From: Syntrophomonadaceae bacterium | GTDB taxonomy: Bacteria; Bacillota; Dethiobacteria; DTU022; UBA8154 | Assembly: GCA_007135125.1 (NCBI GenBank) | Contig: SLJK01000080.1 | Coordinates: 1-38,529, forward strand | DNA length: 38,529 nt | Direction of reading: 5' to 3' | Part shown: in pieces, positions 1 to 38,529 of the stretch | Layout: each line of letters opens with the position of its first letter | Numbering within the stretch: position 1 is the first letter of the stretch | The notes under the pieces: generated by a model | The model's input: only the letters and a program-made list of their open reading frames with translations | The model's database searches: none | What the model was told of the DNA's origin: nothing | Made by a program: the position numbers and the translations under genes

Positions 1-841
1 AGAAGCCTTTGCCGCTCTTGCGACCAAGATACCCGGCATGAACCATTTTTTCAAGCAGGTAACAGGGACGATAACGGGCATCACCCAATTTTTCGTAAAG
101 GGTTCTGGTCTTGGCCAAATGCGTATCGATCCCAATAAGGTCAATTAGCGCCAGGGGACCCATAGGCTGATTGGAACCCATTTGCAGCGCCTTGTCAATA
201 TCACCTACACCGCCAATGCCCTCCTCCAGGACCCATACGGCCTCATTTAGAAGAGCGGCAAGAACACGGCTGGCTATGCCGGCAATACCTTCCTTGAAAG
301 TAACGACCGGTTCTTTACCTAAGAACTCTGCAAACTCGCGGGTCTTCTCCACAATAGCGGGGTCACTGGCTACCCCGGGCATAATCTCTACCAACCTCAT
401 AACCACGGCAGGGTTAAAAAAGTGCATACCAACCACACGACCGGGCTCCTTAACTGCAGAAGCGATTTCAGAGATACCGCAGGCGGTCGTATTGGTAGCC
501 AAAATTACTCCGGGCTTGGCATAGCCTTCCAGTTCGGAAAATGCTTCTTGCTTGAGCTTAACATCTTCGATTATAGCTTCGATAATAAAGTCCGCATTTG
601 CTGCTTCTTTTCTATCGGTAGTAGTTTTGATACGGCCCAACAGCTCCTTGACTTCCTCCGAAGTCATTTTGCCCTTTTCTACCCTTTTGTTTAAAATATT
701 TTCAATACCAGCAATGCTCTTCTTCAAAATATCATCGTTGATATCCACCAGTATAACGTTCAAACCTTTCTGAGCCATGAGATGGGCAATCCCTGCCCCC
801 ATGATACCTGCACCTAACACAAAGCCTGTTTTAATTTCCAT
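1..841 (-). CDS. hbd: 3-hydroxyacyl-CoA (3-hydroxybutyryl-CoA) dehydrogenase, C-terminus beyond window
   Basis: Reverse-strand translation from ATG at 841: [36 protein letters not shown]... Rossmann GxGxMGxGIA motif, [14 protein letters not shown] and [16 protein letters not shown] motifs. SD GAGGAGGA at normal spacing. Runs off position 1, so absent from the ORF track. Confidence 0.93.
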
Positions 842-906
842 AACCTAAATTCCTCCTCTCAAAATGCTTATCTTCTATAAAACCCTTAACAACTCGTGGG
901 TAAGGG

Positions 907-2091
907 TTAGCTCAATCTCTCGATTATCACGGCGAGACCCTGCCCACCACCTACACAAGCACTGGTAAGCCCCAGGGTCTTGTCAAGAGACTTCAGAGCG
1001 TAAAGGTTGGTTGCTATGAGCTTGGTCCCGGTTGCTCCCACGGGATGACCAAGAGCAATAGCTCCGCCAAAGGGGTTTACCAGGTCACGGTTAAGATTTA
1101 ACTCCTTCTCGCAGGCCAGGTATTGAGCGGCAAAAGCCTCATTAAGCTCGATAAGTTCAATATCACCCAACTTTAAACCGGCTTTTTCCAGGGCTTTGGG
1201 TATGGCTACTGCCGGACCGATACCCATGTATTTGGGATCTACACCGGCAGCGGCATAACCCCTTACAGCAGCCAGGGGAGTCAATCCCATGGACTTGGCT
1301 TTCTCTTCGGACATAACTACCATAGCCGAACCACAATCAGAAAGGGCGCAACTGTTTCCGGCAGTTACAGTTCCGCCATCTTTTTTGAAAACCGGCGGCA
1401 GTTTTCCCATCTTTTCCAGAGAAACATCAGCACGGGGGATCTCTTCTTCTTCAACAACCGCTGTACCTTTTTTTTGTTTAACCTCTACGGGCACGATCTC
1501 TTCCTTAAAACGACCTTCTTCCTTAGCTTTTACGGCTTTTTGATGACTTTCCAAAGCAAAGGCATCCTGTTCCTGGCGACTAATATTGTATTTCTCCACC
1601 AAAAGCTCCGCCGTATCACCCATAAACATTCCGGCCAGCGAACACATAAAACCATCCTTATGGAGGCCATCATAGGCTGGGAAATCCCACATACGGGCCC
1701 CCCAACGTGCCTGGGGAATCAGGTAGGGAACATTAGAAGCAGATTCCGTGCCACCCACCACGACCACATCCTGGTCACCGCAGGCAATACCACGGCAAGC
1801 CTCAATAAGGGACTGCATACTGGAAGCACAGCGGACATTAATGGTAAAAGCAGGGACATCAACGGGAAGTCCGCCTTTTACTGAAGAAATACGAGCCACG
1901 TTAGGTCCGATACCCGCCTGCCATCCGCAGCCAAAAATAAGTTGATCTACTTCTTCACCGGGTATACCGGCTCTTTTCATCGCTTCATTTACCACCAGCG
2001 CACCAAGCTCGGAAGCGCTAAGACTGCTAAGGCTTCCTCCAAACCTACCTGCAATCGTTCGAACGGCACTTACAATTACTGGATTCTTCAT
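907..2091 (-). CDS. Acetyl-CoA acetyltransferase (thiolase)
   Basis: Thiolase family: VRTIAGRFGGSLSSLSASELG, NVRCASSMQSL (active-site Cys), GGAIALGHPVGATGTKL, CVGGGQGLAVIIE. ATG at 2091; the track start at 2097 is a TTG. Confidence 0.95.
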   Translation of the reverse strand: MKNPVIVSAVRTIAGRFGGSLSSLSASELGALVVNEAMKRAGIPGEEVDQLIFGCGWQAGIGPNVARISSVKGGLPVDVPAFTINVRCASSMQSLIEACRGIACGDQDVVVVGGTESASNVPYLIPQARWGARMWDFPAYDGLHKDGFMCSLAGMFMGDTAELLVEKYNISRQEQDAFALESHQKAVKAKEEGRFKEEIVPVEVKQKKGTAVVEEEEIPRADVSLEKMGKLPPVFKKDGGTVTAGNSCALSDCGSAMVVMSEEKAKSMGLTPLAAVRGYAAAGVDPKYMGIGPAVAIPKALEKAGLKLGDIELIELNEAFAAQYLACEKELNLNRDLVNPFGGAIALGHPVGATGTKLIATNLYALKSLDKTLGLTSACVGGGQGLAVIIERLS

Positions 2092-2131
2092 AAACAACCC
2101 CGAAAGAAAATTCTTTCGAGTTACCTCCTTT
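2092..2131 (-). promoter_or_regulatory. Shine-Dalgarno AAAGGAGGT, then hairpin CGAAAGAA-TT-TTCTTTCG, then 9 nt to ATG (thiolase translation initiation region)
   Basis: Reverse strand: AAAGGAGGT aact CGAAAGAATTTTCTTTCG gggttgttt ATG; SD-ATG gap 31 nt, of which 18 nt is a perfect inverted repeat (2101-2118). Confidence 0.7.
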
Positions 2132-2562
2132 CAAATGCAAAGTATGTTTCGATAAACATTGACCTGTTAAGTAAAATTTTGAATATCACACATTACCAAA
2201 TAATAAACGGAAGAAAAATACAATTCCCTCAGCTACGGAAATACCACTGCCTGTATACGCTATGATATCTTTTTTTACCTCCTTTCAGCTCCTTTCGGTT
2301 TATACTTAGAACATATGATAAATGGGGAAATAATATCCTAATTGCTCAGATAGCACACTGAAAGCTAATTAACGACAGGAGCATTGCCCTGCACATGCTT
2401 ATATTCTCCTTTTCTCAGCAAGATCCCTTTTTCAGCAATTATTTTAATATTTAAATTTTAACGCAGGTTTGCTGCAAAAAAAAACGCAACAAATAACATG
2501 CTATCATAAAATACAACATGTTGGTTTTTGTTGACTATCCCACATTGAAAAAGATAATACAA

Positions 2563-3435
2563 TTAAGGTATTATTTTATTTAAGGCATACTCAATAATTC
2601 CTTCTGCACCTGCTTCTTTTAGTTTGGTGACCATCTCACGTACAGTCTTTTCATCAATAACAGTTTCAACCGCCACCCAGTCATCTTCGTACAGGTCAGA
2701 TATGGTTGGTTTCCTAAGGGCGGGTAGTAAGGACAATACCTTTTCCAGGTTTCCTTTGCTGACATTCATTTTTAGGCCCACTTTTTCCTCTGCCATCAGG
2801 GCACCCCTCAAGAGAGTAACCATCTGCTCAATTTTTTTCTTCTTCCAGGCTGATTTCCAGCTTTCCTTGTTCGCTATAAAACGAGGTGTTGATTCCAGGA
2901 TTGTTTCTATGATGCGGAGATTGTTCGCTTTCAGCGATCTTCCTGTCTCCGTAAGTTCTGCAATAGCATCGACCAGGGCAGGAGGTTTTACCTCGGTCGC
3001 CCCCCAGGAAAATTCTACGGCTGCCTCTACCTTGTTTTCCAGCAAAAATTGTCGTGTTACTTCTACCAGTTCTGTGGCAATCTTTTTGCCCTGCAAATCA
3101 GAGACCGAGTTGATGGGAGAATCCTTGGGAACTGCAAGAACAAGCTTTACCGGCCTCAAACCTTGTTTGGAGTAATTCATATCAGCGACCTCTATTACCT
3201 CAGCTCCGGTTTCTGTAATCCAGTCCTTTCCCGAAATACCAGCATCAAGCACTCCTTCTTCAGTATAGCGTGGAATTTCTTGTGCCCTGATAAGAATACA
3301 CTCTATTTCTTCATCATCTATATAAGGAAAATAAGAACGTTCATTAACATAAATATTAAACCCGGCTTTCTTAAAGATCTCAATGGTCGTTTTTTGCAAA
3401 CTCCCGGCAGGCAGACCAAGGGTTAGTTTTTCCAT
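2563..3435 (-). CDS. hisG: ATP phosphoribosyltransferase, long form with C-terminal regulatory domain
   Basis: [57 protein letters not shown] motifs; about 290 aa with C-terminal domain. Confidence 0.92.
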
Positions 3436-3472
3436 TTTATCTTCATGACCTCCTTGACATTTATTTTCACTA

Positions 3473-3501
3473 ATTATAACAATTAGGATAGGTTAAAACA
3501 A
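3473..3501 (-). promoter_or_regulatory. Predicted sigma-A promoter for hisG (TTGTTT-17-TATAAT)
   Basis: Reverse strand: TTGTTT (3501-3496), 17-nt spacer, TATAAT (3478-3473), upstream of AAGGAGG and hisG ATG. Confidence 0.65.
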
Positions 3502-3599
3502 TACGGGGATCGGTTAACTCGAATAATTATGTAAAATAGAAAAAGACAATTTCCTATGCTTCAGTTAGAAAATGTTGGAGAAACAGCACTTGAGAGGTA

Positions 3600-3642
3600 G
3601 AAAAAAAGGGGGGAACAAATCATAGATTTATCCCCCTGTTAA
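3600..3642 (-). terminator. Rho-independent terminator downstream of trpB2
   Basis: Reverse strand: GGGGGATAAATC-TAT-GATTTGTTCCCCCC followed by TTTTTTT. Confidence 0.7.
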
Positions 3643-3787
3643 AGGAGTACATTCAACTTTGTTACAATCTAAAGAATATGAAATACTCATCCGCATCCTC
3701 TAAGGCAATTAGCTCTCCTCGTTACCTCTCATCTCGTCGTTCAAGATATTCACTGTTAACTTGCTTTTCCAATCCGGTTCCAAACTC

Positions 3788-5152
3788 TTACTTAGGCTTG
3801 GGGTAGCCGTTCAGTACTTTTACAGCTTCTTGAATCTCATCTTCCGGCATGTGATAATCAGTCAAAAGGCCTTCCAGGTAAGCATCATAACCGCTCAAAT
3901 CCAGTAACCCATGACCACTCAAATTAAATAAAATGTTTTTGCTTTTGCCTTCTTCCTTTGCTTTAAGAGCCTCCTGTATGACAGCAGCAATGGCATGGTT
4001 CGTTTCTGGAGCACAGATAGTCCCCTGGGTTCGAGCAAAAATTACCCCTGCTTCATAACTCTGCAGCTGGTCATAAGACCTGGGCTCAACCAGCTTGTCC
4101 CTAACCAACTGGCTTACCAGTGGAGACATTCCATGGTACCTGAGCCCTCCGGCGTGTATTGGTTTGGGCAAAAAATTATGCCCCAGAGTAAACATAGGTA
4201 AAAGTGGTGTAGTGGCCGCCGTATCACCAAAATCATAGGCAAAAGGTCCCCTGGTTATGGTAGGGCAGGCAGTGGGTTCTACAGCCACGATCGATAGATC
4301 TTTGCCATGAATCTTGTCCCTGATAAAGGGAAAAGCAAGACCGGCAAAATTGCTTCCCCCACCCACACATCCAATTACTACATCAGGGTATTCACCCACA
4401 GTTTTCATCTGTTTTTGAGATTCCAGCCCGATAATAGTCTGATGAAGCATGACATGGTTTAGAACACTGCCCAGGGAATATTTGGTATCTGCAGTGGAAA
4501 CAGCATCCTCAATGGCTTCACTGATAGCAATTCCCAGGCTTCCTGAACAGTCCGGGTCTTCCTCCAGGAGCTTCCTTCCAAATTGGGTATCAGAACTGGG
4601 ACTGGGAACACATTGTGCGCCCCAAGTTTTCATCATTAACTGCCGATAAGGCTTTTGTTCATAACTGACTCTCACCATGTAAACCTTAAGTTCCAACCCA
4701 AACATGGAACAGCCAAGGCTCAGGGCACAGCCCCACTGGCCTGCACCGGTTTCCGTGGCCAACCTTTTGATGCCGAAAGCCTTGTTATAATATGCCTGGG
4801 CTATAGCCGTATTAGGTTTGTGACTGCCGGCAGGGCTCACAGATTCATCTTTAAAATAAATCTTTGCCGGGGTGTCCAAGTATTTCTCCAAAGCAGTTGC
4901 CCTCTGCAGCGGGGTAGGCCTCCACAACAAAAATTTTTCCAGAACCTCATCTGGAATGTCAATCCAACGTTCGGTGCTTACCTCCTGCTCGATAAGGTTC
5001 ATAGGAAAAATGGGCGCCAGATCATCCGGACCGACCGGCTGCCCCGTGGCAGGGTTTAAAGGGGGTTGCAAAGGTGTAGGCATATCTGCCTGGATATTGT
5101 ACCACTGCCTGGGAATCTCGCTTTCGGCTAAAAAAACCTTTTGTATTTCCAT
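3788..5152 (-). CDS. trpB2: TrpB2-type tryptophan synthase beta-like protein (PLP-dependent)
   Basis: [83 protein letters not shown]. Likely start ATG 5152 (track start 5227). Confidence 0.92.
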
Positions 5153-5342
5153 AATAATCCGCCTGGTTCTTAAACACCGTTTCCGGTGCAAAGGCCTCCC
5201 CCTACCAGGCTTTCCCACTCCTTTCATGATTGTATTTGCATGTGCCTGTTCGGCACAGCTGCACAGATAGATAAAGGGGGAACCTGATTGCCGTTTGCTC
5301 TACTCTTCCTAAAATAATGAAAGTGAGCATAAAGTGAACATT

Positions 5343-5372
5343 AAAAAAACCTTCGTTCGTAAGGGACGAAGG
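5343..5372 (-). terminator. T-box regulatory terminator
   Basis: CCTTCGT-cccttac-gaACGAAGG followed by TTTTTTT on the reverse strand. Confidence 0.85.
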
Positions 5373-5641
5373 TCTACTCGCGGTGCCACCCAATTTACCC
5401 CCAAAGGGGTCACTCTGCAAGGTACGGGAAGCAATAAAATATTCCGATACCCCTTTCTTTTAACGGTGAAATTCCGTCCTCTCCTACTTCCAATTTCGGA
5501 CAGGCACCTCAAGGACCCATTCCCCATAGTAGTTTTGGTACCGGACTTCCAGCATCAGACCAGACAGTCATCAGCCCGGCTCTCTGAACCATCTTCCCAG
5601 GCTACTACTTCCCTTCATCGGCTATTTACTTTTTTAAATTT
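5343..5641 (-). ncRNA. T-box leader riboswitch, predicted tRNA-Trp specific, controlling trpB2
   Basis: Reverse strand carries TGGGTGGCACCGCG (5392-5379; canonical T-box sequence with UGGC bulge) followed by terminator CCTTCGTCCCTTACGAACGAAGGTTTTTTT. Stem I has AAGGGAAGTAGTAG, CAGAGAG and, on the 3' side, GAA-TGG-GTCCTT, giving UGG (Trp) as specifier at 5519-5517. Confidence 0.92.
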
Positions 5642-5647
5642 GCACAA

Positions 5648-5676
5648 ATAATAACACAGAGACCTGCCAATGTCAA
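5648..5676 (-). promoter_or_regulatory. Predicted sigma-A promoter of the T-box/trpB2 transcript (TTGACA-17-TATTAT)
   Basis: Reverse strand TTGACA (5676-5671), 17-nt spacer, TATTAT (5653-5648). Confidence 0.8.
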
Positions 5677-5867
5677 CAACGAAACATGCATTTGCAGGAA
5701 TCCCACCGATGCTACTCCTCGCTGATGATAGTTTTAATCTTCCAGTATCATCCATCCCCAAAAATAGACAGCAGCAAGGAATTAAAAGGAGATTCTATTG
5801 ACACTTCAAACGTGATATAGTAAATGTAGTAATATAAGCAGATCACCATGAAAGGCAGTCGATAAAC

Positions 5868-6494
5868 ATGACAGACAACTACCGTGCGGTATTGGAAAAA
5901 TCTCGAGTGGTTTTTGCAGAAAACGAACCGCAAAAAATGGCACAAAAAGGGGGCGCAGCTTTTCTTATTTATCCTTCTTATTCCATCAGGGAAATCGTGA
6001 TTCCCTTCCTGGGAGAAGTGTGCCGCGTAACATGGCCAGGCGGAGAAGTGTTTCCTTTTATAGGGAAGAAAGAACTGTCTTTTGCTCCTTCACTGCTTAT
6101 TTTGCACTACCTGACGCGAGCCAGTGGTGCCTACCCGGAAGGCAGGTGGCTTAGTTTTAAAGAACTTTGGGGCGGCAAAAGCTTCGATGCGGCTTTTCAG
6201 GCACGTTCCCTGAAACCAATAAGCGATCACTTCCATAACAATGAACAGTTCTTCCAAAAGACATCTGTCAAACTGGGTGGGATATCAAACCGTGAGCTGC
6301 CAGACAGCTACCTGTTTTTTGCATTCCCGCACCTCCCGCTGCTCTGCTCTTTAAGCCCCGGAGATGAGGAAATACCTACCAGAAGCACAATTCTTTATGA
6401 TTCAGTGGCCAACGTCTATTTGGAAACTGAAGATCTGGCAGTGCTTGGAGAAATTCTGGCAGAAAGATTGATCGAAAAATCACAGAGTATCTGA
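5868..6494 (+). CDS. DUF3786-like domain protein of unknown function
   Basis: Intact 208-aa ORF; general resemblance (SLLILHYLTRASGAYPEGRWLSFKELWGGKSFDAAFQARS) to DUF3786 proteins of anaerobes, recalled from memory. Confidence 0.65.
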   Translation: MTDNYRAVLEKSRVVFAENEPQKMAQKGGAAFLIYPSYSIREIVIPFLGEVCRVTWPGGEVFPFIGKKELSFAPSLLILHYLTRASGAYPEGRWLSFKELWGGKSFDAAFQARSLKPISDHFHNNEQFFQKTSVKLGGISNRELPDSYLFFAFPHLPLLCSLSPGDEEIPTRSTILYDSVANVYLETEDLAVLGEILAERLIEKSQSI

Positions 6495-6580
6495 CTAAAA
6501 AATCGTATCTCCCATTATTTCATTTTCCACTACCTGTTTAGTACACAAATATAATATCAAAAAGGAGAGGTGAAACTTCC

Positions 6581-7372
6581 GTGGACTACAGCACAGTGCA
6601 TTGGGAAATAAAAGACGGAGTAGGAATTATTACCCTGAACCGCCCCGAAAAGCTAAACACTTTTTCGGTGCAGGTATTTCATGATTTACAGGAAATCTTC
6701 TCAAACGCCGAAAACGAACAATCTGTTAGAGTTCTTTTAATTAAGGGATCAGGTGCTTCATTTTCCGCAGGTGGAGATATGGAAATGCTTAAGTACCTCG
6801 GCAGCTTCCAGGAGCAAGCCCTGCTGCAAGAAGCAATCGCAAAGCTTGTAAAGCTGGCCGCTCAATTAAACCACCTGGAAATACCCTCCATAGCGGCAGT
6901 CCAGGGATACTGCCTGGGAGTAGGACTTTCTCTTGCCTCCTTATGTGACATACGCCTGGCCTCAAAAACTGCCATCTTTGGAACAGAGTTCGTCGCCATG
7001 GGACTCGTTCCGGACACAGGTATCCTTTATTCTCTCTCAAGGCTCGTGGGCCTGGGGAAAGCAAAAGAAATGCTTCTAACCTGCAGAAGAATAAAAGCTG
7101 AAGAAGCGGAGAAAATTGGACTGGTTAACAGTCTATTCTCCGCTGAAGAACTGGAGCAGGAAGCCTTTAATATGGCTTCCCGGATTGCTCAGCTTCCCCC
7201 GGTCTCCCTAAAAATGGCCAGAGAAGGACTTAATAGGTTTACTGGAGCAACCATAGAAGAAGTGCTTTCATATGAATCCCTGGCCCAGGCGTTATGCCTA
7301 AGAACAGAAGACCATCATGAAGCTGTTTCCGCCTTTCTTTCCAAGAGAAAACCTTCTTTTCATGGAAAATAA
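6581..7372 (+). CDS. Enoyl-CoA hydratase/isomerase family protein
   Basis: Crotonase fold: GIITLNRPEKLNTFS, GSGASFSAGGDMEML, AAVQGYCLGVGLSLASLCDIRLAS, VPDTGILYSLSRLVG. GTG start with AAAAGGAGAGGTG SD. Confidence 0.93.
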   Translation: MDYSTVHWEIKDGVGIITLNRPEKLNTFSVQVFHDLQEIFSNAENEQSVRVLLIKGSGASFSAGGDMEMLKYLGSFQEQALLQEAIAKLVKLAAQLNHLEIPSIAAVQGYCLGVGLSLASLCDIRLASKTAIFGTEFVAMGLVPDTGILYSLSRLVGLGKAKEMLLTCRRIKAEEAEKIGLVNSLFSAEELEQEAFNMASRIAQLPPVSLKMAREGLNRFTGATIEEVLSYESLAQALCLRTEDHHEAVSAFLSKRKPSFHGK

Positions 7373-7480
7373 AACAAGTATATTTATATACTTTAACAAA
7401 GAGGGGAAGGGTCATCAAAGCAGCAGGCAAGAGTTTATAAATAATACAAACCAGATATTTCAAGGAAAGGATGAATAAAA

Positions 7481-8200
7481 GTGGGCAAATTTGAAAAAGT
7501 CGTAGCTATTTGCGGTTCACCCAGGGCAGAAGTCCCTGATCAGAAATCCTTAACCCAGAAGATGCTGAATACTTTTCTGGAAGGCCTGGCACCCCCGCAG
7601 GTGCGGGTATTTTTTCCGCACTTAATGAATATCAGTTACTGCAAGGGATGTTTAACCTGCTGGTTCAAAACACCTGGTATTTGCGACATAGATGATGACA
7701 TGGGCTTAATCAAGGAAGAAATTGAAAAGTCGGACCTGCTTATCCTGGCCAGTCCTGTGTATGTGGACGGATTCAGCGCCCAAACAAAAACTGTGCTGGA
7801 TAGGAGCATAAGCCTATTGGATCCCCTAATTTCTATCGACGAAGAAGGCCACTGCCGCCACGAACTTCTTAACCCCCGCCAATGGAGCTCTGTCTTAATC
7901 TCCACCTGTGGGTTTTCGGAGCTGGATAATTTCGATCATATAAGAAACCACTATAGGGCTATCTGCCGCAATCTTTACTGGAAAAACGCGGGAGAAATTC
8001 TGCTTCCGGCCAGTGCCCTGGGCTTTGTTCCTCGAAAATATGAGGATAAATTCCAGGCTATAACAAATGCAGGAAGAGAGCTCATGGAAAAGGGTGAAAT
8101 TGCAGAAGAAACAATGAATTTTATTTCCCGGGAAATTGTAAGCGCCACCCAGTACCGGGATTTCCTCAATCCCTTTTTCAAAAAGTTAAAGCAGCGATAA
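7481..8200 (+). CDS. Flavodoxin-like / NADPH-dependent FMN reductase family protein
   Basis: KVVAICGSPRAE N-terminus, CKGCLTCWFKTPGICDIDDDM, SDLLILASPVYVDGFSAQTKTVLDRS. Confidence 0.88.
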   Translation: MGKFEKVVAICGSPRAEVPDQKSLTQKMLNTFLEGLAPPQVRVFFPHLMNISYCKGCLTCWFKTPGICDIDDDMGLIKEEIEKSDLLILASPVYVDGFSAQTKTVLDRSISLLDPLISIDEEGHCRHELLNPRQWSSVLISTCGFSELDNFDHIRNHYRAICRNLYWKNAGEILLPASALGFVPRKYEDKFQAITNAGRELMEKGEIAEETMNFISREIVSATQYRDFLNPFFKKLKQR

Positions 8201-8208
8201 ATGAGGTC

Positions 8209-8697
8209 TCAAAAAAACAGGTTTTCCAGGGTATGGGCTACTGCACCAGCCGCCACACAAAAAGGCACGCTTAATCCCATTCTCAGCAGGGCAAAACGAG
8301 GGCCAAGAAAACCTACTTCATAAGGCGTTTTGCTCAGCGACAAAAGAGTCCATCCTGTAATAAGTGACACCGTTGTACCCATACCCGCCCCGGCTCCGTA
8401 AATTGAGGCGATAATGGGAAAAGATGCGTAAGGTCCCATTGCCAAAAGCATCCCCCCAAGTGTCCCCAACAGGACACCCTTCAGGCCAGCCTCCCGGGCC
8501 AGCCATTGATGCACAAACTCTTCAGGGATAAGGGCTTCTAACATCCCTGCCAAAATAAAGGCTGCCAAAATCACGGGCAAAACCGCAACAAGTTGCTGAA
8601 TACCACTGCTCAGCCCCTGAATATGATGCTTCCGGCGAGTATTAACCCAGAACAGGGCCAGGCCAATAATAAGAAGGACCAGAGCGGGTAACAGCAT
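8209..8697 (-). CDS. Half-size permease subunit (UPF0718/ArsP-like half), second gene of a coupled pair
   Basis: 162-aa multi-TM protein; start codon overlaps upstream stop (TAATG); internal similarity to its neighbour (GL.G.L...GPY..FP). Confidence 0.6.
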   Translation of the reverse strand: MLLPALVLLIIGLALFWVNTRRKHHIQGLSSGIQQLVAVLPVILAAFILAGMLEALIPEEFVHQWLAREAGLKGVLLGTLGGMLLAMGPYASFPIIASIYGAGAGMGTTVSLITGWTLLSLSKTPYEVGFLGPRFALLRMGLSVPFCVAAGAVAHTLENLFF

Positions 8698-9224
8698 TAT
8701 TCTTCCCCCTTATTCTCAAAGAACCTATCCATTTTTCCCGGAACAATATAGCGGGCCAATAAGCCCATCAAAATGGGCACCGGTATGGTAATTACATTTC
8801 TCAAAAGGGCAATTCCGGGATGAATCAGGCCTATTTCCATGGGGATACGTGCAAAATCATAGACGTGCTTGCCTGAAAGAAAAGATAAAAAAAGGTAAAA
8901 AGGTAGCTTCCCTCCTTTAAAGCTAACCAGGAAAGGGTAATAAACATAAGGGGGCCCGGGGAACAGACCACCGGCCAGTGCCCCCAAAATTATCCCTTTG
9001 AACCCAGAAAATCTCTGTAAGAAATTATTGATCGTATCCCCTGAGACCAGTACCTGGAGCTGACCGATCATAAAAAATGCAGCCAGCAGCAGAGGCAGCG
9101 CTCGCAAAAAAGTGCTTATACTATTTAAAAACCCTTCTGTTACCAAAGAAAAACCGCCGGTAATATAGGCGGATAGAACAAGGGCAATAGTAGCAACGGG
9201 AAGAACCACGAAAGAACCCCTCAT
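8697..9224 (-). CDS. Half-size permease subunit (UPF0718/ArsP-like half), first gene of a coupled pair
   Basis: 175-aa multi-TM protein; FSGFKGIILGALAGGLFPGPPYVYYPFLVSFKGGKLPFYLFLSFLSGKH; GGAGG SD at normal spacing. Confidence 0.6.
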   Translation of the reverse strand: MRGSFVVLPVATIALVLSAYITGGFSLVTEGFLNSISTFLRALPLLLAAFFMIGQLQVLVSGDTINNFLQRFSGFKGIILGALAGGLFPGPPYVYYPFLVSFKGGKLPFYLFLSFLSGKHVYDFARIPMEIGLIHPGIALLRNVITIPVPILMGLLARYIVPGKMDRFFENKGEE

Positions 9225-9297
9225 GGCAAACCTCCATCCCGGGAAACTCTATATACAAGAGCATTACCCCGGATCAGCAATATTTTGGCGTTGAACT

Positions 9298-10056
9298 TTA
9301 AACTTTACCTTCCAACCCCTCCAAAAAAGCCAGTAGCGCTTCTCCCAGGGAACGGTGATTATAACCACCTTCCAGGGCGGCGAAGAGACGGCCGTTACAC
9401 TTCTCCCCGGCATAAGTTCCAAGAAGCCTACCCATGGCACCATATTCTTCTGTAGTCAACATTCCTCCCCAGTCCTCTGCATGTCGGTCAAAACCGGCCG
9501 ACACGGCTACCAGATCAAACTCTACTTCTTCCAGGCATTTCTCCAGGTTTTCAACGAAGGAACCACCGTCACGTCCTTTAACATGACAATAATACACTGC
9601 TTTTTCACCTGTAAAGATATTAGCTGTCCCATCACCATAGTGCAGGTCAAAATCAACAATAATAGCTTTTTCAATTTGTCTTTCTTGAAGCAGCTTGCTC
9701 ACGGCTATAGCCACATTATTAAAATAACAAAAACCCCAACAGGAATCGGGACTGGCATGATGACCGGGAGGACGGCAAAGCGCAAAAGCCAACTCCCCCT
9801 CCACTGCCAACCGGGAAGCCTGCATAGCAGCGCCTGCCGCAAGCAGTGCCATACTATAAACCTGTCCTTCCCTGCGCACACTTTCCAGGTGAAAAGGATA
9901 GTGCACAAGCAACACATCATCTTCACTGCAGGGCGAAGGAGTAACAAGAGGATACCTGTCCTCTACCAATGAAAGCGCATAATCCAAACGTCCCTTTGAA
10001 GCAGCAGGGTCTCCGGTGTAAGTCTGTAAAAATTGGGGATGAAAAACAACCTTCAT
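9298..10056 (-). CDS. Histone deacetylase / AcuC / acetylpolyamine amidohydrolase family protein
   Basis: RPPGHHASPDSCWGFCYFNNVAIA, IVDFDLHYGDGTANIF, VAVSAGFDRHAEDWGG, ALEGGYN motifs. Confidence 0.93.
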   Translation of the reverse strand: MKVVFHPQFLQTYTGDPAASKGRLDYALSLVEDRYPLVTPSPCSEDDVLLVHYPFHLESVRREGQVYSMALLAAGAAMQASRLAVEGELAFALCRPPGHHASPDSCWGFCYFNNVAIAVSKLLQERQIEKAIIVDFDLHYGDGTANIFTGEKAVYYCHVKGRDGGSFVENLEKCLEEVEFDLVAVSAGFDRHAEDWGGMLTTEEYGAMGRLLGTYAGEKCNGRLFAALEGGYNHRSLGEALLAFLEGLEGKV

Positions 10057-10089
10057 CAGTTTCGGTACTGCCAGAGTACCTATCCTCCC
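10057..10089 (-). promoter_or_regulatory. SD GGGAGG, hairpin GGTACT-CTGGC-AGTACC, then ATG of the HDAC-like gene
   Basis: Reverse strand: GGGAGG ata GGTACTCTGGCAGTACC gaaactg ATG; hairpin 10064-10080. Confidence 0.7.
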
Positions 10090-10155
10090 TTCACATATAT
10101 TATTCTTCTCAGGTTTTAATACATATACTTCTGCTGCACAGCCTACCTAAAATGC

Positions 10156-11121
10156 TCAGGTGCGCAACCTGTATCTTCCATAACCAAGTTCTGCCTTGTG
10201 CCCGAGGTGTATAAATTCGCCCAGTTTCAAAAATGGCAGGTAACCTTCCTTATTATCACCTGTATAATCAACTTTTCCCAACAGCCCCGGTAAGTTATCT
10301 GCGGTATTCTTGTTAAGTTTATCAGCGTTTGAAAAAGTAACCTGGTTCTTTTTTATCTGGACTTTCTTTGCTTTTTCGATAACTTCATGGTAGCTGATCT
10401 CCAGCTCCAGCTCCAAGAAATCATGATGAAAATAATATATCATCTGCACCCTTTTTAATAATTCTCTTAAGATGAGAAAAAAACGGGGATCATGCAAATA
10501 CTCATCTTCTTCCGCTATTAAAGCCGGAGCAAGAAAAAGGAGGGAAAAACTTTTGCTGGTAGAGTTTTCTCTTGCCCAGTCCTCTACCTGGTTCCCTTTT
10601 ATATATACCGCTGTCTTCGAAATATTATCAGCGCCATCTCCATAAATTAACTGCTGTTCTCCTGTAAAAGGATTTTCTGCCAATACGCTCTTTAAATCCA
10701 ACTTTCCTTTCCCCACAGTCAGGCCTTTTTGAACAAATTGCTGAAAAATGCGTATAAGCAGCTCAGCATATTCGGTCCCTTTACCCAATAGAACCAGGTT
10801 AAATGTAATTTTTTCACCTTTAAAATAGTCAGTTTTTTTCTCTAAAGGTGGCTTCCAAACGAAAGGCGCCGGCACCGAACCATAGCGGCGAAATCCCTGG
10901 GAAGTTGAGGCTAAATTTTCATACATTAAAGCATAGGCGCAGTGGAACTTAAGAAGGCAATCTCCACACTCATTTTTTTGCATTTTGCAGGCATGGCGGT
11001 GGAGTATTTCCTTGAATTCTTTTTGAAAAAATAAACTTACTTTATTTGAAGGAAGCACTGCTCCTTCATCCTCGGCCTCCACAATAAAACTGTAATAAGC
11101 CATCTTGAAGTCCTTGAACAC
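10156..11121 (-). CDS. cas6: CRISPR-associated Cas6-like RAMP endoribonuclease (orphan)
   Basis: Cys-rich N-terminal motif CGDCLLKFHCAYALMYE, PAPFVWKPP, glycine-rich C-terminus FLKLGEFIHLGHKAELGYGRYRL typical of the Cas6/RAMP superfamily. GTG start with AAGGAG SD. Confidence 0.8.
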   Translation of the reverse strand: MFKDFKMAYYSFIVEAEDEGAVLPSNKVSLFFQKEFKEILHRHACKMQKNECGDCLLKFHCAYALMYENLASTSQGFRRYGSVPAPFVWKPPLEKKTDYFKGEKITFNLVLLGKGTEYAELLIRIFQQFVQKGLTVGKGKLDLKSVLAENPFTGEQQLIYGDGADNISKTAVYIKGNQVEDWARENSTSKSFSLLFLAPALIAEEDEYLHDPRFFLILRELLKRVQMIYYFHHDFLELELEISYHEVIEKAKKVQIKKNQVTFSNADKLNKNTADNLPGLLGKVDYTGDNKEGYLPFLKLGEFIHLGHKAELGYGRYRLRT

Positions 11122-11191
11122 ATAAACAACTCCTTACGCAGCAATTAACTGCCCGCTTTTTTAATTCGACACAATTGTTTCATTATCCTGC

Positions 11192-11220
11192 TTGTCATAT
11201 TTATTCTATTATGATAGAAT
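11192..11220 (+). promoter_or_regulatory. Predicted promoter (TTGTCA-17-TAGAAT) overlapped by palindrome TATTCTAT-TATG-ATAGAATA
   Basis: -35 TTGTCA 11192-11197, -10 TAGAAT 11215-11220; perfect 8-bp-arm inverted repeat 11202-11221 covers the -10. Confidence 0.6.
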
Positions 11221-11242
11221 ATCTATCCAAGGGGGTCCAAAC

Positions 11243-11401
11243 ATGAAAAACGTACAGATAAACATATCTATACCAGCCGCCTGGAAGGACATTTTAGAAA
11301 ACATGGCCCGAATATATTCTGTCGAAGAAGAAAAAACTCTCACTTACCTGGACCTGATCCGCAGAGCCATAAAGGAGAAGTATCAGTTAGATGATGAGTA
11401 A
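11243..11401 (+). CDS. Small ribbon-helix-helix-like DNA-binding protein
   Basis: ATG 11243 preceded by GGGGGT SD; MKNVQINISIPAAWKDILENMARIYSVEEEKTLTYLDLIRRAIKEKYQLDDE has a beta-strand/IP/helix/helix RHH-like pattern. Confidence 0.6.
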   Translation: MKNVQINISIPAAWKDILENMARIYSVEEEKTLTYLDLIRRAIKEKYQLDDE

Positions 11402-11798
11402 AAACTTCCATGTGGCAAAGGATTACATCTATTCCCTGCGCTATCACCTGGTATGGCGTCCTCGCTTCAACATTGATGTTTTGAAAAACGGAAAGAATAT
11501 TATTGAAAAGACGCTAAAAGGTGTTTGCCGGCAGTACGGATATGAGGTGCTTTATGTAGATATCAAGCAGGACTATATTCACCTTTTCTTGTCTACGGGT
11601 CCCACTGTAGCTCCGGCAGATGCTGTACGGGTATTGAAAAGCGTTACGGCAGCTTTTTTATTAAAGTACTTTCCCCAGCTGAAAGTTTTTTATGGTCTAT
11701 ATGGCTCCCTCTGGGAAAAGGACTGCTTACTAAGCACTACTTTTCAACTCGAGACGGAAACAATCCGCAAATATACAACACAAAAGAAAGGAAGGTGA
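11391..11798 (+). CDS. IS200/IS605 TnpA-like (Y1 HUH) protein with altered HUH motif
   Basis: LRYHLVWRPRFNIDVL, CRQYGYEVLYVDIKQDYIHLFLS, VLKSVTAAFLLKYFP, IRKYTTQ match the TnpA layout, but the H-x-H is Y-I-H (Tyr62, His64). Overlaps the RHH-like ORF by 11 bp. Confidence 0.75.
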   Translation: MMSKNFHVAKDYIYSLRYHLVWRPRFNIDVLKNGKNIIEKTLKGVCRQYGYEVLYVDIKQDYIHLFLSTGPTVAPADAVRVLKSVTAAFLLKYFPQLKVFYGLYGSLWEKDCLLSTTFQLETETIRKYTTQKKGR

Positions 11799-11825
11799 AG
11801 CCCGCCTTATTGCGGGTATAAATTT
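11785..11825 (+). promoter_or_regulatory. SD AGAAAGGAAGGTGA, hairpin CCCGC-CTTATT-GCGGG, 9 nt, then clpB ATG
   Basis: AGAAAGGAAGGTG aag CCCGCCTTATTGCGGG tataaattt ATG; no SD-like sequence between hairpin and ATG. Confidence 0.65.
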
Positions 11826-14435
11826 ATGGATATTAATCAATTTACCAATAAAGCAAAGGAAGCTATAGGAGCTGCTCAAAACTTGGCAGCGCGCTATCAC
11901 CACCAGCAGGTAGATTGCGAACATCTCCTGCTTGCACTCCTGGAACAGGAAGAGGGACTGGCTGCAAAACTTATTGAAAAAACCGGGTTAAACACCAAAA
12001 AAATTAAAGACACCCTGCAGGCTTACCTGAACAGGCAGCCAAAAGTATATTCGGGCGAGGGCTATGCTGAACAAATTTACATTAGCCCACGTCTGGGAAG
12101 GGTGCTGGAACACGCCAAAGAGGAATCGGCAACGTTTAAAGATGAATTTATTGGTGTAGAGCACCTGCTTCTATCCCTGCTGGAGGTTGACAAGGGAGAA
12201 TCAACTAAAATACTGAAAGATGCAGGTTTAAACAGAAACGCTCTTCTGCAAGCACTGCAAACTGTTAGAGGACACCAAAGGGTAACCAGCGCCGATCCGG
12301 AAGGCACATACGAAGCATTAACTAAGTATGGACGAGATCTAACAGAAATGGCTGCAGACGGGAAACTGGACCCCGTAATTGGCAGGGACGACGAGGTTCG
12401 TCGTGTGATACAGGTACTTTCCAGGAGGACCAAGAACAATCCTGTTCTAATAGGTGAACCCGGGGTAGGAAAAACTGCTGTCGCTGAAGGACTTGCCCAG
12501 CGAATAACCAAAAACGATGTTCCGGAAGGCCTAAAAAATAAACGCATTTTCGCCCTGGATCTCGGTGCTCTGCTTGCAGGAGCCAAGTTCAGAGGGGAAT
12601 TTGAAGAAAGGCTTAAAGCTGTACTCAAAGAGATACAGGATTCCAACGGGGAAATTTTGCTCTTTATTGATGAGCTGCATACGGTTGTAGGGGCCGGGGC
12701 TGCAGAAGGAGCTATGGACGCCAGCAATCTCCTTAAGCCCATGCTGGCCAGGGGAGAGCTTCACTGCATTGGTGCTACCACCCTGGCGGAATATCGCAAA
12801 CATATTGAAAAAGATGCTGCCCTGGAACGCCGCTTTCAGCCCGTAGTAATTGATGAGCCGGATACCGCCGACTCTATCTCCATCCTTCGCGGCTTAAAAG
12901 AACGTTACGAAGTTCACCACGGGGTACGCATTAAGGACTCGGCCCTGGTAGCCGCCGTCACATTGAGTCAGAGATACATCAGTGACCGCTTCCTGCCGGA
13001 TAAAGCGATCGACCTGGTAGATGAAGCTGCCGCCATGATAAGGGCCGAAATCGACAGCATGCCCAGCGAATTGGATGAAGTAACCAGGCGTATCATGCAG
13101 CTGGAGATAGAAAAAGAGGCCCTTAAGCTGGAAACCGATGAGGGTTCTGCTAAACGCCTGGATGAAGTTGAAAAAGAACTGACCAGACTTAAAGAAGAAG
13201 CAGAACAGCTAAAAAACCGGTGGGAAGAAGAAAAAGACGCTATCTCCCAACTCCGAAAAATTAGGGAAGAAATTGAAGAAACCAAGTTGGAGATGGAAAA
13301 GGCGGAACAAAACTACGATCTTAATCGATTGGCAGAATTAAAATATGGCAAAATGGCCCAATTGAACGAGCAGCTGAAAGAGGAAGAAGAAAAGTTACAA
13401 CAACAGCACAGCAGCGCACGCCTCTTAAAAGAAGAAGTGGACGAAGAAGATATCGCTACCGTTGTAAGCCGCTGGACAGGGATTCCCGTAAGCAAGCTTA
13501 TGGAAGGGGAAAAACAAAAAATCCTGCAGTTGGAAGATAGGCTGCATGATAGGGTGGTAGGTCAAAACGAAGCAGTTACCGCAGTTAGCGAAGCTGTGTT
13601 AAGAGCACGCTCCGGGGTTAAGGACCCCAATCGTCCTGTGGGCTCCTTTATTTTTCTTGGTCCCACCGGCGTAGGAAAAACCGAGTTGGCACGATCACTG
13701 GCTTTTGTTCTTTTTGATGACGAAAATGCCATGGTTCGTCTTGATATGTCGGAATACATGGAAAAACACTCTGTAGCACGACTTATAGGAGCACCTCCAG
13801 GTTATGTAGGGTATGAAGAAGGAGGACAGTTAACCAACGCCATACGCAGAAAACCTTTTTCCGTTATACTGTTTGACGAAATAGAAAAAGCGCACCAGGA
13901 CGTATTCAATGCCCTCCTACAAATACTTGATGACGGGCGTTTAACTGATTCCCAGGGACGGACGGTTGACTTTCGGAACACTGTATTAATTATGACTTCT
14001 AACCTGGGGAGCGAAATAATAATGGAAGCCGATATGGAGAACGAAGAATCCTTTAGCAAAGCAAAGGAACAGATTTTAAACCGGCTGCGTTCCTTTTTCA
14101 GGCCGGAATTCTTAAACAGGGTAGACGAAATAGTAACCTTCCACCCACTCGGCATGGAACACCTGCGGAAAATTGTCAAAATCCAGGCTGGTTTGCTGCA
14201 GCATAGACTTCAGGAACAGAATATCAAGCTTGAACTAACCGCAGAAGCAGAGGAATATTTGGCCGCTGTTGGGTATGATCCCATATATGGAGCCAGACCC
14301 CTGAAACGAACCATACAGAAAGAACTGGAGACCCAGCTCGCCAAACAACTTCTGGGCGGGACATTCAAAACGGGGGACAAGATAATCGTAGACAGTAAAG
14401 ATGAGGGTCTTGTCTTCCGGGTTGCAGAAGAATAA
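11826..14435 (+). CDS. clpB: ATP-dependent chaperone ClpB
   Basis: Clp_N repeats, [18 protein letters not shown] and [15 protein letters not shown] Walker A motifs, long coiled-coil M domain, [19 protein letters not shown]. Confidence 0.98.
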
Positions 14436-14516
14436 TTGAGGAAGCATAAAATAAAACAGGCGCCACACAGCTGCTTTCAGGCTTCACTACAAAACTGAAA
14501 TATTGTAAGTATTTCA

Positions 14517-14555
14517 TAAAAATGGGGGGTGCAAGAACTATACTGCACCCCCCAT
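14517..14555 (-). terminator. Terminator of the Mrp-type operon, convergent with clpB
   Basis: Perfect 12-bp inverted repeat ATGGGGGGTGCA/TGCACCCCCCAT (14522-14533 / 14544-14555); T5 run on the reverse strand. Confidence 0.75.
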
Positions 14556-14611
14556 CGCAATTTAAGCAAGAGTAAATACCTTTGGCTTTTTAACAAACAG
14601 CCTCCGGGTCT

Positions 14612-14917
14612 TTAATCCTTGCCACTTTGGATGCCCCATAAAACCATGATGGCCATAACAGCAGAAAAAAGCACCGTAGTTTCCAGCATGGTATCATAAG
14701 CACGGTAATCAAGAAGCACGTTAGTGACAAAGTTGAGCCCCCCACTTTCAGTCACGCTCTGATCCACGTAACGCCGCATAACATAGTTGTTGGTAGGGTT
14801 ATCAACTTCTCCGTACGCCGGCATCTCCATTACAGTCATAAACAATACTAAAGCCACCATAACGACCAGAAGCACAATAAAAGCCATATAAATTACTTCA
14901 CGCATTTTAATGTTCAA
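14612..14917 (-). CDS. MbhE-like / MrpA C-terminal domain-like membrane subunit
   Basis: PTNNYVMRRYVDQSVTESGGLNFVTNVLLDYRAYDTMLETTVLFSAVMAIM; last gene of Mrp/Mbh-type operon. TTG start. Confidence 0.8.
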   Translation of the reverse strand: MNIKMREVIYMAFIVLLVVMVALVLFMTVMEMPAYGEVDNPTNNYVMRRYVDQSVTESGGLNFVTNVLLDYRAYDTMLETTVLFSAVMAIMVLWGIQSGKD

Positions 14918-15162
14918 TTCGGTCGCCTCCCCACCTTGGATACTACTGTAATCATAATAATAGCCACTCCCACTCCAACAGCCGCTTCCGTGATCGCAAT
15001 ATCGGGAGAGTTGAGCTGCTGCCAGACAAGCGACATAATCGTACTGTATCCCGCAAAAATAATCACCACGTAAAGCAGATCTTCAAAAATAAAAACAGAG
15101 AGAGCCGCAACCACCAACAAGATCATGAGAAGGAAAAATATATATTCAGAAAAAATAACCAT
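14914..15162 (-). CDS. DUF4040 / MbhD-like antiporter subunit
   Basis: MVIFSEYIFFLLMILLVVAALSVFIFEDLLYVVIIFAGYSTIMSLVWQQLNSPDIAITEAAVGVGVAIIMIT; ATG 15162 with GGAGAGGAGG SD. Confidence 0.82.
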   Translation of the reverse strand: MVIFSEYIFFLLMILLVVAALSVFIFEDLLYVVIIFAGYSTIMSLVWQQLNSPDIAITEAAVGVGVAIIMITVVSKVGRRPN

Positions 15163-15163
15163 A

Positions 15164-15532
15164 CTATTCCCCCTCCTCTCCCTTAAAAAAATCTCCCTCT
15201 TCCTCTTCGTAATAAGTGCTGACCACAAAACTTCCTTCTGCCAGTGAAGTACCCCTTACATAAGCTGTTTTAGTAATAATATGTGTTATCACGGGGTTAA
15301 TTACGACAGTTAAAGCACCCATTAACAAAAGCTTCACCACATTGGTCGTCCCGGGAACGATTAAAACCAGTCCTAGAATGATCAAACCAACTCCCATGGT
15401 GTCACACTTGCCGAGAGCATGGAGCCTGTTGTAAACGTCCGGAAGACGTATCAAGCCTACCACCCCTACGGTCAGAAAGAAAAAACCCCCACTCATCAAT
15501 ATAATAGCTATAATTTCCCTTATTCCCTCCAT
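15164..15532 (-). CDS. mrpG: Na+/H+ antiporter subunit G
   Basis: MEGIREIIAIILMSGGFFFLTVGVVGLIRLPDVYNRLHALGKCDTMGVG; family N-terminus fits ATG 15532 rather than track start 15589. Confidence 0.9.
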   Translation of the reverse strand: MEGIREIIAIILMSGGFFFLTVGVVGLIRLPDVYNRLHALGKCDTMGVGLIILGLVLIVPGTTNVVKLLLMGALTVVINPVITHIITKTAYVRGTSLAEGSFVVSTYYEEEEGDFFKGEEGE

Positions 15533-15576
15533 ATCAAGTTCCGCAAGGCAATCCTGTCGGAAACCGCACCTCCTCC
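15533..15576 (-). promoter_or_regulatory. SD GGAGGAGGTG, 24-nt hairpin TTCCG..CGGAA, 6 nt, then mrpG ATG
   Basis: Reverse strand: GGAGGAGGTG cggt TTCCG-ac-AGG-attg-CCT-tg-CGGAA cttgat ATG. Confidence 0.55.
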
Positions 15577-15619
15577 GGATCATTCTCAAGCAAACTGCTG
15601 CAGAGCTACCAATTATAAA

Positions 15620-15886
15620 CTAGAAAAGACTTCCTTCCCGTAGAAGTTTTAAAATGCAAATGGTAGCAATAAAAGCGGCTAGAATAAATACCAGGGCAAT
15701 ATCCAGGTAAAAATAGGTTTCACTTAAATAAGTAAATATCAAAGTGTAGGCTACCACCATGGTCACTATCATATTCATAGCCGCCACCCTGTCGGTAGCC
15801 GTGGGGCCCTTAAAAGCCCTGTATAGGGAAACAAGACCTAAAACACCCAGCCCAAGCGCCAGAAAAATCATGAATGTCTCCAGCAT
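15620..15886 (-). CDS. mrpF: Na+/H+ antiporter subunit F
   Basis: FLALGLGVLGLVSLYRAFKGPTATDRVAAMNMIVT typical of MnhF/MrpF. Confidence 0.9.
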   Translation of the reverse strand: MLETFMIFLALGLGVLGLVSLYRAFKGPTATDRVAAMNMIVTMVVAYTLIFTYLSETYFYLDIALVFILAAFIATICILKLLREGSLF

Positions 15887-15887
15887 A

Positions 15888-16415
15888 TTAATCTCCTTCC
15901 TCGATATCTTTCATAATATCATAAAGATACCAGCTGCGGACCCCAAAGGCATGATGCCTGGTCATACCATGAACAAGAAGGCGATCTCCGTCCAAATCTA
16001 CAGTAATGGTTCCCGGCGTCATAGTGATAGAGTTGCCATAGAGTACCCTGGAAAGATCTTTTTCCAAATCAACCTTCAATACAATAAGGCCCGGGGAAAT
16101 AGGCATCTTGGGGCTTAAAACGATATAGGCAACGATAAAATTAGCAATAAGTATCTCTTTTATCAGGAAAACAAAATAACGAATGACCAGCCTTGTCTGG
16201 TGCCAGGTAATTCTTGTTTTCTTGGTCTCGTTAACCATCAACTGATTCCAGAACAACGTTAGCAAGGGAACCAGGATGAACCCCATTAAAAGATGCTGCC
16301 AGTCAAACTCGCCAGAGATGAGAAGCCAAAAGGCCATCAGCAGGAAAAAAATGATTATAGAACCCGGGATATCTCTCTTTACACGATTTATTATAATGGA
16401 ACTTCGTCCCTTCAT
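15888..16415 (-). CDS. mrpE: Na+/H+ antiporter subunit E
   Basis: LLISGEFDWQHLLMGFILVPLL, PGTITVDLDGDRLLVHGMT; ATG 16415 with GGGAGGTG SD. Confidence 0.9.
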   Translation of the reverse strand: MKGRSSIIINRVKRDIPGSIIIFFLLMAFWLLISGEFDWQHLLMGFILVPLLTLFWNQLMVNETKKTRITWHQTRLVIRYFVFLIKEILIANFIVAYIVLSPKMPISPGLIVLKVDLEKDLSRVLYGNSITMTPGTITVDLDGDRLLVHGMTRHHAFGVRSWYLYDIMKDIEEGD

Positions 16416-16433
16416 TACCTGCACCTCCCTCGC

Positions 16434-17918
16434 TTATAATAGCAGCCTTATAGATACCTGCTCTAAAAATTCCAGGATACGACCGGGGAAAAGACCCATG
16501 TAAATGATACCCAGTGCTGTAATAATAATAGGAACCAACATGGTGAAAGGAACTTTATCCATGGTCATCTGCGGATCGTGTCCCGAGGTAAAATAGGCCT
16601 GCCAAACAATAGGGAAATAATAAGCTGCATTAAGTAGGCCACTAACTACAATAAGAACAATAAAATATGGGTTATTGGCCTCCAGGCTCCCCAAAGCAAG
16701 GCCGTACTTGGTAATAAAACCGCCGAAGAAAGGTATCCCCACCATGGAAAGGGAAGCGATGGTAAAAGCAGCCATGGTAACCGGCATTTGATAGCCCAAT
16801 CCGGAAAAATGGATCACTTTTTTACGCCCCGTCTGGTAGTATACCGCACCTGCCGACATAAAAAGACAAATCTTCATTAATGCGTGGATAATAATGTGCA
16901 GCAATGCTGCCGTCACTCCCCACACAGTGCCCAGGCCCATGCCGAGGAAAATATAGCCGATCTGAGCCACAGTAGAATAGGCCAAGCGCCTCTTCAGATC
17001 CAGCTGAACAAAGGCAAAAAGTGAACCCCCCAGGATAGCCATGGTAGCCAACAAAAGGATCAGGCTGCGCAAAAAAGTTTCGTTAAAAACCTCTATACCG
17101 AAAACCAGGAAGTAAATTCGCAGCATGGAAATTATGTATACCTTTACTACAAGCCCTGACAAAACCGCGCTGGAAGGTGACGGAGCTGAAGAATGGGCAT
17201 CCGGAAGCCAAATATGTAGAGGGAAAAGAGCTGCCTTGACTCCCAGTCCAACAGTAAAAAAGCTCAAGGTGGCCCACATTAGGAACGGATACTGATCTCT
17301 TACCTCCAGTAACTCCGCAGCAACATAAGGCATATTTAAGTTGCCGGTAACCTGGTAAAGGAAACCAATGGCAAAAAGCATAAATCCGGAACCCAGCGTA
17401 GCCAACATCAGGTAGCGCAGGGACGCTTCGGTAGAAAGTTTCTCCCCTTTGGCTACCACCAATCCTACAGCACCGATAGATACAATCTCTACCATTACAT
17501 ACAGGTTAAAAAGGTCATTGGTAACAACAATACCCATCATAGAGGCCAAGGTCAAGAGGAATAGCGTATAATACCAACCGATAGCAGGCCCCGGAATCTC
17601 CTTGGTTAATGCTTTTAAGCTGTAGAACACAATAAGCAAGCAGCTGCCGGTTAAAAGCAGCAGCATCATCGCCGCCAGCTCGTCGATGAATATCTCAATC
17701 CCCCAGGGAGGAGGCCAATCCCCTGCATGATAATGAATAACCTCTCCACCTGCTACCCGAAAAGTAAGAACAACGCTAATAACAAAAACAATAATTACGG
17801 TGACAACAGTCAAGTAAGGGCAAACAACAGGCTTCCAACGGGCGAAAAAAGGCATGACAAAACAGAGCAGCAAAATAATTATGATAAGGAGAAACGGTAG
17901 TTTATCCCATAAAAACAT
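16434..17918 (-). CDS. mrpD: Proton-conducting antiporter subunit D (MrpD/NuoN-like)
   Basis: MVEIVSIGAVGLV, KAALFPLHIWLPDAHSSAPSPSSAVLSGLVVK, LLHIIIHALMKICLFMSAG motifs. ATG 17918 at 9 nt from GAGGTG; track start 17930 is an overlapping GTG. Confidence 0.95.
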   Translation of the reverse strand: MFLWDKLPFLLIIIILLLCFVMPFFARWKPVVCPYLTVVTVIIVFVISVVLTFRVAGGEVIHYHAGDWPPPWGIEIFIDELAAMMLLLLTGSCLLIVFYSLKALTKEIPGPAIGWYYTLFLLTLASMMGIVVTNDLFNLYVMVEIVSIGAVGLVVAKGEKLSTEASLRYLMLATLGSGFMLFAIGFLYQVTGNLNMPYVAAELLEVRDQYPFLMWATLSFFTVGLGVKAALFPLHIWLPDAHSSAPSPSSAVLSGLVVKVYIISMLRIYFLVFGIEVFNETFLRSLILLLATMAILGGSLFAFVQLDLKRRLAYSTVAQIGYIFLGMGLGTVWGVTAALLHIIIHALMKICLFMSAGAVYYQTGRKKVIHFSGLGYQMPVTMAAFTIASLSMVGIPFFGGFITKYGLALGSLEANNPYFIVLIVVSGLLNAAYYFPIVWQAYFTSGHDPQMTMDKVPFTMLVPIIITALGIIYMGLFPGRILEFLEQVSIRLLL

Positions 17919-17926
17919 CCCTAGGG

Positions 17927-18289
17927 TCACCTCAATCGCATGATATCAGGAGCGTATACTGTCCCGTAAAATTGATATAATTTAACAATTATTGCCAGAG
18001 CAAAAGCAGTTACGCTAAAACTTACCACAATACCTGTAAGCACTAAAACTGAAGGAAGGGGATTAATATAAAGTACCCCCTCGGGCAAAGTAGGGTCATA
18101 GATAGGTGCCACCCCACCTTCAATATTGCCCACTGCAATAAAAAACAGGAATATACCTGTTTCCATAATATTAATCCCGATAACTTTCTTAACCAGGTTG
18201 TGCTGAGTTAATATACAAAGACAGCCCAAACAGAACAAAATAATGGCTACAAAATAAGGATAATTAACCCATAGCATGGAAATATCCAC
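17927..18289 (-). CDS. mrpC: Na+/H+ antiporter subunit C (NuoK-like)
   Basis: HNLVKKVIGINIMETGIFLFFIAVG, DPTLPEGVLYINPLPSVLVLTGIVVSFSVTAFALAI. Confidence 0.93.
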   Translation of the reverse strand: MDISMLWVNYPYFVAIILFCLGCLCILTQHNLVKKVIGINIMETGIFLFFIAVGNIEGGVAPIYDPTLPEGVLYINPLPSVLVLTGIVVSFSVTAFALAIIVKLYQFYGTVYAPDIMRLR

Positions 18290-18291
18290 AA

Positions 18292-18687
18292 TTAGTCCTC
18301 CTCCACCAGCAGGTAAAAGATACTTAAGATGGTGCTGGCCACCAGCAAGCCTATACCAAAATTTACAACCGAAATAATCCCTACACTAAAAAGCGTTCCC
18401 GGCATACCCACCGGTCCATGTTCATGGGGAAGTAAAAACTTAACAGCTTCCAAGATCCCTCCCAGGCCGATGAAGACCAGGGCTACATCCATGGGAAGGC
18501 GCCTGAGCTTGGCTCTCCATTCCAGCCCGAAAAGTAAAAAATACAAGAGCAGGCCCATACCGATAACCATACCCCCGGCAAACCCTCCGCCGGGAGAAAC
18601 ATGTCCATGCAGGATAATGTATAAACCGTAGAGAAGGATAAAAAGCAAAACATAGCGAAACACTACCCTGGTTATATAATCGTCCAC
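18292..18687 (-). CDS. mrpB: Na+/H+ antiporter subunit B
   Basis: LLFILLYGLYIILHGHVSPGGGFAGGMVIGMGLLLYFL typical MnhB/MrpB motif; GTG start. Confidence 0.93.
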   Translation of the reverse strand: MDDYITRVVFRYVLLFILLYGLYIILHGHVSPGGGFAGGMVIGMGLLLYFLLFGLEWRAKLRRLPMDVALVFIGLGGILEAVKFLLPHEHGPVGMPGTLFSVGIISVVNFGIGLLVASTILSIFYLLVEED

Positions 18688-18905
18688 ACGGCCTCACCCC
18701 TTAAAATTGTTACACATTTCACAATCCAATAAAACTTCAGCAGCTTGCGAAAATTGCTATATTCGTTACTATTCAGCTGTTTTTAATTCATAGCAACCGC
18801 TCTAATAAAAATTCGTCCCCTAAATCTTAATTCCTGCCTGATCTTTAATATTTTTTCATCTCGACTAGCCGAGTCGAAAATTAAAATCAGGGACCGTTTA
18901 TAATC

Positions 18906-20345
18906 TTAAATATCAAGCAAACCTTCATACTGGTTTTTTATCTGTTGTATTAGCTCCTCTTCTACAAAGTGGTCGTGCTCTTCTTCCATCATTTTTTGGG
19001 CAATTTCGTCGGCCGTCGTCCAGCTGTCTTTTCCGCCTGCCGCTTTCCAGGCATGATAACTGCGTCTGTCGCTAACCCTGGGGGAAAAACTTTCTGAACG
19101 CATATATTTAACCGTATGTGCTTCTCCCAGGAAATTCCCTCCGGGACCCACGGCAGATATTGTTTTAACGGCCATACTTTCTTCATTAACTTCCACACCG
19201 CGCAGGGCCCTTAAGCATCCTCCGATAATATCGTTGTCTATTACATACTGGGCAAAAGAAGCCGTCATAGCACCTTCCAGCAGCCCAGCCGCTTCATGAA
19301 TAAAATTTCCTCCTGCCAACGCTGCCAAAAGGCAGGTTGTTGCACTTTCGTAAGCGGCCTGTGCATCTGGAATTTTTGAATCTGTTGTTCCCACCGTGAT
19401 ATAGCTGGGTACCCGATAATAATTAGCCATTTGGGAAATAGCCGCATTCATAAGCCCTGACTCTACAGTTCCCATCAAGAAAGACATAGTTCTAAGATCC
19501 ATGGTTGAAGGAACTGCGCTGTAGAGAATGGGCGTTCCAGGGTTGGTCAGCTGGGCCAAAATAACGCCCATTAGAGCTTCAGCATTCTGCTGAACCAGAG
19601 TTCCTGCAAGGGTTATAGGTGCTGTGGCTCCCGCTGTAGGTGCTGTGGAAGTGGCCAGGGGAAGGCCCATGGAAGCAACCTCCATCAGCATCTCTGCATA
19701 AAGATCGTCAATTTTTAAAGGCGAAATAATGCTGGTGATAAAGCCAACAAAAGGCCTCTTTTTCAATTGCTCCTCGCCCCCGGCAATAGTGGCGGCGATC
19801 TCCACTACCTGCCTGAGGCCTTCTACCGTATATACACCACCCATAACAGGCTTAGAACTGTGTGTCAAAGCAGGAAAAAAGCGGTTAATATCAATTTTAT
19901 CAGGAGGTGCATCATGAGGATAGACCGGGACAATTAAGAAATCAATATTTTCCAGCCTTTCTACCAGGGCTGCGATAACAGCAATATCCTCTGCAGTGGA
20001 TTTGCGTTTGCTGCGGTCCAGATCCAAAATGTTTAACGCTGTCCCTCCGGTCCCAAAATGGACCCTGGTCCCTCCCAGGATAATATCTTTACTCTTTTCC
20101 TTGCCATGAAAAGTAAACTCGCTGGGGGCTTGCTTAATGCACCTGGAAACAAGATCGCGAGGAATAAAAACTCTGTTGCCGTCAACATTGGCACCGTTTG
20201 TTTTCAGCAACTCCAGGGCAGGTGGATAGCTCACCTGAAAACCCACATCTTCCAGGACTTGCATAGTTGATTCATGGATCTGTTTTATCTCTGCTTCCCC
20301 AAAAACTTTATAATATCCTCCATAGTACACCCTTTTTTCGGGCAT
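18906..20345 (-). CDS. MttB-superfamily trimethylamine/glycine betaine methyltransferase homolog without in-frame amber
   Basis: LEDVGFQVSYPPALELLKTNGANVDGNRVFIP, FGTGGTALNILDL, STAPTAGATAPITLAGTLVQQNAEALMGVILAQL; uninterrupted 479-aa ORF. Confidence 0.9.
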   Translation of the reverse strand: MPEKRVYYGGYYKVFGEAEIKQIHESTMQVLEDVGFQVSYPPALELLKTNGANVDGNRVFIPRDLVSRCIKQAPSEFTFHGKEKSKDIILGGTRVHFGTGGTALNILDLDRSKRKSTAEDIAVIAALVERLENIDFLIVPVYPHDAPPDKIDINRFFPALTHSSKPVMGGVYTVEGLRQVVEIAATIAGGEEQLKKRPFVGFITSIISPLKIDDLYAEMLMEVASMGLPLATSTAPTAGATAPITLAGTLVQQNAEALMGVILAQLTNPGTPILYSAVPSTMDLRTMSFLMGTVESGLMNAAISQMANYYRVPSYITVGTTDSKIPDAQAAYESATTCLLAALAGGNFIHEAAGLLEGAMTASFAQYVIDNDIIGGCLRALRGVEVNEESMAVKTISAVGPGGNFLGEAHTVKYMRSESFSPRVSDRRSYHAWKAAGGKDSWTTADEIAQKMMEEEHDHFVEEELIQQIKNQYEGLLDI

Positions 20346-20456
20346 TAAAAGACCTCCTTCCGAACTGGGTGCATGCTAACAAAGACAATGACAGCCAGGC
20401 CCCCTCAAAGCGGCCGCTGTAGTACCAGTTCATTCTCATTAGGTAGTAACTTCCTC

Positions 20457-21248
20457 TTACCCCCCTGTAACACTTTTCTCCTTCGCCTCATTTTTATTAA
20501 AAATAATTCTCAATCCTTCCAGGGTTAGAAAGTAATTAACCTCTTGAATGGTCTCTGATTCCTTGGCGATCAGGCCGGCCAAACCACCGGTCGCTACCAC
20601 AAAAGGTTTTTGCTTGAACTCCTTGAACATATGCTTAACAATACCGTCAACCTGTCCCACAAAACCATAGTAGATTCCAGACTGGATGCTCGAAATAGTA
20701 TCCTTGGCGATAACCCGACGTGGCTTGACAATTTCTACCCGGGGCAATTTGGCAGCTTTCTGGAAAAGCGCTTCAGTAGATATACCTATTCCAGGGGCAA
20801 TTGAACCACCTATATATTCCTCTTTCTCAGAAATAGCACAAAAGGTGGTGGCGGTCCCAAAATCTACAATGATTAATGGTCCTCCATATAACTCAATGCC
20901 GCCTACCGCATTTACAACTCTGTCGGCACCCACCTCTCTAGGATTATCCATGACAATATTCAAGCCAGTCTTCACTCCGGGGCCTACAATCAAAGGCGCG
21001 AGGTGAAAATATTTCTCAGCCATTTTTTCTAGCGGAAAACGCAGTGGCGGAACAACAGAAGATATAATCATGGAGGTAATGCACTCTGCTTGCAGTCCAG
21101 TTTGCTGGAATAAATTCCTTATTATAACCCCGTACTCATCCTCGGTCTGGTTACGACTGGTGGAAATACGCCACCACATCTCCAAGATCTCTCCGTTATA
21201 AACACCCAACATAATGTTGGTATTTCCGATATCAATGGCCAGGAGCAC
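20457..21248 (-). CDS. coaX: Type III pantothenate kinase
   Basis: LLAIDIGNTNIMLGVY, GADRVVNAVGGIELYGGPLIIVDFGTATTFCAI, GGSIAPGIGIS. GTG start at 21248. Confidence 0.95.
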   Translation of the reverse strand: MLLAIDIGNTNIMLGVYNGEILEMWWRISTSRNQTEDEYGVIIRNLFQQTGLQAECITSMIISSVVPPLRFPLEKMAEKYFHLAPLIVGPGVKTGLNIVMDNPREVGADRVVNAVGGIELYGGPLIIVDFGTATTFCAISEKEEYIGGSIAPGIGISTEALFQKAAKLPRVEIVKPRRVIAKDTISSIQSGIYYGFVGQVDGIVKHMFKEFKQKPFVVATGGLAGLIAKESETIQEVNYFLTLEGLRIIFNKNEAKEKSVTGG

Positions 21249-21464
21249 ACGCCTCACCTCTTGTGCTTTTCTCAAGCTAAAACGAAAGACCAGCCTACTA
21301 ATATTACTACACTTTACTCATTAAAAAAAGTGATCATTTGCATGTAAATACCAATTCTAAAGAGTCTAATTCTATTTCCCTTTCTTTCTTCCTGCTTTTA
21401 CTTATTCTTCTTTTTAAGCCTTTTGCTTTTTACGCAGTAATGACCTTCTAATATTTAGGCTGTA

Positions 21465-21947
21465 TTATAACCTTATAACTCCACCAGTTTCACTCTGCTT
21501 CTCCAAATGTTCGATTACAGTCATTCCGGTAAGGGGATGCACAAGGTTTGGAGCAATTTCTGCCAGGGGAACCAAAACAAAAACCCTTTCTGTTAGACGG
21601 GGATGAGGAATAATTAAATTATGGTCTTCCAAAACCAGATTATCATAAAAAAGGATATCGAGATCAACCGTGCGGGGTCCCCAGCGAACGGTGCGCACTC
21701 TATCCAGGCTTGCTTCAGCACTTTGAAGCACTGTCAGCAAGTCGAGAGGATAAAGAGTGGTCTTTAAGGAGGCTGCAGCATTGATAAATTTACCCTGTTC
21801 CAGGTAACCTGCAGGCTCAGTCTCGTAATAGGAGGATACATGCAACTGCTCAATCTCTCGGTGGGTACTCAAAATATTTAGAGCCTTGTTGAGATAATCC
21901 ACACGATCTCCCAAATTTGAACCGAGAGAAATGTAAACTTGCTTCAA
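21465..21947 (-). CDS. folK: 2-amino-4-hydroxy-6-hydroxymethyldihydropteridine pyrophosphokinase
   Basis: VYISLGSNLGDRVDYLNKAL, RWGPRTVDLDILFYDN, IPHPRLTERVFVLVPLAEIAP. Confidence 0.97.
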   Translation of the reverse strand: MKQVYISLGSNLGDRVDYLNKALNILSTHREIEQLHVSSYYETEPAGYLEQGKFINAAASLKTTLYPLDLLTVLQSAEASLDRVRTVRWGPRTVDLDILFYDNLVLEDHNLIIPHPRLTERVFVLVPLAEIAPNLVHPLTGMTVIEHLEKQSETGGVIRL

Positions 21948-22315
21948 TTCAATACACCTCTCGATATTTTGACCCCAACATATGCAAGAGGGACTGGAAG
22001 GGGAGGGGAAGTTTTTTTAATCTCAACAACAACTCCTTGCACGGGAAATTTTAGAACCCCGGAGGCAATTTTTTCGGCCAATGTCTCCAAAAGATTGCAG
22101 GAGGTCCCTTCCATTACTCTTTTTATTATCTCGCAAACAGCAGCATAATCAACTGTATCCTCCAAATTGTCAGTTCTCCCGGCTTTTTTTAAGTCCAAAA
22201 ATAATTCCAGGGAAATCCGGAATAACTGCCCGATTTTTTTCTCTTCGGGGAAAACCCCGTGGTAACCATAGAATGACAGGTCCTTCATAGTTATCGAATC
22301 CGCGCCTTTTATCAT
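21944..22315 (-). CDS. folB: Dihydroneopterin aldolase
   Basis: ITMKDLSFYGYHGVFPEEKKIGQLFRISLEL, DYAAVCEIIKRVMEG; overlaps folK and folP by 4 bp. Confidence 0.96.
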   Translation of the reverse strand: MIKGADSITMKDLSFYGYHGVFPEEKKIGQLFRISLELFLDLKKAGRTDNLEDTVDYAAVCEIIKRVMEGTSCNLLETLAEKIASGVLKFPVQGVVVEIKKTSPPLPVPLAYVGVKISRGVLN

Positions 22316-23493
22316 CTTCTTACCATGGCATCAGTCATATCCGCCACCCTTTTCATCTTTTTAACATCGTGAACACGGACAATATCTGCACCTTTCATGA
22401 TGCCCAGTGAAACAGTCGCTGCTGTACCTTCTGCCCTTTCCTCTGTCGGTAGATTTAAGGTCTTGCCGACCATTGATTTGCTGGATGTTCCCAGCAGAAT
22501 GGGGAGTCCTAGCGTCTGGAATTCTTCCAGCCTGTTCATGACTTCCAGGTTTCCATCCAAATCTTTGCCAAACCCGATACCCGGGTCTATAATAAGCCGT
22601 TCTGCAGGAATCCCTGACCGGTGAGCGATGTCTATGCTTTCCCACAGATCATTTAGCATATCGGTAATCAGATCCTGGTAAACAGCAACTTTTCTATTAT
22701 GCATGAGGCAAACCGGTACTTGAAAATGAGAAACCACCCTTCCCATCTCCTCGTCCGCTTTTAAACCCCAGATATCATTCACCATATCCGCTCCTGCCTG
22801 CAGAGCTTCCTTAACCACAGGGGCTTTGTAGCTGTCAATAGAAACGGGGATATCCAGCTCTTTTTTAATATTTTCAATAACCGGAAGCACCCGGGACAGC
22901 TCTTCTGATTCAGAAATCGGTTGATATCCCGGTCGCGTTGATTCCCCTCCCACATCAATAATATCAGCCCCGTCTTCAACCATCGATTGTGCGTGCTGCA
23001 GTGCCAGGTCAAGCCGGTCGTATTTCCCGCCATCAGCAAAAGAATCCGGCGTGACATTTAATATGCCCATAATTATAGTTCTTTCTCCCAGAGGTAAAAG
23101 GTGTTCCCCCACCTTGAAGTTATGTTTTTTTTGCTCCTTGCTGGCCATCAACGTGTCAATACGAGCGGCTATGCGCGAGAGTCCAAAAGGCTGCGCTTTT
23201 AATTTTTTGGTTAAGGAGATAAAGTGCGCCTTAGTGCCGGAAATAAGAATGTCAACTTTTTCCGGGGTTAACATGCTGGCCTCTTTGGGGAGGGCTGCTT
23301 CTCCTCCTCTGGCAAGCATTTCCTGCTTAAGTAACAGAGCAGCTTTTAGGGGTAAGGCAGATACTTTGAGGGTTATAAATTGAAACTTGGGTTCCATGAT
23401 ATGTATACCCGCCGGATCAACATACAGCTTTTTCATTTCCCGCCTAATTGTTTCCGCATTATTTAAAACAATAAACCTTACTGTGGGCTGCAA
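22312..23493 (-). CDS. folP: Dihydropteroate synthase with about 120-aa N-terminal extension
   Basis: IIMGILNVTPDSFADGGKYD, DIIDVGGESTRPGYQPIS, VSIDSYKAPVVKEALQAGADMVNDIWG. Confidence 0.96.
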   Translation of the reverse strand: MQPTVRFIVLNNAETIRREMKKLYVDPAGIHIMEPKFQFITLKVSALPLKAALLLKQEMLARGGEAALPKEASMLTPEKVDILISGTKAHFISLTKKLKAQPFGLSRIAARIDTLMASKEQKKHNFKVGEHLLPLGERTIIMGILNVTPDSFADGGKYDRLDLALQHAQSMVEDGADIIDVGGESTRPGYQPISESEELSRVLPVIENIKKELDIPVSIDSYKAPVVKEALQAGADMVNDIWGLKADEEMGRVVSHFQVPVCLMHNRKVAVYQDLITDMLNDLWESIDIAHRSGIPAERLIIDPGIGFGKDLDGNLEVMNRLEEFQTLGLPILLGTSSKSMVGKTLNLPTEERAEGTAATVSLGIMKGADIVRVHDVKKMKRVADMTDAMVRR

Positions 23494-23510
23494 TGAGAGT
23501 TCCCCCTCTT

Positions 23511-24002
23511 CTAGTAAATAAGGCGTTGGCTGTGAGGCATTTTTTCACTCTTGTAGCATAAATTGCAAAAACTACATTGGAAACATAGGCGGCTGTACTT
23601 GTCGGCCTTCCTTAAAAAAACACTTAAAGGTGAAGAATAAAGCTTTTCTTCCCCTTGACGGTGCTCACGGACAGCATCTTTTATAAGTTTCTTCTCGTAG
23701 GCAGAATAGCCCGCCTCTGTCAGCAGTGATTCTGCCAGCTCGGCACTGGCATGGGCATGACATCTTGTATGATCATCATACTCCATCCATCGCCCGATAT
23801 CATGGAGAAAAGCCGCAGCATAAACCAGGTCCTTAGCATACACCACGCCTTCTTCCAAACTAAAAATCCAGGAGAGCCTGGCTACCTCCAGGCCATGCGC
23901 AAAATCGTGTTTACAAAACAAGCGATCTTTCTCCCGTTCTTCAATCTTTGATAAATAATCCCGGTAAAGAGGGGATACCCATATTCTGTGAAGCCGTTCC
24001 AT
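23511..24002 (-). CDS. HD-domain protein (predicted phosphohydrolase) embedded in the folate operon
   Basis: HDFAHGLEVARLSWIF, AAFLHDIGRW, KADKYSRLCFQCSFCNLCYKSEK (CxxCxxCxxC). ATG 24002 has best-spaced SD; the track start at 24011 overlaps the folE stop. Confidence 0.85.
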   Translation of the reverse strand: MERLHRIWVSPLYRDYLSKIEEREKDRLFCKHDFAHGLEVARLSWIFSLEEGVVYAKDLVYAAAFLHDIGRWMEYDDHTRCHAHASAELAESLLTEAGYSAYEKKLIKDAVREHRQGEEKLYSSPLSVFLRKADKYSRLCFQCSFCNLCYKSEKMPHSQRLIY

Positions 24003-24007
24003 TTCTA

Positions 24008-24580
24008 TCATCCCTTAATTAAAGAAAAAGCCTCAGACCTGGAAACAGGGTTTTTATAAAAAATTCCCCGAACTGCCGAAGTTACAGTAGTAGCACCGGG
24101 TTTCTTAACACCCCTGATAGACATACAAAGATGTTCGGCTTCGACAACTACAACCACACCTTTAGGATTGAGAACCTCCGTAATAACATCGGCGACACTG
24201 CTTGTCAACCTTTCCTGGAGCTGCGGCCTGCGTGAAATCAGTTCCACAACTCTTACCAGCTTGCTGAGCCCAACAATTCTTCCTCCTTTAGGAATATACA
24301 CAATATGTGCCTTGCCGTAAAAGGGCAGGAGGTGATGTTCACACATGGAATAGAGGGAAATGTCCTTCACAATAACCATTTCATCATGCTCGTCTTCAAC
24401 AAAACAAGTCTGCAGAAGTTCTTTGGGGTCTAAAGATACACCATCAAAAACCTCTTGATACATTTTAGCCACTCGCCTGGGAGTATCCACCAGTCCCTCC
24501 CGGTTCGGGTCCTCCCCAATGGCTTCCAAAATCATCAATACAGCTTGTTCAATCTTTTTTTCGTCAATCAAGTAAATCAC
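24008..24580 (-). CDS. folE: GTP cyclohydrolase I
   Basis: [66 protein letters not shown] start (or TTG at 24571). Confidence 0.96.
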
Positions 24581-24603
24581 TCTCCCCTAATTGAGGGGCC
24601 TGG

Positions 24604-24665
24604 CACAAAAAGGCACCTCTTTTCTCTTGAATGAGCATCTGCCACATTCAAGAGAAAAGAGGTGC
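24604..24665 (-). terminator. Riboswitch-controlled terminator (21-bp hairpin) upstream of folE
   Basis: Perfect inverted repeat 24613-24633 / 24645-24665 followed on the reverse strand by CTTTTTGTG. Confidence 0.88.
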
Positions 24666-24683
24666 ATTGCTTCGCTCTTGTGT

Positions 24684-24794
24684 GGCAGTGGATGCGGTGA
24701 CATGTCGCAAGTATTGACCTGTCACAGACAATACCTTTCGTCTAGAGGCAACTTCCCATCCTCCTAGCACTTTACGCATGGCACCTACTCTGCC
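24684..24794 (-). ncRNA. Tetrahydrofolate (THF) riboswitch aptamer upstream of folE
   Basis: Reverse strand: GGCAGAGTAGGTGCCATGCGTAAAGTGCTAGGAGGATGGGAAGTTGCCTCTAGACGAAAGGTATTG...CAATACTTGCGACATGTCACCGCATCCACTGCC. Matches the remembered THF riboswitch core (GAGTAG; GCGTtAAGTG; GATGGGAnGTnG; ACGAA; GCATCC). P1 GGCAG/CTGCC, P2 GGTG/CACC, P3 CTAGgAGG/CCTCTAG. Confidence 0.88.
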
Positions 24795-24984
24795 TTCAAC
24801 CTATCTTAAAAGAAAATTACCAATTCATCGTATATAACTCAAGCTACCTTTCCCACAGCTGCAAAAACCTTCTTTCTCAGCCAAGAGTGATTATAGCATC
24901 TTTAGCAGAACTATGCAATGAAAATATATTAAGCCATGCACCATGTACAAAATACCCCATGCAGAACTAAGTACAGTTGCTGTA

Positions 24985-25022
24985 AAAAAGGCCTACACTA
25001 TTCTCAGTATAGGCCTTTTTTA
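24985..25022 (-). terminator. Terminator downstream of fhs (likely bidirectional)
   Basis: AAAAAAGGCCTA...TAGGCCTTTTTT hairpin flanked by A and T runs. Confidence 0.85.
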
Positions 25023-25057
25023 CTTAACAACCTAATTTATTACCGCGTCCTACTTTC

Positions 25058-26821
25058 TTAGAACAGGCCTTTCACCTTGCCCGTTTCAACGTCAACGTCA
25101 ACACGGCGATATGCGGGGTTAGAGCCGGTGCCGGGCATCATAGGAATAGTTCCTGCCAGGGGCACTACAAAACCTGCCCCACCGTAAGTGAGGATATCAC
25201 GAATGAAAAGCTTCCAACCCTTGGGAACACCTTTCAAGGCAGGGTTATCGGAAAGGCTCAAGTGAGTTTTAGCCATACAAATACCCATTTTCTTAATTTC
25301 AGGGTCATTTTCCATTTTCTTAATCTTCTCCAGTGCGGCCGGGGCATATTCCACCCCATCAGCACCATACACTTCCCTGGCGACAAGGTCAATACGCTCG
25401 CGCAGGGGATCTTCAAGTTCATAGAGAAACTTGAACTCGCTCTTTTCTTCACAGGCTTCCACCACTGCATCAGCCAGCTCCAACGCACCTTCGCCGCCTT
25501 TTTCCCAGTGCTTGGAGAGGGCAACACGAGCTCCTGCCTGTTCGGCAATGCGGCGAACAGCTGCAATTTCGTTGTCGGTGTCGGTGTAGAAGGCGTTGAT
25601 ACATACCACCGGACTCATGCCGGATTTGCGGATAACGTTAATCAGGTGCACCAGGTTATCGCAACCCTTTTCAACCCATTCTACATTCTCCTTGCTGTAA
25701 CCGGGATCCAGGGGCTTGCCCGGGACGGGAACAGGTGCTCCGCCGTGGCACTTAAGTGCCCGGATGGTAGCAACCAGCACAGCACAGTGCGGTGTTAAGC
25801 CGGACATACGGCACTTCAGGTTCCAAAACTTTTCAAAACCGATGTCGGCAGCAAAGCCGGATTCGGTTACCAGGTAATCACCCAGCTTCAGGCCTACCCG
25901 GTCGGCGATAACAGAGTTTTGTCCAATCGCGATATTAGCAAAGGGACCTGCATGAACCAGGCATGGCTGCCCCTCCAAAGTCTGCATCAGGTTGGGGTTG
26001 ATGGCCTGTGTCATCCAGGCAGTCATGGCACCATCAACTTCAAGGTCACCTGTGGTGACCGGATTACCTTTCTTGTCATAGCCCACCACAATTTTGGCCA
26101 TACGCTCTCTCATATCCTTAAGGTCTGTAGCTACGGATAGAATAGCCATAACCTCGGAGGAGACAGCAATATTAAATCCGGACTCCATCATGAAACCGTC
26201 CATTTTGCCGCCAATACCAATGATCATGTTTCTCAAGGACTGGGCACAGAAATCCATAATCCATTTTAGGGAAATATTCCTGGGATCGATGTTAAGTCTC
26301 TTCAAGCCGACTTTGTCAAGGAAAGCATCACTGTAATTAAATTCGTGTTGCATGCGCGAAGTCAACGCTACCATTGCCAGGTTATGGGCATTCATCACCG
26401 CGTTGATATCACCCGTTAACCCCAGGGAAAACTCCGTCAAGGGGATACACTGGGCAAGACCACCACCGGCGGCAGAGCCCTTAACATTCATGGTGGGTCC
26501 CCCGGAAGGCTGCCTGATAGCAGCAACAACATTCTTTCCACGTTTACCCATTCCCTGGACCAGGCCAACCAGAGAAGTTGACTTGCCTTCACCCAGGGGA
26601 GTAGGGGTTATGGCGGTCACATCAATATACTTGCCATCCGGTTTGTCTTTCAGGCGGTCCAAAACCTTTTTGTAATCGATTTTTGCAACATAGTGACCAT
26701 ACGGAAGAAGCTCTTCCTGTTCCAGGCCCATTTCTTGACCAAGTTGGTATACTTTCTTCATGTTAGCCTCTGCAGCTTCGGCAATTTCCCAGTCAGCATG
26801 CTTGGTTGGGTCTAATGGCAT
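25058..26821 (-). CDS. fhs: Formate-tetrahydrofolate ligase
   Basis: [87 protein letters not shown] 26821 is 7 nt from AGGAGG. Confidence 0.98.
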
Positions 26822-27150
26822 TCTCATACCTCCTATAAATTATAAAATTTTAAAAAGCCGTTATCAAAAATCTCAGGCCGTAAATAACTCACCTTTAAAC
26901 GTTAACGCCATGCCCTGTTGAACAATGATTAACCACCGGAGACCTCTTTTTACCCGTTCTTCTATTCCATTATGTACTTGTAGAGCTCCACCTACCTCCC
27001 TTCATAAGCATTCTAATGGAAAAAGCTTTAATAGCGATATTACTCCCGATAATTCCAAAGTTTGTATTTCTACAACTTCAAATAAAATTCCTGCCGCTAA
27101 TTAGCAAGTTTTCACTTTTTAATATTTCAATGAATTGGCAAAATACAAAG

Positions 27151-27186
27151 CCCCTGGCATTTGCAAATAAGCAAATAACCAGAGGC
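27151..27186 (-). terminator. Likely terminator downstream of ftsH
   Basis: Imperfect hairpin GCCTCTGGTTATTTGC...GCAAATGCCAGGGGC followed by a T-rich tract on the reverse strand. Confidence 0.6.
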
Positions 27187-27224
27187 ATGCAGTACAAACA
27201 CATACAAATATGGTAACACAGGCA

Positions 27225-29180
27225 TTACATTTCTTCCGAAGGCTTCCGATGAATTTCGCCTTTATCCTTCCTGAAACCTACTTTTACCCTCTTTTTCTCT
27301 TCCCGGGCTTTTTCTTCTTTTTTTTCATCAAACTTCTCATTTTCAGCCCGGGCCCTGCTCTCTTGCTCCAACTCTTCCAGATCTATTCCTTCCATCAAGG
27401 CTTCTACTTCTATGGCGTCAAGGCTTTCTTTTTCCAACAAGGCACCGGCAATAAGTTCAAGCTTCTCCATATTATTATTTATCAACTCTTCAGCTTTATG
27501 GTAACAGCGGTCAATAGTACTACGAATTTCCTTATCAATGGCTTTAGCTATCTCTTCACTAAAGTCCCTATCCCTTCCCAGATCGCGACCCAAAAAGACC
27601 TGGGACTGTTTTCTTCCCAGAGTTATGGGTCCAAGTTCATCGCTCATACCATATTCCATAATCATCTGCCGTACAGTTGAAGTGGATCGCTCCAGATCAT
27701 TCTGAGCACCCGTACTGATCTCGTTTAAAACGGCCTGCTCAGCAACCCTGCCCGCCAAAAGGGCGCTGATCCGTTCCAGAAGTTCTGTGCGAGTCATATA
27801 ATAACGATCTTCTTCGGGCAGCATGAGCGTATACCCGCCGGCTTTGCCCCGTGGGATGATAGAGACTTTATGCACCGGATCCGTATGAGGCAAAAGATAC
27901 CCTACCAGGGCGTGCCCGGCCTCATGGTAGGCCACAATCTTTTTCTCGAATTCACTGATAACCCTGCTTTTTTTCTCAGTTCCGGCAATAACCCGGTCTA
28001 CAGCATCCTCCATCTCCTGCATGCCAATATTTTTCTTGTCCCTGCGAGCAGATAATAGAGCCGCTTCATTCACCAGGTTTTCCAGATCAGCCCCGGTAAA
28101 CCCAGGGGTTCTCCTGGCCATCACCTTTAGATCAACGCTTTCAGCAAGAGGTTTGTTTCGCACGTGAACCTGCAAAATTTCTGCTCTTCCCTTAACATCC
28201 GGGTAATTAACAGTAATCTGCCGGTCAAAACGGCCCGGCCGCAAAAGGGCCGGATCAAGGATATCCGGCCTGTTAGTAGCTGCCAGGATAATAATCCCCT
28301 CATTGACCGCGAACCCATCCATTTCTACCAAAAGCTGGTTAAGGGTCTGTTCTCTTTCATCATGGCCGCCTCCCAAACCAGCACCCCGCTGACGCCCGAC
28401 AGCATCGATTTCATCCACAAAAACGATACAGGGAGAGTTCTTTTTGGCGTTCTCAAAAAGGTCCCGCACACGAGAAGCCCCCACACCCACAAACATCTCC
28501 ACAAAGTCCGAACCGCTGATGCTAAAAAAGGGAACTCCCGCCTCACCGGCCACAGCCCTTCCCAAAAGAGTTTTTCCCGTTCCGGGAGGACCTACCAGAA
28601 GCACACCTTTGGGTATACGGGCACCCAGTGATATAAACTTTTTAGGGTCTTTCAAAAACTCGACGATTTCTTGCAGCTCGCCCTTCTCTTCATCAGCACC
28701 GGCCACCTGGTCGAAAGTAACCTTTTTGCGCTCACCATCATGCAGCTTGGCTTTGCTCTTCCCAAAGTTCATAACCTTGTTTCCTCCACCCTGACTCTGC
28801 TGCATAAAGAAAAAGAAAATACCAATGATCAGGATAAAAGGAATCATATAGGTGAGCAAGGTTGACCACCACGGCGGCTGGGGCTCCGGGCGGGATTCAT
28901 AAGGAATATTGTTATCGGAGAGCAAGTTCATCAAGGCCTCCGGAGCAAGAGTATGAGTTTCCAGCCTTACTCCATCCTCCAACATAGCTGAAACATCATT
29001 GCCCTCGATCTCAACTTCGACAATCTCGCCGCTCTCAATATAATTGACAAATTCGGGATAATAGCGAACATCTCGAACTTCTTCTTGAGGTCGGCTAAAA
29101 GTTTGTATAAGAGCCACGGCAATCATAAATACCAAAAGGTAAAAGGTTGCCTGGCGTAAAAAACGGCTATTCAAGTGCAA
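27225..29180 (-). CDS. ftsH: ATP-dependent zinc metalloprotease FtsH
   Basis: [62 protein letters not shown] start. Confidence 0.98.
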
Positions 29181-29222
29181 AAACCTCCTTTTCCTACCAG
29201 CTGTTAAATTGTATCATACAAA

Positions 29223-29753
29223 TTACCCAAACTCAAGCAAAACACAAACGTCAGGCAGATTGCGGAAATTTTCCTTAAAATCAAGACCATATCCCACTAC
29301 AAACTCGTCAGGAATACAGAAACCGCGGTAATCCGCTTCGATTTCCACCGTGCGTCGCTCGGGTTTATCCAATAAAGCTACAATTTTCAAGGAAGCAGGC
29401 CTTCTGGAAAGGAGGTTTTCGCGCAGATAATCCAGCGTTAAACCTGTATCAATTATATCTTCTACGATAATAACATGGCGATCTTCTATACTATATTCCA
29501 AGTCTTTCAAAATTCGCACCACCCCGGAAGAAGTAGTAGAGTTACCATAGCTGGAAACTGCCATAAAGTCCACTTCCAAATTTATATCCATATGCCTGAT
29601 CAGGTCACAAAGAAAAACTGCAGCCCCTTTCAGGACACAGACAAAGAGTGGATTTTTCCCGCTATAATCCCTGGATAACATCTGGGCCAGTTCTTTAACC
29701 TTGGCCTCAATTTCGGCTTTCGTTAATAAAACCTTCACCTTCTGTATATCCAT
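29223..29753 (-). CDS. hpt: Hypoxanthine phosphoribosyltransferase
   Basis: VLKGAAVFLCDLIRHM, VIIVEDIIDTGLTLDYLRENL, FVVGYGLDFKENFRNLPDV. Confidence 0.96.
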   Translation of the reverse strand: MDIQKVKVLLTKAEIEAKVKELAQMLSRDYSGKNPLFVCVLKGAAVFLCDLIRHMDINLEVDFMAVSSYGNSTTSSGVVRILKDLEYSIEDRHVIIVEDIIDTGLTLDYLRENLLSRRPASLKIVALLDKPERRTVEIEADYRGFCIPDEFVVGYGLDFKENFRNLPDVCVLLEFG

Positions 29754-31275
29754 CCTCCATGTCCTCCATCTCGGGAATAATTTTTAAAACCAGGACCTTG
29801 CGGGTTCCTTCCGTTATCCTGCAGTGATGGGAAATCTGCTTCCCCACCACCCAAACAATCTCTTTTCCGGCCACCACCAGGGGTATCCGCTCTCGCTCCT
29901 CCAGCGGTACTTTTTGTTCAATGAAGTATTTTTTTAGCTTCTTACTGCCAGGTGCTCCCAGTGGATAAAAGCTGTCCCCGGGTTGACGGTTCCTTATCGT
30001 CAGCTGCAGTTCTTGCTCATCCCCCGGGGTGTGCCCTTTATCTTGCCGCCCAGGCTTTGCCATTTCCAGGAGTATATGGTAATCCAGGTATGCTTCTTTT
30101 TTTTCGTCAGGAGGCCAGGCCAGTTCACCGGGAAAAACAAACCATGCATGCAGCATAACCCCTTCTTTTCCAATTTCTTGCGCACCGGGCACTTCAAGGG
30201 TTACAGGAGATAACGCCTCGGCAGTCGGAAATTCTTCCAGGGAAAACAGCAGTCTATCATAACTCCTGTAGACTTTTATACCGTGGGAAAAATAAAGCCT
30301 TCCATGAGGGGAGTTACCCAAGCACAGGTCCAGCACCGCTCTAATTTGTTTGAAACCTATCTCCCTGGGCACCCTTCCCAAGAGCTTGCGGACAGCTGCC
30401 CTCAATATCCGGTTCTGCACAGCTTCGTGTTCTTGTAAAAGTTTTTCCCTGTTTAATACAAGGAAATAAGGTTTCTTTTCCAAAAGGAGTTTTAAAAAAC
30501 GCTGCTCCGCAAATTCCTCCAAAAAATTATTATCCAGGGACAGCAACCCCGCCAACCTGGCTAACCCTTCACGCAATCTTGGATTATAGTCTTTTTCCAG
30601 GAGCGGCAGTAATTCCAGGCGCAGCTTATTACGATGAAAACGATTCTCTATATTGGTTTCATCTTCCCGCGGGCTGATGCCTTTTTCCAGGCAGCAGGCA
30701 GAGATCTCATACCTGCTGGTTTCAAGCAAGGGCCTTATAAGAAAAAGGCCCTCCCCCAAGCTTCGCTTAAACTTCATTCCTGTTAAACCGTCCAATCCTG
30801 TTCCCCGCAAAAAGTTTAGCAAAACAGTTTCAGCCTGATCGTCACGATTATGGCCGACAGCAATACTGGCAGCGCCACTCCTGCGTGCCAACTGTACCAA
30901 AAACCTGTAGCGCAAGCGCCGGGCAGCATCTTCCGGCGAAAGCCTCCACTGCTTGCGGAAAAGTTCTGCATCAACTTCACCTACTGTACAGGACAGCCCT
31001 AAACTTGCTGCTTCCTTTCTTACAAACTCTGCATCTTCCTGTGCCACAGCTCCTCTTAAGCCGTGGTTTAAATGGGCTACATGAAGAGAAAAGGGGAGTT
31101 CTTTTTCCCCCTTCAAGTCATTTAAAAGATGCAGCAGAGAAAGGGAATCAGTGCCCCCCGAGACAGCTACAATAACCAGATCTCCAATCTCAACCAGTTT
31201 TTCTCGCCAAATAATCTTTTTTACAACATCCACTAAAGCAGGCATTCTGCCTGAACCTGCCTCTCTAAAATCCAT
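29707..31275 (-). CDS. tilS: tRNA(Ile)-lysidine synthase (start possibly GTG at 31233)
   Basis: VIVAVSGGTDSLSLLHLL PP-loop, VAHLNHGLRG, AVGHNRDDQAETVLLNFLRGTGLDGLTGM; C-terminal domain present. Confidence 0.95.
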   Translation of the reverse strand: MDFREAGSGRMPALVDVVKKIIWREKLVEIGDLVIVAVSGGTDSLSLLHLLNDLKGEKELPFSLHVAHLNHGLRGAVAQEDAEFVRKEAASLGLSCTVGEVDAELFRKQWRLSPEDAARRLRYRFLVQLARRSGAASIAVGHNRDDQAETVLLNFLRGTGLDGLTGMKFKRSLGEGLFLIRPLLETSRYEISACCLEKGISPREDETNIENRFHRNKLRLELLPLLEKDYNPRLREGLARLAGLLSLDNNFLEEFAEQRFLKLLLEKKPYFLVLNREKLLQEHEAVQNRILRAAVRKLLGRVPREIGFKQIRAVLDLCLGNSPHGRLYFSHGIKVYRSYDRLLFSLEEFPTAEALSPVTLEVPGAQEIGKEGVMLHAWFVFPGELAWPPDEKKEAYLDYHILLEMAKPGRQDKGHTPGDEQELQLTIRNRQPGDSFYPLGAPGSKKLKKYFIEQKVPLEERERIPLVVAGKEIVWVVGKQISHHCRITEGTRKVLVLKIIPEMEDMEDGYTEGEGFINESRN

Positions 31276-31347
31276 TATGTTTGTATTTTTTCGCTAACGT
31301 CCTTCAAATTCCTTCCCCCGGGAGCAATCTTTTCGTTCCAGCAGTTT

Positions 31348-32391
31348 TCAGGACAGCTTTTCCAACAGTCCCAGCAACAGCCCTTCCTCGGAAACAAGCA
31401 ATTGCTCCTTACCCAAAAAATCCATAACAGCCACCAGGGAAGATGTTCCTGCTGCAATTATGTCGGCTCGCAGTGGTGCAAAAGGAAGTAAAGCTCTTTT
31501 TTCTGCAAGGCTGCTGCTGTAAAAAATCTTCTCCCACCGCTCTGCTTCTACCTTCTCCAGCACATAACCGTGAACTGCCTCAGGAGAATACACCTGTAAT
31601 TGTTGCGCTACGGCAGCCAAAGTGGTCACCGTTCCCCCAACGGCCACAAGTTCCCTTTCCTGCCAGAAAGGCCTGAAAGTATTAACACAGCTCATCATCT
31701 CTTTCAAATACTCTTTTACCTGAACTTTAATTTGTGCTGGAGCTTCCCGGGAATCCTCTGCCGCACGTCTGGTAAAGTTAGACAGTGGGGCATTAAACTT
31801 TTCATGTAATCTAACAGCCCCGAAGGGAAAACTTTGATACATAAATTTTTCCTTCTCCAACCAGGCAAGTTCCGTGCTCCTCCCGCCAAGATCCAACACT
31901 ATCCACTGCTCCAGGTTTAAGGGATCCACCTCTATCTTTGAGAAAGCTGCTCTCCGGGAAACTGCGCCGGCTTTCCCCTCACCGGAGCCGGCTGCTAAAA
32001 AAAACATCTTCAACCCCTGCAGGGCTCCCTTAAAGCTCCAATAAGCCTCCTCTTCAGGGCTCAATAATTGCACCGGGAAAGGAGAGCTTTTGGCCATTTC
32101 TGTCAGAAAACTATCCCCGTCCCGGGCTTCTCTTACCGCACTGGTAGAAACTACCAGTGCGTCCTCAACCCTCTCTGCCAGGAGTATTTTTTGGAAAGCA
32201 CTGAATGCCTCCAATGTACGCTTCCTGGCCAGGAGATGAAGCTCTTTGCCCGGGGATAGACCTTCGCCCAACCTGGTTTCCACAAGCTCTCTTCTTATAA
32301 CCTGCAGCTTATCCTCCAGGCTCCGGGCTATAAGCAGGCGGAGGGAATTGCTGCCCACATCTATAACGCCCACTTTTTTCTTCATTAGCAC
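31348..32391 (-). CDS. Ppx/GppA family exopolyphosphatase
   Basis: KVGVIDVGSNSLRLLIA, STSAVREARDGDSFL, WIVLDLGGRSTEL, VAVGGTVTTLAAV. Confidence 0.93.
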   Translation of the reverse strand: MLMKKKVGVIDVGSNSLRLLIARSLEDKLQVIRRELVETRLGEGLSPGKELHLLARKRTLEAFSAFQKILLAERVEDALVVSTSAVREARDGDSFLTEMAKSSPFPVQLLSPEEEAYWSFKGALQGLKMFFLAAGSGEGKAGAVSRRAAFSKIEVDPLNLEQWIVLDLGGRSTELAWLEKEKFMYQSFPFGAVRLHEKFNAPLSNFTRRAAEDSREAPAQIKVQVKEYLKEMMSCVNTFRPFWQERELVAVGGTVTTLAAVAQQLQVYSPEAVHGYVLEKVEAERWEKIFYSSSLAEKRALLPFAPLRADIIAAGTSSLVAVMDFLGKEQLLVSEEGLLLGLLEKLS

Positions 32392-32469
32392 AACAACTCC
32401 TACCGCAAAATAAAAAAGTTATCCGGTCATGAAACGACTAGCTGCTTTCAAAACAACTTTCTAAAACAG

Positions 32470-32494
32470 TATAGGCACCTGCAAGGTGCCTATA
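32470..32494 (-). terminator. Hairpin in the S1-ppx gap, possible weak terminator
   Basis: Perfect 11-bp inverted repeat TATAGGCACCT-gca-AGGTGCCTATA; short TTTT downstream on the reverse strand. Confidence 0.5.
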
Positions 32495-32561
32495 CATAAA
32501 GCTTTAATATATCTTATCCGGTTAACCTGAACGGAGATTAAAAATATCATAAAGGCCTTTC

Positions 32562-32972
32562 TCAATCAAAGCCACGGGAAAAACTACTGCCTCCCCCTCT
32601 TTTTGATTCCGTATTTTTTTTCAAATCCTGTTGCTTTTCATCGCTGTCTTTTAAAAACTTGGAAACCTTGTCCTCAAAAGATGTTTTTGAAGGCATACTG
32701 CCTTTTTTGCGAGGAGCACTGCTGCCGGTTGAATCGCTCTGTGCCCGCTTGATTGAAAGACCGATTTTACCATCATCGTTAACATTTAAAACCTTAACTT
32801 TTACCTTGTCCTTTTTTTGCAAATGCTCGTTAATGTCTTTTACGTAGCTATCCGCTACCTCTGAGATATGGACTAGGCCGGTTTCCCCACTGGGTAACAA
32901 AACAAAAGCCCCGAAGTTTGTTATTCCAGTAACCACTCCCTCCACTATGCTTCCTACTTTAAGCGACACCAT
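32562..32972 (-). CDS. S1 RNA-binding domain protein (YabR/GSP13-like)
   Basis: GSIVEGVVTGITNFGAFVLLPSGETGLVHISEVADSYVKDINEHLQKKDKVKVKVLNVNDDGKIGLSIK. Confidence 0.93.
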   Translation of the reverse strand: MVSLKVGSIVEGVVTGITNFGAFVLLPSGETGLVHISEVADSYVKDINEHLQKKDKVKVKVLNVNDDGKIGLSIKRAQSDSTGSSAPRKKGSMPSKTSFEDKVSKFLKDSDEKQQDLKKNTESKRGGGSSFSRGFD

Positions 32973-33063
32973 CTTAGCAAAACGTCCTCCTTCTACATAA
33001 TAGACTATCTAACAAAAAATTATAGCTTCTTTTTAGAGATTGTCAAGGCCGGGTTAAAACAAT

Positions 33064-33372
33064 CTATTCCCCCACCTGGAAAATTATTTCTCCAGGCCGT
33101 ACCATCCCCAGGTTGCGACGAGCCTCAATTTCAATATATTCCTCTTCCTGCAGCAGCTGCGCTTCTTGCTGTAGAGACCTGTTTTGTTCTTCTAACTCCT
33201 CTGCCTCCTCCGCCAGCTCTTTAAGCTCGCTCTGGGCTTGCCAGTAGGTAATAGCCTGTCCCAGGTAGAGAAAAAACGCAACTCCCATGAAAGATGCAAT
33301 AATTACTACCCAAAATTTACTGGAAAAACTTTTTTTAGAACGGCCGGGATATTTTACAACCTTGCCACCCAA
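33064..33372 (-). CDS. divIC: Septum formation initiator family protein (DivIC/FtsB)
   Basis: Single N-terminal TM segment, coiled coil, EYIEIEARRNLGMVRPGEIIFQV. Confidence 0.88.
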   Translation of the reverse strand: MGGKVVKYPGRSKKSFSSKFWVVIIASFMGVAFFLYLGQAITYWQAQSELKELAEEAEELEEQNRSLQQEAQLLQEEEYIEIEARRNLGMVRPGEIIFQVGE

Positions 33373-33559
33373 ATCAATCGACCTTCCCTCTTGTATTTCT
33401 ATTTATATCATTTCTTTTCATTAAAATACCATTCTACCTTATTCAAAAAAATCCTTCTTTACCTCATATTTTTTGTAACGTTTTCAGCGTTTTCACAAAA
33501 AAAAGAAAAAAACAAAACCTTTAAATCTACCTTTGCACCTTATTCAATACATATAATCC

Positions 33560-35068
33560 TCAGCTATCTTTTTCATCCTGAAAACTTCCTTTCCCCTCTT
33601 TTTCACATTCCTTTGCCTCCTTCCACCACCGGTCCAGTTCATCCAGGGTAAAGGCTGCATAATCTTTGCCACTGCCCTGCACCTGTTTTTCAATATAGCG
33701 GAAGCGCCTGCGAAATTTTTCTACCGTATTCTCCAGGGCTGACTCTGAGTCGACGCCCAGAAAACGGGCTACATTGACCAATGAGAAAAACAGGTCACCC
33801 AACTCCTCTTCTACCTTTCCCCGATTCCCGGAAAGGAAAGCCGCGTGTAACTCTTCCAATTCCTCCGGAACCTTTTGCAGTGCACCCTCAATCTCCGGCC
33901 AGTCGAACCCCAGGTCCGCTGCCTTCTTCTGTATCTTTTGGGCTTTCATCAACGCGGGAAATTCATCCGGCACTTCCAGGTGCGGCCTGCTTCCTTTACC
34001 CTTTTCTTTACTTTTTATTTCCTGCCACCTGCGGCTCACCTCTCCCGGAGTACCGGCACTCTCTTGCTGAAAAACATGAGGGTGACGGCGGTAAATCTTT
34101 GCAGTTATACCATCTATTACCTGCCACAAAGAAAAATCATTTCTTTCTACAGCCAGTTGACTATGAAAAACTATCTGTAAAAGCAGATCGCCCAATTCTT
34201 CGCACAGCTCCTGCGGATTTCCTTCATTAATGGCTGACAACACTTCGTAAGTCTCTTCCAGCAGGTAGGGCCTCAAAGAAAAGTGATCCTGCTGCCTATC
34301 CCATGGACATCCACCAGGAGAGCGCAATTCCTCCATCATATGCAGCATATCTCCCAACAGGTAACCCCTGGAAGGAGGAACCCGTAAAAAACACCAGCCG
34401 TGCGGCACTTTCTCAATGCTCTCCAAACTACCTAAAGCACACTGGTAGGGTTTTCCCAAACATCCCTCTTCTTGAAAAAAAAGCAGGTGAACTTTATGCT
34501 CCGCCGGGAAAAAACGCAGAAGCCTCTTTACAAGAGGAGCCAGCATAAAACCTCCCCAGATATGTCCTATCAGCAGTTCTCCTGGAGAAGGCTGCCGCAG
34601 CATCTCCAGGGAAGCTGCATCCAAAAGAATTGTCCCCCTGCTCAGGTCTGCCTGAATTTCCTTTCCCGCTAAACAATCCATGACGGGACCCCACAGGTCT
34701 TCGCCAGCCATGATCTCCACCTGGAAACCTGCACTGCTAAGAGCCATACTCCGGATATGTTTAAGCAGGCTCATACCTGGCCAGGGACGACCGGGAAGCA
34801 ATAATAGAGCAGATCCCGTTTCCTTTAGGAATTCTGGAATGATCCCGGCCACTTCTTTTTCCTGCTCCCACAGCGATTTATTTGCCTTTTGGGCCTGAAA
34901 TTCTTCCAGATTAGAAATTTCCCACCCTCTTTCTCGCAAATAATCCTTCAACATTTTGGTGGCACCGTAAAGGAGACAGTGCCTGACTGCAGAAAAACGT
35001 TCTTGTTCTAATACCTGCAGGGAAGGCCTGTCCCCCCTGCCCATTCCCACGATATAAAGTTCACACAC
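33560..35068 (-). CDS. mazG: MazG family nucleotide pyrophosphohydrolase with divergent N-terminal methylase-like domain (YabN-like)
   Basis: LRSPGGCPWDRQQDHFSLRPYLLEETYEVLSAI, ELGDLLLQIVFHSQLA; N-terminal LYIVGMGRGDRPSL. Confidence 0.93.
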   Translation of the reverse strand: MCELYIVGMGRGDRPSLQVLEQERFSAVRHCLLYGATKMLKDYLRERGWEISNLEEFQAQKANKSLWEQEKEVAGIIPEFLKETGSALLLLPGRPWPGMSLLKHIRSMALSSAGFQVEIMAGEDLWGPVMDCLAGKEIQADLSRGTILLDAASLEMLRQPSPGELLIGHIWGGFMLAPLVKRLLRFFPAEHKVHLLFFQEEGCLGKPYQCALGSLESIEKVPHGWCFLRVPPSRGYLLGDMLHMMEELRSPGGCPWDRQQDHFSLRPYLLEETYEVLSAINEGNPQELCEELGDLLLQIVFHSQLAVERNDFSLWQVIDGITAKIYRRHPHVFQQESAGTPGEVSRRWQEIKSKEKGKGSRPHLEVPDEFPALMKAQKIQKKAADLGFDWPEIEGALQKVPEELEELHAAFLSGNRGKVEEELGDLFFSLVNVARFLGVDSESALENTVEKFRRRFRYIEKQVQGSGKDYAAFTLDELDRWWKEAKECEKEGKGSFQDEKDS

Positions 35069-35070
35069 TA

Positions 35071-36726
35071 CTATCTACCTCCCATCAACCCAAGACGATG
35101 TGCCAGCCTGATCAACATGGGGCCCAACCGCGGGATGGCCCGCAAATCTTCCTGACGAACACCGCCAATAAGAAAAAGCACCACCACGTACACCGCTGCG
35201 GATATGGTGATAGAAGAAAAAAGGGCTAACCCCTGGGCCATTCTTTCTGATAGCAAAACCGTCACAAATGACAGCACCGTGCGGTAGATTAACACCGCAC
35301 TCCCACACATTAAAATAGAGGCGCCCAGAGGTTTTAAAACCATTTCCCCAAACTGCAGGCGACAGCCGGTTAAAATGCTTACCCTTCTTACGTTCAACAG
35401 GGAAGCTACCATAAAACCAATAACGGTAGAAAAAGCTGCGCCGCCGATATTGAACTGTGGTTCGGCTGTGAGAAACCAGCTCAACAGTAGTTTTACGGCG
35501 GCACCAAGCAGCATATTTTTTACAGGATCCAGGGGGCGGCCCAACCCCTGCAAAATTCCGGAAGTTGAGGTGTAAAGAGCAAGAAAAATAACACCGAAGG
35601 CCAGTATGGAAAGTGGGTAAGCAGCAGACAGGTTATCAAAAAGCACTACGGTAGTAGGTTCCGCCAGTACAAAAAGCCCCGCAGAAGCAGGGATGCTGAA
35701 AAACAGGGTGACCCGCAGTGCCACCTCTGTCCTTCCCCGGATAAGGGCACTGTTTTGCAGCGCATGAGCTTCCGATATGGCCGGGACCAGGCTCATAGCC
35801 AGGGCAATAACAAGAATAACGGGAAACTGGATAATTGAATTTGCCATGCCGGTCAGCTGGCCGTATAAAGCGGTCGCATTCTCAGTAGTGAAACCAGCCT
35901 CGGCCAGGCGAAGGGGAACCACGCTGAGATCCAAAAGGTTAATAAGGGGGATAACCAGGCTGCCCAGGGTAATAGGAAGGGAAAGGGCAAGAATGCGATA
36001 AATCACCTGCAAAAAACTAAAAGACCTCTCCAAAGACTGTTCCATTATTTTGCGGCGGAAATCCTTCCTGGAACGCAAATAAATAAATACCAACAACAGG
36101 AGGCCCATTATAGCGCCGGCCACTGCACCAAAAGCAGCGCCGGCGGCTGCATACTCCAGGCTAACCGGAATTAATATGAGGACCAAAAAAACCACCACGC
36201 CGATGCGGCTCATCTGCTCCACCAACTGGGATAGGGCAGTAGGCATCATGTTTTGTTGTCCCTGGAAAAATCCGCGCAGCGCTGACATAATAGCCACCAG
36301 GAAAATGGCAGGAGAAATACTTACCAGGGAGTAATAGGCACGGGGATCCTTGGCAATGTTTTCTACCAAAAAATTGGCTCCCAAAAACATGAGGAGTGAA
36401 AAAATCGCCCCCAAAAATGCCAGAATGAAAAAAGAGGTCCGAAAAACGCGGTAAGCACCGTTATAATCTCCTTCAGCAATATTTTCTGCCACCAGCTTGG
36501 AAACAGCAATGGGAATTCCTGCCGTAGAAATAGCCAACAAAGTTGTGTAAATGGGATAAGCCATCTGGTAAAGGCCGATTCCTTCGTCACCCATAATCGC
36601 TGCCAGAAAGACTCGCAAACCTGCACCCAGGAAGCGCGATAACAATCCGGCAGTACCCAAAATTAAGGCACCCTTAACAAAAGAAGAACCTCTGTACAAA
36701 AGACCTTCGGCCTCCTCTTTAAACAA
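35071..36726 (-). CDS. spoVB: SpoVB/MurJ-like polysaccharide flippase (MATE/MOP superfamily)
   Basis: 12-14 TM ORF, FVKGALILGTAGLLSRFLGAGLRVFLAAIMGDEGIGLYQMAYPIY; adjacent to mazG as in the canonical block. Likely start TTG near 36699 (11 nt from GAGGAGG). Confidence 0.9.
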   Translation of the reverse strand: MFKEEAEGLLYRGSSFVKGALILGTAGLLSRFLGAGLRVFLAAIMGDEGIGLYQMAYPIYTTLLAISTAGIPIAVSKLVAENIAEGDYNGAYRVFRTSFFILAFLGAIFSLLMFLGANFLVENIAKDPRAYYSLVSISPAIFLVAIMSALRGFFQGQQNMMPTALSQLVEQMSRIGVVVFLVLILIPVSLEYAAAGAAFGAVAGAIMGLLLLVFIYLRSRKDFRRKIMEQSLERSFSFLQVIYRILALSLPITLGSLVIPLINLLDLSVVPLRLAEAGFTTENATALYGQLTGMANSIIQFPVILVIALAMSLVPAISEAHALQNSALIRGRTEVALRVTLFFSIPASAGLFVLAEPTTVVLFDNLSAAYPLSILAFGVIFLALYTSTSGILQGLGRPLDPVKNMLLGAAVKLLLSWFLTAEPQFNIGGAAFSTVIGFMVASLLNVRRVSILTGCRLQFGEMVLKPLGASILMCGSAVLIYRTVLSFVTVLLSERMAQGLALFSSITISAAVYVVVLFLIGGVRQEDLRAIPRLGPMLIRLAHRLGLMGGR

Positions 36727-36983
36727 TTCATGCTTAATTTGCTTTCTTTTCCACTATCACATTATAGCACAGCAACCCTATAAATAAAGCAGTAACCGCA
36801 GAATCGTTGACACTTTTTTCGTAAAAAGTCATCTGAAACATTAAACAGCAAAATATTCTATTTTTATAGAAACTAAATAAACATTTTGTTTTGGTTTATA
36901 CGTTCAGAGCAGGAAACTGCATAAATAATACCGAATTTCTTTGATTGACAGCATGATCCTCTGAGAATGGAGTGAAAGCAGCT

Positions 36984-38399
36984 ATGTCCGCCTATAATAG
37001 GGTAACTCCCGAGCTCATAGCACAGTTAAAAGAAATCGTGGGAGCAGGCAATGTAATCCATGATGACCCGGAAAAGATGGAGCCTTATAGCCACGATGAG
37101 GTCTTTGAAAAAGGCTATGCCAGTATGCCCGAAGTAGTAGTCAAACCTTCTCAAACTGAAGAAGTAGCGCGGATTATGCAGCTTGCCAACCGCGAAATGG
37201 TGCCGGTTACTCCCCGCGGTGCAGGAAGTGGGCTCTCAGGTGGGGCTGTCCCACTTTTCGGCGGAATAGTCCTTGCTCTCGAACGTATGAATAGAATATT
37301 GGAAATCGACAATGAGAACCTTATGACCGTGGTCGAACCCGGTGTAATCACCAATGAGCTAAGCAAAATACTTCGGGGGGAAGGGCTATTTTACGCCGGA
37401 TACCCCCTAAGCCTGGAAACCTGTTTTATCGGGGGAAACGTGGCGGAAAACGCCGGGGGAGCCAAAGCAATCAAATACGGCGTTACCAGCCGCTATGTCC
37501 AGGGGTTGGAAGTCGTGCTGCCCACGGGGGAAATTATTAACCTGGGAGGGAAACGCCTCAAAGACGTAACCGGTTACGACCTTATTCACCTGCTGGTTGG
37601 TTCAGAAGGAACACTGGGCATCTTCACCCGGATCACCCTGGGGCTACTTCCCCTTCCCCCTGCTTCAGTATCTCTCCTGGTTCCTTTTAAAGATCTGGAA
37701 ACAGCCGTTAAAACAGCTCCACGGATGATGATCGCCACCGGAATCACCCCCTGTGCCATTGAGCTTATGGACAGCAAATGCGTGGAGATCAGCTGCCGCC
37801 TCATCAATGATACCGTTCCCTACCAGCAGGAGGCAAAAAGCTTCCTGCTCATCGAAGTCGACGGTACAGCTCAACAAGTTGAAAACGATTACAACGCCCT
37901 GGCAGACTTCTGCCTGGAAAACGGGGCTCTGGACGCTTATGTGGCTAACACTCCTTCTACCAGGGAGAGATTCTGGAATATCCGCAAAAGCATTTCTGAT
38001 GCGCTTAAGGCATACTACCCGGGCAATGCGGCAGAAGATATCGTTGTCCCCCCTGCTTCCATACCGCCTCTTTTAGAAGAAGCCTACCGGCTTGCCGCTG
38101 AACATGGCCTGGAATGCTTAAGCTTTGGCCATTTAGGCGACGGCAACGCGCACATCCACCTGCTGCCGGACGATAATATTCCTGAAAAACAATGGCAGGA
38201 AGCAGTAGACATCATCCTGACCAAACTTTACCGAATGGCACGTGAGGTAGGAGGCACTATTAGCGGAGAACACGGTATCGGGCATAAAAGAAAAAAATAC
38301 CTTCACCTGGTCCTGGACGAAACAGAGCTCGCCTTGATGCGCAAGATAAAGGAAGCCTTCGATCCCAACTATATTCTAAACCCGGGTAAAATTATGTAG
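36984..38399 (+). CDS. glcD: FAD-binding oxidase, glycolate oxidase/D-lactate dehydrogenase GlcD family
   Basis: VTPRGAGSGLSGGAVP, GYPLSLETCFIGGNVAENAGGAKAIKYGVT, LVGSEGTLGIFTRITLGLLP, FGHLGDGNAHIHLLP, GEHGIGHKRKKYL. ATG 36984 preferred over GTG 36972. Confidence 0.95.
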   Translation: MSAYNRVTPELIAQLKEIVGAGNVIHDDPEKMEPYSHDEVFEKGYASMPEVVVKPSQTEEVARIMQLANREMVPVTPRGAGSGLSGGAVPLFGGIVLALERMNRILEIDNENLMTVVEPGVITNELSKILRGEGLFYAGYPLSLETCFIGGNVAENAGGAKAIKYGVTSRYVQGLEVVLPTGEIINLGGKRLKDVTGYDLIHLLVGSEGTLGIFTRITLGLLPLPPASVSLLVPFKDLETAVKTAPRMMIATGITPCAIELMDSKCVEISCRLINDTVPYQQEAKSFLLIEVDGTAQQVENDYNALADFCLENGALDAYVANTPSTRERFWNIRKSISDALKAYYPGNAAEDIVVPPASIPPLLEEAYRLAAEHGLECLSFGHLGDGNAHIHLLPDDNIPEKQWQEAVDIILTKLYRMAREVGGTISGEHGIGHKRKKYLHLVLDETELALMRKIKEAFDPNYILNPGKIM

Positions 38400-38415
38400 T
38401 GTACTGCGGGTGATT

Positions 38416-38529
38416 TCAAATAGGAGCGTTGAAAACGCTTAAATCAATAAGCCGGGGACGAAAAGACAGGTAATCACAGGCGGTAAAATAATAGGTAATA
38501 CCCTCTATCTCCCCTTCTGCCGCTTTGGC
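38416..38529 (-). CDS. 3' end of a truncated CDS of unknown function
   Basis: Open reverse frame to the window edge: ...AKAAEGEIEGITYYFTACDYLSFRPRLIDLSVFNAPI*; absent from ORF track because its start lies outside. Confidence 0.45.
   Translation of the reverse strand, partial: AKAAEGEIEGITYYFTACDYLSFRPRLIDLSVFNAPI

Follow-up and report, generated by a model that had tools for sequence, protein, structure and literature searches.

Why should a gene that resembles the transposase of an IS200/IS605 element keep an intact frame when its catalytic motif has changed? This question is raised by a pair of overlapping genes in the 38,529-nucleotide stretch of DNA analysed here (the window), in which an RHH-like gene (11243-11401), a TnpA-like gene (11391-11798) and clpB (11826-14435, identified by Pfam) follow one another on the + strand, the clpB start lying 27 bp downstream of the TnpA-like gene end. 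From the letters alone, a first-pass annotation had read the pair as a candidate domesticated module. The 11-bp overlap that it described holds when counted from the first ATG (8 bp from the second), and its remarks on a missing tnpB and unclear IS200 ends were borne out, as no tnpB was present near the pair and no element end was recognised.

By sequence and predicted fold, the 135-aa TnpA-like protein is unmistakably an IS200/IS605-type TnpA by ancestry. It scored 69.4 bits against Pfam Y1_Tnp (cut-off 23) and 82.3 bits against the NCBIfam IS200/IS605 transposase model (cut-off 55), and its relatives in the PDB were 2ec2 and ISDra2. Its AlphaFold2 model (pLDDT 86.5, pTM 0.79) had a Y1 HUH fold and was matched by Foldseek to 2ec2, ISDra2 and IS608 TnpA with E values of ~1e-10 to 1e-9, so that the structural comparison with IS608 TnpA proposed on the first pass gave a match. 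No second Y1 transposase was found in the genome of the window.

We confirmed that codon 62 (tat, 11574-11576) encodes Tyr within D-Y-I-H-L, in place of the first HUH His, and that the catalytic Tyr128 (11772-11774) is present. The Y---Q motif was also broken, reading Y-T-T-Q-K from Tyr128 to Lys132 (11772-11786) with Gln at +3 and Lys at +4. In the signature of class 1 TnpA proteins this Gln is a metal ligand and is essential in IS608 (PMC6006769). With Tyr62 for the first HUH His and Lys132 at the Gln position, the protein has probably lost two of its three metal ligands. The window protein thus has neither an HUH motif with both His nor a Y---Q motif, as an active transposase would, and from the loss of metal-ligand residues we infer that it is unable to cut DNA. 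The suggestion that it might be RAYT-like fits poorly, as the Y---NP signature was missing and RAYT proteins retain their catalytic residues; the NCBIfam RAYT model appeared only as a secondary match, in 5 of 14 rows.

In a search of 100 related genomes, mostly draft MAGs, seven genomes of the same family ranked first (36-43% identity over the matched part). Together with the window and a further MAG contig (L046), they gave nine pair loci in three genera (g1, g4 and g8), all with the order RHH, TnpA-like, clpB; in the seven family genomes the first two genes overlap or nearly abut. The proposed search for homologous pairs was thus productive, but the Y-x-H state was not what the clade conserves, which is F-x-H or F-x-Y instead. 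The first HUH His was missing from all nine proteins, replaced by Tyr in the window and by Phe in the eight others; in two of them (L032 and L034) the second HUH His was also replaced, by Tyr, and the catalytic Tyr was missing from every copy except that of the window (8/9). An alignment of eight copies contained 29 invariant columns at 33-41% identity, with Ile63 the sole one inside the old HUH motif. L046 itself is filed as a Micrarchaeota MAG contig, carries the unit together with neighbours of this bacterial family and is probably misbinned.

The pair was not present in genera g2, g5 and g10. Pair-less genomes of the family have an empty arrangement in which a Cas6-like or deacetylase-like gene faces clpB, with gaps of ~178-249 bp in four of them. 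In the window, the Cas6-like gene (10156-11121, - strand; Pfam CRISPR_Cas6, 44.9 bits) flanks the unit, and in relatives it marks the empty site. As a separate observation, it stands without CRISPR-type direct repeats in the window and adjoins clpB in several relatives.

In a TnpA tree, the dead copies formed one group (support 91/93, 90% of bootstraps) with Halanaerobial copies as the nearest, and the window copy sat on a long branch (1.36). A custom-written pairwise codon model gave dN/dS of 0.085-0.18 among dead TnpA copies within g4 and g8 (unsaturated dS only), with likelihood-ratio statistics of 42 to 80 against omega = 1, so that this check, also proposed on the first pass, placed the dead copies far below 1. 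The corresponding within-genus values were 0.02-0.11 for RHH and 0.03-0.07 for clpB. Because the compared copies were already dead, this constraint is not for transposition. Pairs involving the window copy had saturated dS; for that lineage, the unbroken frame and the conserved residues lead us to infer purifying selection as well. The TnpA-like gene stays in one place, is inherited vertically and is conserved by purifying selection although it does not move, as expected of a domesticated transposase gene, and is very probably a domesticated non-catalytic gene. Synteny, residue loss, the clade and selection together lend the domesticated-module reading more support than the sequence alone had allowed.

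As the main rival to this reading, selection might instead act on the RHH gene and promoter only, leaving tnpA as a slowly decaying passenger whose frame is kept open by translational coupling or by polarity on clpB. The much faster divergence of TnpA relative to RHH (75-83% identity for the latter), its variable C-terminus and the long window branch would fit such a passenger. Polarity, however, guards a frame and not its amino acids, yet omega was low and invariant columns were numerous, and tnpA was kept wherever RHH was kept among the domesticated loci. We therefore regard a passenger as unlikely and retain the domesticated gene as our reading of tnpA.

The source of the dead pair is visible in a rare IS605-type RHH-tnpA-tnpB element found in Halanaerobia and elsewhere. 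A scan of genome contigs with the window TnpA alone returned nothing, and it took an RHH profile to recover RHH-tnpA-tnpB units, which came from Natroniella and Halanaerobacter. In these, TnpA has both its HxH and its Tyr intact, and TnpB is of the standard kind. Additional, partly broken copies occur in Halonatronum and some MAGs. Two copies in Natroniella acetigena have left ends 98.3% identical over 233 bp and different flanks, so that the element must have transposed. In several mobile copies, the left end forms a hairpin with a GAAAACC...TTGC...GATGAA core, which was found in 0/9 domesticated loci using a strict pattern that misses some mobile copies too. The domesticated loci have no tnpB, and they retain the element promoter and its overlapping palindrome. 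Intact HxH together with transposon ends, which on the first pass would have made the gene simply a decayed IS200 copy, occurred in this progenitor element in other lineages only and not in the nearest relatives.

RHH-bearing IS605-type elements with a conserved left-end hairpin were located at L050, L051, L057, L062, L049, L060, L061 and L063. At two other loci (L052:1555-3240 and L092:3997-5607), RHH-tnpA units are followed by proteins of 536-561 aa with 39% mutual identity. These had no Pfam match, one had a weak TnpB match, and they are possibly a divergent TnpB-like nuclease.

Two or three independent captures at one hot spot 5' of clpB, followed by parallel degradation, would also place the pair where it is found. 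In the clpB tree, the pair-bearing clpB genes formed no resolved clade and did not separate single from multiple capture, and mobile elements of the IS605 kind have short, sequence-specific targets. The TnpA copies, however, are monophyletic relative to the sampled mobile copies, and all have lost the same His, which makes repeated capture decidedly unlikely.

Very improbable is an ordinary, recently decayed IS200/IS605 copy without host function. The His-to-Tyr change is a single-step codon change, and a mobile-type tnpA of Halonatronum saccharophilum (L049:5155-5562), beside a broken tnpB, likewise reads D-Y-I-H for D-H-I-H, a change apparently independent of that in the window. Against recent decay stand the same site and gene order in three genera, the monophyly of the copies, and frames that are still open at saturated synonymous divergence with omega far below 1. 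Of the two fates that the first-pass annotation had left side by side, retention thus stood, on nine syntenic loci and low dN/dS, and recent inactivation did not. Equally improbable is a toxin-antitoxin-type pair of an overlapping RHH gene and a small protein with a TnpA-like fold, which resembles RHH antitoxin operons in architecture only (order, sizes and overlap), whereas the pair descends from a mobile RHH-tnpA-tnpB element of ordinary type, the small protein has the fold of TnpA and clpB comes next in 9/9 loci.

We turn from the domesticated tnpA to its partner, a 52-aa protein whose RHH-like identity is plausible though weak. Its match to Pfam RHH_1 (E=0.032) was under the cut-off, the best family member reached E=0.0024 without attaining the curated threshold, the match to ORF56 in the PDB had E=0.013, and Foldseek found no fold match for the monomer model. 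The protein is 75-83% identical across three genera, as given above, and 69-81% identical to the mobile-element copies. Q5 and N7 were invariant and S9 nearly invariant across mobile and domesticated proteins; should it be a genuine RHH protein, they would lie on the DNA-contacting strand. In a phylum-wide sample of 399 genomes, relatives of the RHH-like protein were confined to the family. None was found on plasmids, phage records yielded one gut contig, carrying a mobile-type unit, and IMG/VR yielded one relative.

A promoter scan identified a promoter-like site 5' of the RHH-like gene (11192-11220, + strand), comprising a -35 box TTGTCA, a 17-bp spacer, a -10 box TAGAAT and an extended -10 TG, with equivalents in all nine pair loci and in the mobile elements. 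The palindrome TTCTATTATGATAGAA (11204-11219, strandless) overlaps the -10 box and is a candidate RHH operator, also present in the mobile elements. Upstream of RHH, mobile and domesticated loci share a block that combines the -35, the palindrome TCTA(Y)TATRRTAGA and the extended -10, and the left half of the palindrome is conserved though it lies outside any promoter consensus. We consider it likely that the RHH-like protein represses its own gene. Two broader ideas were rejected: the 14-bp palindrome showed no genome-wide excess that would suggest a wider RHH regulon (18/12 against 13/15 for the control), and a similar palindrome at a csp promoter lacked conservation among the other genomes with the pair, so that an extended -10 is the better explanation for it.

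In a simple consensus scan, all nine loci had a sigma-A-type promoter at 51-67 bp 5' of the RHH gene, and in eight of them the 200 bp preceding clpB contained none; no terminator was found between tnpA and clpB in the window. Because of this distribution of consensus matches, the element's promoter appears to have replaced the native clpB promoter, and clpB is probably transcribed mainly from the cassette promoter. A sigma-A promoter near clpB was present in three empty-site g2 genomes and at three more distant clpB genes, those of G006, G013 and G016. These last three (L087, L086 and L089, respectively), ~62-63% identical to that of the window, also carry upstream CtsR-type boxes (GGTCAGTAATGGTCA) that the family's other clpB genes lack. 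CtsR-type clp control resembles the present arrangement in having a small DNA-binding regulator at a clp gene; CtsR, however, is encoded elsewhere in the genome of the window, and CtsR control of the window clpB was discarded as no CtsR-type box was found there.

The clpB leader (11790-11828) contains a G+C-rich hairpin between the Shine-Dalgarno sequence and the clpB start codon, with a hairpin in the same place at L028-L034, L046, L082-L085 and L088. The stems vary (CCTGG/CCAGG, CTCGGC/GCCGAG, CCCGC/GCGGG and CCTTGTTC/GAACAAGG) with pairing mostly preserved, and automatic consensus folding of the leader alignment returned no pairs because the stems misalign. The hairpin may determine the effective spacing and contribute to control by temperature. 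It is not a product of the pair, since pair-less genomes have it too.

Taking the locus as a whole, we lean towards the explanation that an immobilised autoregulatory cassette of a transposon now drives clpB. An IS605-type RHH/tnpA/tnpB element would have been captured, in a forebear of some of the family's members, at the site between clpB and the Cas6-like or deacetylase-like genes, and would then have lost its left-end hairpin and tnpB. TnpA would have lost its metal site and, in g4 and g8, the catalytic Tyr as well, while the promoter-RHH-tnpA cassette was presumably retained as a control unit 5' of clpB. An RHH dimer may bind the palindrome that overlaps the -10 box and so repress the cassette and the downstream clpB, a part of the reading for which the sequence gives good support. 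In the least certain step, the dead TnpA, made from the overlapping frame, might bind RHH itself or nucleic acid in hairpin or single-stranded form, and thereby modulate repression. Its relatives bind DNA hairpins as dimers, as in the IS608 complexes of the PDB, and because the fold is preserved away from the active site, retained binding is a natural guess. By this analogy, a co-regulator role for TnpA, through nucleic acid or RHH, is put forward tentatively. More speculative still is the idea that the entire circuit by which the transposon regulates itself (promoter, operator, RHH repressor and TnpA as non-catalytic sensor or co-regulator) replaced the native promoter of a stress-chaperone gene, making this TnpA the counterpart of TldR; if true, ClpB levels would be set by the dead TnpA in response to RHH occupancy or to DNA or RNA in single-stranded or hairpin form.

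Exaptation of IS605 nucleases, from TnpB to Cas12 and TldR, is well known. TldR is reportedly an exapted TnpB that has lost its nuclease residues, uses a guide RNA and is tied to host-gene control. To our knowledge, Y1 TnpA exaptation is known only as RAYT, which retains its chemistry. The exaptation of IS605 proteins has been reviewed (PMC8987985), with TldR described as RNA-guided transcription factors (PMC13418256) and RAYT as an exaptation from TnpA (PMC8266576). The components seen here, a Y1 TnpA, an RHH-like repressor and ClpB, are likewise known. The dead copies resemble class 1 Y1 HUH TnpA of IS608 and ISDra2 (PMC6006769) in sequence family, size and predicted fold, but differ in the lost first HUH His, Gln ligand and, in 8/9, Tyr; unlike IS200/IS605 elements, the pair is single-copy and in a fixed place, without recognised ends or tnpB. 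With TnpA-REP/RAYT (PMC8266576) it shares a host-kept, single-copy and vertically inherited Y1 TnpA, but in RAYTs the HUH motif and the Tyr (Y---NP) are intact and REP sequences are the partners, whereas here catalytic residues are lost and the gene lies in an RHH-clpB operon. TldR similarly is an IS605 protein without nuclease residues linked to host-gene control, but it derives from TnpB and uses a guide RNA, in contrast to the TnpA and RHH protein of the pair; neither TnpB nor a guide RNA was seen here.

In a literature search covering few subscription journals, nothing was found on a conserved Y1 TnpA without catalytic function, on IS605 elements that carry an RHH gene or on a transposon cassette before clpB. 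A conserved non-catalytic TnpA with the element's own regulator and promoter at clpB would show whole-cassette capture of a transposon. The dead TnpA offers a naturally separated TnpA binding function for study, and the pair exposes a little-noticed IS605 branch bearing an RHH-like gene.

Elsewhere in the window, an MttB-family methyltransferase gene (18906-20345, - strand) reads through with no stop and contains an Rfam PYLIS_3 match at 19289-19388; it is probably a non-pyrrolysine homologue.
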